From contig PBLA01000014.1 in assembly GCA_002722245.1 (NCBI GenBank), positions 1 through 64,000 on the forward strand: a stretch of DNA of 64,000 bases, in the 5' to 3' direction. The translations under genes were made by a program, and so were the position numbers. This DNA is from Flavobacteriales bacterium. Its GTDB lineage: Bacteria > Bacteroidota > Bacteroidia > Flavobacteriales_C > GCA-002722245. Positions 1-64,000 of this stretch are shown here, one piece after another. The notes beneath the pieces are model-generated. The model was not told where the DNA came from. It ran no database searches and worked only from the letters and a program-made list of their open reading frames with translations. Position 1 is the stretch's first letter; every line of letters starts with the position of its first letter.

Positions 1-1
1 T

Positions 2-673
2 GATCCAGAAACAAAAAGAAAAATTATAGGAAGAGTTTTTATTGAGGTGTTTGATGATGAATCAAATAAGATAGATAATGTGAAGTGGCTTGCGCAGGGA
101 ACAATTTATCCTGATGTTATTGAGTCAGTTAGTGTGGATGGTGGGCCGTCTCAAACAATTAAATCTCATCACAATGTAGGTGGTCTTCCAGATTTCATGA
201 AGTTGAAAATTGTGGAGCCCTTAAAATTACTTTTTAAGGATGAGGTAAGAAGGGTTGGTCGTTCGATGAACGTTCCTAATGATATTCTTGCTCGTCATCC
301 ATTTCCTGGACCTGGATTAGCCATTCGAATACTCGGAGCAATTACGCGAGAAAAAGTGGCTATTCTTCAAGAGGTTGATGCTATTTTTATAAATGGATTG
401 AAGGAACATGGTTTGTACGATCGGGTTTGGCAGGCAGGCGCAATATTTCTACCTGTTCAATCTGTGGGTGTAATGGGTGATGAACGAACCTATGAAAATG
501 CTGTTGCGTTAAGAGCCGTTGAAAGTACTGATGGCATGACAGCCGATTGGGTGAATCTACCTTATGATTTCCTTGGAATAATATCAAATGAAATCATTAA
601 TAAAGTGAAAGGAATCAACAGAGTAGTTTACGATATTAGTTCTAAACCTCCGGCAACTATCGAATGGGAATAA
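2..673 (+). CDS. guaA: GMP synthase (glutamine-hydrolysing), C-terminal part
   Basis: This is the C-terminal third of GMP synthase, which converts XMP to GMP with glutamine-derived ammonia in purine synthesis in the cytoplasm. The reading frame is open from base 2, so the start and the glutamine amidotransferase domain lie upstream of the window. What remains is the end of the ATP-pyrophosphatase domain and the dimerisation domain. Visible family motifs are [14 protein letters not shown], the [19 protein letters not shown] stretch, and the terminal KPPATIEWE that ends nearly all GuaA proteins. The next gene follows after 20 bases but has its own promoter-like box. Identity is very secure; only the N-terminus is missing. 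Confidence 0.97.
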
Positions 674-681
674 TATTTGTA

Positions 682-689
682 TAAATTTG
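682..689 (+). promoter_or_regulatory. Bacteroidetes -7 box upstream of the LysM gene
   Basis: TAAATTTG matches the Bacteroidetes -7 consensus TAnnTTTG. It ends only 4 bases before the ATG at 694, which would put the transcript start at or next to the start codon. No convincing -33 TTG at standard spacing was seen. Confidence 0.5.
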
Positions 690-693
690 ACTT

Positions 694-2328
694 ATGAAAA
701 AAATATTGTCAATATTACTCCTTGCTGTTTTAAGTATCGTGAATGGTCAAAATGAATGTTACCACACGGTAATATCAGGTGATAATCTATACCGCATAGG
801 CATTGAGTATGGTACGAATGAATTGGGCGTTAAGAAATTAAATCCTGGTATAACAAGTGCGCTTAGTTTAGGTCAAAAAGTAAAAGTTCCATGCAATAAT
901 GGGGGTGCTAAAACTATAACTAAACCGTTAAAGAATGTTTCAATTAATAACACAGATGAGTTTAAGGGAAATTATCTTTTCCATACTGTTGTTAAGGGAG
1001 AAACAATATACAGTTTAACTAAGAATTACAATATATCTCAAAAGCGATTTAAAACAGATAATGAAGAGGTCTTAAAAGAAGGGTTGAAATTAGGCAGTGT
1101 TGTTAAAATTTATCAAAGAGATCGAACATCAGAGGATGAAGTGGCAATTGATGGATATTTTTTGAGTGGAAAGCAAGATGGAAATATTAATGTTTTAAGT
1201 GGGGATTCGCTTAAATTGTATGATTCCTCCTTTGTAAATATCGCTGTAATTCTTCCTTTTCACTTTGAAAAAAATGTTGAATTTTTAAAAAAGTTTAAGG
1301 ATGAACAGGAGCCTCAAATCTATAAGAGGACAAGAACTTTTTTAGAGCTCTATCAAGGAATAAAAATGGCGGTAGACTCCATCGTTGAACAAGGGCTTAA
1401 TGCCCAATTATATGTATACGATTCTAAGGAAGATACTAATGTCATTAAAACAATAATAACACAGCCTTCATTTCGAAATATGGATTTAGTGATAGGTCCA
1501 GGTTTAACCCGCACCTTTGTGTTTGCGGCAAAACTATTGCAAAGAGATTCTATTCATATACCAATGGTTTCGCCTTTTAGTAAAAAGGATGCAGTAATTA
1601 ATGGTTTTCCTAATGCTATTCGAATTATTCCTTCAGACAAAAGTCGATATAAAGCAATAGGTGCCTATGTGGGAGAAAATTATTTGAAGGAAAACATCAT
1701 AATAGCCATGCAGGATAAAAATGATGAAAAACACGCCAAGGTAGTTCAAAGAGAAATAATTGCTAAAAGTTTATTGGTTGACTCTGGTCAAACAATTATT
1801 CCTATGATTACTGAGGGAGTTTCACAGCCGATAGAGCGAATAGAAGAAGGGAAGAGGAATATTATTATTTTGGCGAATAAAAAAGAGGCTTTTTCATCTA
1901 AGCTTTCCGCTAAATTAATACCATCAAGTTCCAAGGCTGATCTATTACTTTTTGGACTTGATGATTTAAAAAAGTACAAAAATATCGAGGTTGATTATTG
2001 GGACAGTTTAAATATTCATATTGTTTCTGCTTCAGACGTGAAATTTGGCTATCCACTTACTGATAATTTTATGAAGAACTACTTTAAAAAATATTATGCT
2101 GAGCCATCAAGTTATGCTTTTACGGGTTTTGATTTCACCTTTATTTTATTGAAACAAATGTTACAAAACCGTTCTTCCTATTCCCACGAGAAATTAGTAG
2201 ATCAATATTTTGTTGGAGGGATGAGAGATTACCAATTTACGTTTAATGGAGAACAGAATGGAATTTCCAATAAATCGGTTAATGTTTACAAGTATTCTAA
2301 TTATAAATTCCTCAAACTGAATGAATAG
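694..2328 (+). CDS. LysM-domain protein with periplasmic-binding-protein fold
   Basis: Predicted exported protein of 544 residues. A signal peptide (about residues 1-18) is followed by two LysM peptidoglycan-binding modules. The first is at about 23-66 (HTVISGDNLYRIG) and the second at about 95-138 (HTVVKGETIYSLT). From about residue 170 to the end the sequence resembles a type 1 periplasmic ligand-binding fold, as in amino-acid ABC-transporter binding proteins. No ABC transporter genes are adjacent, so it more likely senses or anchors at the cell wall than feeds a transporter; that is inference. It follows guaA closely, and its last 8 bases overlap hemF, so coupled translation with hemF is likely. 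Confidence 0.8.
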   Translation: MKKILSILLLAVLSIVNGQNECYHTVISGDNLYRIGIEYGTNELGVKKLNPGITSALSLGQKVKVPCNNGGAKTITKPLKNVSINNTDEFKGNYLFHTVVKGETIYSLTKNYNISQKRFKTDNEEVLKEGLKLGSVVKIYQRDRTSEDEVAIDGYFLSGKQDGNINVLSGDSLKLYDSSFVNIAVILPFHFEKNVEFLKKFKDEQEPQIYKRTRTFLELYQGIKMAVDSIVEQGLNAQLYVYDSKEDTNVIKTIITQPSFRNMDLVIGPGLTRTFVFAAKLLQRDSIHIPMVSPFSKKDAVINGFPNAIRIIPSDKSRYKAIGAYVGENYLKENIIIAMQDKNDEKHAKVVQREIIAKSLLVDSGQTIIPMITEGVSQPIERIEEGKRNIIILANKKEAFSSKLSAKLIPSSSKADLLLFGLDDLKKYKNIEVDYWDSLNIHIVSASDVKFGYPLTDNFMKNYFKKYYAEPSSYAFTGFDFTFILLKQMLQNRSSYSHEKLVDQYFVGGMRDYQFTFNGEQNGISNKSVNVYKYSNYKFLKLNE

Positions 2329-3241
2329 CCCCTTTGCCGAAGAAGTAAAGCATTTTTTTATGAATTTGCAGGATGATATTTGTACTGCAATTCAACAGAA
2401 AGACGGTATGGCCAAATTTCATGAAGATGCTTGGGCGCGCGAAGGGGGAGGTGGTGGTAGAACACGTGTTCTTCAAGATGGAGCAATCATTGATAAAGGA
2501 GGTGTGAATTGGTCAGCAGTATATGGAGAGCTCCCAAAAAACATCCAAAAAGCTCTAAACTTATCATCTGACTTTTTCTTTGCTAGTGGTGTTTCCATTG
2601 TAATGCATCCGGTCAATCCTCATGTTCCAATTATTCATATGAATATTAGATATTTTGAAACGAGAAAAAGTAAGGATTCTAAAGAAATTCAAGATGCATG
2701 GTTTGGTGGAGGAATTGATTTGACACCACACTATATCGTAGATGAAGATGCTAAATGGTTTCATGAACAATTAAAAAATGTTTGCGATCAACACGATGGT
2801 TCCTATTATTCTGACCATAAAAAATGGGCTGATGATTACTTTTTTATAAAACATCGAAAAGAAACGAGGGGAATTGGTGGAATATTTTTTGATCGAATGA
2901 AAGCAAATTCAGAAACCTCTTTAATCGATTTATTTAATTATGTTAAAGGAGTAGGAGAAGCCTTCGCACCAATTTATACTACATTGATGTCTAAAAATTC
3001 ATCTAAGCCATATGGAGATCAAGAATTAGAATGGCAAAAGATACGCCGTGGTAGATATGTTGAATTTAATCTGGTTTATGATAAAGGAACCAAATTTGGG
3101 TTAGATACAGATGGAAGAATCGAGAGTATTCTAATGAGTTTACCAAGAATGGCGGGTTGGCCATATGATTTTCAACCCGAAGAAGGATCAAAAGAAGCGG
3201 ATACGTTAAGCAAATTGGTTAAAGGTGTTAATTGGGTTTAG
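2321..3241 (+). CDS. hemF: Oxygen-dependent coproporphyrinogen III oxidase
   Basis: HemF oxidatively decarboxylates coproporphyrinogen III to protoporphyrinogen IX in aerobic haem synthesis. The 306-residue length is normal for the family. Family motifs are visible: the glycine-rich REGGGGGRTRV stretch near residue 40, HMNIRYFE with its conserved histidine, GGGIDLTPHY, and RRGRYVEFNLVYDKGT near the C-terminus. The ATG at 2321 lies inside the last codons of the LysM gene, which suggests translational coupling. Its TAG stop overlaps the TAA stop of the convergent lipoprotein gene within four bases. Very secure identification. Confidence 0.97.
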   Translation: MNSPFAEEVKHFFMNLQDDICTAIQQKDGMAKFHEDAWAREGGGGGRTRVLQDGAIIDKGGVNWSAVYGELPKNIQKALNLSSDFFFASGVSIVMHPVNPHVPIIHMNIRYFETRKSKDSKEIQDAWFGGGIDLTPHYIVDEDAKWFHEQLKNVCDQHDGSYYSDHKKWADDYFFIKHRKETRGIGGIFFDRMKANSETSLIDLFNYVKGVGEAFAPIYTTLMSKNSSKPYGDQELEWQKIRRGRYVEFNLVYDKGTKFGLDTDGRIESILMSLPRMAGWPYDFQPEEGSKEADTLSKLVKGVNWV

Positions 3242-4521
3242 TGTTGAGGTATTACCCAATTGTTCTTTCCGGTAATATTACCTTTAATGAGGTTTTTTAT
3301 TACTAAATCAACCACTGATATTCCCATATTAGTCATGTGATCAAAATCATCAATGCCATCATTGTCGAAGTTTTGACGCGTTCTATGAATGTTAAATTTA
3401 GTGCTGAATTTCCTATTAAAGATTCTTTCTATTTCTTTCTTACCATAAATAAAACCTAGTAATCCTCCCCATGTCGCGGTTGGGTTATCAGAGTCCCATC
3501 CTGCAAGGGTTCCAATTTGTATTGTTTTTTTTATATTTCCTTCCCCATAAAACCAGCTTACTAAACTAGCAGCAAAATTTATACTAGCAGCAAAACATCC
3601 ATTACAATAAAGATTTTTAGAGGTGATGTCATAACCATCTTTTTGATTGACTTGATACCGATTGTAAACAGAGTCTCTCGCTTCTTCCCAGCTTATATCC
3701 GATTTATAAAGGTTCCAAACAAAGTCAAATATTTTTGCAGAGGTTGAAGAATCAGGAAGAAACCTTCGCGCATCTAATGATAATTGATGAGTTTGTTTCT
3801 TAATTTCTATGTTGGGATTAATTCGATATGCTAGAGCATGCATAACGATATAAAATTTGGCGATAAGTTCAGCTTCACCTCGAGCTACCGTTTTTATTGG
3901 GATTTCAGCAAGTTCAATTGCTATTTCGGGATGACTAGGGGAGAATAAACCAAAAATTTCAGTGGTCAATTGCGCATCGATCATTTCGGTGTGCGGATTA
4001 ATTTTAGGTTCGCCAGTTTCAGGAGGTAAAACGCCCTTTTGCATGAGGTCAAAAGCGGCTTGGTTGGATACCCACAAATAATTCTCTTCCTTTTTTTTAA
4101 TGTGTTTTAACCAACCTTTTTGAATTTGCTTAGGTGTTAATTTACTGGTCTTATTTTTAAACATTAAATACTGATACATATATTCAATGTCTGTGTCATC
4201 ATCAGCCTGCCATATTTCATTTGTATCTTTGAAAACAAAATTTATTGTAGAAGAGATGGAGTCTTTTCTTTCTCCCCAAATATTTGGAAGATCTTCTTTA
4301 CCCCAATCATTACGAGTGTAAAAATCACCTGTTTTGATGTTTCCAATATTTCCTATCTTATCCATTTCTGTAATTAAACCTGTCCAATTAGCAATACATT
4401 GACCAAGCCAAAAACCTTCGAGCTTTTCCTTATACTTAGAACGTGAGATTATAATTTTTTCAGGTTTTTCTTGGCAAGAAAAAAGAAACCCAAATAAAAC
4501 TAGAAATGGAATGATTTTCAT
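3238..4521 (-). CDS. ADP-ribosylglycohydrolase-family lipoprotein
   Basis: A 427-residue protein of the ADP-ribosylglycohydrolase (DraG/ARH) family. Known members remove ADP-ribose from proteins or related substrates using a binuclear metal centre. An N-terminal lipoprotein signal ends at Cys16 (GFLFSCQEK), so the enzyme is probably anchored outside the cytoplasm. Candidate metal-binding motifs are DDDTD at residues 107-111 and GWDSDNPTA about 65 residues from the C-terminus; the latter has DN where many homologues have DT. Neighbours give no functional clue. The convergent stop shared with hemF leaves no room for a terminator. The family is fairly secure; the substrate is unknown. Confidence 0.8.
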   Translation of the reverse strand: MKIIPFLVLFGFLFSCQEKPEKIIISRSKYKEKLEGFWLGQCIANWTGLITEMDKIGNIGNIKTGDFYTRNDWGKEDLPNIWGERKDSISSTINFVFKDTNEIWQADDDTDIEYMYQYLMFKNKTSKLTPKQIQKGWLKHIKKKEENYLWVSNQAAFDLMQKGVLPPETGEPKINPHTEMIDAQLTTEIFGLFSPSHPEIAIELAEIPIKTVARGEAELIAKFYIVMHALAYRINPNIEIKKQTHQLSLDARRFLPDSSTSAKIFDFVWNLYKSDISWEEARDSVYNRYQVNQKDGYDITSKNLYCNGCFAASINFAASLVSWFYGEGNIKKTIQIGTLAGWDSDNPTATWGGLLGFIYGKKEIERIFNRKFSTKFNIHRTRQNFDNDGIDDFDHMTNMGISVVDLVIKNLIKGNITGKNNWVIPQH

Positions 4522-4583
4522 GAAAAAGGATTCAAGGTGTAAAAATAAACCTTCTGATTTTTATAAACGACGGGCAGAACCAT

Positions 4584-4591
4584 TAACTTTA
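4584..4591 (+). promoter_or_regulatory. Possible -7 box upstream of recG
   Basis: TAACTTTA is one base off TAnnTTTG. It ends 5 bases before the ATC codon at 4597, the same close spacing as the perfect boxes before the starts at 694 and 11547. It is weak evidence for a leaderless recG message starting at that ATC. Confidence 0.3.
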
Positions 4592-4596
4592 AATTT

Positions 4597-6702
4597 ATCA
4601 AAGATTCTATTTTACATACACCAATTGAGTTTTTAAAAGGAGTAGGTCCTGCAAAAGCAGATTTATTAAAAAATGAACTTGGTATATACACTTGGCAAGA
4701 TTTGATTGAGCATTATCCGTTGAGGTACATAGATCGCTCTCAGTTTTATAAAATCAACGAATTACATCCTGATATTCAGAATATTCAAATCAAGGGAAAG
4801 CTAGTGAATATTGAAGAAATTGCAGGAGGTCGTAAAAGTAGATTAGTCGCTCGTCTAAGAGATGAGACAGGAATAATTGAATTAGTGTGGTTTAAGGGTA
4901 TTAAATATATCAAACCAGCATTGAAGGCAGGTTTAGAATATGTGGTTTTTGGAAAACCCACTATTTTTCAAAATAGATTTAATATTTCACATCCAGAAAT
5001 TGTTCCACTTGTAGAATGGCATAAAAAAGGTCAAAAAGGATTACAGGCTGTGTATCCATCTACTGAAAAATTAAAGGCGCGATATCTTGATTCAAGGGGT
5101 ATTCGAAAACTCATGGAGCATCTTTTGCTTGAGGTAAATGACAAAATAGAAGAAACTCTCCCGGACTATTTAGTTAATCAGTATCGATTAATGACCAGAG
5201 GTAGAGCTTTTCTTGAAATTCATAGACCTCAATCGCATGAAATAATAAATAAAGCAAAAGGGCGATTAAAATTTGATGAGCTTTTCTATATTCAGCTAAA
5301 AATAGTACGAGCTAAAATTGGTAATCAAAAGAAGTTTAGAGGGGTTGTTTTTAAAGAGGTTGGAGCGCATTTTAATAGGCTATACAAGGATATTCTTCCT
5401 TTTGATTTAACAGGGGCTCAAAAACGAGTCCTCAAGGAAATAAGAAAAGACTGTTCTTCGGGATATCATATGAATCGATTAGTGCAAGGCGATGTGGGGA
5501 GTGGTAAAACGTTAGTTGCACTCATGACTATGCTACTTGCTATTGATAATGGTTTTCAAGCTTGTTTAATGGCACCTACGGAGATATTGGCTCAACAACA
5601 TCAAATCGGCATTCAAGAACTGGTAGCGCCTTTAGGTTTAGAAGTAGGTTTGTTAACAGGTTCAGTGAAAACTGCTGATCGTAGAGATATTCATCAAGGA
5701 ATTACATCCGGAAAATTGAAGATTTTAGTGGGGACGCATGCATTGATTGAAGATAAGGTACAATTCAAAAATTTGGCGATCGCCATCATTGATGAACAAC
5801 ATCGGTTTGGAGTGGCTCAACGCTCTAAACTTTGGAAAAAAAGTGCAATTCCGCCTCATATTTTGGTGATGACTGCTACTCCGATACCACGAACTTTGGC
5901 AATGACACTGTACGGAGATTTAGATGTTTCTGTTATTGATGAACTTCCTCCTGGAAGGAAATCAATAGTTACTCGACATTTTAAAGATAATCAACGATTG
6001 CGCGTATTGAGTTTTATGAAGCAACAAATTGATTTAGGAAGACAAGTATATGTTGTTTATCCTTTAATTGAAGAGTCTGAAAAAATGGATTATAAAGATT
6101 TGATGGATGGGTATGAAAGTATTTTAAGATATTTTCCACGTCCAAAGTATCAGTTGAGCATAGTTCATGGTAGAATGAAGTCCGCAGATAAGGATTATGA
6201 AATGCAGCGATTTGCCGAAGGAAAAACACAAATAATGGTTGCCACTACTGTGATAGAAGTAGGAGTTAATGTCCCAAATGCCTCTTTAATGGTTATTGAG
6301 AGTGCTGAGCGATTTGGATTAAGTCAGTTACATCAATTAAGAGGAAGAGTGGGAAGAGGGGCTGCTCAATCTTATTGTATTCTTATGACGGGGCATAAGT
6401 TGAGTAAAGAGAGTAGAAAAAGGATGGAAACTATGGTGAAGACAAATGATGGTTTTGAAATTAGTGAGGTTGATATGAAATTAAGAGGTCCTGGAAATAT
6501 TGAAGGAACCCAGCAAAGTGGACTAATGGAGATGAAAATAGCTAATCTTGTTCAGGATACTCAAATAGTTTCTTTTGCACGATCCAAAGCGCTGGAGATT
6601 TTAGAGGAAGATCCTGATTTAATAGAGCTTAAAAATAGTATCCTTTACGAAAATCTCGAACTACAAAATAAGGGTAAAATAAATTGGGGAAGAATAAGCT
6701 GA
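4597..6702 (+). CDS. recG: ATP-dependent DNA helicase RecG
   Basis: RecG is a superfamily 2 helicase that remodels stalled replication forks and branched DNA. The wedge/OB domain is N-terminal, followed by Walker A GDVGSGKT, the DEQHRFGV box and the C-terminal RVGRG motif. The start is unusual. The first ATG/GTG/TTG codon is TTG at 4702, but the frame is open back to 4567 and encodes the conserved RecG N-terminus TPIEFLKGVGPAKADLL before that TTG. No ATG, GTG or TTG occurs in this extension. I place the start at ATC 4597 (701 residues, close to the family length); ATT 4609 or 4582 are alternatives, as is a sequence error. The stop lies 3 bases from the convergent porin stop. Confidence 0.93.
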   Translation: MKDSILHTPIEFLKGVGPAKADLLKNELGIYTWQDLIEHYPLRYIDRSQFYKINELHPDIQNIQIKGKLVNIEEIAGGRKSRLVARLRDETGIIELVWFKGIKYIKPALKAGLEYVVFGKPTIFQNRFNISHPEIVPLVEWHKKGQKGLQAVYPSTEKLKARYLDSRGIRKLMEHLLLEVNDKIEETLPDYLVNQYRLMTRGRAFLEIHRPQSHEIINKAKGRLKFDELFYIQLKIVRAKIGNQKKFRGVVFKEVGAHFNRLYKDILPFDLTGAQKRVLKEIRKDCSSGYHMNRLVQGDVGSGKTLVALMTMLLAIDNGFQACLMAPTEILAQQHQIGIQELVAPLGLEVGLLTGSVKTADRRDIHQGITSGKLKILVGTHALIEDKVQFKNLAIAIIDEQHRFGVAQRSKLWKKSAIPPHILVMTATPIPRTLAMTLYGDLDVSVIDELPPGRKSIVTRHFKDNQRLRVLSFMKQQIDLGRQVYVVYPLIEESEKMDYKDLMDGYESILRYFPRPKYQLSIVHGRMKSADKDYEMQRFAEGKTQIMVATTVIEVGVNVPNASLMVIESAERFGLSQLHQLRGRVGRGAAQSYCILMTGHKLSKESRKRMETMVKTNDGFEISEVDMKLRGPGNIEGTQQSGLMEMKIANLVQDTQIVSFARSKALEILEEDPDLIELKNSILYENLELQNKGKINWGRIS

Positions 6703-6705
6703 CAA

Positions 6706-8085
6706 TTAAAAATTTACATTCATGATAAGATTTATCTGATGGAAATTTGTTCGATTAAATGCGGCAGTTTCGGTTAAACTATTTTTATCAGTATCTCTTT
6801 TATAAATGTAAAGAAGGTCTAATTCAAGTCCTTTTAATTTCCCCAGAAAATTATAATCTATTTCAAAAACGGTATGAAAGTAATCTCGAATACCATATTT
6901 ATTGTATTGATAATTAAGCGCTCCTGGTGTGTTTACGTAACTACATATTAAATCAAATTCAAGTTCTTTTTTAGCATGTGGGTTATATTTAAAACTAATA
7001 TTTGATATGGATGATTTACCCAATCCATCAACACGAGATCTACTCACTGAAGTATACAATTCCTCTCTTCCTAGTTCTTTTGGAAATAAAAATCTTCCTT
7101 TTCCTAAAATATAGGTGTTCGAAATTGCAACAGCCAATTCTTTATTTTTTCGCTCTAATAGGGAGCTTACAACGCCAGTTGATCCATCGGGATCAATATA
7201 TTGATTGTTTACGTTTAAATTTGATTGTTTTTGATGAGCGAGTTGATGAAGACCAATAACCCCGAGTTTCCAGCTTTTATTTTTTAGTTCAATTTGTCCC
7301 CAGTTTAAATTAAATACGCGATCCAGATAAAAATTCCAGTAACTGAACATAAGATTTTCAGTTTCAAATTTCAACTCTTGCGCACTCAAGAAATGTGTAT
7401 TAAGGAATTCGTGATAATCTGCAGTTTCTCCTGTTTTACTTACTCCATTTGTATTTAATCCAATCGCTTCGTTCATGCCAAACCACTCCACAGTTGAACG
7501 AGGTGATGTGCCATGAATAATAATTGATTGACCAGAGATAAACTTGTTGATTTTTAAATTTCCATGAAATCCTTCAAAAGCAAAAGGTTTCATCCTGCTA
7601 TCTCTTTGGTTAAGAAGTGGGGTTGAGTTGATCGGAATTCTTCCATAACGTATAAAAGAATTCTTCCATTGATAATGAATAAATAACTCCTCTAATCGAT
7701 CAAGATCCGTTTTATTATTTCGATCCAATACGTCGTAAAGCTCAATCTCCCATTTAGAGGCTTCGTCAGTACGAGATTCTTTTTTGTTAAGATCAGATGA
7801 AAACGTTTGAAACGTAAAGATTCCTTTCATTTCAAACATAAATCCTTTAAAGGAAAGTGATTCATAATGCAATGACATTCCGAATGCATTCGTCCAGTAA
7901 TCTCTCAATGAACCTTCATTAATAGTATTCATAAAGAAATTCCTAAAATGACCACTTACATGGCCTCTTGAGAAATGTTCGGCTAAATTAAACGTGTCTT
8001 TTGGTACATTCAATGTAGAGTCATTGTTTGCACCTGCAGTGATGCCGATTATGAAAAACAGAAAAAGTAAAAAAGTACCTCTCAT
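6706..8085 (-). CDS. Outer-membrane porin (OprD-like)
   Basis: Predicted beta-barrel outer-membrane protein of 459 residues. It has a cleavable signal peptide (about residues 1-18), alternating hydrophobic/aromatic strands throughout, and a C-terminal phenylalanine (LIMNVNF) typical of barrels inserted by BamA. Patterns such as the FEGFHG segment and repeated YGIRDYFHTV-like strands resemble the OprD-like porins common in Bacteroidetes. The substrate cannot be read from sequence. A perfect -7 box lies upstream on the minus strand. The 3' end abuts recG. Barrel nature is likely; the family name is less certain. Confidence 0.65.
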   Translation of the reverse strand: MRGTFLLFLFFIIGITAGANNDSTLNVPKDTFNLAEHFSRGHVSGHFRNFFMNTINEGSLRDYWTNAFGMSLHYESLSFKGFMFEMKGIFTFQTFSSDLNKKESRTDEASKWEIELYDVLDRNNKTDLDRLEELFIHYQWKNSFIRYGRIPINSTPLLNQRDSRMKPFAFEGFHGNLKINKFISGQSIIIHGTSPRSTVEWFGMNEAIGLNTNGVSKTGETADYHEFLNTHFLSAQELKFETENLMFSYWNFYLDRVFNLNWGQIELKNKSWKLGVIGLHQLAHQKQSNLNVNNQYIDPDGSTGVVSSLLERKNKELAVAISNTYILGKGRFLFPKELGREELYTSVSRSRVDGLGKSSISNISFKYNPHAKKELEFDLICSYVNTPGALNYQYNKYGIRDYFHTVFEIDYNFLGKLKGLELDLLYIYKRDTDKNSLTETAAFNRTNFHQINLIMNVNF

Positions 8086-8107
8086 GAAGAGCGTGTTTTT
8101 TTGATTG

Positions 8108-8115
8108 CAAATTTA
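8108..8115 (-). promoter_or_regulatory. -7 box for the porin gene
   Basis: On the minus strand this reads TAAATTTG, a perfect TAnnTTTG match, 22 bases before the porin ATG at 8085. Confidence 0.5.
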
Positions 8116-8206
8116 ATGAAACTCTGGGAAGGACAAATAGTAGGTGTTGTCCGTAAACTCATTATGGTTTTAGGAGGTATGTTTATGTTAATTAAAGCAA
8201 TACACA

Positions 8207-8506
8207 ATGACTTATTCGTTTCGTAAAATTAAGGAGTATATCTATGTTCAATCAATGGAGGATTTTATTAGCCTAATCAATAAAATTTCACCTCAGTTTT
8301 TTTGGATGAAATTTCATAAATCTAAAAGCACATATTTAAAAGAAATAAAAAGGCTTTTTACACAAATTGATCATGATTTTCACTTTGTTTGGATTTTGAA
8401 ACAAGAAAAGTATGCCTTTCAATTAAAATGGAAGGAAAGCGTCCTTAAGGCTCATTTGAACATTTTAAAAGAGGGGGTTTTTGACGAAAATTATATCCAA
8501 AAGTAA
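8207..8506 (+). CDS. Small hypothetical protein (99 residues)
   Basis: I do not recognise this protein. It is basic and aromatic-rich, with no signal peptide, membrane helix or known motif (it begins MTYSFRKIKEYIYVQ). It lies between the divergent porin promoter and the patatin gene and ends 46 bases before the patatin ATG, so the two could share a transcript. Its base composition resembles neighbouring genes. It could be a lineage-specific gene or a chance open frame. Confidence 0.45.
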   Translation: MTYSFRKIKEYIYVQSMEDFISLINKISPQFFWMKFHKSKSTYLKEIKRLFTQIDHDFHFVWILKQEKYAFQLKWKESVLKAHLNILKEGVFDENYIQK

Positions 8507-8552
8507 TGTTGAATGTATTTTAAAATTCTTTTGTATTAACTATCTTAATAAT

Positions 8553-9578
8553 ATGATTAAAATTTTAACAATTGACGGAGGTGGAATACGTGGTGTTCTT
8601 CCAGGACAAATTCTAACTAAATTAGAATATAAACTAGCAGAAGCTTTGGGAAATCCTCATGCCAAAATTGGTGATTATTTTGACATGATAGCAGGTACAA
8701 GTACAGGAGGAATATTAACTGCTTTTTTATTGTGTCCTGGGGAAGATGGTAAAGCGAAATATACTGCAAAAGAGGCGGTTTCTATTTATTTAGAAAAAGG
8801 CAGTGAAATATTTGAATCAAGTTTATCCAAGGTGATTACCTCTGGAGCGGGATTTCTTGATGAAAAATATGATGTTGGAAATTTAGAAAAAATATTAAAG
8901 GAAAAACTTGGGGAAAACACCTGGCTATCTGATCTTATCAAGCCTTGTTTAATTACTGCATATGATGTGGAAAGCAGAAGAGCGTTCTTTTTTAATCAAT
9001 TTGAAGCAAATGAAAAACAAGCGTATAATTTTAAAGCATGGGAGATTGCAAGGGCGACAAGTGCGGCTCCTACTTATTTTCAGGCCGCAAAAATAAAAAA
9101 TTATCAAGGAGATTCATTTGCGCTCATAGACGGAGGAGTTTTTGCCAATAACCCAGCGTTATGCGCATATGTTGAGGCCCGAAACAATTTTAAAAAGGCG
9201 AACGATAAGAGTATAAGTGCTAAAGATATCTTTCTTGTTTCATTGGGTACAGGATCTATAAAGAAGCCCTACATGTATAACCATGTTAAAGATTATGGAG
9301 TAGCGCAGTGGGTAAAGCCTCTTGTTGATATTATGATGTCTGGATCTGCAGAAACGGTTGATTTTCAATTGAAAAATATATTTGAGTCAGAGGGTGTTTT
9401 GAATCAATATGTAAGGATAGAGCCTAATATGGGTGCATCAGATAATGAAATGGATAATGTATCAGCGGAAAACCTTCAAGCATTAAAAGTAGCTGGGGAA
9501 GACTCTGCTGCACAATTTGAGGACCGATTAGATTACATTGTTGAGCAATTGATCAAGGAAGATGTTTTTCAAAGTTAA
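8553..9578 (+). CDS. Patatin-like phospholipase
   Basis: A 341-residue patatin-family lipid acyl hydrolase, presumably cytoplasmic because no signal peptide is present. Three hallmarks are visible: the oxyanion loop DGGGIRG (residues 8-14), the nucleophile elbow GTSTG with Ser50, and the DGG motif with catalytic Asp193 (LIDGGVFANNP). The frame extends 24 codons upstream of ATG 8553, but that extension looks like untranslated AT-rich DNA and the family normally begins just before the DGGGIRG loop. No cyclic-nucleotide synthase lies nearby, so this is probably not a CBASS effector. Its TAA stop shares TTAA with the convergent gene's stop. Confidence 0.9.
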   Translation: MIKILTIDGGGIRGVLPGQILTKLEYKLAEALGNPHAKIGDYFDMIAGTSTGGILTAFLLCPGEDGKAKYTAKEAVSIYLEKGSEIFESSLSKVITSGAGFLDEKYDVGNLEKILKEKLGENTWLSDLIKPCLITAYDVESRRAFFFNQFEANEKQAYNFKAWEIARATSAAPTYFQAAKIKNYQGDSFALIDGGVFANNPALCAYVEARNNFKKANDKSISAKDIFLVSLGTGSIKKPYMYNHVKDYGVAQWVKPLVDIMMSGSAETVDFQLKNIFESEGVLNQYVRIEPNMGASDNEMDNVSAENLQALKVAGEDSAAQFEDRLDYIVEQLIKEDVFQS

Positions 9579-10195
9579 TCCTCAAACTTTCCTTCTTTCC
9601 ATGCTTTGATCAATCTTTTCCATGCTACGGGGTTTAAGAAGTTATTTGGCGGTAATTGACCAATTGAATAAAGTCTTGAAGTTTCTCGGTCAAGCATTAG
9701 CTTTTGGTTCCCTTTAGCTCCTAAGTGAAGATTGATTGCTTGCTCTCTTAAAATCTCATGGTCAAGGTTTTTCTTGGCCCTAACTAAATCGCTGTCCTCA
9801 ATTTCAGCATTCATAAAAGCCTGTTTAAACTGTTCATAGCTTGGCCATATAATTATTTTCGTTTCGGGAAGTTCGATGGTATCTTTTTTAAGTACTTGTA
9901 TCAATGAGTATTGATCACTTTTTAATGAATCGGGGATAGCATATTCTGTACTTTTATATCCTACAGAGGTGAATATTAAAGTATCGCCAGCTTTTGCAAC
10001 AATACTGTAAAATCCAGAGTAATCACCCATTGTTCCAGTGTAATTACCTTTAATAATAATATTAACAAATGGAATAGGCTTCAAACTATCTGAAGTCACA
10101 GTAACACCTGCAATTTTTACAACAGCAGTAGTGGAATCTTGTTGGGCAAAACAAAATGAGGGAATTATACACAAAAGGAAAAAGACTTTCTTCAT
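9575..10195 (-). CDS. Secreted CarboxypepD_reg-like domain protein
   Basis: A 206-residue exported protein. Its signal peptide ends around FCFAQ (residue 18), and a carboxypeptidase-regulatory-like beta-sandwich follows at about 25-105 (GVTVTSDSLKPIPFVNIII, then GDYSGFYSI). In Bacteroidetes this domain commonly precedes TonB receptors or stands alone in periplasmic proteins. The helical C-terminal half (about 120-206) has no motif I recognise. No barrel follows, so it is not itself a TonB receptor. The stop codon overlaps that of the patatin gene by four bases. Function unknown. Confidence 0.7.
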   Translation of the reverse strand: MKKVFFLLCIIPSFCFAQQDSTTAVVKIAGVTVTSDSLKPIPFVNIIIKGNYTGTMGDYSGFYSIVAKAGDTLIFTSVGYKSTEYAIPDSLKSDQYSLIQVLKKDTIELPETKIIIWPSYEQFKQAFMNAEIEDSDLVRAKKNLDHEILREQAINLHLGAKGNQKLMLDRETSRLYSIGQLPPNNFLNPVAWKRLIKAWKEGKFED

Positions 10196-10320
10196 AGTGC
10201 TAAAATAGGGTTTAAATCTAGAGAATAAATGGTGCAGAAAAATTAATTGATTTTCTAAAAACCTTTCGTTGGTCCTAAGGATGTCCGGTTATAACCTAAT
10301 CAACGGTTTATTTTTACTGT

Positions 10321-10328
10321 TATTTTTG
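10321..10328 (+). promoter_or_regulatory. -7 box for the chitinase gene
   Basis: TATTTTTG, a perfect TAnnTTTG match, ends 25 bases before the ATG at 10354. A 10-base palindrome GGTTATAACC lies about 25 bases further upstream (near 10288) and could be a regulator site; that is speculative. Confidence 0.5.
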
Positions 10329-10353
10329 GTTATCCTTAAAAATATATCCTACA

Positions 10354-11526
10354 ATGAAAATAATTAATTTATTTATATTTCTGTTTTTATTTAAAGTTTC
10401 CAGCGCCTTTTATATTGTAGGGTACTTGCCTTCTTATCGGTTTTATCTTTTAGATGAAATAACTTTTTCTAACCTTACTCATGTGATGATTTCGTTTGTA
10501 AATCCTAATGGAGAAGGAAACTTTTCCTATTCTAAAAGTATTTCTTCCGTGATTGATAAGGCGCGGCCGAATGGGTGTAAAGTTTTTGTTTCTATTGGTG
10601 GCGGTGGTTTGTCCGATGAGATTGAGCATATCTACCGCGAACAAACAAAAACTGAAAACAGAGCTCAATTCATTTCAAACTTAATGCGTTTTGTGCGAGA
10701 AAAGCATGTTGATGGTATAGATGTAGATTTAGAGGGTTCAATGGTGCAGATGTCAACATACAATGGATTTGTAAAAGAGTTAATTGATTCTGCTCATGCT
10801 TTTAATATTGAGGTAAGTGCTGCGTTTGCGAAGTGGACAGGGGCATCAGTTGATCAATCTACAATCGAAAAATTTGATTTTATTAATTTGATGTCTTATG
10901 ATTATACTGGGCCTTGGTCAACTGAAGGACAACATGCACCCATGAGTCAGGTAAAGGGAGATTTTAACTACTGGAGGGAGAGAGGTGCGCAGCCCGAAAA
11001 CTTGGTTGTTGGATTACCATTTTATGGCTATCAATTTGATGCTGAATCCACCTCAGCAAAAACATGGTGTGAAATTGTAAACAATTATCCAGATAGTCTT
11101 AATCAAGATGAAATCTTTACCGATGAAGGAACGTTGTATTTTAATGGGAAAATGACAATTCAAGAAAAGCTTGATTTTATTGATGATAATAATGCAGGAG
11201 GTGCAATGATTTGGGAATTAGGTCAAGATTGTTTTAATGAACAATCCATGTTGTCGTTTATTATACAACATAGGAAAGAAGCAAACATTGTTGAAAATCA
11301 AAAGAAATCGAGAGAGATGGTGTTTTTTCCAAATCCATCCTCTGGTGTGTTTAATACGAAAGGTTTAGGCGAATTTAAATTCGAGGTTTATAACCTAAAA
11401 GGAGAGTTATTGGAAAGCGGTATTAATGCAGATCAACTAAATTTAGAAAGGCTTTCGTTTGGTGTCTATCTAGCGGTTATTGAGAAGGAAGGTCAACGAA
11501 TAACTTGTCGACTGGTAATACAGTAA
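10354..11526 (+). CDS. Secreted GH18 chitinase with T9SS type A sorting domain
   Basis: A 390-residue glycoside hydrolase family 18 enzyme, which cleaves chitin or related GlcNAc polymers by substrate-assisted catalysis. After a signal peptide (about 1-18) comes the barrel, with SIGGGG at 80-85 and the catalytic DGIDVDLEG at 120-128, where Glu127 is the proton donor. MSYDYTGPW supplies further substrate-site residues. From about residue 315 a C-terminal module (FFPNPSSGVF, ending CRLVIQ) is a T9SS type A sorting domain, so export to the surface or medium is expected. The machinery genes lie 13-20 kb downstream. It could instead be a relative acting on other GlcNAc glycans. Confidence 0.92.
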   Translation: MKIINLFIFLFLFKVSSAFYIVGYLPSYRFYLLDEITFSNLTHVMISFVNPNGEGNFSYSKSISSVIDKARPNGCKVFVSIGGGGLSDEIEHIYREQTKTENRAQFISNLMRFVREKHVDGIDVDLEGSMVQMSTYNGFVKELIDSAHAFNIEVSAAFAKWTGASVDQSTIEKFDFINLMSYDYTGPWSTEGQHAPMSQVKGDFNYWRERGAQPENLVVGLPFYGYQFDAESTSAKTWCEIVNNYPDSLNQDEIFTDEGTLYFNGKMTIQEKLDFIDDNNAGGAMIWELGQDCFNEQSMLSFIIQHRKEANIVENQKKSREMVFFPNPSSGVFNTKGLGEFKFEVYNLKGELLESGINADQLNLERLSFGVYLAVIEKEGQRITCRLVIQ

Positions 11527-11534
11527 AAAAATGC

Positions 11535-11542
11535 TATTTTTG
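11535..11542 (+). promoter_or_regulatory. -7 box for the ROK kinase gene
   Basis: TATTTTTG is a perfect TAnnTTTG match that ends exactly 4 bases before the ATG at 11547, implying a leaderless or nearly leaderless transcript. It sits just after the chitinase stop. Confidence 0.5.
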
Positions 11543-11546
11543 CTCC

Positions 11547-12467
11547 ATGATTTTAGGAATAGACATTGGTGGAACAACCGTAAAATTTGGTATCGTAACC
11601 AATAAAGGTGAAATTTTGGCTACAGAACGCCATGACACATTAGAGAATGCACAAACCTCTGAGGATTTTATGGGACTCCTTATTGATATTTCTAAAAAAT
11701 ATATTGCCAGCTATCCACAGGTAAAAGGTATCGGTATCGGTATTCCAGGACAATTATCTTTAGATCGAACAACGCTTGTTCAGGCTAATAATCTGGGAGC
11801 ACTTAATGGAACGAAAATAGTTCCTATTCTAAAAGAGACTTTTCCTGATTTGATCGTTAGAATGGAAAATGACGCGAATTGTACAGCTCTTGGTGAAATG
11901 TACTTCGGTGGCCACGAAAAAGACAATTTTATTATGATTGCCTTGGGAACAGGTGTGGGTGGAGGAGTTATTGTGCATAGAAAACTATTTATTGGGGCAA
12001 AAGGAAATGCCGGTGAAGTTGGTTTTTTGGTTGTAGGTCCTCAGCGCCAAGTTTTGGAAAATTATTTAGGTCAACGTCATCTCACAAATTATGTTAAAGA
12101 GGAGTTGAAAAAACCAGTGAATGGATTTAGCTTGTTACACTCTGAGGATGAATTAACAGTAGAGAAAGTATTTCATGCGGCAAAAGCTGGTGACCGGTTT
12201 GCACTTAATGTGTGGGATTATGTAGGTGAATTAATTGGAGAAACTGTTGTTGGTTTAGCCCATGCATATGACATTACACAGTTTGTTATAGGAGGTGGAG
12301 TAGGAAAGGCTTTTGAGTTGTTTGAGGCCTCCGCAAAAAAAACAGCCTTGTCATATTTTTCACCTTATTACGCTGATACGTTTGAGTTACTTCCAGCGGG
12401 CTGTGAAGCGGATACTGGATTAATTGGAGCAGCTTCATTGGTTTTAAATGAATTGGAAACATTTTAA
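11547..12467 (+). CDS. ROK-family sugar kinase (glucokinase-like)
   Basis: A 306-residue ROK-family kinase, probably phosphorylating glucose or an N-acetylhexosamine. The ATP-binding loop GIDIGGTTVKFG is at the N-terminus; NDANCTALGE includes the catalytic-base Asp, and GTGVGGGVI is the second phosphate loop. The cysteine-rich zinc site of most ROK proteins is missing: the equivalent region reads GNAGEVGFLVVGPQRQVLEN, with Phe where the zinc-binding His normally sits. The frame extends 14 codons upstream, but ATG 11547 directly precedes the conserved core and follows a promoter box. Its position after a chitinase fits amino-sugar or glucose use; that is inference. Confidence 0.85.
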   Translation: MILGIDIGGTTVKFGIVTNKGEILATERHDTLENAQTSEDFMGLLIDISKKYIASYPQVKGIGIGIPGQLSLDRTTLVQANNLGALNGTKIVPILKETFPDLIVRMENDANCTALGEMYFGGHEKDNFIMIALGTGVGGGVIVHRKLFIGAKGNAGEVGFLVVGPQRQVLENYLGQRHLTNYVKEELKKPVNGFSLLHSEDELTVEKVFHAAKAGDRFALNVWDYVGELIGETVVGLAHAYDITQFVIGGGVGKAFELFEASAKKTALSYFSPYYADTFELLPAGCEADTGLIGAASLVLNELETF

Positions 12468-12496
12468 TTGATTTCTTTTTTTGAAAAAAACAAAGC

Positions 12497-13228
12497 TTAA
12501 GTCGTATTTTGAATTAAATTTTTAGCCTCTCTTAAGATTTCTTTTTTTGCTCTTTTTTCAGTTAAATCCATTGACTGTATCTCCTCAATGATTTCTTGGG
12601 CCAAATCTTTAGCGTTATTTAAGTTTTCGATTTTAATTAAAAACTTCACGAATTCAATTCTATGTGTGTAATTCGTGAATTGTGTATTCATTTCATGGAA
12701 TAACTTTCTGGATGTAATCTTGTCGTTGCAATGATAGTAGGCCCATGCAAGTGCTATTTTCTCTTCTGATTTGTTGAAATTTCGGTCTTTTTTAATGCAT
12801 TCGCCAAAAGTGATTACAGCTTGAAAATCTTCTTTTAAAAAAGCTGTTTTTGTAAGTTTTTTCAGTAAATCTTGGTCATTAGCAAAAACACCTTTCAAAC
12901 AGGAGGAGTAAAGTTGAAATGCCTCTTCATATAATCCCCTGTCAACATATTCATCAGCTACTTTTATTTTATTTTCAACAGTGTCTGAAAATGCTAATTT
13001 TTTTTCCAATTTGGATATGGTATATTCTGTGTTTAAGGTTGACTTAATTCCTTCCGACAAGTGCTCAATGTTTTTTTTATTGTAGAATTCTTTATACAAG
13101 TACAACGCGCAACCAATCAAAGGAAAAATTAAAATGACGATAATCCACCAATATGCTCTTTTGTTTTTATAAACATGATAAATGCAAAAAATTTGTAAAA
13201 TTAGCAGTGGAGTGAAATACCTAAACAT
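12497..13228 (-). CDS. Membrane protein with PLDc_N-like helices and TPR-like region
   Basis: A 243-residue protein. Two transmembrane helices at about 5-20 and 26-46 have the W(W)II...FPLIG pattern of the short PLDc_N membrane domain. A cytoplasmic region follows that looks like degenerate tetratricopeptide helices (about 80-240, for example VDRGLYEEAFQLYSSCL). No phospholipase D catalytic HKD motif exists, so no enzyme activity should be assumed. It is convergent with the ROK gene (29 bases apart). It probably scaffolds protein contacts at the membrane; the partner is unknown. Confidence 0.65.
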   Translation of the reverse strand: MFRYFTPLLILQIFCIYHVYKNKRAYWWIIVILIFPLIGCALYLYKEFYNKKNIEHLSEGIKSTLNTEYTISKLEKKLAFSDTVENKIKVADEYVDRGLYEEAFQLYSSCLKGVFANDQDLLKKLTKTAFLKEDFQAVITFGECIKKDRNFNKSEEKIALAWAYYHCNDKITSRKLFHEMNTQFTNYTHRIEFVKFLIKIENLNNAKDLAQEIIEEIQSMDLTEKRAKKEILREAKNLIQNTT

Positions 13229-13269
13229 AATTTTGTGTTTACCAATAAAATACGAATGAGTAGGAAATA

Positions 13270-15216
13270 TTACCAGTTAAAATTAACGAAATAGTAAAGT
13301 GCCTTCGGATTTTTCATAGCATCAATACTTGCAGATTTTTCAATGGATACACCAGAAAGAATTTTTTTTACAGGAGCTTCCATTTTTTTTCCACTAATTG
13401 TGTATGGAATATCAGGTATGGAATATATTTTATCAGGGATATGTCTGGCGCTAAATTGTGTTTTAATAGCCTTTTTAATTTTTGATTTTAATTTTGCATC
13501 TAGTACTATATTTCCTTGTAGTTGAACAAACAATGGCATTATTTGGGTTCCATCTGATCGATCAATGCATACTACTAAAGAATCTAAAACCTCCTCAACA
13601 CTTTCAGTGGCACTGTATATCTCACTTGTTCCTATTCTAATTCCACCTCTGTTAAGTGTTGCATCTGATCTGCCATAAATGATTAAGCTGTTTCTGTTTG
13701 TTATTTTGATCCAGTCTCCATGACGCCATTTTCCTGGGTACATATTAAAGTAGCTGCTTTTGTATCGTTCGTTGTTTTTATCGTTCCAAAAATAAATAGG
13801 CATAGATGGTATTGCGTTCTCGATGACCATTTCACCAAGTTCCTCCACTACAGATTGTCCTTCTTCAGAATATGCATGTAGGTTTACTCCTAACATTCTG
13901 CATTGAATTTCTCCCTTGTAAATTGCCCCAAAGGGATTTCCTCCAACAAAACCACTACAAATATCTGTGCCGCCACTCAAAGAAATTAGCCAAAGATTTG
14001 GATTGACCTTCTCATAAAACCAATCAAAGCACTCGGGGGCCAATGGAGAACCCGTTGAGCCAAATGATTCTATATTTCTTATTTTTTCCCGATCTAAAAA
14101 ATTCATATCCTCTTTCATACATAAATTGAAAAATGAGGCGCCTGCACCAAAATGCGTTATGGATCCTTTTTCGGCAAAAGACCACAGAGTGTCTGTTGAT
14201 GGGTAAACAGGTGATCCATCATAAATGGCTACAGTTCCACCAACTAAAAGGGCGGAGTTTGCATAATTCCACATCATCCAGCCAGTGGTGGAGTACCAAA
14301 AAAATGTGTCCCCTTTTTTGACGTTTTGATGAAGACTTAATGCTTTAAAATGCTCAATTAAAATACCCCCGACTGAATGCGTAATTGCCTTCGGTTTTCC
14401 AGTTGTGCCACTTGAATATAAAATCCAAATAGGGTGATTAAAATCTACATTTTCGAAAAGGATTTCAGATGCTTGCCTTTTCATAATTTCTTCCCATTTA
14501 TCGTGGGTTAGTTCATTTTCTATTTCAGGAATATAGTCTATCAAAACAGTATTTTGGATACAGGGAATAGCTTCTTGAATTAATTTTATTTCCTCAATTT
14601 TATTGTAAGTCCTGCCGTTATATTGGTAAGCATTTGTAGCGAAAAAGATTTTTGGTTCTATTTGACTAAATCGATCAATAATACTTTTAGTCCCAAAATC
14701 AGGAGAGCAACTTGTCCAAACAGCGCCTATAGCATTCGTGGCTAAAAAGGCAATTATTGCTTCGGGGGAATTAGGCAACATGGCGCATACACGATCACCT
14801 TTTTTTACTCCTTTTTCTCTCAAGTAATTGGTTACTTTACTGGTTTTTGATTTTAATTCTTCTACACTAAATTCTTGATATTCTTTTCCTTCTCCTTGGA
14901 AAACAATAGCCGGGCGATTTTTGAAATCATTTTTAAAAACATGAGCTGCGTAATTCAATTGAATACCCTCAAACCAGCTAGTTTCATACATGTTTCTGGC
15001 TTTAGATTTAATGGTTGAGTAAACTCCTGTGTAACTGAGGTCAAAGTACATAAGAATGCTTTCCCAAAATTGTTCTTCTTGTTCAATGGACCATTGCCAT
15101 AAATCTTGATAATCTTTGAATACATATTGGTATTTTTGATTAACCCACTCCATGAACGCATACATATTGGAGTTGCATCTAAAAGTTTGACTGGGTGTCC
15201 ACAGAGTTTTAGGCAT
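13270..15216 (-). CDS. Acetoacetyl-CoA synthetase
   Basis: A 648-residue acyl-adenylate-forming enzyme that activates acetoacetate to acetoacetyl-CoA with ATP. The AMP-binding core signature YSSGTTGKPKAIT lies at about 267-279, and a C-terminal SGKKMEAPVKKIL carries the conserved lysine. The N-terminal TLWTPS and the FW.Y.FKDY pattern are typical of acetoacetyl-CoA synthetase rather than acetyl-CoA synthetase. ATG 15216 is preferred over TTG 15222 because family members start with M-x-K-x-LW. The acetoacetate could come from HMG-CoA lyase, encoded at 51104-51958. It is divergent from the transaldolase gene. Confidence 0.9.
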   Translation of the reverse strand: MPKTLWTPSQTFRCNSNMYAFMEWVNQKYQYVFKDYQDLWQWSIEQEEQFWESILMYFDLSYTGVYSTIKSKARNMYETSWFEGIQLNYAAHVFKNDFKNRPAIVFQGEGKEYQEFSVEELKSKTSKVTNYLREKGVKKGDRVCAMLPNSPEAIIAFLATNAIGAVWTSCSPDFGTKSIIDRFSQIEPKIFFATNAYQYNGRTYNKIEEIKLIQEAIPCIQNTVLIDYIPEIENELTHDKWEEIMKRQASEILFENVDFNHPIWILYSSGTTGKPKAITHSVGGILIEHFKALSLHQNVKKGDTFFWYSTTGWMMWNYANSALLVGGTVAIYDGSPVYPSTDTLWSFAEKGSITHFGAGASFFNLCMKEDMNFLDREKIRNIESFGSTGSPLAPECFDWFYEKVNPNLWLISLSGGTDICSGFVGGNPFGAIYKGEIQCRMLGVNLHAYSEEGQSVVEELGEMVIENAIPSMPIYFWNDKNNERYKSSYFNMYPGKWRHGDWIKITNRNSLIIYGRSDATLNRGGIRIGTSEIYSATESVEEVLDSLVVCIDRSDGTQIMPLFVQLQGNIVLDAKLKSKIKKAIKTQFSARHIPDKIYSIPDIPYTISGKKMEAPVKKILSGVSIEKSASIDAMKNPKALYYFVNFNW

Positions 15217-15337
15217 AGACAAATATTTGCTCGCGAATACGGTAAAGAAGCAATTTATGTTTCTTTTTCAAATACAACTCAACAAGAATTGTTCATAAAT
15301 GTGTGCTAATTTATCATGTTGCATCAATAATCCTGTA

Positions 15338-15345
15338 TAAATTTG
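15338..15345 (+). promoter_or_regulatory. -7 box for the transaldolase gene
   Basis: TAAATTTG, a perfect TAnnTTTG match, ends 24 bases before the ATG at 15370. Confidence 0.5.
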
Positions 15346-15369
15346 AGTAAACTCAACATTCAAACTCAC

Positions 15370-16026
15370 ATGAAATTTTTTATTGATACAGCAAACCTTG
15401 ATCAAATTAAAGAAGCTCAAGACTTAGGCGTCTTAGATGGTGTCACTACGAATCCTTCATTAATGGCTAAGGAAGGTATTAGCGGAGATGAAAAGGTAAA
15501 AAAACATTATTTGGATATATGCAATATTGTAGACGGTGACGTTTCAGCAGAAGTAATTTCAACAGAGTTTGAAGATATGATTAGAGAGGGAAAAGAGCTT
15601 GCTGATTTACACCCGAATATTGTTGTAAAGGTACCTATGATCAAAGATGGTGTGAAAGCAATTAAGTGGTTCTCGGATAACGGAATAAAAACAAACTGCA
15701 CCTTGGTTTTTTCCGCTGGGCAAGCCATTTTAGCAGCCAAAGCAGGAGCAACTTACGTGTCCCCATTTATTGGACGGTTAGACGATATATCACACAGCGG
15801 AATTGGATTAATTGAAGAAATCAGATTGATTTATGATAATTATGGTTTTGAAACTGAAATTTTAGCTGCTTCTGTTCGTCATACAAGCCACCTTTTAGAT
15901 TGTGCGCAAATAGGAGCAGACGTTATGACAGGCCCTCTTAAAGTGATTTTAGGATTACTAAAACATCCGTTAACGGACATAGGTTTGGCTCAGTTTCTTG
16001 CAGACCATGCGAAAGTAAATAGTTAA
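15370..16026 (+). CDS. Transaldolase / fructose-6-phosphate aldolase family
   Basis: A 218-residue short-type transaldolase (TalC/MipB/FSA group), a single TIM barrel that transfers dihydroxyacetone units in the pentose-phosphate pathway or cleaves fructose 6-phosphate. Signatures are [29 protein letters not shown] and the Schiff-base lysine Lys87 in IVVKVPM. ATG 15370 is chosen over an upstream in-frame start at 15343 because all homologues begin with M-K-F-F-I-D. A perfect terminator hairpin follows 20 bases after the stop. Whether it is a transaldolase or an aldolase cannot be settled by eye. Confidence 0.92.
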
Positions 16027-16046
16027 TTAACAACTTAAATTTATTA

Positions 16047-16086
16047 TGAAAAGCCTTTATTCAATAAAGGCTTTTCAAATTTTTTT
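16047..16086 (+). terminator. Rho-independent terminator touching the next start codon
   Basis: Perfect 14-base-pair stem (16047-16060 with 16064-16077), a 3-base loop, then AA and seven T residues. The T-run ends directly at the ATG of the next gene (16087). Confidence 0.88.
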
Positions 16087-16704
16087 ATGTTAGTAGAAAT
16101 TCATCCAGATAATCCAAATCCTCGTGCTATTCAACAAGCGGTGGATCATCTCAGAAATGGAGGTGTAATCATATATCCAACAGATACAGTGTATGCTTTT
16201 GGATGTGATATTTATTCAAAAACTGCCGTTGAACGAATTTGTCAATTAAGGGGCATTAAGCCAGAAAAAGCAAATTTTTCCTTTATTTGCCATGATCTTT
16301 CTCAATTATCTGAGTACGTTAAACAAGTAAGTACTCCAACGTATCGTGTGATGAAACACGCGCTTCCAGGCCCCTATACTTTTATTTTAAACGCGAGTGG
16401 ATTAGTCCCTAAAATATTTAAATCAAAGAAAAAGACTGTTGGAATACGAGTACCCAATAATAATATAGCCCATGCCTTGGTGGAAGGGCTTGGGAATCCA
16501 ATAATGTCAGCGTCTCTAAAGGATGAGGATGAGTTGGTTGAATATACAACAGACCCTTATATTATTCATGAAAGGTATCAAAATCAAGTTGAGTTGGTAC
16601 TTGATGGTGGATTTGGAAATAATGCTCCTTCTACAGTTTTAAATTGTACAGGTAACCAGCCTGAGGTAATTAGAGAGGGGCTTGGGGACGTAAGTTTTCT
16701 CTAA
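16087..16704 (+). CDS. YciO/Sua5-family L-threonylcarbamoyladenylate synthase-like protein
   Basis: A 205-residue single-domain YrdC-fold protein. It carries the YciO-type opening (EIHPDNPNPRAIQQA) and the nucleotide-binding core GGVIIYPTDTVYAFGCDIYSK, and ends in a typical VIREGLGDVS. Family members make threonylcarbamoyl-AMP for tRNA t6A or belong to the less understood YciO branch; the opening points to YciO. No other start codon fits the conserved N-terminus, so the ATG at 16087 is secure, although it abuts the T-tract of the upstream terminator. That leaves no visible promoter or leader. Confidence 0.88.
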   Translation: MLVEIHPDNPNPRAIQQAVDHLRNGGVIIYPTDTVYAFGCDIYSKTAVERICQLRGIKPEKANFSFICHDLSQLSEYVKQVSTPTYRVMKHALPGPYTFILNASGLVPKIFKSKKKTVGIRVPNNNIAHALVEGLGNPIMSASLKDEDELVEYTTDPYIIHERYQNQVELVLDGGFGNNAPSTVLNCTGNQPEVIREGLGDVSFL

Positions 16705-16805
16705 ACTGTTTCTTCTCTATCAATGTGCTTTTTGATTAATTCTTAAATTTAAGGGCCTTTCAAAGTTTCATGCCTTTAAAGAAGCTTTGATTAAAACCCT
16801 TTAAA

Positions 16806-19800
16806 ATGCCTTATTTTGTTCGAGGACCTCGTTGGTTCCTTATCGTATTTATTGTATTGTTTACATTTAGTTCTCAGAGTCAACTTTCCTTTTCTTTTGA
16901 AAATGTTACTGCATTCCCTAATTCGAATCAACCAAACACATTCAATGGTGATATCCGCATGTGTAATAATTCTGATCAAACTTTTCCTGGAAATTCATGG
17001 ATCAATATTGACATGATATGGCCAAGTTTAGTACCCGTTGATTTAGCTTATAATATTAAGGTTGTAAGTAATGGAAGTGCGTCATGTGATTCAAAGACAA
17101 TTTCTTTTCAGACAGATTGGGATGGATTAGCGTCTGGCGAGTGTATCGAATCCAAAGGTGTCAGTGGCGAGTATCAGGGCGCATTTGTGTTACCTCCATA
17201 TGGAATTACTTCAGAAGGAGATACTGTTTGGCAGGAATTCACAGCTACATCATATTACCCAACTGCAAATAATGCACGTAATTGGGAATTTAGTTTTGAT
17301 GCCGAGTGTCTAATACCTTCTCCTGGCTACATATGCTTAAATGAAGCTCAGCTTTCTGAATGGTCTGGTGGTTCAAATTTGGATTTAGCAGATGTTCGAG
17401 TACCAGAGAATAGGAAAAATTGGGCGATTGCTGCAGCGCACTCACAAAGTATGTTTACTAATATGATTGGTGCAGAAATAACAAGTATTGATTATTTTTT
17501 TGCCCAGGCAATCATTGAAGGAAGAATGGGTTGCGACGCAGGAATCATTACAGATCCATTAGATGACAATCCTATTAATTATCGGTCTATATCAAGTGCT
17601 GCAGGCTGTTTTCAGATTCTGCCAGATGGAATGAATCAGTTAAAGCAGTTTTACCCCAATTTATATGGTAGTTTATCTTCTCCAATTTTGGACTACAATG
17701 AAATTATCGCAGGTGATAATTTCGTTACTGCGGCCTTATCAAAGTCATTGTATGATGCTACTAGTTTTACGATCTGGGAAAAAATGAAATGCTGGAATCC
17801 GATTGATTTCTTTGATAATGCCAATGATCCTTATGCCGCTGAGGAGTTGCTCGCTTTTGCTTATCATGATGGTCCATTTGGCTCAGAGTCTATTTTAGAA
17901 AATATTTTCGATAACAATCGAACAACTTTCCTAACCAATACTAATTTAGCAACCCATTTAGCAAATTCATCAAGCTCAGTTGGTGTTGCATACGCAGAGA
18001 GAATGAGAAATAATTTGATGCAATTACAAGATAATTTTGCCATCGATCCATCTTTGGTTTCTCACGATGCTCAGGTGAATTGGGGAGGGTTAAATACTGG
18101 AAAGCCGGATCATCATGAGTACCATGGTTGTTATGACGAACCCATTTCATGGTCTGATTTTGAGGCGTACATTGAGGAGGCTGGAAAATTATTTTGGACA
18201 GCAGACTTGCAAGAGGTAAAAAGCAAAACTAAAATAGCTTTTGACGCAATAAATGGAGGTGGAGATGTTAACTTCACGGCATTAGGTGCAGTGATAGATG
18301 CGATGACTCTTGCTTTTCCCGCCTATTCTCCTGACAAAGGACTTGGAGAAACCTACAATGCCTCCTTGTGCGGTGCGCCTTCAATAAGTTTGCATTCTTG
18401 TGATCAAATTTGTCCAGGGGAAGATGCCGAAATATGGGTGAATTTCATGGGGCAACCTAATTTTTCAGCTGTTATACAATATGAAGATGGAACACTTTTT
18501 AATGTAGGTCCTACCATTCAGTCACCTTATATTTTAAGTGTGAATCAACCTGGCCAATATAAGGTGATAAGTTTTACAGATGCAACAGGAACAGTTTTTT
18601 TAAACTGTCACAACTCTTCTGTTGTAATTGAGCATGCAGGTGATGCTTTTGTTGAGTGGAATGATGAGAATACAGGCACTGATGGTTGTTCAACAGGTGA
18701 TTTAAAGTTAAACCTCACTGGTACAGGACCGTGGGAGGTTTTCTTTACGAAGAATGGAGGGAGTGCCCAAGTAATTTCTATTCCAGATAATACCCCATCA
18801 CCCTATATCGTAGACTACGAAATTCCTGTTGATGGCGACCAGTACATTTTAACTCGACTGGTTGCAGGAGGTTGTGATGTTGAGTTAAATGATACTATTT
18901 TATTTTGCACAGATTGTGTTCAACCGCAAATGGAAATTTTAACTCAAGATACAACAATCTGTAGTGGGGATACAGCCTTCTTAAAGATTCAGTTTAGTGG
19001 ATTGTCAAATTATGATTTGTACTATCGTATAAACGATATTTCATTTAGTTCAACTGATATTTCTAAAGACTATATTGAACTTCCAATTTGGGTAGAGGGG
19101 AGTGTGGTAATAGATTCTCTAAGGGATGATGCCTGTTTAAATGATACATTGACGCAAAGTCGATCAATAATAATAAATCCAATACCCACTGTGGATTTAG
19201 GTTCGGATACCACAATCTGTTCAGGTGTCATTGATTTTGATGCTGGAAATTCAGGTGCCGACTATTTGTGGAGCACTGGAGAAACAACGCAAACAATACA
19301 AAAAGGTAGTTCTGATCCTGGTCATTATTGGGTCGCTGTTACAAAAAATGGTTGTTCTGATACGGATTCAGTTCGTTTGGATATTTCTTCAGAATTAATC
19401 GTGGATTTAGGTGAGGATTTTGAAATTTGCACTGGAACCACCACTGAATTAGATGCAGGTTTTAGCTTCGGTTATACATATGTTTGGAATGGGCTAGTGA
19501 ATCAAAGTGAATCCACATATTTAACAGGAGAAGGAGAGGTCCGATTGGAAGTGTTTGATGATGAAGGATGTTCTGGAAAAGATACAATTGTTATTACTGA
19601 AGTTAATCCTTTGGTGATTGATTTAGGGAACGACACATCAATTTGTTTAGGCGATCAAGCTTTGACCTTTGGAATGAAATCCGGAAGAACAGATATTAGT
19701 GTGGTGAGTTGGCAGGATGGAAGTACTAAAGATTATTCTTATGCGAGTAATCAAGCGGGATGGTATTGGTTAGAGGTGGATAGTTCAGGTTGTTCTTACA

Positions 19801-21689
19801 GAGATTCGTTATTCTTGGTTGTTAATGATCTCCCAACGATGAGCTTGGGGCCTGATACATTTCTCTGTGAAGGCGCTTCTTCAATGATGAGGTTAAGCGG
19901 AGGAACTTTTTCAACGTATCAGTGGTTTGATGTGACCAATACAACGACAGAAAAATTAACTGAGGATGAATTTTTAGACCTATCAAAAGCTGGAAAGTAT
20001 GCTTTAGTGGTTAGTAATACGAATAGCTGTTTAAATAGCGATACAATTCAAATTATTGAAAAGAGAGCAAGTGTAATTGGATTAAATTCAGATACGACTA
20101 TTTGCCTTGGTGGCAGTGCAATTGTTTCTGTTCCAGAGTCCATAGCACAAACACCTGGAGCAACTTGGATATGGCTCAATGATAGCTCATCGAACTCAAG
20201 TATTACTATTTCAAACCAAACAGAAAGTGCATCGATAGCAGTTATTCTAAATTATACAAACTCTTTTGGCTGTATTTCAAAAGATACAACACTTGTTCAA
20301 GTAAGAAATGATTTACCAATTCAATTAAAAGATACGGCAATCTGCGAGGGAGAAAATATCATATTTAATTCTGGGTATCCAACATCTGGGTTTACTTTTA
20401 ATTGGCAAAATAATTCAACAAATAATAGTTTCGAAATAGAGCATGTGTTAGAAAGTGATGAAGGTCAAATTTCTATATCAATTATTAGTGATGAGGGATG
20501 TACAGGTGATACATCTATTGAACTTACAGTGAATAGAAAGCCTAATCCAATACTTTCAACAAACTCAATCTGTTCAGGTGAAAATCGAATTTTAGATCAT
20601 GGATTAGAAGATGTTGAAAGTATTTGGGATCATGGGGAAATAAATAATCCGATTACAGTATCAACTGGAGGTGTTTATCGTGTAAGAGTAGTTGATGAGA
20701 ACAATTGTGAGGATACAGCGAGTGTTTCAATAACGGAGTTTTCGCTACCGCCTTTGAATTTGCCTGCTGATCAACTCCTCTGCATTGGAGATTTGTATCG
20801 CTTGGGCACAGGCTTAAATGAAGAAACTTATTCTCATCAATGGTTTGGACTTATTTCTGACACAACTTCTGAAGTTTTAGTTTCAGAATCTGGAGAGTAT
20901 ATCGTGGAGGTTATGAATTTATCCACCTCTTGTACAGATTATGATACTGTTGTTTTTACTTTTTTGGATGTGCCAAATGTAGACTTGGGTCCTGATTTAA
21001 GTGTATGTGCGGGAGAAACTATTGAGCTAAGATCGATAAATAGCGATGTTAAAAATAATTTTAATTGGAATACAGGAGGCTCATCTGCTGCAATAAATGT
21101 AGAGGAAGGAGGTCTTTATTGGCTGGAGGTATCAAATAGCCAATGTTCCGATACGGATTCTTTAATGGTTTTTATTGAAAACTTTCCAATGTCATGGCTT
21201 CAAAATGATACGATTATTTGTTTCGATGATTTTGAAAATGGATTCACTCTAGATGCAGGAAGGACAGTTGGCGAAATCGAATGGAGTACAGGAGAGATGG
21301 GCAATGAGATTCAAATTTTTGAACCTGGTATTTTCACAGTAGAAATTTCAAATGACGCTGGTTGTAAAACCGAGGATAAAGTAGTCATAAAAAATGAATG
21401 CCCTGCTCGTATTTGGTTAGCTAATTCGTTTACGGTTGACGGTAATGGATTAAATGATCAATGGGAAATAAAAGGAACAGGAATTGAAGAGGTGAGTTTA
21501 TTGCTTTTTAATAGATGGGGTGAGCAGATTTGGGAGGGGAATGCACTCGGTGATTTCTGGGACGGAACCTATCAAGGGAATTTTGCGCAACAAGATGTTT
21601 ATGTATACAAGTTAACCTATTCTTATTTTAATTTAAATGCGTTACTTCAAACAAAAATGAGAATAGGTTACGTAAGTTTACTCAGGTAA
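16806..21689 (+). CDS. Giant secreted protein: transglycosylase-like region, Ig-like repeats, T9SS type B domain
   Basis: A 1627-residue exported protein with a signal peptide (about 1-28). An unassigned beta-rich domain occupies about 28-170. Residues about 200-500 resemble a lysozyme/lytic-transglycosylase fold, with candidate catalytic Glu in FFAQAIIEGRMG followed by SAAGCFQI, like the GLMQI motif. About eleven repeats of 75-90 residues with the pattern DTTICSG...LDAG...W(S)TG follow, typical of adhesin-like Ig/PKD repeats. The end is a gliding-motility-associated C-terminal domain (NGLNDQWEIKG, FNRWGEQIWEG, VYVYKL), the T9SS type B sorting signal. It probably binds and cuts glycan at the cell surface; the enzyme activity is inference. 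Confidence 0.8.
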   Translation: MPYFVRGPRWFLIVFIVLFTFSSQSQLSFSFENVTAFPNSNQPNTFNGDIRMCNNSDQTFPGNSWINIDMIWPSLVPVDLAYNIKVVSNGSASCDSKTISFQTDWDGLASGECIESKGVSGEYQGAFVLPPYGITSEGDTVWQEFTATSYYPTANNARNWEFSFDAECLIPSPGYICLNEAQLSEWSGGSNLDLADVRVPENRKNWAIAAAHSQSMFTNMIGAEITSIDYFFAQAIIEGRMGCDAGIITDPLDDNPINYRSISSAAGCFQILPDGMNQLKQFYPNLYGSLSSPILDYNEIIAGDNFVTAALSKSLYDATSFTIWEKMKCWNPIDFFDNANDPYAAEELLAFAYHDGPFGSESILENIFDNNRTTFLTNTNLATHLANSSSSVGVAYAERMRNNLMQLQDNFAIDPSLVSHDAQVNWGGLNTGKPDHHEYHGCYDEPISWSDFEAYIEEAGKLFWTADLQEVKSKTKIAFDAINGGGDVNFTALGAVIDAMTLAFPAYSPDKGLGETYNASLCGAPSISLHSCDQICPGEDAEIWVNFMGQPNFSAVIQYEDGTLFNVGPTIQSPYILSVNQPGQYKVISFTDATGTVFLNCHNSSVVIEHAGDAFVEWNDENTGTDGCSTGDLKLNLTGTGPWEVFFTKNGGSAQVISIPDNTPSPYIVDYEIPVDGDQYILTRLVAGGCDVELNDTILFCTDCVQPQMEILTQDTTICSGDTAFLKIQFSGLSNYDLYYRINDISFSSTDISKDYIELPIWVEGSVVIDSLRDDACLNDTLTQSRSIIINPIPTVDLGSDTTICSGVIDFDAGNSGADYLWSTGETTQTIQKGSSDPGHYWVAVTKNGCSDTDSVRLDISSELIVDLGEDFEICTGTTTELDAGFSFGYTYVWNGLVNQSESTYLTGEGEVRLEVFDDEGCSGKDTIVITEVNPLVIDLGNDTSICLGDQALTFGMKSGRTDISVVSWQDGSTKDYSYASNQAGWYWLEVDSSGCSYRDSLFLVVNDLPTMSLGPDTFLCEGASSMMRLSGGTFSTYQWFDVTNTTTEKLTEDEFLDLSKAGKYALVVSNTNSCLNSDTIQIIEKRASVIGLNSDTTICLGGSAIVSVPESIAQTPGATWIWLNDSSSNSSITISNQTESASIAVILNYTNSFGCISKDTTLVQVRNDLPIQLKDTAICEGENIIFNSGYPTSGFTFNWQNNSTNNSFEIEHVLESDEGQISISIISDEGCTGDTSIELTVNRKPNPILSTNSICSGENRILDHGLEDVESIWDHGEINNPITVSTGGVYRVRVVDENNCEDTASVSITEFSLPPLNLPADQLLCIGDLYRLGTGLNEETYSHQWFGLISDTTSEVLVSESGEYIVEVMNLSTSCTDYDTVVFTFLDVPNVDLGPDLSVCAGETIELRSINSDVKNNFNWNTGGSSAAINVEEGGLYWLEVSNSQCSDTDSLMVFIENFPMSWLQNDTIICFDDFENGFTLDAGRTVGEIEWSTGEMGNEIQIFEPGIFTVEISNDAGCKTEDKVVIKNECPARIWLANSFTVDGNGLNDQWEIKGTGIEEVSLLLFNRWGEQIWEGNALGDFWDGTYQGNFAQQDVYVYKLTYSYFNLNALLQTKMRIGYVSLLR
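18930..21395 (+). repeat. Eleven Ig-like protein repeats in the giant secreted protein
   Basis: Each repeat opens with D-T-x-I-C-x-G (variants DTTICSG, DFEICTG, DTFLCEG, DLSVCAG) and carries a tryptophan-glycine strand about 30 residues on. DNA identity between units is low, so the array is old. Boundaries are approximate. Confidence 0.75.
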
Positions 21690-21736
21690 GGACTTCCTTA
21701 ACGTTAATTTAATTTTCCAGTTCTATTCAAAACTGT

Positions 21737-21744
21737 TAGTTTTG
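21737..21744 (+). promoter_or_regulatory. -7 box for the phosphohexomutase gene
   Basis: TAGTTTTG, a perfect TAnnTTTG match, ends 16 bases before the ATG at 21761. Confidence 0.5.
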
Positions 21745-21760
21745 CTTCAAAATATACGAA

Positions 21761-23167
21761 ATGACTCAGATTAAATTCGGAACAGACGGATGGAGAGCAA
21801 TTATTGCGAAGGAATATACTGTTGAAAATGTAGCTCGGGTAAGTTTAGCAACTGCCAACTGGTTAAATGATAAGTTTGAAAATCCAACTGCAGTAATTGG
21901 TTATGACTGCAGGTTTGGAGGGAAAATGTTTGCTGAAACTTCTGCAAAGGTTCTTGCTTCAAATGGCGTAAAAGTATTTTTGTCTTCAGAGTTTGCATCA
22001 ACTCCAATGGTGTCTTTGGGAGTTGTGAAAAAGGAAACCTCTGTTGGTATTGTAATTACAGCTTCACATAATCCACCTGAATACAATGGATTTAAGCTTA
22101 AAGGAAGCTATGGGGGGCCTATGTTAACACAAGATGTTAATGAGATTGAAGCTATGATTCCTGAAGTTTCTCATTTTGATGTGGATATGTCTATGCAGCC
22201 TTATCTTGATAACTCATTAATTGAATATCTTGATCTTGAGGATATGTATATTAAGCATGCTGAGGCTAGTTTTGACTTAGATGCGATACGAAACTCTGAT
22301 CTGAATTTTGCTTATGATGCGATGTACGGCGCAGGAAGAGAAGTTATGAGAAAACTACTTCCTGACTTAACATTTCTTCATACTGATGACAATCCAGGTT
22401 TTGAAGGAGTTGCTCCTGAACCCATTTTAAGAAATTTAGGAGAGATGGCTGAGGTAATTAAGTTATCTGAAAACATAGATTGTGCAGTAGCAACTGATGG
22501 AGATGCCGATCGTATTGGTTTATTTGATTCTGCGGGTAACTTTGTAGATGCTCATCATATTATTTTACTTTTAATTAAGTACTTGAAGGAGGAGAAAAAT
22601 TACTCTGGAAAAGTGATCACAGCATTTAGTTGTTCTGAAAAAGTAGGTAAATTATGTAAGCATTATGGAATGGAGCAAATTACCACCAAAATTGGTTTTA
22701 AATATGTGTGTGAATTTCTTTTAAACGGGTCTTTTCTTCTTGGTGGAGAAGAGTCTGGAGGAATGGCTATTCAGGGACATATTCCAGAAAGAGATGGTGT
22801 TTGGATTGGATTAACGATATGGGAATACATGGCTAAAAGTGGTAAAACACTTGAGCAGTTAATCGATGAAGTTTATGGTATTGTAGGATCCTTTGCTTTT
22901 GAAAGAATAGATCTTCATTTAACCGAAGCTCAAAAGCAAGAAGTTATGGCTAGCTGTGCCTCTGGGGCAATTAAAGAGTTGGCAGGTAGGGCTATTGCTC
23001 GAGTTGATCAAACGGATGGATATAAGTTTTTCTTTAATGAGGATGAGTGGTTAATGATTCGTCCTTCAGGGACTGAACCGGTATTAAGAACTTATTGTGA
23101 GTCAACCTCCAGTGATGTTGCTATCTCGATATTAAAAGAAACACATAAACAATTACTTAATCAGTGA
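21761..23167 (+). CDS. Phosphoglucomutase/phosphomannomutase family protein
   Basis: A 468-residue alpha-D-phosphohexomutase that interconverts hexose 1- and 6-phosphates, supplying sugar nucleotides or glycogen metabolism. All four family loops are present: the phosphoserine loop TASHNPPEYNG with Ser102, metal-binding DGDADRIG near 243, the sugar-specificity loop GGEESGG, and phosphate-binding RPSGTEPVLRTY near the C-terminus. Whether glucose or mannose is preferred cannot be told. Its stop is followed within 25 bases by a strong terminator that also encodes the start of the next gene. Confidence 0.93.
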   Translation: MTQIKFGTDGWRAIIAKEYTVENVARVSLATANWLNDKFENPTAVIGYDCRFGGKMFAETSAKVLASNGVKVFLSSEFASTPMVSLGVVKKETSVGIVITASHNPPEYNGFKLKGSYGGPMLTQDVNEIEAMIPEVSHFDVDMSMQPYLDNSLIEYLDLEDMYIKHAEASFDLDAIRNSDLNFAYDAMYGAGREVMRKLLPDLTFLHTDDNPGFEGVAPEPILRNLGEMAEVIKLSENIDCAVATDGDADRIGLFDSAGNFVDAHHIILLLIKYLKEEKNYSGKVITAFSCSEKVGKLCKHYGMEQITTKIGFKYVCEFLLNGSFLLGGEESGGMAIQGHIPERDGVWIGLTIWEYMAKSGKTLEQLIDEVYGIVGSFAFERIDLHLTEAQKQEVMASCASGAIKELAGRAIARVDQTDGYKFFFNEDEWLMIRPSGTEPVLRTYCESTSSDVAISILKETHKQLLNQ

Positions 23168-23184
23168 ATTGTGTAACGTTTAGA

Positions 23185-24102
23185 ATGATAAGTCCGATTT
23201 ATTTTTTAATCGGACTTTTTTTTGTTTCCAAAAATAGTGAGGGACAATTGGAAACTATTTTTAAACAAAAAGATAGTGTTTCTATCTCTAGAGTAGTGGC
23301 TTTAGGCACAGGAGTGGGGCTAGGAAGTGCAGCTTCACTTTATATCATAAACAAGAATTGGTATAGTAATTATCAGAGGGTGCCTTTTCATTTTTTTAAT
23401 GATAACAAGGATTGGTTGTTTATGGATAAGGCAGGCCATGCTTTGTCATCTTATTATGGAGGGTATTATGGATACAATGCATGTAAATGGGCTGGGGTGT
23501 CGGAGAAAAAATCTATTTTGATTGGAGGAATGTATGGGTTTAGTTTTTTGCTCATTACCGAAACTATGGATGGTTTTTCATCAACTTGGGGTGCCTCAAC
23601 GGGAGATGTAATTGCAAATGGTATAGGTTTAACATTGTTTTCTGTCCAACAACTTTTAATAAAAAATCAAGTTTTCACCCCTAAATTTTCATATTGGCCA
23701 ACGCAATTTGCTCAATATAGACCCAATGTTTTAGGTGATAATCACTGGAATAGATGGTTAAAAGATTATAATGGTCAAATCTATTGGCTATCTTTTTCGT
23801 TGGCTGATCTGAAAGTATCAGAAAGTTATTTTCCAAAATGGCTTTCTTTAGCAGTCGGTTACAGTGGAGATGGCATGTTAGGAGGGAGTGAAAATCCTCA
23901 ATTTAACGAGCAAGGCGTATTATTGCCTGAATTTGACCGAAATCCTGAATTTTTTCTATCCTTAGATATTAATTTTCAAAATATTCAAACCAAATCTAAA
24001 TTGTTGAATACATGCATCAAAGGATTGTCTTTTATTAAAATACCCTTTTCATCAATAAGTTTAAAAGGTTCTAAAGTCTCATTTAATCCGCTTACTTATT
24101 GA
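23185..24102 (+). CDS. DUF2279 family protein
   Basis: A 305-residue predicted exported protein of family DUF2279, common in Bacteroidetes and of unknown function. A short hydrophobic N-terminus (about 1-20) acts as signal peptide. The conserved core follows, with the W..MDKAGHALSSYY pattern, hydrophobic segments, and GASTGDVIANGIG. A GTG at 23164 overlapping the previous stop is in frame, but ATG 23185 gives the better signal peptide. The first 13 codons coincide with a rho-independent terminator. It is convergent with porU, 4 bases apart. Confidence 0.75.
   Translation: MISPIYFLIGLFFVSKNSEGQLETIFKQKDSVSISRVVALGTGVGLGSAASLYIINKNWYSNYQRVPFHFFNDNKDWLFMDKAGHALSSYYGGYYGYNACKWAGVSEKKSILIGGMYGFSFLLITETMDGFSSTWGASTGDVIANGIGLTLFSVQQLLIKNQVFTPKFSYWPTQFAQYRPNVLGDNHWNRWLKDYNGQIYWLSFSLADLKVSESYFPKWLSLAVGYSGDGMLGGSENPQFNEQGVLLPEFDRNPEFFLSLDINFQNIQTKSKLLNTCIKGLSFIKIPFSSISLKGSKVSFNPLTY
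23190..23223 (+). terminator. Terminator overlapping the first codons of the DUF2279 gene
   Basis: Perfect 10-base-pair stem AAGTCCGATT / AATCGGACTT (23190-23199 with 23208-23217), an 8-base loop and an unbroken run of eight T residues. It lies downstream of the phosphohexomutase gene but wholly inside the next coding sequence. Confidence 0.8.
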
Positions 24103-24106
24103 AAGG

Positions 24107-27100
24107 CTAACGCAGTAGAACAAGCTTTTCAATAACTTCTTCCTTATCACCATTTGCATTGATTACACGTACTTTGTATACATAAACTCCTCTTCCAATT
24201 GGCGAACCAAAATCATCTAAGCCGTCCCATTGAACAGGGCCAATTCTGGTAGACGTGGCATCAAAACTATCGGAAATGGTTTTGATCAACTTACCAGAAA
24301 TAGTGTATATTTCAATTGTTATATCTAATACATCATTGGTTTGATTATGCTCAAAATAAAAACCAGTTGAAGTAGTGAATGGGTTAGGGTAATTTAACAC
24401 GTTAGTTAAGGCAAGTTGAGGGTTGTTTTCGATGATAAATTCTGTATACGCTTTTGACGAATTGTTTTGGTTATCGAACACTTTAAAAACGAGGCTATGT
24501 CTGCCTTCATCCAGCTCTTCAAGGGGGAAAATAATTTCACCTTTTTGATAAGTGCTTTTTGAAGGTTGATAATATTGGTTGAGTAAGAAATTTAAATCAG
24601 ATCGTTCATCAATGATCAAAGTAATATCTTTACCTACATCATTTGGTATAATATTAATACCACTTGAATCAAATAAGTCAGCAATGAAAATGGGGGAGGA
24701 GGATACTTTATCTCCAAATGCGAATAATGAATCATCTAGATGGATGTTAATTTCTGGTCCATTTCGATCAATTGATGCATTTTTAGCAGTTCCTCCAATT
24801 ACAATCGACTCATTGTTTCCCGAGGCATCACCTAAAATAGAGTCCACAGCATAAAAGCTAAAACGAGCAAAACCATAGTTTTGACGTGTGTCTTTAGGAA
24901 TATAAATTTGACTCTTAAATCGGCCATTTTCAACAAAAGCTTTTCCTTTAAACAGAATGTCTTCTTGACTGGCATAAGTGAAAGGGCCGGCAGTTTGATC
25001 ATCACCAAGAGTTGTAATCTCTTTCTCTTTGTCAAAAAGAGTGATATCTATCCAACCATTAAATTCATTGACAGTTGAACCAAATAAATTTTCGATATGA
25101 CCAAAAATTTCAGGAGAAGATAACGCCTTTATACTGTCATTGTTTTCACTATTCACAAGGCTATCTAATTGTACTTTATAAAGTGGAACGGCAAGTTTTA
25201 TTGCTGGATCACCTAATAATGTGAAATTTCGATCATTAACGCCTCCATTATTTTCAACTTTTGTTTTTCTGAATAAATCACCTATTGTGATTTTTCCGTC
25301 TTTAATAGAGGCATCAAGTACCTTATAAAATGTTTCGTTTAATCGGAAATTAGGAATAGAGAAAACCAACCTCACGGTCGTAAACAAAGCGATTGCTCCG
25401 CCTTCTGGTTGAAGCAGTAATCGTTCCCCGGCACTCACATTCTCTGGATTGTCAAACCTGCTGAATTCGCATGTTGCTGTCATAAACAAAGGAAGTTTAT
25501 TCCTGTTTTTCATGTCCGAAATATCCTTCAACAGAAAAATTCGCTCGGACGTCCAGCCTCTCTCTCCTCCATGACCGGTGTAATTTGCAATGAGTGCACC
25601 GTTGTGAAGTTGTTGGATTAATTTTTCGTTAGCAATTGGCGATATTTTTCCAAGGCTTGAAGCCTCTTGAGGGTATGCGTCTAGAAAAATCTTTTTTGCA
25701 TTGAAGTTGCGAATTGTGGAGTCCACGCGTTGGGATAAACTATTGGATTGACGCATATGTTCATTAAAATCTTCGTCATCAGCAATAAATAAAATGTCAT
25801 TTCTCCAAGAACCTTTTGAGGAAAGAAGTGTTTGCTCTTTCTCTTTAATTAATTCTGAAAATTGGTATTCATCATAATATTCGTAAATTTTGTCAATGAT
25901 TAATTTCGCTTGATTTTCATTTTCAACGGGTAATCTTCCTACTGCAATATCAAGTAAATCACCGTTCAAATACTCTCCCTCACCTTGGTCTAATAAACCA
26001 TAAAAGTCATCGGTCACATATGAGCTTGTTAACTTAATTGAATTGATTGATTGGAAGGTAGGGATGGGATTAGTATTATTAGTTATTCTGTTTTTAGGAT
26101 CATAACTTCCTTCTCCCATTAAGAGAACGTATTGCAAAGAATCGGCTGTTTCATTTCCCTTTTTATACAATAACTGAATGAAATTTCTAATTCCAGAAGC
26201 CTCCGGTCGTCCGCAGGAAAATTCATTAAAGATTTCCTCTACAAAAAACAATTGCCCTGACAGTTGATCTCTTCTGGTATGCAAATCAATTAGTCTTTGC
26301 GCTTCTAATTTAAATTCAGGAGTTGTTATAATAATGTAATTAGAGGGAGAAGAATTGTGTAAATTTTGGTTAGGAACGTGGCTTACAAAATCAGGAGATG
26401 GATAGTTTTTATTTTCTACAATAATGAATTTTTTTACAGTGTCAATCAAGGAAACAAATGTAAATCCTGAGTCATCGTTGATTGTAGGGATTGAAGAAAC
26501 ATTAAAAAGATTGCTTATATCCCAAACGTCAATATTATTGAGATCGGATTTCACATGAATTTTAGTATTTAAATCAGTAGGAGTAAAAAGCGAAATCGTC
26601 CTTTTGTTGTGTTTAGTAGAGATTCGCTCAACGTAGTTCACGGTTAGATAATCTAACCAAGCCAGCGGATTACTTTCTTGATGATAATATAGTTTTAAAT
26701 TTACGGAGTCATCATTAAATTCATATTGTGGAAGCGTGACTTCTTTCGTGGAGAATTTCACATAATCATTATAATATACAGAACTGACTTTGTTCATTTT
26801 AGCCACGCTAATAGTATCTTTCTCCAATAAAACGGATATTTTATTATCCAAAAGTTGACTGCTTCGCGAGCACACTCTATACTTAACCTTTAAATCCTTA
26901 TTAGATAAAGGGGGGCTTATTGGAAATGATAATTCAATTGGATTTTTCGTAAAAGGATCACCAATCCAATCTCTTCCACTCCTTATAAAATTGGTTTGCT
27001 CTATTTCATGATGAAAATAGTGCTCACAGTCATATATTGTTGTTTCCTCAGGGAGCGTGTTTTCATTATTAACTACCTTATTTGATGTAGCGTCAATATT

Positions 27101-27892
27101 CAAGAAAATAAAATTAGTGTCTGAGTATAAATTAATTTCTTTCTTAATAAAATTATCACTGGAGTCCTTTTTAACATTGCCGTCTGCATTTGCGTAAAAA
27201 ATCATTGAACTGAATTCATTAAATGTGTTACTGCTCAGATTCCTGAATTGTAACGGTATTTCTTTCAGATCTTCCATCCTTTTAGAGCCAATAATAAAAG
27301 GAAGCATCTCTGATGTGTTTGAGAAGATGGCAAGTTGAGTGTGTGCTATAGGCTGACTGAGAATATTTAACTCTTTGAGCTGCTGATAGGTTATTTCGTA
27401 AACCCCACTTTTAGGTATCTTGAATTTAAACCATTTTCCTGATGATAAAACAGAATTTATAATTTCCTCAGTAGTTTTGAATGGCAGGCTAGAATTTTTC
27501 GATGGATTTAGTTTTAGTTTAAGGGTTACTATTTTTTTGCGTTGACCATTAACACTTATAAAGGGGTAAATATTAATTGTTGTTTTTGGTCTACCTTTTT
27601 CAAACCCTTTTTTTAGTTCAATATGTGGTTCATTCGGCCAATACCAATTCTCTATTTTACTTGAAAATGTTTCGGAAGAAAGTGAATGAATAGCATAGAG
27701 ATCAAAATGTCCATCCATTAATAAAGATTTATACGGGATAAGCGAGTCATTTAATCGATAATCATCAAATAGATAGATAGACTTGTTGTTTGTGATGTTT
27801 TTTAGCGCATAATTGTTAAAATCAAATTGAACAATTTGACTCATTACTGTAACATGTATTAAAAACAATATGTAAGCGAAGAGAGTGCGCAT
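24107..27892 (-). CDS. porU: Type IX secretion system C-terminal signal peptidase/sortase
   Basis: PorU is the surface sortase of T9SS: it removes C-terminal signals from cargo and attaches cargo to the cell surface. The 1261-residue length fits. A signal peptide (about 1-20) and N-terminal beta domains are followed by the gingipain-type (C25) peptidase core, with YVLLMGEGSYDP, catalytic His774 in TGHGGERG and catalytic Cys808 in TATCEFSRFDN. A C-terminal domain (NYPNPFTTSTGF... VYVYKVRV) resembles a T9SS signal, as is usual for PorU. ATG 27892 is preferred over TTG 27913 because it opens the signal peptide. It is divergent from porP and lies near gldJ, a known neighbour in Flavobacteria. Confidence 0.94.
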   Translation of the reverse strand: MRTLFAYILFLIHVTVMSQIVQFDFNNYALKNITNNKSIYLFDDYRLNDSLIPYKSLLMDGHFDLYAIHSLSSETFSSKIENWYWPNEPHIELKKGFEKGRPKTTINIYPFISVNGQRKKIVTLKLKLNPSKNSSLPFKTTEEIINSVLSSGKWFKFKIPKSGVYEITYQQLKELNILSQPIAHTQLAIFSNTSEMLPFIIGSKRMEDLKEIPLQFRNLSSNTFNEFSSMIFYANADGNVKKDSSDNFIKKEINLYSDTNFIFLNIDATSNKVVNNENTLPEETTIYDCEHYFHHEIEQTNFIRSGRDWIGDPFTKNPIELSFPISPPLSNKDLKVKYRVCSRSSQLLDNKISVLLEKDTISVAKMNKVSSVYYNDYVKFSTKEVTLPQYEFNDDSVNLKLYYHQESNPLAWLDYLTVNYVERISTKHNKRTISLFTPTDLNTKIHVKSDLNNIDVWDISNLFNVSSIPTINDDSGFTFVSLIDTVKKFIIVENKNYPSPDFVSHVPNQNLHNSSPSNYIIITTPEFKLEAQRLIDLHTRRDQLSGQLFFVEEIFNEFSCGRPEASGIRNFIQLLYKKGNETADSLQYVLLMGEGSYDPKNRITNNTNPIPTFQSINSIKLTSSYVTDDFYGLLDQGEGEYLNGDLLDIAVGRLPVENENQAKLIIDKIYEYYDEYQFSELIKEKEQTLLSSKGSWRNDILFIADDEDFNEHMRQSNSLSQRVDSTIRNFNAKKIFLDAYPQEASSLGKISPIANEKLIQQLHNGALIANYTGHGGERGWTSERIFLLKDISDMKNRNKLPLFMTATCEFSRFDNPENVSAGERLLLQPEGGAIALFTTVRLVFSIPNFRLNETFYKVLDASIKDGKITIGDLFRKTKVENNGGVNDRNFTLLGDPAIKLAVPLYKVQLDSLVNSENNDSIKALSSPEIFGHIENLFGSTVNEFNGWIDITLFDKEKEITTLGDDQTAGPFTYASQEDILFKGKAFVENGRFKSQIYIPKDTRQNYGFARFSFYAVDSILGDASGNNESIVIGGTAKNASIDRNGPEINIHLDDSLFAFGDKVSSSPIFIADLFDSSGINIIPNDVGKDITLIIDERSDLNFLLNQYYQPSKSTYQKGEIIFPLEELDEGRHSLVFKVFDNQNNSSKAYTEFIIENNPQLALTNVLNYPNPFTTSTGFYFEHNQTNDVLDITIEIYTISGKLIKTISDSFDATSTRIGPVQWDGLDDFGSPIGRGVYVYKVRVINANGDKEEVIEKLVLLR

Positions 27893-28061
27893 TAAACTGA
27901 AAAGAATGTTCAACTTAAAAATACGTGTTTATGTTTAAGAAATTGCTTTAAGTGTTACTTTTTTAACATTGCTTTGTTAAGCATTAAAAAAAGTGAAGAA
28001 GGTTCCGAATTATTGATTTCGGTAAATATTCATTATAATTGTACATTGTAAAGTTTTGTAT

Positions 28062-29072
28062 ATGTGTAAAAGAAACTTGCTTTTAGCGTGTGTAGTATTG
28101 TTCGTATCAGTGTTTTTTGTAAATGAAGTAAAGGCACAAGACCCAGAATTTACTCAGTTTTACGCCAATCCACTTTATTTAAACCCTGCTTTCGCGGGAA
28201 GTTCAAGATGTCCTAGAATGGTTATGAATTATCGTAATCAGTGGCCAGGAATAAATAATACCTATATTACCTATTCTGCTTCATATGATCAACATGTGGA
28301 TGCACTTTCTGGTGGATTTGGAATGTTGGTAACCAATGACCAAGCAGGTGACGGTACTATTAACACGACCAATGCAAGTATGATTTACTCATATTATCTA
28401 CCGGTTACTAACACGTTCTCTGTGAAAGCTGGAATTCAAGCTACATATGCTCAAAAAAGTGTTGACTGGAGTAAACTTAATTTTGGTGACATGATTGATA
28501 ATAAATTCGGATTCACCCTAAATACTAATGAAGTAAATCCAAATAGAACAGTAACGAATGTTGATTTTTCCGCGGGAATCTTAGGATACAGTTCATCTTT
28601 CTTTATAGGCGGTGCGGCCCATCATTTATTAGAGCCAGATGAAGCTTTTATAACTCAGGGTACGAGTCCATTACCAATGAAAATAACTGCTCATACCGGA
28701 GCTATTATTCCTGTAGGGAATCAGAGTGCAAAGTACAGAAGAAGGCGAAGAAGAAACGCAAACACATTACCGGAAAGTTCCGTTTCGCCTAATATACTTT
28801 ATCAAAAACAAAAAGATTTTCAGCAACTTAATTTGGGTCTTTACGTTACTAAAGGGCCAATTGTTGGTGGATTATGGTACAGAAATCAAGATGCTTTTAT
28901 CGTTTTGGTTGGATTAATGACTACCAATTTTAGATTTGGATACAGTTATGACGTAACCGTATCTAGGCTGAGTAATGCTACTGCAGGGTCTCATGAATTG
29001 TCTATGACAATTCAGTTTAACTGTAGACCAAAGAAGAAGAAATTTACTCCTGTGAGTTGTCCTTCTTTTTAA
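28062..29072 (+). CDS. PorP/SprF-family T9SS outer-membrane protein
   Basis: A 336-residue outer-membrane beta-barrel of the PorP/SprF family. These proteins act with T9SS and often help secrete or anchor a specific type B cargo. The signal peptide ends near VKAQD. The conserved opening EFTQFYANPLYLNPAFAGS is diagnostic, and the NYRNQWP motif follows. ATG 28062 is chosen over TTG 28056. A polybasic stretch (KYRRRRRRN) near residue 228 is an unusual loop. It is divergent from porU and followed by gldJ after 76 bases. In other genomes PorP/SprF proteins pair with large CHU_C proteins; the only such protein here is the one at 16806-21689. Confidence 0.9.
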   Translation: MCKRNLLLACVVLFVSVFFVNEVKAQDPEFTQFYANPLYLNPAFAGSSRCPRMVMNYRNQWPGINNTYITYSASYDQHVDALSGGFGMLVTNDQAGDGTINTTNASMIYSYYLPVTNTFSVKAGIQATYAQKSVDWSKLNFGDMIDNKFGFTLNTNEVNPNRTVTNVDFSAGILGYSSSFFIGGAAHHLLEPDEAFITQGTSPLPMKITAHTGAIIPVGNQSAKYRRRRRRNANTLPESSVSPNILYQKQKDFQQLNLGLYVTKGPIVGGLWYRNQDAFIVLVGLMTTNFRFGYSYDVTVSRLSNATAGSHELSMTIQFNCRPKKKKFTPVSCPSF

Positions 29073-29105
29073 GTAGTTATAAATGTATAGTTGTGTGTTA
29101 ATTGT

Positions 29106-29123
29106 AGCGTTTTAGAAAACGCT
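29106..29123 (+). other. Intercistronic palindrome between porP and gldJ
   Basis: Perfect inverted repeat AGCGTTTT-AG-AAAACGCT. No T-run follows, so it is more likely an RNA-processing hairpin or protein site than a terminator. Confidence 0.4.
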
Positions 29124-29148
29124 TATGTTGTAGTAAACTTAAAAAATT

Positions 29149-30639
29149 ATGAGAAAGTTGGTTACAAAGTGGTTTAAATTAAGTGTGTATTTATTTATTG
29201 GTGCCCTAATTTTAAGCTCCTGTAGAAAAGAGATTTCAAACACTACAGGTTGGACGGTAAATAATCCTAAAAATGGAGGTTTTGAGGTTGTGCCATTTTA
29301 CGAACAAGAAACAGGTCCTGGATTAATTCTTGTTGAAGGAGGACGATTTACTATGGGAGCCGTTGAACAAGATGTTGTTCATCAATGGAATAATGTTCCT
29401 AGAACTCAGTCAGTATCCTCTTTTTACATGGATGAAACGGAAATTAAAAATGTGGATTGGAGAGAATATGTGTATTGGTTAATAAGAATATACGGTGCAG
29501 ATTATCCTCAAGTATGGGTAAACGCATTACCTGATACATTAGCATGGCGAGATGAGTTAGCCTTTACAAAGCCCTATGTAGAACTTTATTATCGTCACCC
29601 AGCTTATTCTGAATACCCTGTTGTGGGTGTGACTTGGTTACAAGCTACAGATTATTGTGTTTGGAGAACAGATAGAGTAAATGAGTGGATTTTGATCAGG
29701 GAAGGAATACTAAAAACGAATCCTAACCAGGTGAATGAAGATAATTTTAACCTTGATACTTATTTAAAAGGTCAATACGAAGGGTTAGTAAAGGATGAAA
29801 TGCTCGATTTAAACCCGAATAATGAATTTAGAAAAGTACGTATTGAGGATGGAATTCTCTTGCCTAGATATCGTCTACCAACTGAATCTGAGTGGGAATT
29901 TGCTGCGTTAGGGTTAATTGGGAATACTATCGATGAACGTATTTTGGATAGAAGAGTTTATCCATGGAATGGACACTGGGTTCGTAATAAAGAAGATACG
30001 TGGCAGGGGGAAATGATGGCCAACATTACACGAGCTAAAGGAGATTACATGGGGGTAGCCTCAAGATTAAATGATGCCGCTGATATTACTGCGCCAGTTA
30101 AGTCTTATTGGCCTAATGATTATGGGTTATATCAAATGGCTGGAAATGTTTCAGAATGGGTAATGGATGTTTACCGTCCATTAACTTTAGAAGACGCAAA
30201 TGAATTCCGATCATTTAGAGGTAATGTTTATGATACATATGCCAAAGATGCTGATGGATATTACTTAGAAAAGGATTCGTTAGGAAAAATGGTAATGCGA
30301 AATGTAGACATTAAAAACCCTGAGGATGAATTAGAAAAAAAGCGAAATTACAAGAAATCGCAAAACATTGATTTCTTAGATGGGGAGTTTTCTTCTTCGG
30401 TATATTACAACGATGAAGGGATGGCAGATCCATCTAAAACGAATAAGCTAATGTATGAAACAAAGACACATTCATTACAGTCGAATCATACAAGAGTGTA
30501 TAAAGGAGGAAACTGGAAAGATCGAGTTTATTGGATGGCTCCTGGTTCAAGAAGATTTTTGGATGAAGACCAGGATCAAGATAATATAGGATTTAGATGT
30601 GCGATGCACAGAGTAGGAAAGCCTACTTCCTGGGAATAA
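29149..30639 (+). CDS. gldJ: Gliding motility lipoprotein GldJ, copy 1
   Basis: GldJ is an outer-membrane lipoprotein needed for gliding and T9SS function. This copy has 496 residues, with a lipoprotein signal ending at the Cys in LILSSCRKE (Cys25) and then a formylglycine-generating-enzyme-like (FGE-sulfatase) fold. The segments EQETGPGLI, GGRFTMGAV and SFYMDETEIKNV match GldJ rather than GldK. The terminal GGNWKDR...IGFRCAMHRVG closes the fold. A second, closely similar copy follows, and a strong terminator between them suggests separate transcripts. The porU-gldJ neighbourhood matches that known in Flavobacterium. Confidence 0.92.
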   Translation: MRKLVTKWFKLSVYLFIGALILSSCRKEISNTTGWTVNNPKNGGFEVVPFYEQETGPGLILVEGGRFTMGAVEQDVVHQWNNVPRTQSVSSFYMDETEIKNVDWREYVYWLIRIYGADYPQVWVNALPDTLAWRDELAFTKPYVELYYRHPAYSEYPVVGVTWLQATDYCVWRTDRVNEWILIREGILKTNPNQVNEDNFNLDTYLKGQYEGLVKDEMLDLNPNNEFRKVRIEDGILLPRYRLPTESEWEFAALGLIGNTIDERILDRRVYPWNGHWVRNKEDTWQGEMMANITRAKGDYMGVASRLNDAADITAPVKSYWPNDYGLYQMAGNVSEWVMDVYRPLTLEDANEFRSFRGNVYDTYAKDADGYYLEKDSLGKMVMRNVDIKNPEDELEKKRNYKKSQNIDFLDGEFSSSVYYNDEGMADPSKTNKLMYETKTHSLQSNHTRVYKGGNWKDRVYWMAPGSRRFLDEDQDQDNIGFRCAMHRVGKPTSWE

Positions 30640-30656
30640 TTTTAGAAGTTTAATTT

Positions 30657-30691
30657 TTAAAAAGCCCTCTGTTATCAGAGGGCTTTTTTTA
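30657..30691 (+). terminator. Strong terminator between the two gldJ copies
   Basis: Perfect 13-base-pair stem AAAAAGCCCTCTG / CAGAGGGCTTTTT (30659-30671 with 30676-30688), loop TTAT, seven T residues. Confidence 0.92.
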
Positions 30692-30778
30692 TGCATTAAA
30701 ACAAAGATTATAACTCGTTCAATAAAAATGTTACTAAAAGTAAATATTGCGTTATGATTTACAACAAATGCAATATAT

Positions 30779-32266
30779 ATGAAAAGAAGTTCAATAACAT
30801 ATACACTCTATGTAAGCTTTTTTCTATTCCTAATACTATTTAGTTCGTGTAATAAAAAGGTATCATCATCGACCAATTGGACTTTAAATGACTCAAAAAA
30901 TGGGGGGTTCCAGGTAGTGCCATTTTATGAGCAGGAAACAGGTCCTGGATTAATATTAATAGAAGGAGGTCGATTTACCATGGGAGCTGTTGAGCAAGAT
31001 GTTGTTTATCAATGGAATAATGAACCCAGAACGCAATCGGTATCTTCTTTTTATATGGATGAAACGGAGATAAAGAATGTTGATTGGCGGGAATATGTAT
31101 TTTGGCTTAATCGTGTTTATGGTGCAGATTACCCCCAGGTTTGGGTAAGTGCTTTGCCGGACACATTGGCTTGGAGAGATGAATTGGCCTACACTGAACC
31201 TTATGTTGAATTGTATTATCGCCATCCTGCCTATTCCTCTTATCCTGTAGTAGGCGTGTCCTGGTTACAAGCAACTGATTATTGCGTTTGGAGAACTGAT
31301 CGAGTAAACGAATGGATTTTAATTAAGTCTGGAATTCTCAAAACCAATCCAAATCAGGTTAATGGGGATAATTTCAACCTTGATACTTATTTAAAAGGGC
31401 AGTATGAAGGGCTTGTAAAGGATGAAATTTTAGATTTAAATCCCAATAATGAATTTAGAAAGGTACGTATTGAAGATGGTATACTATTACCTAGATACCG
31501 TTTGCCAACCGAAGCAGAATGGGAATTCGCTGCATTAGGTTTAATAGGGAATACAATTGATGACCGTATTTTAGATCGAAGAGTTTATCCATGGAATGGA
31601 CATTGGGTAAGAAACAAAAAAGATGTTTGGCAAGGTCAAATGATGGCAAATATTACCCGAGCAAAAGGAGATTACATGGGGTTAGCCTCTAGCTTAAACG
31701 ATGGCGCAGATATTACAGCCCCCGTTAAGTCCTATTGGCCTAATGACTACGGTTTATATCAAATGGCAGGAAATGTATCGGAGTGGGTAATGGATGTTTA
31801 TCGTCCTCAGACGCTCAATGATGCTAATGAGTTTAGATCTTTTAGAGGAAACGTTTATGAAACCTATGCAAAAGACGCTGATGGATATTATTTAGAAAAA
31901 GATTCATTAGGTAAAATGGTTATGCGAAATGTTGATGTGAAAAATCCTGAGGACGAGCTTGATAAAAAAAGAAATTATAAGCGTGCTCAAAATATTGATT
32001 TTTTAGATGGTGAATTTTCCTCATCCGTGTATTTTAATGATGATGGAATGGCTGATCCTTCTAAAGAAAATAAACTAATGTATGAAACGAATATTCATTC
32101 CTTAATTTCAAACAAAACAAGAGTTTATAAAGGGGGTAATTGGAAAGATAGAGCATATTGGATGGCTCCAGGGTCAAGGAGGTTTTTAGATGAGAATCAG
32201 GATCAAGATAATATTGGTTTCAGGTGTGCGATGCACAGGGTGGGTAAGCCTACTTCATGGGATTAA
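30779..32266 (+). CDS. gldJ: Gliding motility lipoprotein GldJ, copy 2
   Basis: A 495-residue paralogue of the preceding GldJ. By eye about nine in ten mature residues are identical, while the signal peptides differ (this one ends LFSSCNKK) and codon third positions differ widely. That pattern means an old duplication under purifying selection rather than a recent copy or assembly artefact. The FGE-sulfatase-type fold is intact, with the same end (RVGKPTSWD against SWE in copy 1). It lies beyond a terminator and so needs its own promoter; none with a perfect -7 box was found in the gap. It may replace or complement copy 1 in the GldJ ring. Confidence 0.92.
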   Translation: MKRSSITYTLYVSFFLFLILFSSCNKKVSSSTNWTLNDSKNGGFQVVPFYEQETGPGLILIEGGRFTMGAVEQDVVYQWNNEPRTQSVSSFYMDETEIKNVDWREYVFWLNRVYGADYPQVWVSALPDTLAWRDELAYTEPYVELYYRHPAYSSYPVVGVSWLQATDYCVWRTDRVNEWILIKSGILKTNPNQVNGDNFNLDTYLKGQYEGLVKDEILDLNPNNEFRKVRIEDGILLPRYRLPTEAEWEFAALGLIGNTIDDRILDRRVYPWNGHWVRNKKDVWQGQMMANITRAKGDYMGLASSLNDGADITAPVKSYWPNDYGLYQMAGNVSEWVMDVYRPQTLNDANEFRSFRGNVYETYAKDADGYYLEKDSLGKMVMRNVDVKNPEDELDKKRNYKRAQNIDFLDGEFSSSVYFNDDGMADPSKENKLMYETNIHSLISNKTRVYKGGNWKDRAYWMAPGSRRFLDENQDQDNIGFRCAMHRVGKPTSWD

Positions 32267-32331
32267 AAAAAATGAAAACTTATTTGATGTGCTTTCTGTT
32301 TATTTCAGGTGGCTTTTTTATTTTTAACAAC

Positions 32332-33597
32332 ATGGATATTTCTGACCTCTATAAAATTTATGAATCGTGTAATTATGAAGTTTGTACTGATACACGTTTA
32401 ATACAAAAAGGATCTTTATTTTTTGCATTAACCGGAGCAAACTTCAATGGAAATAATTTTGCTAATAAGGCAATTAGTGATGGGTGTAAATTTGCTGTTT
32501 GTGATGATAAATCTATTCAGGGTGAAGGGATAGTTCAGGTTGAATCTTCATTGGATGCTTTGCAGCAGCTTGCTTCTTTTCATCGCGCAAAATTTGATAT
32601 GCCTTTTCTTGCAATTACGGGAAGTAATGGAAAAACAACAACGAAGGAATTAGTATCTCATGTATTAAATAAAAAATATGATTTACTGGCTACCTCTGGG
32701 AATTTAAATAATCATATTGGCGTCCCTTTAACCTTATTGAAGTTAAGAAAACATCACGATTTTGCTTTAATTGAAATGGGTGCTAATAAAATCGGAGATA
32801 TTCGAGAGTTATGTGAAATTGCAGATCCGACTCATGGAATGATAACGAATATTGGACTAGCTCATATTGAGGGTTTTGGAAGTGAAGAGGGAGTTGTTGT
32901 TACCAAAACGGAAATGTATCGCTATATTATTGAAAATAAGGGGATTTTATTTGTCAACAATAATGAAGATTACTTACTTCAATACACTAAAGATTATCCT
33001 CATGTGATTGAATTTGGTGGAGATGACTTAAATTTTAGATTCGACAATAAAAGTGATCAACTCGGTCTTATCATCAACGATAATTTTATAGCTACGCAGT
33101 TATTTGGTAAATATAATGCCAATAATGTTCTAACAGCTTATGCTGTTGGACTGGAGTTTGGTGTAGAAGAAAATAGTATAAAAGAGGCGATTGAGGCATA
33201 CGCTCCAAATAACAATAGGAGTCAAATAAAACGATCCAAAAAAGGAAACCAACTAATACTTGACGCTTATAATGCAAATCCAACAAGCTTAAATCTTGCG
33301 ATTGATGAATTTTTAGAAAAGGAGGGACCAAAAATTTTCATCGTTGGTGACATGAGGGAGTTAGGAAACGTTTCTGAACGTGAACATAAATCAATTATTA
33401 ATAAGTTAAAAAATACTGGGTGCAAGGTGTATTTAGTTGGACCAGAATTTATGAAATATAATTCATCTCAAATAAAGGTTTTTAGTACAGTTGATGAACT
33501 TATTCATGATGATGAGCTATCAACGATAAAAAATTCTAATATTCTCATTAAAGGATCTAGAGGTGTTCAATTGGAGAAAGTTGAGTCCTATCTTTAA
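32332..33597 (+). CDS. murF: UDP-N-acetylmuramoyl-tripeptide-D-alanyl-D-alanine ligase
   Basis: MurF adds D-Ala-D-Ala to the UDP-MurNAc-tripeptide, the last cytoplasmic step of peptidoglycan precursor synthesis. This 421-residue protein has the Mur-ligase domains in order: an N-terminal UDP-binding domain (DTRLIQKGSLFFAL), the central ATPase with ITGSNGKTTTKE (Lys101), then EMGANKIGDI, and the C-terminal domain with DAYNANPTS. The frame extends 25 codons upstream, and that stretch would form a hydrophobic helix, but MurF is cytoplasmic and homologues begin at the equivalent of ATG 32332. It follows gldJ copy 2 after 65 bases. Confidence 0.95.
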   Translation: MDISDLYKIYESCNYEVCTDTRLIQKGSLFFALTGANFNGNNFANKAISDGCKFAVCDDKSIQGEGIVQVESSLDALQQLASFHRAKFDMPFLAITGSNGKTTTKELVSHVLNKKYDLLATSGNLNNHIGVPLTLLKLRKHHDFALIEMGANKIGDIRELCEIADPTHGMITNIGLAHIEGFGSEEGVVVTKTEMYRYIIENKGILFVNNNEDYLLQYTKDYPHVIEFGGDDLNFRFDNKSDQLGLIINDNFIATQLFGKYNANNVLTAYAVGLEFGVEENSIKEAIEAYAPNNNRSQIKRSKKGNQLILDAYNANPTSLNLAIDEFLEKEGPKIFIVGDMRELGNVSEREHKSIINKLKNTGCKVYLVGPEFMKYNSSQIKVFSTVDELIHDDELSTIKNSNILIKGSRGVQLEKVESYL

Positions 33598-33664
33598 TTG
33601 TTTTGAACATTGTAATTTTTTTTTAGTTTTTGCACAATGCTGTAATCCCTTTGTTTTAGATGTT

Positions 33665-33755
33665 TTAAGTGGGTGAGCATATGTGGTTTTACTTAGGTTA
33701 AGTGTTTGATTATGTGGTTATTAAGGTGTTTTTTTAGCGTTTAGTATGTGGTTTT
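33665..33755 (+). repeat. Three imperfect direct repeats upstream of pdhA
   Basis: The element TTAAG(G)TG followed by TATGTGGTT occurs three times. TATGTGGTT starts at 33680, 33711 and 33745, and TTAAG at 33665, 33698 and 33721. The 31- and 34-base spacing is about three helical turns. It lies in a 273-base gap between murF and pdhA with no other gene, so it may be an operator array. Confidence 0.5.
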
Positions 33756-33838
33756 ATTATGAGTTGGATAGAGTGAAATATATTTATTTCTGAAGAGAAA
33801 AGTCTTTTTATATATCGTATAATTTCCATCAGTTTTCT

Positions 33839-33846
33839 TACTTTTG
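33839..33846 (+). promoter_or_regulatory. -7 box for pdhA
   Basis: TACTTTTG, a perfect TAnnTTTG match, ends 24 bases before the pdhA ATG at 33871. Confidence 0.5.
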
Positions 33847-33870
33847 TCGTCAGATTTAAATCTTTCATTT

Positions 33871-34881
33871 ATGGCTAAGAATGCTAAGGCTCAAAAGTAC
33901 TCGAAAGAGCAATATTTAAAATGGTATGAAGAAATGCTCTTATACCGTAAATTCGAAGACAAAGCTTCTGCTTGTTACATTCAACAAAAAATTAGAGGTT
34001 TTTGTCACTTATACATAGGGCAGGAGGCTATTATTGCAGGTTATGAAACCGTTCTGGGTAAAGATGACAGTGTGATTACAACATATAGAGATCATTGTCA
34101 GCCAATTGGAAGAGGAGCTGATCCAAAAATCATCATGGCAGAGCTTTTTGGAAAAACAACTGGTATATCAAGAGGTAGAGGCGGATCTATGCATATGTTC
34201 GACAAAGAAAAAGGATTTTATGGTGGACATGGTATAGTTGGAGGTCATATTCCACTTGGTGCAGGAATTGCTTTTGCTGAAAAGTATAGAGGGACTAAGA
34301 ACGTTAACATTTGTTTGATGGGAGATGGTGCTGTTCGTCAAGGAGCCTTTCACGAAGCATTGAACATGGCAATGACCTGGAAGCTTCCTGTTATTTTTGT
34401 GATTGAAAATAATATGTATGCGATGGGTACTTCTGTTGAAAGAACCTCAAACGTTACAGACTTATATAAATTAGGTCATGCATATGAAATGCCATCGTTT
34501 GCTGTTAATGGAATGAAAGTGGAGGATTGCGCAGATGCATTTGAAGAAGCGGTTGATCGAGCAAGAAAAGGCGATGGTCCTACATTACTCGAGATTAGAA
34601 CATATCGATATAAAGGACATTCAATGTCTGACCCTGCAAAATATAGAACTAAAGACGAGTTAAATGCATACAAGGACCGTGATCCTATAGCCGATGTTTT
34701 GGCAACTATTAAAGAAAATAATTATGCTTCGGATGATGAATTAAAAGCGATCGAAGATCGAGTGAAAAATATTGTTGCCGAGGCCGAAAAATTCGCAGAG
34801 GAAGGAGATTTTCCAGCAGATGAAGATATATATGATGGGGTATATGCTCAAGAAGATTACCCATTTATCAAAGAGTTTTAA
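33871..34881 (+). CDS. pdhA: Pyruvate dehydrogenase E1 component, alpha subunit
   Basis: The thiamine-diphosphate-binding alpha subunit of pyruvate dehydrogenase, which feeds acetyl-CoA into the citric-acid cycle. Its 336 residues show the standard E1-alpha order: FCHLYIGQEA, the SRGRGGSMHMF segment, GGHIPLGAG, then the thiamine-binding motif from GDGAVRQGA to IENNMYAMG. RYKGHSMSDPAKYR contains the regulatory-loop serines. ATG 33871 opens the conserved region; an in-frame TTG at 33844 overlaps the promoter box and is rejected. pdhC follows after 23 bases. No E1 beta gene is nearby. Confidence 0.95.
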   Translation: MAKNAKAQKYSKEQYLKWYEEMLLYRKFEDKASACYIQQKIRGFCHLYIGQEAIIAGYETVLGKDDSVITTYRDHCQPIGRGADPKIIMAELFGKTTGISRGRGGSMHMFDKEKGFYGGHGIVGGHIPLGAGIAFAEKYRGTKNVNICLMGDGAVRQGAFHEALNMAMTWKLPVIFVIENNMYAMGTSVERTSNVTDLYKLGHAYEMPSFAVNGMKVEDCADAFEEAVDRARKGDGPTLLEIRTYRYKGHSMSDPAKYRTKDELNAYKDRDPIADVLATIKENNYASDDELKAIEDRVKNIVAEAEKFAEEGDFPADEDIYDGVYAQEDYPFIKEF

Positions 34882-34904
34882 AAAAATTAAAAGAAGTATA
34901 AGCA

Positions 34905-36182
34905 ATGGCTGAAATAGTATTAATGCCAAAACTAAGCGACACAATGACGGAAGGAGTTGTGGCTGAATGGCATAAAAAAGTTGGTGATAAGGTTGAAAGT
35001 GGAGACTTATTAGCTGAGATCGAATCCGATAAGGCTACTATGGAATTTGAATCATTTCAAGAAGGTGTATTGTTACATATAGGTGTTGAAGCTGGTCAAA
35101 ATGCTCCTGTAGATTCAGTACTCGCAGTTCTTGGAGATGAGGGCGAGGATATCGCAGCATTGCTTGAAGAAGCAAAAAAGAAAAAGGAACAAAGTGCTCC
35201 TGTTGTGGAGGAGGAATCTGTAGCACCAGAGCCAATAAAAAAAGAAGTTTCTGCTCCAACTCCTAAAACGTCAGTGGCGCCACCGGCACCAGCTAAAGCG
35301 CCAGTAGCGCAAGAACCAAAAGGTGCAGCGCCAGCTCCTTCGGTATTGAATAATAAAATTGTGGCTTCTCCATTGGCTAGAAAACTAGCCGATGAGAAAA
35401 ACATTCCCCTTTCTCAGGTTCCAGGATCTGGAGACGGAGGTAGAATAGTGAAGCGAGATGTAGAGAATTTTATACCTGGAGGTGTTTTAAACACAACTGA
35501 AAGCTTTACTGATGTTGGTTTAAATTCAATGCGAAAAGTTATTGGACAAAGACTTTCTGAATCCAAATTTTCAGCTCCGCATTTCTATTTGACGTTAGAC
35601 ATTGATATGGATAATGCTATCGCAGCTCGAAAGGCAATTATTGAAGGTAAAGGAGTGAAGGTTTCATTTAATGATATGGTGCTTAAGGCGACTGCAAAAG
35701 CATTAAAAAAGCATCCTGGAGTGAATTGTTCATTTTTGGGAGACCGAATTCGATATAATGATCATGTGAACATTGGAGTTGCAATGGCTGTTGAGAATGG
35801 ATTAATTGTTCCTGTAGTTAGGTTTGCCGATCAATTATCTTTACAAGATATTTCTGCTCAAGTTAAAGATTATGCAATTCGAGCAAAAGAAAATAAATTA
35901 ACGCCTGATGATTGGGCAGGGTCTACATTCACTGTTTCAAATTTAGGAATGTTTGGTATAGAGCAGTTTACATCAATCATTAATTCTCCTGACGGTGCGA
36001 TTATGGCTATTGGTGGGATTAAACAAGTTCCTGTCGTTAAGAATGACGAAATTGTTCCAGGTAATATTATGAAGGTTACTTTATCATGTGACCACAGAGC
36101 TATTGATGGGGCAATTGGTGCCGCTTTTTTACAAACATTTAAGCAAATTCTCGAGAACCCTGTACTAATGTATGAGCTCTAA
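34905..36182 (+). CDS. pdhC: Dihydrolipoamide acetyltransferase (PDH E2)
   Basis: The E2 core of the pyruvate dehydrogenase complex: its swinging lipoyl arm carries acetyl groups to CoA. There is one lipoyl domain (about 1-77) with the modified lysine in EIESDKATMEF, then an Ala/Pro-rich linker (about 105-150). The peripheral-subunit-binding domain (SPLARKLADEKNIPL) and the catalytic domain ending in DHRAIDGAIGAAFL (catalytic His) follow. With 425 residues and a single lipoyl domain it is shorter than the two-lipoyl E2 of some relatives. It is in an operon with pdhA; a terminator follows. Confidence 0.95.
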   Translation: MAEIVLMPKLSDTMTEGVVAEWHKKVGDKVESGDLLAEIESDKATMEFESFQEGVLLHIGVEAGQNAPVDSVLAVLGDEGEDIAALLEEAKKKKEQSAPVVEEESVAPEPIKKEVSAPTPKTSVAPPAPAKAPVAQEPKGAAPAPSVLNNKIVASPLARKLADEKNIPLSQVPGSGDGGRIVKRDVENFIPGGVLNTTESFTDVGLNSMRKVIGQRLSESKFSAPHFYLTLDIDMDNAIAARKAIIEGKGVKVSFNDMVLKATAKALKKHPGVNCSFLGDRIRYNDHVNIGVAMAVENGLIVPVVRFADQLSLQDISAQVKDYAIRAKENKLTPDDWAGSTFTVSNLGMFGIEQFTSIINSPDGAIMAIGGIKQVPVVKNDEIVPGNIMKVTLSCDHRAIDGAIGAAFLQTFKQILENPVLMYEL

Positions 36183-36200
36183 CAGAATATTTTGAATGTG

Positions 36201-36228
36201 AAAAGGCTGCCAAATGGTGGCCTTTTTT
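36201..36228 (+). terminator. Terminator after pdhC
   Basis: 12-base-pair stem with two G-U pairs (36201-36212 with 36215-36226) and a tight loop, with T residues to 36228. Confidence 0.75.
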
Positions 36229-36268
36229 GTTGGTTTAAATAGATTAACAAGTAGATAATTTTAGTAAA

Positions 36269-36736
36269 ATGCAATTGGTTCACTCAGATTTTAACAGTGA
36301 AAATCATCAACTTGACATTGTTGTTTTATGTGATGGAATAACTTCTCCAGCTAATGTAGGAGGAGTTATGAGGCTCGCGGATGCATATGGTGTAACCAAG
36401 GTTGTTTTTTTGAAAGGGATTACTCAATGTTCTGCAAGAGCTAAATCTGTTTCAAGAGGGACTCATCATTTTGTAAATCATTCTTTTTTATCACAATTTA
36501 AGCTTGATGAACGTGATTGGTTTTGTTTAGAATGTACCTCAGAGAGCAAGCCATTGAAATCATTTTCATTGAAATCAAGAAAAATAGGCGTAATCATAGG
36601 GAATGAAAATACAGGTGTTGATGATTCTTTTCTTAAAGACTATCCGAGTTTTCATATACAAATGTTTGGCAGGAATAGCTCAATGAATGTAACTCAGGCA
36701 TTGTCTGCGGCATTGTTTCACATAACTAATGGCTAA
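36269..36736 (+). CDS. TrmH/SpoU-family RNA 2'-O-methyltransferase
   Basis: A 155-residue SPOUT-class methyltransferase containing only the catalytic knot domain, in the TrmL/TrmH size range. The three SpoU motifs are visible: motif 1 SPANVGGVMRLADAYG, motif 2 IGVIIGNENTGVDD, and motif 3 MFGRNSSMNVTQALSAAL with the conserved Arg-Asn and Ser-x-Asn. The target (tRNA or rRNA) cannot be read from sequence. It is separated from the kinase/phosphatase fusion gene by 3 bases, so the two are almost certainly co-transcribed. Confidence 0.9.
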   Translation: MQLVHSDFNSENHQLDIVVLCDGITSPANVGGVMRLADAYGVTKVVFLKGITQCSARAKSVSRGTHHFVNHSFLSQFKLDERDWFCLECTSESKPLKSFSLKSRKIGVIIGNENTGVDDSFLKDYPSFHIQMFGRNSSMNVTQALSAALFHITNG

Positions 36737-36739
36737 ATT

Positions 36740-38491
36740 ATGACGATTTCTGATATGTTATTGAAAGGCTTCCCTAATCAACAGTTTAAATGGGTAGAAA
36801 CCATACAAGATTTATGGAGCGGATATGGAAGTATTCAAAGGTGGGCGTCTAATGAATCACGTGTAATAGTAAAACATATAAAATTTCCAACAGAAAGAAT
36901 GCATTCCAGAGGATGGAATTCAGAATTTGGACATTTGAGAAAAGTAAGATCCTATGAGGTAGAGCGATATTGGTATTCGCATTATGCAAAATATTGTCCC
37001 GCTAAACTTCCAAAATTACTTTTTAAGGATGAGAAAAATGGAGAGCAGTTTTTGGTACTGGAGGATTTAAATTCAACTGGATTCGCTCAAAGAGTTGTTC
37101 ATCCCTCATTTAAACAAATTAATTCTTGTTTGGATTGGCTGGCTCAATTTCATGCATATTTTTTAGAATCTTCAAATGACGGTTTGTGGGATGAAGGAAC
37201 TTATTGGAATCTAGATTCCCGACCTGAAGAATTCGAAAATATGCAAAAAGGTAATCTTAAAAATTATGCATCAGTGATTGATTACAAGTTAAGGAACGCT
37301 CGTTATCAAACCATTGTTCATGGAGATGCCAAGATGGCTAATTTTTGTTTTTCGAAAACAGATTCAGTTGCTGCAGTAGATTTTCAATATGTTGGTAGAG
37401 GGTGTGGTATAAAGGATGTAATTTATTTTTTAAGTAGTATTCAAGATGATGAATTAATTCAGAATTACGACCACTTTGTAAATTATTATTTTGAAAAACT
37501 AGGATGCTATATAGGGCGTAAGAATAATAAATTGGAAAAAGAGTGGAGGGGGTTGTATAAATTCGCGTGGGCTGATTTTAATCGATTTTTGAAAGGTTGG
37601 AGTCCAGGTCATTGGAAAATTAACTCATATGTAGAAGAAATTACGGATGAAGCCATTAATGAAATCACTCAAGAGCTAATGTTTAGAGAGGTAGTGGGAT
37701 GTTTTAAAAAAGCAGCAATTAAGGCAGGAAAGTATATTCAGGAAAATATTAATAGTACTTTTTCAGTTCGTTTTAAAAGGGATGATTTAAGTGACGCATC
37801 ACGTGTGCTTACGTCAATAGATTTGGCTGCACAAACTCTTATTTTTGATGAAATTGAACAGGTTAAAGCAAAGTATGATTTTGGTATTTTGTCAGAGGAA
37901 CATAAAGATGACAATAGTCGATTTAATAAGGCGTTTTTTATTTGTGTCGACCCTTTGGATGGAACACTTCCATTTACGGAAAAAGTTGCCGGATATTCAG
38001 TCTCAATTGCATTAGTTACACAATCAGGGGATGCTGTTTGTGGAGTGATTTATGATCCCGTTGGTGAAAATGTATATTCGGCTTATCGAGGAGGCGGAGG
38101 TTTTAAGAACTCAATACCAATTGAGTTGAATTATACATCTTCTGTTTTTACGTTTATTTGTGACAGGTCATTTTCACAATCAAGTGATTACGAACTATTA
38201 CTCCAAAAGCTAAGCGAAAAGAATAAGGCAAAAGGTGTTTCAGAAGTAAAAGTAATTAGTCACGGGGGAGCTGCTATGAATGCGATATGGTGCATTGAGC
38301 ATGCGCCTGCTGTTTATGCTAAGCCTCCTAAAATCAAGGAGGGGGGCGGAAGTATATGGGATTTTGCAGCATCCACCTGTATTTTTCATGAGCTTGGGTT
38401 GAGGGCATCAGATTATAAGGGTGAAGCATTAGACTTAAACCGAAAACGTTCTACTTTTATGAATCACAAAGGGGTATGGTTTCAGGCTTGA
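36740..38491 (+). CDS. Fusion of an APH/EcKinase-like kinase with an inositol-monophosphatase-like phosphatase
   Basis: A 583-residue two-domain protein without a signal peptide. Residues about 1-315 look like a small-molecule kinase of the aminoglycoside-phosphotransferase/choline-kinase fold. They show Lys45 in VIVKH, hinge VLEDL (106-110), catalytic HGDAKMAN (194-201) and metal-binding DFQ (214-216). Residues about 320-583 look like the Li+-sensitive phosphatase family (IMPase/CysQ), with SEEH at 385-388, VDPLDGTLPF from 403 and IWD at 539-541, the three metal-binding motifs. Both active sites appear intact. A kinase joined to a phosphatase could interconvert one metabolite, but the substrate is unknown. 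It is co-transcribed with trmH and nearly abuts the convergent lipoprotein gene. Confidence 0.85.
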   Translation: MTISDMLLKGFPNQQFKWVETIQDLWSGYGSIQRWASNESRVIVKHIKFPTERMHSRGWNSEFGHLRKVRSYEVERYWYSHYAKYCPAKLPKLLFKDEKNGEQFLVLEDLNSTGFAQRVVHPSFKQINSCLDWLAQFHAYFLESSNDGLWDEGTYWNLDSRPEEFENMQKGNLKNYASVIDYKLRNARYQTIVHGDAKMANFCFSKTDSVAAVDFQYVGRGCGIKDVIYFLSSIQDDELIQNYDHFVNYYFEKLGCYIGRKNNKLEKEWRGLYKFAWADFNRFLKGWSPGHWKINSYVEEITDEAINEITQELMFREVVGCFKKAAIKAGKYIQENINSTFSVRFKRDDLSDASRVLTSIDLAAQTLIFDEIEQVKAKYDFGILSEEHKDDNSRFNKAFFICVDPLDGTLPFTEKVAGYSVSIALVTQSGDAVCGVIYDPVGENVYSAYRGGGGFKNSIPIELNYTSSVFTFICDRSFSQSSDYELLLQKLSEKNKAKGVSEVKVISHGGAAMNAIWCIEHAPAVYAKPPKIKEGGGSIWDFAASTCIFHELGLRASDYKGEALDLNRKRSTFMNHKGVWFQA

Positions 38492-38492
38492 A

Positions 38493-39746
38493 TTAATCTA
38501 GGAATTCATTAAAGTTAATCTTTAATAAAAATCCATTTCCATTACCGTTATCATGAATTTGAAGGTCTTTGTTAATGATTAATTTTCCTTGAAACCATCC
38601 TGCTAAATAAAGCAATCCATCCTTGAAAAGAACTATATTTACGCCTTCTTCTAATGGAGATTCTAAAGTTTTGTTTTCAATTAAATTGAGGTCTTCATCT
38701 ATTAATGAGAGGCTTATATCGAAGTTTCCTTTTGTGTTATTTATTGGAGTATTAAATAGTGTAGAATTTTTGTTCACAATTGTGCTAATTAGATAACGTT
38801 GATTACTTATTTTACATATCGAGCGTGTCCAGTCTTTTTCATTAGAACCATTGATTACGAATTGATTGATTTCTAAATCGTGTGATAAACTGATCAGAAA
38901 TGCATCTTCTTTTCCAAAAGATTCCTTGTTTTGAGATCTGTAAAGTTGTCCCCCTGCTAATAGACCATTTTCATCCGCTAACAAGGAGAGAACAATTCCA
39001 GAGTCAATGTGAAAGAGAGCGGATTCAGACAAAATATTTAACGACGGGTTAAGTTTAACGATAAAACCATGTTTCTTTTTTTCTCCAAATGCATAGAATT
39101 TGTGAGAGTTTAGTGAAGTAAATCCTCGAACAACACCATGCTCAGGAAATGAAACTTCATTTATTTTTTCTCCCTTTTTGTTGAGCGTAATTACAGCAGG
39201 ATGTCCATTAACTGAACCTGCACAATGAATTGTTTGAGATTGGATTAAAACATCGTAAAACTTACTTGATGAATCATGCAGGTAATTCCAACATACTTTC
39301 CCATGTTTATCAAATTTTGTAATAGCACCTCTGCCAGGTTTCTTTTCTGAGTTTTGACCAGCAATATAGATATTATTATTCGTGTCGCATTTTACACTAT
39401 ACACCCAGTCATCGCTCTTTCCGCCTAATTGTTTACTCCATAAAAAGTTTCCCTGTGGATTATATTTAACTACAAAAATATCAGTCCCTCCCTTTGATTT
39501 ACTTATAGATGAATTATTAAGGTGAAGTTCATGATTAAAGATTCCTGTGGCTATTATATTTTGCTTATAATCCAAACAAATAGAATAAACTTCGTCAAAA
39601 TCATTACCGCCAATATTTTTAATGAAATTTTTTTGAGGTTGTTTTTGGCAGGATAATAATATGACCAGTAATATTGAATAAAGAATGTGTAGTTTATGCG
39701 TTTTATAACGTTTTTTATTCAAGGAATTTAGTTTTAAATAAAGCAT
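38493..39746 (-). CDS. Lipoprotein with SBBP-type beta-propeller repeats
   Basis: A 417-residue predicted lipoprotein: a basic N-terminus, a hydrophobic stretch (about 20-32), then Cys33 (ILLSCQKQ). The rest repeats short beta-propeller blades of the SBBP type, clearest in GGNDFDEVYSICLD and GGKSDDWVYSVKCD followed by N(N)IYIAGQ-like strands. No catalytic motif is visible. Such proteins are common on Bacteroidetes surfaces; the ligand is unknown. Only one base separates its stop from that of the convergent fusion gene. Confidence 0.7.
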   Translation of the reverse strand: MLYLKLNSLNKKRYKTHKLHILYSILLVILLSCQKQPQKNFIKNIGGNDFDEVYSICLDYKQNIIATGIFNHELHLNNSSISKSKGGTDIFVVKYNPQGNFLWSKQLGGKSDDWVYSVKCDTNNNIYIAGQNSEKKPGRGAITKFDKHGKVCWNYLHDSSSKFYDVLIQSQTIHCAGSVNGHPAVITLNKKGEKINEVSFPEHGVVRGFTSLNSHKFYAFGEKKKHGFIVKLNPSLNILSESALFHIDSGIVLSLLADENGLLAGGQLYRSQNKESFGKEDAFLISLSHDLEINQFVINGSNEKDWTRSICKISNQRYLISTIVNKNSTLFNTPINNTKGNFDISLSLIDEDLNLIENKTLESPLEEGVNIVLFKDGLLYLAGWFQGKLIINKDLQIHDNGNGNGFLLKINFNEFLD

Positions 39747-39861
39747 AGATTTAACGTTAGAGGAGCAAGGAGAGGAGATAATGTAAGCGTATGATTTTAT
39801 AGAGTAAACCTCAAAAAAATAGTTAAGTAATTATCCTTTAAAAACAAATAAAGCGTATTGC

Positions 39862-40056
39862 TTAACTTATAAATTTCAATGCGTTGATAATTAAAATAAA
39901 GAGACCTAACAATGAAAGTATGATAATTAGGATTTTAGTTGACCCTTTATAGTTTGAAGCCCTTTCTCTGATATCTCTTCGGTAACCAAATACCAGTAAA
40001 AGCACGAATATAATCACGAAACATATGGCAAAAACTATACGACCAGGAGATAACAT
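39862..40056 (-). CDS. Small two-helix membrane protein
   Basis: A 64-residue protein with two transmembrane helices (about 7-24 and 42-62) joined by a charged loop (YRRDIRERASNY). I do not recognise a named family. It lies 13 bases downstream of the anti-sigma-like gene on the same strand, so it is probably the third gene of the sigma/anti-sigma operon. Confidence 0.6.
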   Translation of the reverse strand: MLSPGRIVFAICFVIIFVLLLVFGYRRDIRERASNYKGSTKILIIILSLLGLFILIINALKFIS

Positions 40057-40069
40057 GCAATAAAGATAA

Positions 40070-41203
40070 TTATTTAAATGTCTTTAAAAGTGATTTAGCT
40101 TCATTAACTATTAATGAATCTCCTTGAAGTGCATTTTGCAAATAGACCTTAGCTTTTTCAACTTTATTCAATTTTATATAAGCTTTACCAATATATAACT
40201 GAGCTTTGTAAAAGAGTATTTCTTTTTCACCTATTTTACGCAGGGCCTTAATGGCCATATTGTACTTTTCTTGTTCAAAATAGTTAAAGCCTTCATCTGA
40301 GCTTTTATACTCGAGATCAAAAGCAGCTTCACTAACGAGAAAATGTTGATTGTTAATGTGTGAATCTTTTGTAGATACTATACTGTCATTTTGATGTTTT
40401 TTAAATCTGTTTTTTGAATTTTCTTTGGTAATTTCAGTCCACTGATAAGTAGTGTTTTCATCACGTGAAATAGTATATTGATTTAATTCATTATTGGTAT
40501 CCTTAATAGTTTCATTTTTATCGGTTTCATAGGCAATTGAATACATTGCTCCGTTACTTTTTATTACTAGGGTGTTTTTCGATAAATTTTCATCTTCTAG
40601 TTTGGCTTTTGGCTGAATATCTAATTGTGTATTCATTAAATTATCATTTTCTAGTCCATTAAATTCTTCTACTTGAATGTTATTATTATCCTCAAAATTT
40701 ATTTCTTCCTCATCAAGTAGGTTAGCTGCATATTGAGGTTCAGAAAGGGTGTCAAAAACTATATCTTCTTTGTATTCTTTTTTTTCTGGTTTATTTTTTT
40801 TCAATGTCAACTTATCGTTTTTAATGGGAGGATTAGTACTGACAGTTTTTGATTCAGTTGTAGAAACTGATTTTTCAGCTGTCGTGTCAATGGGTAGTTG
40901 TTGAAGATTCCGATAAAGAATTGTGATTAAAAGAATTGCGGCTCCAGCTGCCGCATAACTCCACCATTTCTTCCAACTATTCTTTTTATTCTTTAATACT
41001 TCATTTTTGTTCGTGAAATAGTTGTCCAAAGTTTGATCTTGAAACCCTTCTAAGGCTTCAGAACAAAACTTACAGTTGATCGTGTGCTGTTCTACTTTAT
41101 TTCGTTCAACATTAGTAAGATTATTATTCACATAGTTTAATAATTCTTGCTCTGTTAAACATTCAGAGGTAGAAAAAATAGTATTTATTTGTTCCTTATT
41201 CAC
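40070..41203 (-). CDS. Membrane anti-sigma factor-like protein with TPR-like C-terminus
   Basis: A 377-residue protein encoded just downstream of an ECF sigma gene. A zinc-finger-type anti-sigma motif (HxxxCxxC: His40, Cys44, Cys47) is followed by one transmembrane helix (about 82-97). A long Asp/Glu/Asn-rich periplasmic region and TPR-like helices at about 300-377 (GFNYFEQEKYNMAIKALR) complete it. It probably holds the sigma factor at the membrane until an envelope signal arrives; this is inferred from position and motif. Translation starts at GTG 41203 and overlaps the sigma gene by 8 bases, a coupling arrangement. Confidence 0.75.
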   Translation of the reverse strand: MNKEQINTIFSTSECLTEQELLNYVNNNLTNVERNKVEQHTINCKFCSEALEGFQDQTLDNYFTNKNEVLKNKKNSWKKWWSYAAAGAAILLITILYRNLQQLPIDTTAEKSVSTTESKTVSTNPPIKNDKLTLKKNKPEKKEYKEDIVFDTLSEPQYAANLLDEEEINFEDNNNIQVEEFNGLENDNLMNTQLDIQPKAKLEDENLSKNTLVIKSNGAMYSIAYETDKNETIKDTNNELNQYTISRDENTTYQWTEITKENSKNRFKKHQNDSIVSTKDSHINNQHFLVSEAAFDLEYKSSDEGFNYFEQEKYNMAIKALRKIGEKEILFYKAQLYIGKAYIKLNKVEKAKVYLQNALQGDSLIVNEAKSLLKTFK

Positions 41204-41726
41204 TTTTAGATTCTATACATTTTTTAAGGTTTCTTTTGCCGTTTTGAATATAGCTTTTTACTTTTTTAAGTGCATATCCAGTTATTGAAACAATCTCATT
41301 GTAGCATTTTTGATCAAAATAAAAAAGTTTCAAACTTCGGTTTTGCTCTTCCTTTAAATTAGCCATACAATTCTCTAAATGAATTACAAGAAGCTCCTGG
41401 TTTATAGTAGGATGGTTAAATAGATTAAATTCCATATTTTCTTCTTGATCTAAACGATACTCTTTGAGTATTTCATTCGTTTTATTTTTTCGTCTGAGAA
41501 ATTGGATGCTTTGATTATATGTCACTCTGTAAAGCCAGCTTTTATAATAGGTTATTTCATGCTCAAGAAGCTTTGTTGAAAGTAATTCATATATTTCCAT
41601 ACAAACATCTCTGGCGTCATCAGGCTGACCAACATATTTTAAACATGTACCATAAACCAAGTGGTAGTACCTTTCAAACAATGTTGCAAGGTGTATAGGA
41701 TTTTGACTTGATTTATATTTTTCAAT
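41196..41726 (-). CDS. ECF-type RNA polymerase sigma factor
   Basis: An ECF sigma factor of about 176 residues. Region 2 is LFERYYHLVYGTCLKYVGQ through SWLYRVTYNQSIQFLR; region 4 is the helix-turn-helix in CYNEIVSITGYALKKVKSYI. The first canonical start is TTG 41681, which would remove the first helix. The frame is open back to 41780 and reads SDSELIEKYKSSQNPIHLAT, the usual start of these proteins, but contains no ATG, GTG or TTG. I place the start at ATT 41726 for lack of a better codon; a sequencing indel is an alternative. It forms an operon with the anti-sigma gene. Confidence 0.85.
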   Translation of the reverse strand: MEKYKSSQNPIHLATLFERYYHLVYGTCLKYVGQPDDARDVCMEIYELLSTKLLEHEITYYKSWLYRVTYNQSIQFLRRKNKTNEILKEYRLDQEENMEFNLFNHPTINQELLVIHLENCMANLKEEQNRSLKLFYFDQKCYNEIVSITGYALKKVKSYIQNGKRNLKKCIESKSE

Positions 41727-41797
41727 TAGTTCAGAATCCGATTTATTGGAATGCGATAGTTTTAATAGGAGCCAATTTAATTAAAAATTGCTTAAAG

Positions 41798-42073
41798 ATG
41801 AATGTTTTGAATTTTGATAGGCAACATCTGGTCAATCGCCTCGTTATGATTGACATGAACTCTACTACGATCCAAAGTGAAGTTGATTTTAATCTTACCC
41901 TAGAAAAATTAACTGTCTGGCTAAAAAAAGAAGTCGTTAATCCAACCTCTTATGCTCAAATTAGAGAAGATATTACAGCATTGGAGCTGTATATGGGGAT
42001 TCCATTACCAGCAAAAAAGTATATCGAATGGAATTGCAATATTAGTTCAAATCGTGTTCTAATGAACTCATAA
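41798..42073 (+). CDS. Small hypothetical protein (91 residues)
   Basis: I do not recognise this protein. It is soluble and probably helical, with no signal peptide or metal motif. The frame opens upstream at 41708, but ATG 41798 is the first ATG and keeps it clear of the divergent sigma-factor gene. Its last 32 bases overlap the 3' end of the convergent 80-residue gene. Residues such as LTVWLKKEVVNPTSYAQIRED look like a genuine helical protein. Confidence 0.45.
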   Translation: MNVLNFDRQHLVNRLVMIDMNSTTIQSEVDFNLTLEKLTVWLKKEVVNPTSYAQIREDITALELYMGIPLPAKKYIEWNCNISSNRVLMNS

Positions 42074-42284
42074 ATTCTTCAAATAGAGACAGGTCCTCTT
42101 GTTTTACACCACCAGGCTTTACACTTGGGTTGTTGAGGTAAAAAATTAAGTTATTAATATCAGAAGCGAGTTTAAGTTTTTGATTTTCTTTAGCAATTTC
42201 ATTCTCAGTGTAAAGACGATCTATAACGGTTTCTTTTTTTGCTCCTTTTAACTCAATGATAATTTTTTCGAGCTTTTTCGTCAT
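42042..42284 (-). CDS. Small hypothetical protein (80 residues)
   Basis: A short, charged, helical protein beginning MTKKLEKIIIELKGAKK, with a conserved-looking GGVKQEDLSLFEEF end. There is no membrane segment and no recognised family. ATG 42284 is preferred to TTG 42290. It lies 59 bases downstream of the ABC ATPase gene on the same strand and may be co-transcribed with it. Confidence 0.5.
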   Translation of the reverse strand: MTKKLEKIIIELKGAKKETVIDRLYTENEIAKENQKLKLASDINNLIFYLNNPSVKPGGVKQEDLSLFEEFMSSLEHDLN

Positions 42285-42343
42285 TGCCAATGAATTTTCA
42301 ACGGTTTAAAAACTATACTAATTTAAAAAAGAAAATGCATAAT

Positions 42344-43315
42344 CTAGTCCTCAATTAAAACAGGAGTGTCAATCTTGATGTTATAGTTTTCGGAGGTAAG
42401 TGGTTTTGTTGATTTGAATTCAATACTAAGCTTATTACTTGTAAGGGTGTAGCAGAATTCATTACCCAGAAATTGAGTTTTAGAAATAGAGAATTCATTT
42501 CCTTGAGAGAGTTGTATATTTCCGTATGGAACCCAATAAACGCTATCGGGATTTAATTTTTCGCTGCAGTAATTAGTAATTTGTGAACCCTTCAATAAAT
42601 TAATCAATCCTAAAAGCTGTGCGGCGTATAATGATGGTGGAGAGCTTACAAGTTTTTCAGGAGATTCTTTCTTTAAAAGTTTGCCATTATGAATGATAAT
42701 GATCTGATCTGCAAAAGTAAGGGCGTCTTTGGAATCATGTGTAACAAACAATAAGCCAATACCCAATTGATCTACAACTGTTTTTAAAATATCTTTAAAC
42801 TCCGCTTTAGAAATGTTGTCCAAATTACTAAAGGGTTCATCTAACAACAAAAGAGGAGGTTCTTCAATAATAGCCTTAGCTAATGCAACCTTTTGTTTTT
42901 GTCCACCGGAAAGCTCTTTAGCGTACTTACTTTTGATGCTGTCAAGTTTGCAAAGTTTGATTAGTTCCTCCGTTTTTGAGTGTTGGTAAGACTTTTTGTA
43001 TTGGATTAAATGGTGTTTAATGTTGTCATAAACAGTTAATCCAGGTTCTAATTGAAAATCTTGGTAAACAATTGCAACATCTGGAGTACCAGGTACTAAT
43101 TTTTCAGATTTATTAAAAACTCTAACACCTTGATAGTAAATTTCCCCTTCATCGCGATCCATAAATCCTTTGATGGCTTTTAAGAGAGAGGTTTTTCTAC
43201 AACCACTTTCACCTAAAATGCAAAGAATCTCTCCTTTTCTCATTTCGAATGAAAGAGATTTGATAACTTTTAGATTTTCATACGAAAGCGATAAGTTTTC
43301 AATCTTTAATAACAT
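42344..43315 (-). CDS. ABC transporter ATP-binding protein with altered Walker A
   Basis: A 323-residue ABC ATPase: the nucleotide-binding domain spans about 1-235, followed by a C-terminal beta (TOBE-like) region as in importers of polyamines, iron or similar solutes. The signature LSGGQKQKVALA and Walker B LLLLDEPFSNLD are normal, and His in VTHDSKDA is present. The Walker A loop reads GESGCRKTS (35-43): the glycine just before the catalytic lysine is Arg40, encoded by AGA at 43198-43196, one base from GGA. No permease or binding-protein gene is adjacent. It may be a variant, a weakened ATPase, or a sequence error. Confidence 0.85.
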   Translation of the reverse strand: MLLKIENLSLSYENLKVIKSLSFEMRKGEILCILGESGCRKTSLLKAIKGFMDRDEGEIYYQGVRVFNKSEKLVPGTPDVAIVYQDFQLEPGLTVYDNIKHHLIQYKKSYQHSKTEELIKLCKLDSIKSKYAKELSGGQKQKVALAKAIIEEPPLLLLDEPFSNLDNISKAEFKDILKTVVDQLGIGLLFVTHDSKDALTFADQIIIIHNGKLLKKESPEKLVSSPPSLYAAQLLGLINLLKGSQITNYCSEKLNPDSVYWVPYGNIQLSQGNEFSISKTQFLGNEFCYTLTSNKLSIEFKSTKPLTSENYNIKIDTPVLIED

Positions 43316-43324
43316 ACTTCTAAT

Positions 43325-43357
43325 TTAAAAAAAGCCATCAAGCTGAACTTGATGGCT
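43325..43357 (-). terminator. Terminator after the coiled-coil membrane protein gene
   Basis: On the minus strand, a 10-base-pair stem AGCCATCAAG / CTTGATGGCT (43348-43357 with 43333-43342) with a 5-base loop is followed by a run of about seven T residues. It ends the 43379-44299 transcript just before the ABC gene. Confidence 0.85.
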
Positions 43358-43378
43358 CAATTGTTATTATTGATTGGG

Positions 43379-44299
43379 TTATTTTAATTCAAACCCTGAT
43401 CTATTTGCAACTTCTCCATCAATTAAAATTTCGGCTGTGTATATTCCTTCTTCAAGTTCTGCTTCATCTGTAATATAATCGAGGGTGATGTCTTGAGCAG
43501 CTCCGGTATAGGTAAATGTTTTGTGCGCTGCATAGTTTTTAGAACCATTTGCTTGAACTTCAGAATCTTCTCCATCTTTATTCAGCGTTCCAACCGTACT
43601 TCCATTCGCACTAACTATTTTGAGTGACACCGCTTTTTCACCAGGCTCAGTGATTTCGTTTGCCATAATAGTGAATTTAACCTCTACCTTGTTTGTTCTT
43701 CTTGCAAGAGAAGTCTTTTTCCACGGTTTATTTTTGCTATTCCTTTTTTTATAGGTATTAATCGTTGGCGATGGAACTTGTAATGTAGATGCAATGGCGA
43801 CTTTTTCTGAAAGGTTCGTGTTTATTGTTTTCACAGAGTCTAAATTCTGCGCCAAAGCCGTATTTTTAGTTTCAAGTTTCTTATTTTTTAAGAGTAACTC
43901 ATCCACCTTTGATTCGAGTTGCTTATTTAGTTTTCGAACCATTGCCAAGTTGGCTTTAAGTCGTCGGTTTAACTCCTCTTTGTTCATTCCGGACTTGATC
44001 AAAGAGTCATTTTCCAACTTTATCCTTTTAATTTCTGCCAGTTTTGATTGAATTTCTTCATCTTTTTCTGCAACATCTCCTTCTAATTTTTTAGCCAATG
44101 CTTTTGAATCTTCAAGTAGTTGATTAACTTCTGTGTGCTCCTCAGAAAGTTGACTGTATTGGTTTTCGTGTTGTTCTACTTTTGATGTATAGCTTTTTAT
44201 TTGAAAGATGTTAAACACCAGTGACCCGGCTAGTAATACACTTAGAATGATTACAATACTTTTATTCTTTTTTGTTGCTGTTGATTCAGAGTTACTCAT
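43379..44299 (-). CDS. Membrane-anchored coiled-coil protein with C-terminal beta domain
   Basis: A 306-residue protein: a short cytoplasmic tail, one transmembrane helix (about 14-33), then a long coiled coil (about 35-175) rich in Glu/Lys/Leu heptads. After a basic linker (NTYKKRNSKNKPWKKT) comes a beta-sandwich-like domain (about 200-306) ending DGEVANRSGFELK. The same architecture recurs in Flavobacteria, where it is sometimes mislabelled as a chromosome-partitioning protein; no ParA motifs exist here. Role unknown, perhaps an envelope spacer. Confidence 0.7.
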   Translation of the reverse strand: MSNSESTATKKNKSIVIILSVLLAGSLVFNIFQIKSYTSKVEQHENQYSQLSEEHTEVNQLLEDSKALAKKLEGDVAEKDEEIQSKLAEIKRIKLENDSLIKSGMNKEELNRRLKANLAMVRKLNKQLESKVDELLLKNKKLETKNTALAQNLDSVKTINTNLSEKVAIASTLQVPSPTINTYKKRNSKNKPWKKTSLARRTNKVEVKFTIMANEITEPGEKAVSLKIVSANGSTVGTLNKDGEDSEVQANGSKNYAAHKTFTYTGAAQDITLDYITDEAELEEGIYTAEILIDGEVANRSGFELK

Positions 44300-44421
44300 G
44301 TGCTTAAAATTAAATTCGATGCTAAAATTACAAAAAAATGTATGTTTTTATTTAGATAACCGTTCATACCCCTCAATTAGTATAAATTGATAAAAAAAAT
44401 CTCGTTTATCCTATTTTAAAG

Positions 44422-44449
44422 TTTGTTAAACATAAATCAATTAGTTTTG
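44422..44449 (+). promoter_or_regulatory. Promoter of the first TonB-dependent receptor gene
   Basis: TTTG at 44422-44425 and TAGTTTTG at 44442-44449 match the Bacteroidetes -33 and -7 elements with 16 bases between. The -7 box ends 19 bases before the ATG at 44469. Confidence 0.6.
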
Positions 44450-44468
44450 TGGAATCAACTGCTTTAAA

Positions 44469-46862
44469 ATGAGTTTTAAGAAAATTATATTTTTTTTCGG
44501 ATTGGCATTGCCTTTATTTTCAATCGCCCAAAATTTTACAGTTTCAGGAACAGTCAAGGATGGTACGAATGGTGAAACAATGATAAGTGCCATGATTTAC
44601 ACCGAGGATGGTAAGTATGGTGCTGCTACCAATGTATATGGATATTATGCGCTACAGTTACCTAAGGGTGTTCACAAATTAATATACAATTTCAGTGGGT
44701 ATACTACAGTGACCAAAGAAATCGATGTTCAACAGGATATGAAGATTAACATCGAACTTCAACCTCAAGCCGAAGAACTTGATGCTGTTGTTGTAACAGG
44801 AAAAAGAAATACAGATAATTTCAAGAAAATTGAAATGAGTACCGTTGAACTCGATGTAAAAAGTATCGAGAAGATTCCAGCGTTATTAGGGGAGGCGGAT
44901 GTTGTAAAGTCAGTTCAATTAATGCCTGGTGTCTCTACAGTTGGAGAAGGAGCTACAGGCTTTAATGTTCGAGGCGGTGGAATTGATCAGAACCTAATAT
45001 TATTAGATGAAGCTCCAGTATTCAATTCCTCTCACTTATTTGGTTTCTTTTCAGTGTTTAATCCAGATGCTGTAAAAAATGTAAAACTTATAAAAGGTGG
45101 GATTCCATCTCAATATGGTGGTAGATTATCATCGGTGTTAGATATTCGGATGAAGGAAGGGAATTCTAAAAAAGTTTCTGGTCAAGGTGGAATAGGCGCC
45201 TTATTTAGTCGTTTATCTGTTGAGGCTCCTTTGATTAAAGACAAAGCATCTTTTATAGTTGCAGGTAGAAGGTCTTATGCAGACATTTTAGCGAAACCTT
45301 TTCTACAAGAAGATTTTAAGGATGCTCAATTTTACTTTTATGATCTAACTGCTAAAGTGAATTATGATATTAATGAAAAAAATAACGTGTTCCTTTCAGG
45401 CTATTTTGGAAGAGATGTTTTTTCTCAAGGCTTTGGTTTCAATTGGGGTAACGCAACAGGTACGGCTCGATGGAATCATATTTTTAACGATAAATTATTT
45501 TTAAATACAACGGCTTACTATTCAAACTATGATTTTGAAATTGGTGTTGGCGATATCGAGAGTGGTGGATTCAAATGGCTTGGTAACATTAAAAATTACT
45601 CTGTGAAGCCTTCGTTAACATATTACTTAAATAATAACAATACTTTACAATTCGGTGGGCAATCAATTTTATATGAATTTCAACCAGGTAAAAGTGAATT
45701 TTATTCAGAAGGTCAAAAGTTTGACTTTTCACAAAAGGATAGATTTGGATTAGAAAATGCCCTTTATGTGGGTAACGAGCAAAAAGTAGGTGCTAATGTG
45801 GTTTTAAAATATGGATTTAGATACTCTCATTACGCTTATTTAGGTCCGAGTAAAGAATATATTTATGGTGACCGTCCAAGTGTGACAGAAAGTAGAGAGC
45901 TCTTAGAAATAAAAGATTACGAAAATGGTGAAGCGATAGCTAATTACTTCAATCCAGAGCCGCGATTTGCTGCTAAAATTGATGTAGATAGTGTTTCCTC
46001 AGTTAAAATGAGTTACAACAGGATGGCTCAATATATTCATCTTATGAGTAATACAGCAGCAGCAACGCCTTTGGATTTTTATTCACCAACTACGAACAAT
46101 GTTAAACCTCAACTCGCGGATCAAGTGGCAATAGGTTATTTTAGAAATTTTGGTAAGCAATTAAATTGGGAAACATCTATTGAAACCTATTATAAAAAGT
46201 TATACAATCAAATAGGGTATATTCCTACAGCGGAACTTCAATTAAATGATTTGTATGAGGCTGATTTATATAGAGGAGAGGGTAGAGCATATGGAGCTGA
46301 GTTTCTACTTCGAAAAAATTCTGGAAAGTTAACAGGGTGGTGGAGTTTTACTGTTTCCAAGACCCAAATTAAAGTTCCTGAAGTGAATAATAATGAATTT
46401 TACAATGCGCGTTTTGATAAGCCTGTTGTAAGTAACTTGGTGTTAAATTATGAATTTAATAAACGCTATGAGGCGAGTGCTAATTTTGTGTATAATACCG
46501 GAGCTCCATTTACAACATCATCAATTAATTATGCGATTCAAGGAGTAAGTGTTTCCCACAACCCAGCCAATGTGAGAAATAATTCAAGAGTTCCAGACTA
46601 TCATCGTTTGGATATCTCGTTTACAATTCATGGTAAGAAGGAAAAAATCAAAAAAATTAAAGATCAAAACGGAGCCAAGAAAGAGAAAACAGTAAAGAAA
46701 ATTTGGCATGGTGACTGGGTGTTTAGTGCTTATAATGTTTATGCACGTCGAAATGCTTTCACTGTTTATTTCCAAAGTGAATCAAATGAAGCTCCTCAGG
46801 CGATCAAATACTCTATTGTAGGGACAGTTATTCCATCAGTAACGTATAATTTTAAATTTTAA
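44469..46862 (+). CDS. TonB-dependent receptor with CarboxypepD_reg-like N-terminus
   Basis: A 797-residue outer-membrane TonB-dependent receptor. The signal peptide ends near FSIAQN; a carboxypeptidase-regulatory-like domain occupies about 22-105. The plug (about 115-225) carries GFNVRGGGIDQNLILLDEAP, and the barrel runs to the C-terminal aromatic YNFKF. It imports an unknown substrate using TonB energy. The DUF4249 gene follows after 4 bases, a pairing frequent in Bacteroidetes and analogous to SusC/SusD-type importer plus surface lipoprotein. A full promoter lies upstream. Confidence 0.92.
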   Translation: MSFKKIIFFFGLALPLFSIAQNFTVSGTVKDGTNGETMISAMIYTEDGKYGAATNVYGYYALQLPKGVHKLIYNFSGYTTVTKEIDVQQDMKINIELQPQAEELDAVVVTGKRNTDNFKKIEMSTVELDVKSIEKIPALLGEADVVKSVQLMPGVSTVGEGATGFNVRGGGIDQNLILLDEAPVFNSSHLFGFFSVFNPDAVKNVKLIKGGIPSQYGGRLSSVLDIRMKEGNSKKVSGQGGIGALFSRLSVEAPLIKDKASFIVAGRRSYADILAKPFLQEDFKDAQFYFYDLTAKVNYDINEKNNVFLSGYFGRDVFSQGFGFNWGNATGTARWNHIFNDKLFLNTTAYYSNYDFEIGVGDIESGGFKWLGNIKNYSVKPSLTYYLNNNNTLQFGGQSILYEFQPGKSEFYSEGQKFDFSQKDRFGLENALYVGNEQKVGANVVLKYGFRYSHYAYLGPSKEYIYGDRPSVTESRELLEIKDYENGEAIANYFNPEPRFAAKIDVDSVSSVKMSYNRMAQYIHLMSNTAAATPLDFYSPTTNNVKPQLADQVAIGYFRNFGKQLNWETSIETYYKKLYNQIGYIPTAELQLNDLYEADLYRGEGRAYGAEFLLRKNSGKLTGWWSFTVSKTQIKVPEVNNNEFYNARFDKPVVSNLVLNYEFNKRYEASANFVYNTGAPFTTSSINYAIQGVSVSHNPANVRNNSRVPDYHRLDISFTIHGKKEKIKKIKDQNGAKKEKTVKKIWHGDWVFSAYNVYARRNAFTVYFQSESNEAPQAIKYSIVGTVIPSVTYNFKF

Positions 46863-46866
46863 GAAA

Positions 46867-47781
46867 ATGAAAAACATCATCTATATTTTAGCAACAATTT
46901 TGCTTTTTAGTTCGTGTGAAGACCCAATTTCTGTTGAGGTAAACAGTGGAGAGCTTCAACTATCTGTTGATGCTTTTATTAATAGTCTAGATAAATCCCA
47001 AACGATTAAGTTATTATCGACTAAACAGTTTTTTGATGAGGTGACTCAGGAGCCTTTTAGAGCAGATTCTGTTTATGTTACAGATGACATTGGAAATAAG
47101 TATATTTTTTCTGACGATATAGGAAATGGAGAATATATATGGGAAGATTCTGTTCTTGTTCACGAAGGAAGATCTTACGAATTAACAATTAAAGCAGGTG
47201 ATGTGATCTATTCCGCTCAGGAAAATACTTATCCTGTTCCAATAATTGATAGTTTAAATTGGGAGTATGCACCTGCAACAATAGGAACAGGTGGAGTTGG
47301 AGGATATTTGGTTGAGTTAGTTGCTCGAGATTTACCTGGTCAAGCAGACTACTATTGGATTAGATTTAAGAAGAATGGAGTATATGATTTACGGAAAGAA
47401 GCCTTGAATCTCTCTGTTGATGGCTCTTTTAGTGCGGAATCACAAGGAGATGGACAATTATTTATACCCCCTATTTCTACTTTTCCAATGTTCAATGATG
47501 AAGATACTTTAACTATTGGTGATCAAGCTACCTATGAAATTTGGTCAATATCTGAGAGAACAAATGGATTCTGGGCAGAGGTACTTAATCAAGCCATACA
47601 AGGAGGAGGTATAGGTGCTTTGTTTGCTACTCCTATAGCAAATGTGAAGACGAATATTAAGAGTTCAAGTAAGACCACTTCTAATCAGGCAGTGGGGTGG
47701 TTCTCTGTTTCTCTGGTAAGTGATAAAACGATCACAATATATAAAAAAGAGGGAGAATCGCTATCATTCTCAACGCTTTAA
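46867..47781 (+). CDS. DUF4249 family lipoprotein
   Basis: A 304-residue lipoprotein (signal ending at the Cys in LLFSSCEDP, Cys17) of family DUF4249, beta-rich throughout. DUF4249 proteins are usually encoded next to TonB-dependent receptors and are thought to be their surface partners. It is encoded 4 bases after such a receptor and is clearly co-transcribed. The SYELTIKAGD and QGGGIGALFATP-like segments fit the family. Function beyond substrate capture is unknown. Its stop lies 6 bases from the convergent receptor gene. Confidence 0.8.
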   Translation: MKNIIYILATILLFSSCEDPISVEVNSGELQLSVDAFINSLDKSQTIKLLSTKQFFDEVTQEPFRADSVYVTDDIGNKYIFSDDIGNGEYIWEDSVLVHEGRSYELTIKAGDVIYSAQENTYPVPIIDSLNWEYAPATIGTGGVGGYLVELVARDLPGQADYYWIRFKKNGVYDLRKEALNLSVDGSFSAESQGDGQLFIPPISTFPMFNDEDTLTIGDQATYEIWSISERTNGFWAEVLNQAIQGGGIGALFATPIANVKTNIKSSSKTTSNQAVGWFSVSLVSDKTITIYKKEGESLSFSTL

Positions 47782-47787
47782 TACAGT

Positions 47788-50346
47788 TTAGAAACGCCCG
47801 ATTAATCTAAAATTAACAAGTCTTGGTGTTAAGAAATTTGGTACTGCATATTCTTGATCATTTATATCAGAAACCCAAAGGTGACTAATTGTGTTAGAGA
47901 TATCTAACAAATTAAAGACTTCCATTCTAATTCCGAAACTTTCGAAATTTTTTAAGGGGTGGTTCGCTGGCATTTTTACTTTTCCATCCCTTTTATAAAG
48001 TTGACCGTTTTCAACAACTTGATAAGTGAAACCAATGTCAACTCGTCTATAGTCTGACATTCGCTCAGTATTTCGCCCTTCAGCTGATCCTGGGGGGCCA
48101 AAGGGCTGTCCAGAGGCATAAATAAGATTTAAATGTGCTTTTAACTGCTGAAACCTTGGCATTTCGTCTTGGAAGAAAATCTTAACTGATACTCTTTGAT
48201 CAGTCACTCTTGGCATGAAGCCTCGAGTAAAGCTGATTGAATCGTCAATGGTTTGGTCCAATGTAAAACCTTTTCGAATTTGTTCGTTATTGGCATTGTA
48301 ATATCGATAATATAAATCATCCTTTAAATCCTCCTCTGTTTTCATATAGCTTATGCTCATCCAAGATTCTAAGCCTTTTACAAATTCTCCATTTATTCTT
48401 GTTTCAATCCCATACGCATAAGCTTTTGCATTATTTTCTCCTGAATACCTAATTCTAACATTTTCTATATCAAACGCAATGATATCATCCATATCTTTAT
48501 AATAGGCATTTGTTCTCCATGTGAATGGTCGCCCCCATCTTCTAAAATCATAATCTATACCCGCAACATAGTGTATGGATTTTTGAGCTTTAATATTTGT
48601 TGCGATTTCGCCGTTATAATTTCTTAGTTCTCGATAAAAAGGTGGTTGATAGTAATACCCCCAAGCTAAACGATAACTGAAATTGGATGAATCTTTATAT
48701 TCTTTTCCTGTGGAATCTCTTTTAAAGGGAGATGGTGAGTAAATGAGAGAGGCCCTTGGTGAAATGACAGTTTGATTATTGTAATCCCAATAATTTGCTC
48801 TAAGTCCGGTATTTAAGTTTAATTGACTTTTCCCCTTTTTTTGAAGTAAATTCCAATTGTTTTGTATGTAGCCTGTCAGTCTATTTGAACTTATGCTATT
48901 TTCGGATAATAGATATTCAGAGAACTTTAATTCATTACTATGAATAAAAGGAACACTGTATCCTGCTGAATCTTGATTTTTCCATTCTAACAGTTCGTCC
49001 TGAACTTCTTCATGTTGAAATTTAGCCCCCCATAAAAAGATACCTTTTTTCCAGATAGATTTTCCTGAATGTTCAATATTGTAAATTAACGCATTTAAGA
49101 AGTTTCGAGAATGATCCAAAAAAGAACCATTACCAAGTAAAGCGGCTTCTTTACCAAAATCATCTTCACCAAAATTTGTTTCCAATTCATTCAGTCGATA
49201 TGCTCCCTCTATATCAAATGTTTCTTCCTCACTGGTGTTAAATATACTTGTTGTAAGTTTTACTATTAAAGAGTCATTTCCATAAGGTTTAAATTCTGTT
49301 GATAGTGCTCCGAAATTAGTTTGAAATCTACTAATCTCTTGACCGTTAAAGTTAACAGTTAACTGAAAAGCTTGATTGATTCCGCCAAAACGAGTTGTTC
49401 TTGTTTGAGGAACCATTCTAAATTGATTTAAACTGGCATTCCCTAAAAAGGAAAAGGTCCATTTGGGACTGAAGTTATAGGTAATATAGGATTGATAATC
49501 GAAAAATAAAGGACGATAATCTGCTTGAGTTTCTAGAGAACCAAGGAGGTATGAATTTGATTTATATCTTCCACTCATTATATAGGATAATTTTTTATGC
49601 TTGTTGCCAAACGTGGCATTAGCACCTAGCATACTCATATTAAAAGCACCCATAATTGTATCTGGCGATAAATAATTAATATCCAAAACAGAGGAAAGTT
49701 TATCTCCATATTTGGCATCAAAACCTCCAGCAGAAAAAGTAATGTCTGCAACCATATCACTGTTCACAAAACTAAGGCCCTCTTGTTGGCCAGCTCTAAC
49801 CAGAAAAGGGCGATAAACTTGAATACCATTCACATAAATTAGGTTTTCATCAAAACTTCCTCCTCTCACAGAGTAGGAGGAAGAAAGCTCATTATTACTC
49901 GTTACACCTTCCATTGTTTTTATTACATCGCTAATATTTCCACTGGGCGTGATTACATTTTTTGCAGCTTTTGTATTGATTTTGATTGTAGTGGATTTTT
50001 TTTCTGTTTTTTCAATAACAACAGCGTCCATATCAATATTTTCAAGTGAAAGTTGAATAGAGAGGTTGTAAATCTCTCCAGGTGATAATTGGATTTCTTT
50101 ACCCGTTGATTGATAACCAAGAAGATTAAACGTGACGTATAAGGTGCTATCACTAGGGACTTTAATCATGTAATTTCCTGCACTGTCTGAGATCGACGAA
50201 TAGTTTACAGGATAGACTTTAATTTCAACATTTTGTAAAGGAAGATTACGCGAATTAATAATTTTTCCCTTGATCAATGCGTTAGGTTGCGCAAGTATAA
50301 TTACAGGTAGCAAAAAGAATATGAAGCTAAGAAGCCATTGACGCAT
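47788..50346 (-). CDS. TonB-dependent receptor, second copy type
   Basis: An 852-residue TonB-dependent receptor. The signal peptide ends near ILAQPNA, a CarboxypepD_reg-like domain lies at about 25-110 (GKIINSRNLPLQNVEI), and the plug has SYSVRGGSFDENLIYVNGI. A large barrel ends in RLIGRF. It has no DUF4249 partner of its own and points towards the DUF4249 gene. A perfect -7 box ends 4 bases before its ATG, suggesting a leaderless message. The substrate is unknown. Confidence 0.92.
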   Translation of the reverse strand: MRQWLLSFIFFLLPVIILAQPNALIKGKIINSRNLPLQNVEIKVYPVNYSSISDSAGNYMIKVPSDSTLYVTFNLLGYQSTGKEIQLSPGEIYNLSIQLSLENIDMDAVVIEKTEKKSTTIKINTKAAKNVITPSGNISDVIKTMEGVTSNNELSSSYSVRGGSFDENLIYVNGIQVYRPFLVRAGQQEGLSFVNSDMVADITFSAGGFDAKYGDKLSSVLDINYLSPDTIMGAFNMSMLGANATFGNKHKKLSYIMSGRYKSNSYLLGSLETQADYRPLFFDYQSYITYNFSPKWTFSFLGNASLNQFRMVPQTRTTRFGGINQAFQLTVNFNGQEISRFQTNFGALSTEFKPYGNDSLIVKLTTSIFNTSEEETFDIEGAYRLNELETNFGEDDFGKEAALLGNGSFLDHSRNFLNALIYNIEHSGKSIWKKGIFLWGAKFQHEEVQDELLEWKNQDSAGYSVPFIHSNELKFSEYLLSENSISSNRLTGYIQNNWNLLQKKGKSQLNLNTGLRANYWDYNNQTVISPRASLIYSPSPFKRDSTGKEYKDSSNFSYRLAWGYYYQPPFYRELRNYNGEIATNIKAQKSIHYVAGIDYDFRRWGRPFTWRTNAYYKDMDDIIAFDIENVRIRYSGENNAKAYAYGIETRINGEFVKGLESWMSISYMKTEEDLKDDLYYRYYNANNEQIRKGFTLDQTIDDSISFTRGFMPRVTDQRVSVKIFFQDEMPRFQQLKAHLNLIYASGQPFGPPGSAEGRNTERMSDYRRVDIGFTYQVVENGQLYKRDGKVKMPANHPLKNFESFGIRMEVFNLLDISNTISHLWVSDINDQEYAVPNFLTPRLVNFRLIGRF

Positions 50347-50350
50347 GGCG

Positions 50351-50358
50351 CAAATTTA
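50351..50358 (-). promoter_or_regulatory. -7 box for the second TonB-dependent receptor
   Basis: Read on the minus strand this is TAAATTTG, a perfect TAnnTTTG match exactly 4 bases upstream of the ATG at 50346. Confidence 0.5.
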
Positions 50359-50517
50359 ATGATTTATTTACGGTTAATTTGTCCAAAAATTAAACGTGCA
50401 ATGCAATATAAAATTGTTTTAAAACAATATTTAGATTTGATTTTAAGTTAATGATTTAAACCTTATATTAACGATAGTAAGCCATTTTAAATGGCACAGA
50501 TTTAGCAGGTTTAAAGC

Positions 50518-51102
50518 ATGAGGAAAGGAATAAAGTTCATATTACTTATTTTTTCTATTTTGTTGATCACACCGATTGGCCTAGCTCAAGCTACTCGTTA
50601 TGAAATTATACAGGGAGATACTGTGCCTGTGATTGATCTTCCTGCCGTTGTAATAATACCAGGTATAAAAGAGCTGCCAAAGTTTAAATCAAAAAGAGAA
50701 TCAATAAAATATAATCGATTAACGCGCTATGTCAAGAAAGTATATCCTTATGCACAATTGGCTTCTCAAAAATTAAAAGAATGCGAAGCTGAAATTAATA
50801 GAGACCCTGAGTCAAAAAAACGAGCAATGAAAAAAGTGGAAAGGGAATTGAGAAAGCGATATGGATCTGCGCTAAAAAAATTAACAGTCACTCAAGGTAA
50901 GCTTTTGCTCTTATTAATTGATCGTCAAACCGGTTTTACAACCTTTGAATTGGTTCAAGAATTGAGAGGTAGTTTTAATGCGACAATGTATCAGGGACTT
51001 GCTGTTCTATTTGGTCATTCTTTGAAGTTAAATTACGAAGGCCATGGAAAGCATTGGATGATAGAAGATATAGTTCGAAAAATCGAATATGGAATAATTT
51101 AA
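50518..51102 (+). CDS. DUF4294 family protein
   Basis: A 194-residue exported protein: a signal peptide (about 1-24), a short linker, then the DUF4294 domain with YNRLTRYVKKVYPYAQLA, TVTQGKLLLLLIDRQTG and a GHSLKLNYEG end. The family is restricted to Bacteroidetes and its function is unknown. The HMG-CoA lyase gene starts one base after its stop, so the two are co-transcribed; that does not by itself link their functions. Confidence 0.85.
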   Translation: MRKGIKFILLIFSILLITPIGLAQATRYEIIQGDTVPVIDLPAVVIIPGIKELPKFKSKRESIKYNRLTRYVKKVYPYAQLASQKLKECEAEINRDPESKKRAMKKVERELRKRYGSALKKLTVTQGKLLLLLIDRQTGFTTFELVQELRGSFNATMYQGLAVLFGHSLKLNYEGHGKHWMIEDIVRKIEYGII

Positions 51103-51103
51103 T

Positions 51104-51958
51104 ATGGTAAAACTTAATGAATGTCCAAGAGACGCCATGCAAGGCATACAAGAATTTATTCCTACTGCCTTAAAAGTAGAGTATATTAACGCGCTGTTAA
51201 AAGTTGGCTTTGACCTAATTGACTTTGGTAGTTTTGTCTCTCCAAAAGCGATACCTCAATTAAAAGATTCTGCAAGTGTGTTATCCAAACTTGATTTAAC
51301 CTCTAAATCTTCTAAGCTTTTAGCAATTGTGGCGAATCAACGTGGAGCAGAGAATGCATCGGAATATGAACAGATTGATCTTTTAGGATTTCCATTTTCT
51401 GTTTCAGAGCAATTTCAATTGAGAAATACGAAATCAACACGAAAACAATCTTTAAATACTATTCAAAGGTTATTGGATATTACTCATCAATCAAATAAAA
51501 AATTAAGAGTTTATCTTTCAATGGGTTTTGGTAATCCATACAATGAAGAGTATTCTCCTCAAATTGTGTTAGATTGGGCAGGGGAATTGGTTAAATTAGG
51601 TGTTGAAGAACTTGCGCTGTCTGATACAATAGGATCATCGCATCCTAAAAACATAACTCCTTTGTTTGATTTAATGATTAACGCTTTGCCCACCACTGAG
51701 ATTAGTGCTCATTTTCATTCTTCTCCACATACATGGAAAGAAAAAGTAGCGTCAGCGTTTCAGGCTGGATGTCAAAGTTTTGATGCTGCTATAGGAGGTC
51801 GAGGAGGGTGTCCAATGGCAACTGATCAGCTAACAGGAAATTTAGCTATGGAAAATCTCGTGGAGTTTTTTCAAAAAGAAACCAAAATTGAAATTAATAA
51901 TAATGCTTTAAATGAGGCAGTGGATTTATCTGCAAAAGTGTTTAACACTTATTTTTAA
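51104..51958 (+). CDS. Hydroxymethylglutaryl-CoA lyase
   Basis: A 284-residue HMG-CoA lyase that splits HMG-CoA into acetoacetate and acetyl-CoA at the end of leucine breakdown. The TIM-barrel opens with NECPRDAMQGI (the family's PRD with metal-binding Asp), and the FGSFVSPKAIPQ and GFGNPY strands are normal. The catalytic-cysteine loop reads GGRGGCPMATD; other bacterial enzymes read GxGGCPxA. It starts one base after the DUF4294 stop. The acetoacetate it makes could be activated by the synthetase at 13270-15216. Confidence 0.88.
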   Translation: MVKLNECPRDAMQGIQEFIPTALKVEYINALLKVGFDLIDFGSFVSPKAIPQLKDSASVLSKLDLTSKSSKLLAIVANQRGAENASEYEQIDLLGFPFSVSEQFQLRNTKSTRKQSLNTIQRLLDITHQSNKKLRVYLSMGFGNPYNEEYSPQIVLDWAGELVKLGVEELALSDTIGSSHPKNITPLFDLMINALPTTEISAHFHSSPHTWKEKVASAFQAGCQSFDAAIGGRGGCPMATDQLTGNLAMENLVEFFQKETKIEINNNALNEAVDLSAKVFNTYF

Positions 51959-51989
51959 TTCAGTATCATATGGATTTAGAATTACGCTA

Positions 51990-52421
51990 TTATTTTTTAA
52001 ATCCAATTATACCAACACCACATCCATTTCCAGCTGTAAACTCATATTTTAAATAATATACTCCAGTCGCTGTGCATGGATAGGTTACAGATGGGTAGTA
52101 TTTGCTTCTGATAAAATTACTCATTACCCTCTTCTTGTTTCGATCGTATAGCGTGACTTTTAATGCCCCTTCTCCAATGTTGCAAGCGGTTAACATGTAT
52201 GTTGAGCCCTTACTGAAAACAGATTTATATTCTATTTTACTTTCGTCATCAATGGTAATTAGATTCGCTTTTAAAAATTTATATCCGTCAATGACTTCTG
52301 CACATTCGTCAAGGAAGTCTTCGTCCTCACAATCTTCGATATCTTCAATATCTACAAAGGATGTAAGGAATAAGAAAAAGATTGGAAAGGATAACAAGGA
52401 TAAATATTTAATTGTTTTCAT
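51990..52421 (-). CDS. Secreted hypothetical protein, acidic N-terminus
   Basis: A 143-residue exported protein. The signal peptide (about 1-22) is followed by a very acidic stretch (about 24-42, rich in Asp/Glu/Cys), then a beta-rich domain with four further cysteines and a glycine-rich end (NGCGVGIIGF). The beta region resembles small pre-peptidase-like sandwiches, but I cannot name the family. The next gene upstream on the same strand ends 18 bases away, so the two are likely co-transcribed. Confidence 0.6.
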   Translation of the reverse strand: MKTIKYLSLLSFPIFFLFLTSFVDIEDIEDCEDEDFLDECAEVIDGYKFLKANLITIDDESKIEYKSVFSKGSTYMLTACNIGEGALKVTLYDRNKKRVMSNFIRSKYYPSVTYPCTATGVYYLKYEFTAGNGCGVGIIGFKK

Positions 52422-52439
52422 AATGGGATGTGCTTTTAG

Positions 52440-53348
52440 TTAATTAATAATATCTTCTCTAAGACTTTCTAGTGTTTGAGTGATACGCTCTATTTGTTGT
52501 GGTGTTATTTTAACAAAACTTTTTTCGCCTTCAATTTTTTTCATAACCCCAGGAGCTACTTCAATTTCCGTATTTTCTTGAATGTATTCTATTTCAACCT
52601 CATCATAAACTGTTTTTAGTTCATCGAACCCTTTAATTATCGATCTAAAATTTCGCTCTTTTCTAAAGGCGTCAATTATAATCATGATTTCATTAATGGC
52701 AACTTTCTGCTCACCAATAGTCTCCATTAATTTATCGTTTGGGTCAGTTTTGTAAACAGAGGATACTAAGTAAACACCTTCAATCCAACCTCCTATTAAA
52801 AGTTGAGCACCAACATTTGCTCTGTTTTGTTTTTCTAAATAATTACTCATTTGCTCAAAACCTCTTTGAGATATATAAACTAAGGAGTCCATATTATTTT
52901 CGTTTTCTCGCATTCGTGTGATCGTTTTTTTGTCAAAAAATTGACCTATTTTAAGATCAGCAGCTAATTGCCTGACGGCTTTTAGGTATTTGAATGAGGT
53001 GCTTTTTTCACCATAAATATTTGTGTATCCAAGATCCGCCCCATAAATTCCTAAATTAAGCGCTTGTTTGTCAGAGGTTGTGTATTTAGATTTTTTATCA
53101 GGTGAATGAAGTATTCGTTCCGAAAAAGGAATACCCATTTTTTTGATTAGGTCGGAGGTTTCTAATGGAGAAGGGATTGATTTAATAATCCCAAACATAG
53201 TTTCATGGTCAATTAATGTTTTCTCTTGATTTGTTTGTTGTGTTGTTTTAGATCTAACTTTTTCTCGTGATCTTCTTTTGTTTTTCTGTTCACCACAACC
53301 GATAAGAAGTAATCCAGTTAACGTAATGGTTAGAAAAGTTTTAATCAT
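52440..53348 (-). CDS. Hypothetical helical lipoprotein
   Basis: A 302-residue lipoprotein, with a signal ending at the Cys in LLLIGCGEQ (Cys18). A basic, Gln-rich linker (KNKRRSREKVRSKTTQQ) and a long, mostly alpha-helical domain follow. No catalytic or repeat motif is visible and no family name is claimed. It is transcribed with the 143-residue secreted protein gene, suggesting an envelope pair. Confidence 0.65.
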   Translation of the reverse strand: MIKTFLTITLTGLLLIGCGEQKNKRRSREKVRSKTTQQTNQEKTLIDHETMFGIIKSIPSPLETSDLIKKMGIPFSERILHSPDKKSKYTTSDKQALNLGIYGADLGYTNIYGEKSTSFKYLKAVRQLAADLKIGQFFDKKTITRMRENENNMDSLVYISQRGFEQMSNYLEKQNRANVGAQLLIGGWIEGVYLVSSVYKTDPNDKLMETIGEQKVAINEIMIIIDAFRKERNFRSIIKGFDELKTVYDEVEIEYIQENTEIEVAPGVMKKIEGEKSFVKITPQQIERITQTLESLREDIIN

Positions 53349-53497
53349 AGTAAGAGTTTTTCAAGATTATTTACGCTGCAAAACAAATTTGGTTATAGGG
53401 GCCTTAAAATGGGATTGAGTAATAAGTTTTCACGTTAACTATGTCGTTTTTATCGATAAATAAGTGAGTTGTTAATTCAGTGTTTTGAAATCGTCTC

Positions 53498-53561
53498 AAG
53501 AACACGTTCTTTCAATCGAATTACTGAAGTGAAGATCATGAAGTAATTACGGTTAATTACG
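53498..53561 (+). promoter_or_regulatory. Possible operator upstream of the response-regulator gene
   Basis: Two symmetric elements sit just before the promoter. One is the inverted repeat AAGAAC-AC-GTTCTT at 53498-53511. The other is TAATTACG repeated directly at 53544-53551 and 53554-53561, about one helical turn apart. A role in control of the response-regulator gene is speculation. Confidence 0.35.
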
Positions 53562-53563
53562 TA

Positions 53564-53571
53564 TATTTTTG
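53564..53571 (+). promoter_or_regulatory. -7 box for the response-regulator gene
   Basis: TATTTTTG is a perfect TAnnTTTG match ending 27 bases before the ATG at 53599. Confidence 0.5.
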
Positions 53572-53598
53572 TATCTTGTGAACGCTATTTTACAGAAT

Positions 53599-54255
53599 AT
53601 GGACATTAAAAAAGTTCTTTTGGTGGATGACCACCAGCTAATAAGAATGGGGATTCATGCCCTTTTAAGTACAGAAGAAGACATTAACGTAATCGGTGAG
53701 GTTCATTCAGCCTTAGATGTTTTAAATGCAATTGATGATGGGGAACCTGATGTTGTTCTGATGGATATTTCCTTAGAAGATGGAGATGGTATAACATTAA
53801 CCAAAGAAATTTGTAAGAAATATAAAAATGTTAATGTGATCATATTGTCTATGCACGTGAAGGAAGATTACATTCAACGCAGTCTTCAGGCTGGAGCATC
53901 GGGATATATTCTTAAAGACTCACCAAAAGAAGAATTATTGAGAGCCATAAATGAAGTTTTTAATGGTGGCAAGTATTTTGCTTCTGAAGTGAGTCAATTG
54001 ATGGTGAGTAGTTATGTCACGAAGGCGGGTGATTTAACAAGTAAAAAAACAAAAAAGTCAGGTTTAACGAATCGGGAAGTTGAGATAATTCGATTGCTTT
54101 CTGACGGATTGAGTAATCAAAAAATTGCTTTGCAACTTGGTATTTCGCACCGAACAGTTGATACCCATCGGACAAACATTATGCAAAAAGTAAAGGTTAA
54201 AAATGTTGCAGAACTTGTGAAGTATGCAATAGTTCATAAACTTATTGAAATATAA
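53599..54255 (+). CDS. LuxR/NarL-family response regulator
   Basis: A 218-residue two-domain response regulator. The receiver domain (about 1-120) has acidic Asp10/Asp11, phosphoacceptor Asp56 (VVLMDISLEDG) and the KDSPKEEL segment with the conserved lysine. The LuxR helix-turn-helix (about 155-215) has LTNREVEIIRLLSDGLSNQ and HRTVDTHR. No histidine kinase is encoded nearby, so it is an orphan whose kinase lies elsewhere. ATG 53599 starts the receiver domain; an in-frame TTG at 53569 lies within the promoter box. Confidence 0.92.
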   Translation: MDIKKVLLVDDHQLIRMGIHALLSTEEDINVIGEVHSALDVLNAIDDGEPDVVLMDISLEDGDGITLTKEICKKYKNVNVIILSMHVKEDYIQRSLQAGASGYILKDSPKEELLRAINEVFNGGKYFASEVSQLMVSSYVTKAGDLTSKKTKKSGLTNREVEIIRLLSDGLSNQKIALQLGISHRTVDTHRTNIMQKVKVKNVAELVKYAIVHKLIEI

Positions 54256-54295
54256 GTATTACACGGTTCATTCCTTTGATTTGAAAAAAGGCGCA

Positions 54296-54859
54296 ATGAA
54301 AAGAATCTTTCTTGTTTTTTTGGTTTTCACTTTTTTAACCTCAGCAGATATTGAGGTCTCAGATGTGACGTATAAATCGAGGCTTTCCTTCAAAAATGAG
54401 CAGTATGTATTAAACGGTGCGGGGGTAAGAGGGAAATTCTTTTTTGATCTCTACACAATAGGACTTTACTTAAAAGAGAAATCTACAGACGGTAATTTAA
54501 TTCTAAACTCTATTTCTAAAAAGCTTATTAAAATAACGGTTGTAAGTAGCTTAATTACCGCTGATCGTTTTAGTAATGGTATGGATGATGGTTTTGAGAA
54601 ATCTACCAATGGAAATACTGATTCTATTGCTAGAGAGATCGCTGAGTTGAAAAAAGGTTTCGGGAAAGATTTTAATGTAGGGGATAAATTCACACTGTTT
54701 TTTGACTCCGATGGCTCAACAACTATTTTTAAAGAAACCAATCTTCAAGTCAAAATCCCACCAAGCTATGCTTTTCAAAAAGCCTTATTAGGAATGTGGA
54801 TTGGTGAAGATCCTGTTGTTGGTGATCTAAAAGAGGAATTGTTAGGAGTAGATAAATAA
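54296..54859 (+). CDS. Chalcone-isomerase-like exported protein
   Basis: A 187-residue protein of the chalcone-isomerase-like fold, which in bacteria is a periplasmic protein of unknown role. It has a signal peptide (about 1-18), then LNGAGVRGKFFFDLYTIGLYL, the fold's signature opening strands, and AFQKALLGMWIGEDPV near the end. ATG 54296 opens the signal peptide; an in-frame start at 54245 overlaps the response-regulator gene and adds a non-conserved tail. Plant flavonoid chemistry should not be assumed. Confidence 0.8.
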   Translation: MKRIFLVFLVFTFLTSADIEVSDVTYKSRLSFKNEQYVLNGAGVRGKFFFDLYTIGLYLKEKSTDGNLILNSISKKLIKITVVSSLITADRFSNGMDDGFEKSTNGNTDSIAREIAELKKGFGKDFNVGDKFTLFFDSDGSTTIFKETNLQVKIPPSYAFQKALLGMWIGEDPVVGDLKEELLGVDK

Positions 54860-54952
54860 TATAGATTGTAAGAAGATCGTGTAAAGCGTTCTTTTTTAGT
54901 TATATTCATTTTTTGTTTCATACAATATTTGATTTCAACAAATTGATAATAT

Positions 54953-57109
54953 ATGAGGATTTTCATAATTAACCTTCACGGATTAGTCAAAGGAAGTGGA
55001 CTCGAAATAGGAAGAGATGCCGATAATGGTGGTCAAACTAAGTATGTTTTTGAGTTGGCTGAATATTTATCACAACATGATGATGTGACACATGTTCATT
55101 TGTTTACCCGAAAAATAAAAGATCCGGAAGTCTCTCGAGAATATGGAGCGACCATTGAAGAAATCAATCCTAAATTTGATATCAGGCGAATTGAGTTTGG
55201 TGGTTTTGATTATAAGATGAAAGAGGAGTTGTGGGTGCATTTAGATGAATTTGTAGAAAATACCCTTAAACACATTGATGAATATGATATTTCTCCTGAT
55301 TGGATTCATTCTCATTACGGTGATGCAGGTTATGCTGCCGCAAGATTATCTGTTCGATTGAATATTCCGTTTGCCCATACAGGACACTCATTGGGATTGG
55401 CTAAGAAACAAAAAATGTTGGCAGCAGGAATGACCGAGGAGGAAGCGGAGAATAAATTTAAGTTTACACAAAGGATTAGTGCGGAGGAGAATGCGCTCGC
55501 TCTAAGTGAATTTATTGTAACATCAACCTATCTGGAGATTGCAGATTGGGAACATTATAATAATTATGATAAAGCTCAATTTCATGTTCAACCACCAGGA
55601 ATAGACGTTGCAAAGTTTTCACCGTATTACATTAAGGCATTTAAAGATGACGAAGACTATTTGCAACTTCAAAGAAGATATTGGGTGGGGCAAAATATTG
55701 AGAAGTTTCTAACGAATCCTAATAAGCCAGTTATTCTTGCTCTTTCAAGGCCGGATCGACGAAAAAATTTACATTTTTTGATTGAGGCTTATGGGGAGGA
55801 TAAAGAGTTACAAGCATTAGCCAATTTGGCCATCTTTGCGGGTATTAGAAAAGATATTAATACTATGCCAAATCAAGAAAAAGAGGTGCTTACTGAGCTG
55901 CTTTTACTTATGGATAAGTATGATTTATATGGTAAAATGGCTATCCCAAAAAGGCACGATATTGAAAATGAGGTTGCGCTTATTTACCAATACTGCGCAG
56001 ACAAGAGAGGCGTTTTTGCAAATATTTGTTTACATGAAAATTTTGGGTTAACAACTATAGAAGCTGGTGGTACTGGACTTCCGGTGGTGATTACAAAAAA
56101 TGGAGGGCCATCTGAAATTGTTCCTCGAATGAAAAATGGACTATTGGTTGACCCGATGGACAAGGCCGATATAACTAGAAGTATCAAAAAAATTCTGGCA
56201 AATGAGGAAAAATGGAGACGATTTAGTGATAATGGAATCATCAATACAAAGAAGCATTATAGTTGGGATGCTCATATTGAGGTTTATATTAGCTGGGTTC
56301 AAGAAAGTATAAGTCGCTCCGAACCAAAAACAGCAAAAGAACTCAATGCGCCAAAGGAACACATCAAGCATTTGAAAGAGAGTAAAAGTTTAATTATTAC
56401 AGATATTGATGGGACGTTAATTGCTCCTGAACATGGTGATCCAGGGATTGATGATTTGAAATCATATTTACAAAATCGTCCAAAAGGAATAAGTTTTGCC
56501 TTGTCTTCGGGTAGGAATTTTGATCTAGTAAAAGAAGTGGTTGATGATTATAAGTTAGATGTTGATTTTATTGTATGTTCTGTAGGTACCCAAATATACT
56601 ATGATACGGATCTTAATAGTAAAGATGAGGATTGGAGTGCATACTTGGATTTTAAGTGGGATAGGGAGAAAATTGTAAAAGCACTAAAGCCTTTAAAATG
56701 GCTTGAGCTACAAGAGGAAAATGCTCAAAATAAACACAAGATATCCTATTATTGCGATCCGGAAAAATATAATGAAGAGCGTATAAAAAACCGTCTTGGA
56801 AATGACTGGTATCACATTAATGTGATTTCTTCTCACAATCGATTTGTTGATATTCTTCCAAAAAGAGCCTCTAAGGGAAATGCAATCTTGTATCTTTGTC
56901 ATAAATGGGGACTACAGCTAAATAAAGTTTATGCATGTGGTGATTCAGGGAATGATATGGATATGTTTCGAGAACCAATTAATGGGATTGTTGTTGGGAA
57001 TGCATCAGAAGAATTGAGTCACTTAAGAACAAGAAAAAAGTTGTATGTAGCCAAAGAATTTGCGGCAGCTGGAATATTAGAAGGCTTGGAGCATTTTAAA
57101 TTAAAGTAA
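54953..57109 (+). CDS. Bifunctional sucrose-phosphate synthase / sucrose-phosphate phosphatase
   Basis: A 718-residue fusion. Residues about 1-455 form a GT-B (GT4) glycosyltransferase of the sucrose-phosphate synthase type. They show SGLEIGRDADNGGQTKYV at 15-32, the DWIHSHYGDAGYAA segment, LSRPDRRKN, and the EX7E pair (Glu362, Glu370) in ENFGLTTIEAGG. Residues about 475-718 form a HAD phosphatase of the sucrose-phosphatase type, with an intact nucleophile loop DIDGTL (484-489), SSGRN and GDSGNDMDMF. Unlike the inactive tail of plant synthases, this one should dephosphorylate its product, giving sucrose directly. It is cytoplasmic and is followed after 3 bases by a GH32-like gene. Confidence 0.9.
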   Translation: MRIFIINLHGLVKGSGLEIGRDADNGGQTKYVFELAEYLSQHDDVTHVHLFTRKIKDPEVSREYGATIEEINPKFDIRRIEFGGFDYKMKEELWVHLDEFVENTLKHIDEYDISPDWIHSHYGDAGYAAARLSVRLNIPFAHTGHSLGLAKKQKMLAAGMTEEEAENKFKFTQRISAEENALALSEFIVTSTYLEIADWEHYNNYDKAQFHVQPPGIDVAKFSPYYIKAFKDDEDYLQLQRRYWVGQNIEKFLTNPNKPVILALSRPDRRKNLHFLIEAYGEDKELQALANLAIFAGIRKDINTMPNQEKEVLTELLLLMDKYDLYGKMAIPKRHDIENEVALIYQYCADKRGVFANICLHENFGLTTIEAGGTGLPVVITKNGGPSEIVPRMKNGLLVDPMDKADITRSIKKILANEEKWRRFSDNGIINTKKHYSWDAHIEVYISWVQESISRSEPKTAKELNAPKEHIKHLKESKSLIITDIDGTLIAPEHGDPGIDDLKSYLQNRPKGISFALSSGRNFDLVKEVVDDYKLDVDFIVCSVGTQIYYDTDLNSKDEDWSAYLDFKWDREKIVKALKPLKWLELQEENAQNKHKISYYCDPEKYNEERIKNRLGNDWYHINVISSHNRFVDILPKRASKGNAILYLCHKWGLQLNKVYACGDSGNDMDMFREPINGIVVGNASEELSHLRTRKKLYVAKEFAAAGILEGLEHFKLK

Positions 57110-57112
57110 ACT

Positions 57113-58585
57113 ATGTATACCGGGAGTGGATTTACCGATTGGGAGATCGGAGATGTTGAGGTTCATGTTCATGATGGCTTGTACCATCTTTTTCATTTAA
57201 TTATTCCTAATCATGATTATATAGCCCATGCTGTGTCTGAAGATGGAATTTCATGGAGCAGGGTAAAGAATGCCTTGTTTGTTGGTGATCCAGGCGAGTG
57301 GGATGATGATATGCTTTGGACAATGGATGTTGTGGATTGCGAAGATGGATCATTTGAGATGTTTTACACTGGACTACAGTTGGAAGATCGAGGTGTTAAT
57401 CAAAAAGTTGGAAGAGCTGTATCAAAAGATTTAATGACTTGGAAAAAAACACATACAACTGAACTTCCTATAGAGTCATTAGGTCCTTATTATGAAAGTT
57501 TAGAAAATAATCCAAGAACTTGGTTGAGTTTTAGAGATCCTTTTTTGTATAAACATGGGAATAAAGATTACTTGTTGATTTGTGGTAGAGCTAGCGCAGG
57601 ACCTGTGTACCGAAGAGGATGTGTTGCAACATACGAAAGAAGAGAGAACGAGTTTTTGCCCGTGAAACCTCTTGTTTTCCCTCTGGCATATGATGATATA
57701 GAATGCCCTTGTTTAATAGAGTTACAAGGAAGGTTTTTTTTAATAGGGTCAATACGAGAAGACATAAAAGTGCGCTACTGGTATGCTGACTCTTTTGATG
57801 GTGAATATCAGTCCTTTCATCAAGATGTTTTGATGCCACAAGGGAATTATGCTGCAAGAGTTGTTAAGGATGGAACACATAACTTAGTATATGGATTTTA
57901 TTTTTTGGATCGACAGGTAAATTCTAAAAGAGTATTACCACCGCCAAAGGAATTAGCAGTTAATGAGGACGGTAAGCTCTATTTAAAGTCGTTTTATAAA
58001 TGGCAAGAAAAAATTATTAAAACCTACACGCAGGCTGCTTTCCCCAAAGTAGAGAGGATGTATAATAATCCAACATCAAAATTTGATGATATTAATGGAA
58101 AGTGGTGGATGACATCTCGTTCGGGGTATGAACTGTTTACTTTTGAACGAATTTCAGAAGCTTATATTTGGGAAGGTACAATAACGATGGAAGGCATGGG
58201 GAAGTGTGGTTTGCTTCTTGCCGAAGGAGATGATGGGAGTGGTTATTATATTTCATTAGATTTTAAAAGCGGTTATGTGCAAATAAGGGCATGGGGATTT
58301 AATCCAAATGACCCACAAAATAATTTTGTATTCAAAAATCTTCAAACTAATCAGTTTATTGCCAACAGCAATTATGCCCTTGATTTTAAATTAATTCGAT
58401 ATGGGCATTATATCGAATTATCAATTGATAATATAGTTAAGCTAACACTGATTGATTACAAGTATTCTGAATCGAGAATAGGATTTTACTCCGCCTCTTC
58501 TATAATCACGTTGTCAAACTCTAGGTATAGCATACTTGAAGATCCAATTATGGAATATGGAACACAAGAGAGTAAAATCGATTAA
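57113..58585 (+). CDS. Cytoplasmic GH32-like sucrose/fructan hydrolase
   Basis: A 490-residue protein without a signal peptide. The N-terminal five-bladed propeller has the GH32 landmarks RDP at 141-143 (LSFRDPFLY) and EC at 197-198 (DIECPCLIEL). The first blade carries Asp14 in WEIGDVEV, a candidate nucleophile although the classical WMNDPNG motif is not intact. A C-terminal beta-sandwich (about 325-490) fits family architecture. Coupling to sucrose-phosphate synthase suggests turnover of intracellular sucrose, but a phosphorylase or transferase of a neighbouring family is possible. It overlaps bshC by 29 bases. Confidence 0.75.
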   Translation: MYTGSGFTDWEIGDVEVHVHDGLYHLFHLIIPNHDYIAHAVSEDGISWSRVKNALFVGDPGEWDDDMLWTMDVVDCEDGSFEMFYTGLQLEDRGVNQKVGRAVSKDLMTWKKTHTTELPIESLGPYYESLENNPRTWLSFRDPFLYKHGNKDYLLICGRASAGPVYRRGCVATYERRENEFLPVKPLVFPLAYDDIECPCLIELQGRFFLIGSIREDIKVRYWYADSFDGEYQSFHQDVLMPQGNYAARVVKDGTHNLVYGFYFLDRQVNSKRVLPPPKELAVNEDGKLYLKSFYKWQEKIIKTYTQAAFPKVERMYNNPTSKFDDINGKWWMTSRSGYELFTFERISEAYIWEGTITMEGMGKCGLLLAEGDDGSGYYISLDFKSGYVQIRAWGFNPNDPQNNFVFKNLQTNQFIANSNYALDFKLIRYGHYIELSIDNIVKLTLIDYKYSESRIGFYSASSIITLSNSRYSILEDPIMEYGTQESKID

Positions 58586-60143
58586 GTTTGATGAAGTAAA
58601 TTTTTACTCTAAACTAATCAAGGATTATTTATCAGGCGATTTAAAAGAAAAAGGATTAGTTGATTGGGATTATTCTCTTGAACAGTTAGCAAAGAATAAG
58701 TCTCGAAATTATAGTTCGGAAACACGAAAATTGGTTCATGCTGCCTTAATTAATCAATATAATGGTTTTGATCTTTCAATTAAAGAAAAGGAACATCTTG
58801 AGCAGTTTTCTAAGGAGGAATGTTATTCAATAACCACAGGTCATCAACTAATGCTTATTGGTGGCCCCATGTTTTTCTATACAAAAATTATGGATGTGGT
58901 AAACCTTTGTAAAGAGATTTCTACTTCAGATCAGCCGGTAGTTCCAATTTTTTGGATGGCATCAGAAGATCATGATTATGAAGAGATTTCAAAGGTTCAT
59001 CTTTTTGGTAAAACATTATCTTGCGAAGGAGACAATAAAGGTCCTGTAGGTAGAATTCCAAAGGAGTATTTCTCCGAATTTTTGAATACTGTAAATGATG
59101 TTTTAGGTGATGGTGAGCAATTTGCCGAAATTAAGTCTATAATTAACGACTCGTTTAACAATGGATCCAATTTGTCTCAAATAACACGGATTTTCGTTCG
59201 TGAATTATTCAAAGATGAAGGATTACTAATTATTGATGGAGACGATCCTGAATTAAAAGGACTTTTTAGAGAAGCTTTTGAAAAGGAGCTTACAGAGAAT
59301 TGCTCACACGAATCAAGCAAGAGTCATATTGAAAAGCTTGGGGTTGAATATAAAATTCAAGTAAAACCTAGAGATATAAATCTCTTCTTTATTGAGGATG
59401 AGGTAAGGAAGAGGATTGTAAATACAAATTCTGGTTTTTCGACTCCAGATGCAATTCATAATTGGACTGACATAGAAATAGTTAATTTAATAGCTAGTTC
59501 TCCAGAGAGAATTAGTCCTAATGTTATTCTAAGACCTGTATATCAGGAAGTATTGTTACCTAATTTGGCTTATATAGGTGGTGCAGGAGAAATAGCTTAC
59601 TGGTTAGAGCTTAAACCTGTATTCAAAGCTTTTAATGTTGATTTTCCTTTACCTATAGTTAGGAATCCATATTTTATTATTCCAGAGAAAAGTTACACTT
59701 GGCTGGAGGAGCAAGGGGTGGAGGTAGAGAGGTTATTTGAAGATATAGATTTGTTAGTGAATAAAATGACGAAAGAAATTTCAAGTGATGAAATATCTTT
59801 TGATCTAGAATATTCTCAACTCAAGTCTTTTTATGAAGCTCTGAAAAATAAAGGACTAAAGGTAAACCCTCAATTGGAAAAAGTTGTTTTTGGAGAAGAG
59901 AAAAGAGCGATCTCTGCGCTACAAAACGTGGAGAAAAGGTTTTTGAAAGCTGAGAAACAAAAACATGAAGGTCATCTTAATAAGCTTAAAGTGATTCATG
60001 CTAAATTATTTCCCAATGGGAAACCCATGGAAAGAGTAGATTCCTTTATTCCGCTGCTAATTGATAAGAAGTTTGACTTTAAAAAAAGCCTCAAACAGAC
60101 AGGATCAGTTTTTAATAAAAGGATTTACTTTTTAATAAAATAA
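58557..60143 (+). CDS. bshC: Bacillithiol biosynthesis cysteine-adding enzyme
   Basis: BshC adds cysteine to GlcN-malate in the last step of bacillithiol synthesis, a thiol redox buffer found in Firmicutes and many Bacteroidetes. The 528-residue protein has the family motifs TTGHQLMLIGGPMFFYTK, IFWMASEDHDYEE, and RPVYQEVLLPNLAYIGGAGE. ATG 58557 matches family N-termini (M-x-H-K/Q-R) and lies inside the end of the GH32-like gene. An in-frame upstream start at 58536 adds an unconserved tail. Genes for BshA and BshB are not in the window. Confidence 0.93.
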   Translation: MEHKRVKSIKFDEVNFYSKLIKDYLSGDLKEKGLVDWDYSLEQLAKNKSRNYSSETRKLVHAALINQYNGFDLSIKEKEHLEQFSKEECYSITTGHQLMLIGGPMFFYTKIMDVVNLCKEISTSDQPVVPIFWMASEDHDYEEISKVHLFGKTLSCEGDNKGPVGRIPKEYFSEFLNTVNDVLGDGEQFAEIKSIINDSFNNGSNLSQITRIFVRELFKDEGLLIIDGDDPELKGLFREAFEKELTENCSHESSKSHIEKLGVEYKIQVKPRDINLFFIEDEVRKRIVNTNSGFSTPDAIHNWTDIEIVNLIASSPERISPNVILRPVYQEVLLPNLAYIGGAGEIAYWLELKPVFKAFNVDFPLPIVRNPYFIIPEKSYTWLEEQGVEVERLFEDIDLLVNKMTKEISSDEISFDLEYSQLKSFYEALKNKGLKVNPQLEKVVFGEEKRAISALQNVEKRFLKAEKQKHEGHLNKLKVIHAKLFPNGKPMERVDSFIPLLIDKKFDFKKSLKQTGSVFNKRIYFLIK

Positions 60144-60230
60144 AAGAGTGTGTTCTTGCCTTTTTTAAGTTTCCTTTATAAAGGATCAAATAATAATAAA
60201 TTATAGAATACACTTTATTCCAAGGGCAAA

Positions 60231-60266
60231 ATCATTAAAAAAGGGAGCCTAAAAGACTCCCTTTGA
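60231..60266 (-). terminator. Terminator after the expansin-like gene
   Basis: Stem AAAGGGAG / CTCCCTTT (60240-60247 with 60257-60264), with six A residues on the plus strand just before it. Read on the minus strand the hairpin ends in a T-run, terminating the expansin-like transcript, and it may also stop bshC read-through. Confidence 0.75.
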
Positions 60267-60285
60267 ATATTGAATTATGGAATAT

Positions 60286-61995
60286 TTATTTCTTTACGAA
60301 AGTAACAGTTCCAGCATTAGACTTTCCGGTCATTTTTGCAACGTATATTCCAATAGGAAGATTTGAGATATCCAATGAAGCTTGTGAGATACTATTTGTG
60401 AAATTATTGCTTGTGACAACCTGTCCGTTAATATTAACAATTTCAATATTTTTCACATCCTCAATACCAACAAAAGTTATTATAGTATTTGCAGGATTAG
60501 GATATACAGTTACATAATCTAAAGAATTAATTAATTCACCAGTTGATGTAATGGTACACGCAGGGAAGTTTTCAGTGCCGGTAGTTTTGGAGTTTGTTGG
60601 ATCTGCTGAAAAATCAACTCCAGAAATAGTTACTGTTTGATCGTAAATATCGGTAATTCTGAATGATTTTGTCGCTTCATTCATTGAGACACCTGAACTT
60701 TCCCAGCCGTTATCGGTACCTCTTGTTAAAGAGAACCAAGAACCGTCTTGCTGAACTTCAACATTTTTGATTCTGTTTACATGATTGGACACAATAACTT
60801 TTGCGTACCATTGATTTGACCCTTCTACAATTAAATCAATTGGCGTACTCCACGGACATGAAACTTCCTTCCATGTAAAATCATCGATACCTACAGATTC
60901 ATCTCCAATAACGGCATTAAATGCTGCGGGCGATAAGTCAATATCCCCGAATTTAGTATTGGTTCCAACTAATTTATTTCCATTAGCATCTCTATCCCAG
61001 CAGTCAGGGCATTCATCAACGATTTGTACTATTGCAGTACCAGCAGCACCAGTAGCCTCAACACACATCCCACAGTATTTAGCATCGTCATCTTCTTGTA
61101 ATTTTCCGATATCTAGTGCACCATATTTAGATCCTACGATATCATCTCTTTGAAAAGAACATCTAACAAGTCCTGTATACAAATGGTGTTCAGTATCTTC
61201 TAAGTTTACATACCAAGTAGCTTTTCCTTCATCATTAACAGAGGTGCAAGATTCTCCACCGTTGTCACCACCGTTGTCACCACCATTGTCACCACCATTG
61301 TCACCGCCGTTGTCACCACCATTGTCACCGTCGTTGTCGCTTGAACCAGCGTCAGCACCAAAAAGAACTGATATTACTTCGAAAGTTACTCCTTGAGCAT
61401 CTGAAGCATATCCTATAGATTCAATAGAGCTTTTTCCAGACCAAGAACTCCAAACAGTAGCGTCTATCTCATTAAGATCAAATGTAAAAGTTTCTTCTCC
61501 AGCTCCCGAAAATGTATGTTTACACGGAATGTTTCCATAAGAACCATCATTGATATCATAAGTTGATGAGCTGGGAGACCAATCTCCACCAGATCCTAAC
61601 CATACATAGAAATCACCAGCACCACTTGCATTTACAGTTAAAGTAATTTTTGAGTTGCTAGACATATCTATGCCTTCTGTAGACTTTAAGTTTGAACATT
61701 GAGCCGATGCTCCCTCACCAACAACTGTAGGTAGGTCAAACCAAGCTGGAGAGGTGTTCCATGCACCACTTTCAGTAGTAGAAAGTGTAAAAGGTCCTGA
61801 GCTTGGCAGGTATATACCTGAGTTGTCAAAGTTTCCTCCATGTGTTCTAACTCCACCATTAGTACAACAGTTTAAATAGCAGTTAGAAGAAGCATCCGTG
61901 TTATTTAACGTGTACCCGTCTCCTGCCTGATTCATTTGAGCTGAAGCTGCTAAGGCTACAGTTCCCAATGCAGTTAAAAGTAGATTTTTAATCAT
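60286..61995 (-). CDS. Secreted expansin-like protein with T9SS type A sorting domain
   Basis: A 569-residue exported protein. A signal peptide (about 1-19) is followed by a Cys-containing beta-rich N-terminal domain (about 20-215) that I cannot name, and a GDNG-repeat linker (about 220-247). A double-psi beta-barrel follows (about 258-378), with ATWYVN, CGMCVEATG, DECPDC and GDIDLSPAAF, where Asp353 or Asp351 is the candidate catalytic-site residue. A CBM63-like expansin domain (about 380-465) and a T9SS type A domain (YPNPANTIITFVG, ending VTFVKK) complete it. Expansins loosen cellulose-containing walls without hydrolysis. A GH45-type endoglucanase is the main alternative for the barrel. 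Confidence 0.85.
   Translation of the reverse strand: MIKNLLLTALGTVALAASAQMNQAGDGYTLNNTDASSNCYLNCCTNGGVRTHGGNFDNSGIYLPSSGPFTLSTTESGAWNTSPAWFDLPTVVGEGASAQCSNLKSTEGIDMSSNSKITLTVNASGAGDFYVWLGSGGDWSPSSSTYDINDGSYGNIPCKHTFSGAGEETFTFDLNEIDATVWSSWSGKSSIESIGYASDAQGVTFEVISVLFGADAGSSDNDGDNGGDNGGDNGGDNGGDNGGDNGGESCTSVNDEGKATWYVNLEDTEHHLYTGLVRCSFQRDDIVGSKYGALDIGKLQEDDDAKYCGMCVEATGAAGTAIVQIVDECPDCWDRDANGNKLVGTNTKFGDIDLSPAAFNAVIGDESVGIDDFTWKEVSCPWSTPIDLIVEGSNQWYAKVIVSNHVNRIKNVEVQQDGSWFSLTRGTDNGWESSGVSMNEATKSFRITDIYDQTVTISGVDFSADPTNSKTTGTENFPACTITSTGELINSLDYVTVYPNPANTIITFVGIEDVKNIEIVNINGQVVTSNNFTNSISQASLDISNLPIGIYVAKMTGKSNAGTVTFVKK
61255..61338 (-). repeat. Seven 12-base repeats encoding the GDNG linker
   Basis: Seven near-identical 12-base units (coding-strand sense GACAACGGTGGT with A/G third-position variants) encode the Gly-Asp-Asn-Gly linker between the N-terminal domain and the barrel. 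Such minisatellites can change copy number. Confidence 0.9.
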
Positions 61996-62191
61996 TATAG
62001 TGTAAATTTAAATTCGACTCTAAAGTAAGTAAAATTGAGTCTAATACCGCATTATTTATTAAAAAATAAAAGGTTTGTAAAGTGAGTTTTTGAGGGTTTA
62101 ATTTGTTGTTTGTCAGGTTGTTGGGTCCTTTATTGGACGTATGGGATCCCCAGCCTTATACCAGGGAACAAACAGTATTTTATTAAGCGAG

Positions 62192-64000
62192 TTACTTTGC
62201 TTCTTCAATCAACTGAACATTTGCTTCAGATACTTTTTTTGCAGAAAGTACATTTGGTGCGTTAAATAAATAGTCCTCACCAGAACCGGTCTTCGGGTAG
62301 GCCATAACATCTCTAATCGAATCTTTCTTCTCTAGAATCATTAAGAGTCTATCTAATCCCCACGCAATTCCTCCGTGTGGAGGAGCTCCGTATTGGAAAG
62401 CGTTATATACATTTCCAACTGAAGCCAGCATTTCTTCGTGGTTATATCCCATAATTTTAAATGTAGCTTCAAGGATGTCCCCTCGGTGGGCACGAACAGA
62501 GCCTCCGCCGATTTCGTAACCGTTAAGAATCAAGTCGTATTGTTGTGCCAGGATTTCTCCTGGGTTTTCAGCATTCATATGTTGTTCAACAAATTCTGGT
62601 TTAGGCATGGAGAATGGGTTATGTGAGAACGTCCACCCACCGTCTTCTTTTTCTTCAAACTGAGGAAAGTCAATGACCCAAGCGGGTTGCAATACGTTTT
62701 TAGGAATAAGGTTAAGCATTGCACCTAATTCTTGTCGAACCGCATCTAAAGCCTTGTTTGCTGTTCCAAAATCAGCAGCAGAGAAGAAGACGATGTCTCC
62801 TACATCTGCATCCATTGTTTTGATGATGCTGGCTGCAACATTCTCTCCTAGGAATTTTATTATTGGAGATTGTAAATCACGTTCATTTACAATGATATAG
62901 GCTAGTCCACCTAAACCATGACTTTGAGCAAGAGAGGTGAGTTTTTCTATAGCTCCTTTAGACATACGCTTGTTACCCATGTCTTCTTTAGTAACCTTAA
63001 TTGCCTTAACAATTCCACCATTTTCTATTGGGTTTCTAAATACCTGGAATGATGTATCTGCAACAACTTCAGTGATGGTTTTCATTGGTAAGCCAAAACG
63101 TAAGTCTGGACGATCACACCCATATTTCTCCATTGCTTCAGCATAAGTGATCGTAATGAAGTCTTTTAATTGCCATTTAGATTTATCGTAAACCGTTTTG
63201 ATAACTTTTACAAGCATATCACTGTTTAACTGGATGATTTCATCCATTGAAGCAAATGACATCTCTAAGTCCATCTGTGTAAATTCTGGCTGACGGTCAC
63301 CCCTTGAGTCCTCATCACGGAAACAACGGGCAATCTGGAAGTATCTTTCAAAACTTCCAACCATTAGCATTTGTTTGTATTGCTGAGGTGCTTGAGGAAG
63401 TGTATAGAATTTCCCTTTATGTACCCTTGATGGAACGATGAACTCACGAGCTCCCTCGTCTGTACCACCCGATAGGATAGGGGTTTCAACTTCAATAAAG
63501 TTTTGTTCATCTAACATGTCACGGATTAACTTAATCACTCTGTGACGGTTGATGATGGCTTTCTTAGATGATTGATTTCTGTGGTCTAAGAATTTATATT
63601 CCATACGAACTGATTCGTTCGTTTTATCTGCTTTCTTAATCTCGAAAGGTAAGTTCTTCGAAACGTTTAATACATCAATGTGGCTTGCTACAAGTTCGAT
63701 ATTACCTGTCCTAGTATTAGGGTTAACATCATCCGCAGCTCTTTCGATAACCTGACCTTTAACCGCAATTACAGACTCGTCTTTCAGTCTTGCGATATCA
63801 TCGATGTCTTTCACCTGATCACGCGTTACTCTTACTTGGAAAACCTCATTAGAAGCATCTCTAAGGTCAATAAAAACTAGCTCTCCGTGATCACGAATAG
63901 AAGCAATCCATCCACCAAGTGTTAACTCCTGGTTTAGGTTTTCATTAGAAACTTCAGGAATTCTATGTGTTCTGTAAGTATCCTTAACTATTCTTACATC
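62192..64000 (-). CDS. aspS: Aspartyl-tRNA synthetase, N-terminus cut by window end
   Basis: AspRS charges tRNA-Asp with aspartate. It is a class II synthetase; the frame is open to base 64000, which encodes the beginning of the OB-fold anticodon-binding domain (VKDTYRTHRIPEV, LGGWIASIRDHG), so only a few codons are probably missing. Motif 2 appears as CFRDEDSRGDRQPEFTQMD and motif 3 as GIAWGLDRLLMIL; the bacterial insertion (GAD) domain lies between them. The apparent start at GTG 63814 is internal. Essential housekeeping gene; very secure. Confidence 0.97.
   Translation of the reverse strand, partial: DVRIVKDTYRTHRIPEVSNENLNQELTLGGWIASIRDHGELVFIDLRDASNEVFQVRVTRDQVKDIDDIARLKDESVIAVKGQVIERAADDVNPNTRTGNIELVASHIDVLNVSKNLPFEIKKADKTNESVRMEYKFLDHRNQSSKKAIINRHRVIKLIRDMLDEQNFIEVETPILSGGTDEGAREFIVPSRVHKGKFYTLPQAPQQYKQMLMVGSFERYFQIARCFRDEDSRGDRQPEFTQMDLEMSFASMDEIIQLNSDMLVKVIKTVYDKSKWQLKDFITITYAEAMEKYGCDRPDLRFGLPMKTITEVVADTSFQVFRNPIENGGIVKAIKVTKEDMGNKRMSKGAIEKLTSLAQSHGLGGLAYIIVNERDLQSPIIKFLGENVAASIIKTMDADVGDIVFFSAADFGTANKALDAVRQELGAMLNLIPKNVLQPAWVIDFPQFEEKEDGGWTFSHNPFSMPKPEFVEQHMNAENPGEILAQQYDLILNGYEIGGGSVRAHRGDILEATFKIMGYNHEEMLASVGNVYNAFQYGAPPHGGIAWGLDRLLMILEKKDSIRDVMAYPKTGSGEDYLFNAPNVLSAKKVSEANVQLIEEAK

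Follow-up and report, generated by a model that had tools for sequence, protein, structure and literature searches.

Gene organization of the window

The window analyzed in this study, a stretch of 64,000 nucleotides from a Flavobacteriales bacterium (genome G000), carries on its minus strand a 569-aa open reading frame with an ATG start, which spans exactly positions 60286-61995. The parts of this gene, together with the genes of the type IX secretion system (T9SS) and a glycan-degrading enzyme in the same window, are listed below.

10354..11526, plus strand: GH18 chitinase-family protein with a T9SS tail (profile match)
24107..27913, minus strand: PorU T9SS sortase (1113.7 bits, cut-off 420)
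28056..29072, plus strand: PorP/SprF-family T9SS membrane protein (profile match)
29149-30639 and 30779-32266: tandem GldJ-like genes, whose proteins are 88% identical and each score slightly below the curated cut-off for GldJ
60286..61995, minus strand: expansin predicted to be exported by the T9SS, complete gene, 569 aa (ORF and profile matches)
61939..61995, minus strand: typical signal peptide, aa 1-19, MIKNLLLTALGTVALAASA followed by Q (predicted by eye from the sequence)
61348..61938, minus strand: N-terminal domain, aa 20-216, beta-rich, Cys-containing, without family match
61252..61347, minus strand: Asp/Gly-rich linker with GGDN repeats (12-base tandem repeat, TRF 61256-61338)
60847..61254, minus strand: expansin D1, double-psi beta-barrel (DPBB), aa 248-383, with D327 and D353 (profile, alignment and structure model)
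60553..60846, minus strand: expansin D2, CBM63-type, aa 384-481 (alignment, and Foldseek on the structure model)
60289..60513, minus strand: T9SS type A C-terminal sorting domain, aa 495-569 (Pfam and NCBIfam)

The T9SS type A sorting domain claimed in the original prediction was recovered by both TIGR04183 (E = 8e-11) and Pfam Por_Secre_tail (E = 2e-12), each exceeding its cut-off. The presence of PorU implied that the export machinery exists in the window genome, and the combination of signal peptide, type A tail and PorU marks the protein as a putative T9SS cargo. A flavobacterial host with a T9SS chitinase, also part of that prediction, was borne out by PorU, PorP/SprF and GldJ and by the T9SS-tailed GH18 gene. 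A promoter and terminator scan revealed nothing exceeding shuffled sequences.

The N-terminal domain, which had been described as Cys-containing and unassigned, indeed gave no Pfam, NCBIfam or PHROGs match, and among 395 Bacteroidia genomes a homolog was found in G009 only. Its AlphaFold model, built from two sequences, was of low confidence (pLDDT 51), and the weak Foldseek matches, none with E ≤ 0.001, were mostly to jelly-roll carbohydrate-binding modules (CBM16, CBM4, CBM22 and CBM11), so that the domain is possibly a module of this kind.

Identification of the expansin core

The expansin core of the protein comprises aa 248-481. The NCBIfam model NF041144 (expansin_EXLX1) matched it over model positions 28-187 of 194 with E = 7e-27 and 94 bits, which is a full-length match to D1 plus D2 though just under the curated cut-off of 100 bits. 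This cut-off was passed by one domain of a paralog on contig C32 (100.5 bits) and by members in five other genomes of the family. Taken singly, Pfam Expansin_C (22.1 bits, cut-off 24.6) and DPBB_1 (16.4 bits) each remained under cut-off in the window protein, and the Expansin_C cut-off was reached in the C32 paralog (32.9 bits); since the separate D1 and D2 models fell short, identification as an expansin is based on the two-domain model together with the PDB matches and the structure.

In phmmer searches, crystal structures of expansins from Clavibacter, Streptomyces, Xanthomonas and Bacillus were matched at 6e-14 to 2e-8. An AlphaFold model of the core (29 input sequences from the window and genome contigs; pLDDT 85, pTM 0.83) showed the DPBB D1 and an Ig-like D2 packed as one unit. 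Foldseek with this model retrieved nine expansin chains from Bacillus, Xanthomonas, Talaromyces, Clavibacter and Streptomyces (E = 2.5e-17 to 9.5e-16, target TM 0.82-0.87), with both domains spanned, followed by plant expansins and then by D2-like pollen allergens and kiwellins; the best 19 matches were all expansins, expansin-domain allergens or kiwellins. The E-values for EXLX1, the T9SS tail and phmmer excluded chance. These results confirmed that the ORF encodes a real bacterial expansin, as originally described, and the profile, PDB and Foldseek matches established D2 as homologous to CBM63, which disposes of the objection that the second domain might not be CBM63.

Key residues of D1 and D2

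To compare key residues, 36 expansin domains, of which 11 belong to the window clade (both genera) and 25 lie outside it, were aligned with the corresponding segment of BsEXLX1. D71 and D82 are reported to be essential for the function of BsEXLX1 in loosening (PMC11040781, PMC5072189). The equivalents of both residues are Asp in all 36 domains as well as in BsEXLX1, and correspond to D327 and D353 in the window protein. Position 73, Tyr in BsEXLX1, is Cys throughout the 36 aligned domains, the window protein included, which indicates that Tyr73 is not a strict criterion for the family.

On the other side, the aromatic platform of CBM63 (W125-W126-Y157) and K119 are largely replaced. The window D2 retains W396 (W125) and carries Y397 (W126), V390 (K119) and D428 (Y157), so that three of the four D2 residues contacting cellohexaose in BsEXLX1 are changed and cellulose binding may be weak. 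The same holds for the whole clade: all 11 domains have Asp for Y157, Val, Thr, Ile or Phe for K119, and Tyr or Phe for W126, with W125 as the sole platform residue kept. Of the 25 domains outside the clade, 24 have Tyr and one has Trp at position 157, and 24 have Lys and one has Met at position 119. The register is fixed by an Arg that is conserved three positions ahead of residue 157, so the change to Asp is no alignment slip; three residues after position 157 the clade has an aromatic residue (Trp or Phe; W431, in the motif DNGW, in the window protein) that might stand in for Tyr157, and Phe is found there in most non-clade members too. The DPBB and CBM63-like pair of the original prediction stood as a two-domain expansin, with the correction that its polysaccharide-binding platform is not canonical. 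Judged from the aligned residues, D2 is a CBM63 homolog without the canonical binding face throughout the clade, and this change suggests a binding unlike that of plant-associated expansins.

Distribution, synteny and phylogeny

The family sample consisted of ten genomes, which represent the whole order as sampled. Expansins were found in seven of them, and every clade member scanned with Pfam carried a T9SS tail. Among 395 Bacteroidia genomes, full-length expansins were restricted to the window family and one unrelated genome (G261, SKYG53), whose expansin is also T9SS-tailed. Another 49 Bacteroidia genomes gave low-scoring matches, which covered only about model positions 36-110 and were therefore treated as RlpA-type barrels; the ORFs inspected individually, in two of these genomes (L040, L042), looked RlpA-like. 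A scan of named genomes returned Flavobacteriales-labelled MAGs (SP330, CH-Oct18, nzgw150/151) and one LacPavin MAG, then mostly Myxococcota and Chloroflexota; the habitats of the clade, as given by isolate names, are lakes, groundwater and other waters. One record titled Chryseobacterium gleum (L066, CAMBXP010000143.1) falls into the window family, which is uncultured, by its expansin and kinship, and its label looks wrong. In G007 (contig C36, L028:964-2082), a second and divergent type of expansin-like protein was noticed, which has a long D1 and the residues KWW in its D2; no close relatives of it were found among the 395 Bacteroidia genomes.

The paralog in the window genome (C32:14820-17612; L029:6821-9613) is a 930-aa protein, in which two expansin cores flank three CBM5/12-like modules (34.5 bits, over cut-off) ahead of a T9SS tail. 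Two expansin cores on a single chain look unusual.

The expansin gene of the window is neighbored by bshC and aspS, with no GH9 or GH18 gene adjoining. The locus is syntenic with contig 17 of G001, where sucrose-phosphate synthase (SPS) is 92%, the GH32-like protein 83%, BshC 57% and AspRS 95% identical. The expansin and its partner at the same locus of G001 are 54.5% identical over the C-terminal 330 columns, and their N-terminal domains are unalignable. The SPS gene of the window (54953-58585) encodes a sucrose-phosphate synthase/phosphatase fusion and is directly followed by the gene of the GH32-N-like protein (92% and 83% identical in G001, respectively), a pair that represents a pathway for sucrose or a related disaccharide adjoining bshC. 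A second syntenic expansin locus lies on C32 in G000 and C8 in G001. The two expansin cores of G001 (L063, L064) are sisters (100/100) with 79% DNA identity, compared with 62-69% for positional partners. This pairing of the G001 cores with each other, and not with their positional partners, suggests exchange of the expansin module or gene conversion between the loci.

In the tree, in which the sequences from outside the family were those matching the scan patterns plus one Clavibacter protein, the expansin domains of the window family formed one clade (support 100/99), and the SKYG53 expansin grouped with Myxococcota and Chloroflexota sequences. The position of SKYG53 outside the clade suggests two separate fusions of a T9SS tail to an expansin, and its expansin was apparently acquired independently. 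Given the limited outside sampling and the long branches of Clavibacter and SKYG53, no donor can be named. With regard to transfer, for which a phylogeny had been proposed as a check, the data showed an old clade across two genera, with the gene position conserved within the genus, rather than a recent transfer. Plasmid matches to the window protein were remote (Clavibacter, with some 31-34% identity across 30% of the query), viral matches were absent, and the locus is chromosomal and syntenic; a recent lateral transfer or a plasmid or phage origin was hence rejected.

Gene content for glycan degradation

Gene content was assessed by single-family searches (GH9, GH18 and GH5). The window genome (3.0 Mb) contains two GH9 proteins and nine GH18 matches, and the search for GH5 found none. 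One GH9 protein resembles Cel9M over the whole domain and the other is of the CelD_N type; both have T9SS-tail matches, one of them below the Pfam cut-off. The GH18 proteins of this genome that were examined in full were mostly T9SS-tailed. A TAA stop breaks one GH18 gene (G000 contig C2:41292-41909; L120:6206-7519), which suggests a pseudogene or an error of the assembly. All ten family genomes contain both GH9 and GH18, with 4-16 GH18 matches per genome, so that their co-occurrence with the expansin does not tell the substrate. G003 (about 100% complete) has no expansins but retains GH9 and GH18, so these enzymes can do without expansins.

Discussion

Expansins are regarded as proteins that loosen the fibrous polymers of cell walls but do not cleave them, and those of bacteria are usually discussed as plant-interaction factors of Bacillus, Xanthomonas, Clavibacter, Streptomyces and others. 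The window protein resembles BsEXLX1/YoaJ of Bacillus subtilis (PDB 2bh0, 3d30; Foldseek E = 2.5e-17) in its two-domain fold and in D71, D82 and W125, whereas it differs in K119 (V), W126 (Y), Y157 (D) and Y73 (C), in the extra N-terminal domain and linker, in the T9SS tail and in its Bacteroidota host. Its closest solved relatives by sequence are the expansins of Clavibacter and Streptomyces (PDB 4jcw, 9ms5; NF041144; E about 1e-13), which lack a T9SS tail. Clavibacter is plant-associated, and its plasmid expansin keeps K119, W125, W126 and Y157, unlike the window protein. In the genome scan, the nearest relatives outside Bacteroidota were cores from Myxococcota and Chloroflexota (among L071-L094), mostly 28-35% identical, which keep D71/D82 but possess the canonical K119 and an aromatic residue at 157, and which lie outside the window clade (100/99); no T9SS is expected in these phyla. 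The SKYG53 expansin (L039/L078) shares the T9SS tail and the Bacteroidota host with the window protein and differs from it in that its D2 platform is the canonical one (K, W, W, Y) and an extra N-terminal domain is lacking.

In modular bacterial expansins, the core has been found fused to GH5, to cellulose- or chitin-binding domains or to dockerins (PMC5072189). In contrast, the partners in the window family are a T9SS sorting domain, an N-terminal domain without family match and CBM5/12 modules, and the C32 paralog further departs from those fusions by its two expansin cores in one chain. No report of T9SS-exported expansins was found in the literature searched, and the text on a phylogeny of 1575 EXLX1-related sequences does not mention Bacteroidota (PMC11040781), although an earlier mention of Bacteroidota expansins elsewhere is possible. 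The distinctive features here are the T9SS delivery, the lineage-wide rebuilt D2 platform and the tandem-expansin CBM5/12 sister protein.

The most likely role is a non-lytic loosening, at the cell surface, of insoluble beta-1,4 glycans, which may be those of cellulose, chitin or another wall. We consider it probable, with good confidence, that an EXLX1-type expansin is delivered through Sec and then the T9SS to the cell surface and loosens an insoluble beta-1,4 fiber non-lytically, aiding GH9 and GH18 enzymes. In detail, the protein would leave via Sec and then the type IX system and would probably be anchored at the surface, where the N-terminal domain (probably a carbohydrate-binding module) and D2 would hold it on the insoluble fiber. 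Contacts between chains would then be loosened, and not cut, by D1 with its open groove and pair of conserved aspartates, so that GH9 endoglucanases and GH18 chitinases exported by the T9SS could reach the fiber more easily. We infer the surface anchoring, the binding role of the N-terminal domain, the non-lytic action and the synergy with GH9 and GH18. This reading is weakened by the three changed D2 residues, by G003 with its GH9 and GH18 but no expansin, and by the lack of a GH9 or GH18 gene next to the expansin gene.

The D1 barrel shares the DPBB fold of GH45, which raises the reading of D1 as a hydrolase (GH45-like or xylan-cleaving) instead of a non-lytic loosener. An Asp directly follows the T-aromatic-Tyr motif in the G001 homologs and in many myxobacterial ones, roughly where the GH45 base would be expected. 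The window protein has Val at this presumed second-Asp position (ATWYV), gave no Pfam GH45 match at E ≤ 1 and showed no GH45 among its best 19 Foldseek matches; a GH45 endoglucanase, the alternative named in the original prediction, was accordingly rejected, and a hydrolytic D1 of either kind appears highly improbable. It is also conceivable, though rather doubtful, that the protein is mainly a cell-surface adhesin, in which a fast-changing N-terminal module and D2 fasten the cell to particles, with little or no loosening. The changed D2 platform fits this, as does the contrast at one locus between aspS (95%) and SPS (92%) on one side and the expansin (54.5%, N-terminal domain unalignable) on the other, and a review proposes that expansins may anchor other activities (PMC5072189). 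However, the D1 aspartates reported to be needed for loosening are invariant in the clade, and pure adhesion would not need them.

Action on the walls of algae or plants, as originally proposed, is plausible in view of the two GH9 genes, but chitin is at least equally supported by gene content. That the expansin acts mainly on chitin from zooplankton debris, diatoms or fungi, with D2 and the extra modules re-tooled for it, is a minority possibility that we judge unlikely overall but clearly less so than adhesion. It draws on the abundance of GH18 (nine matches and no GH5 in 3.0 Mb; 4-16 matches per family genome), on the D2 aromatic and lysine changes throughout the clade and on the CBM5/12 modules of the C32 sister protein, although modules of this type bind cellulose as well. 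Alpha-chitin is reported to be bound by some two-domain expansins and single-domain loosenins (PMC11040781, PMC9888185), whereas a fusion with the CBM63 of BsEXLX1 increased binding at pH 5 to cellulose but not to chitin (PMC9888185). Also against the chitin reading, GH9 endoglucanases are present in all family genomes, and GH18 is equally present in those without expansins.

The natural remodelling of D2 in this clade provides ready-made variants for testing what D2 recognizes, and also allows testing whether loosening proteins serve the degradation of chitin or algal walls. It is possible, though less likely than not, that an old aquatic lineage of Bacteroidota has retained expansins delivered to its surface for the breakdown of chitin or algal fibers, with a sugar-binding face rebuilt away from plant cellulose. 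If true, expansin-type loosening would serve the breakdown of chitin or algal fibers in water, far from land plants.
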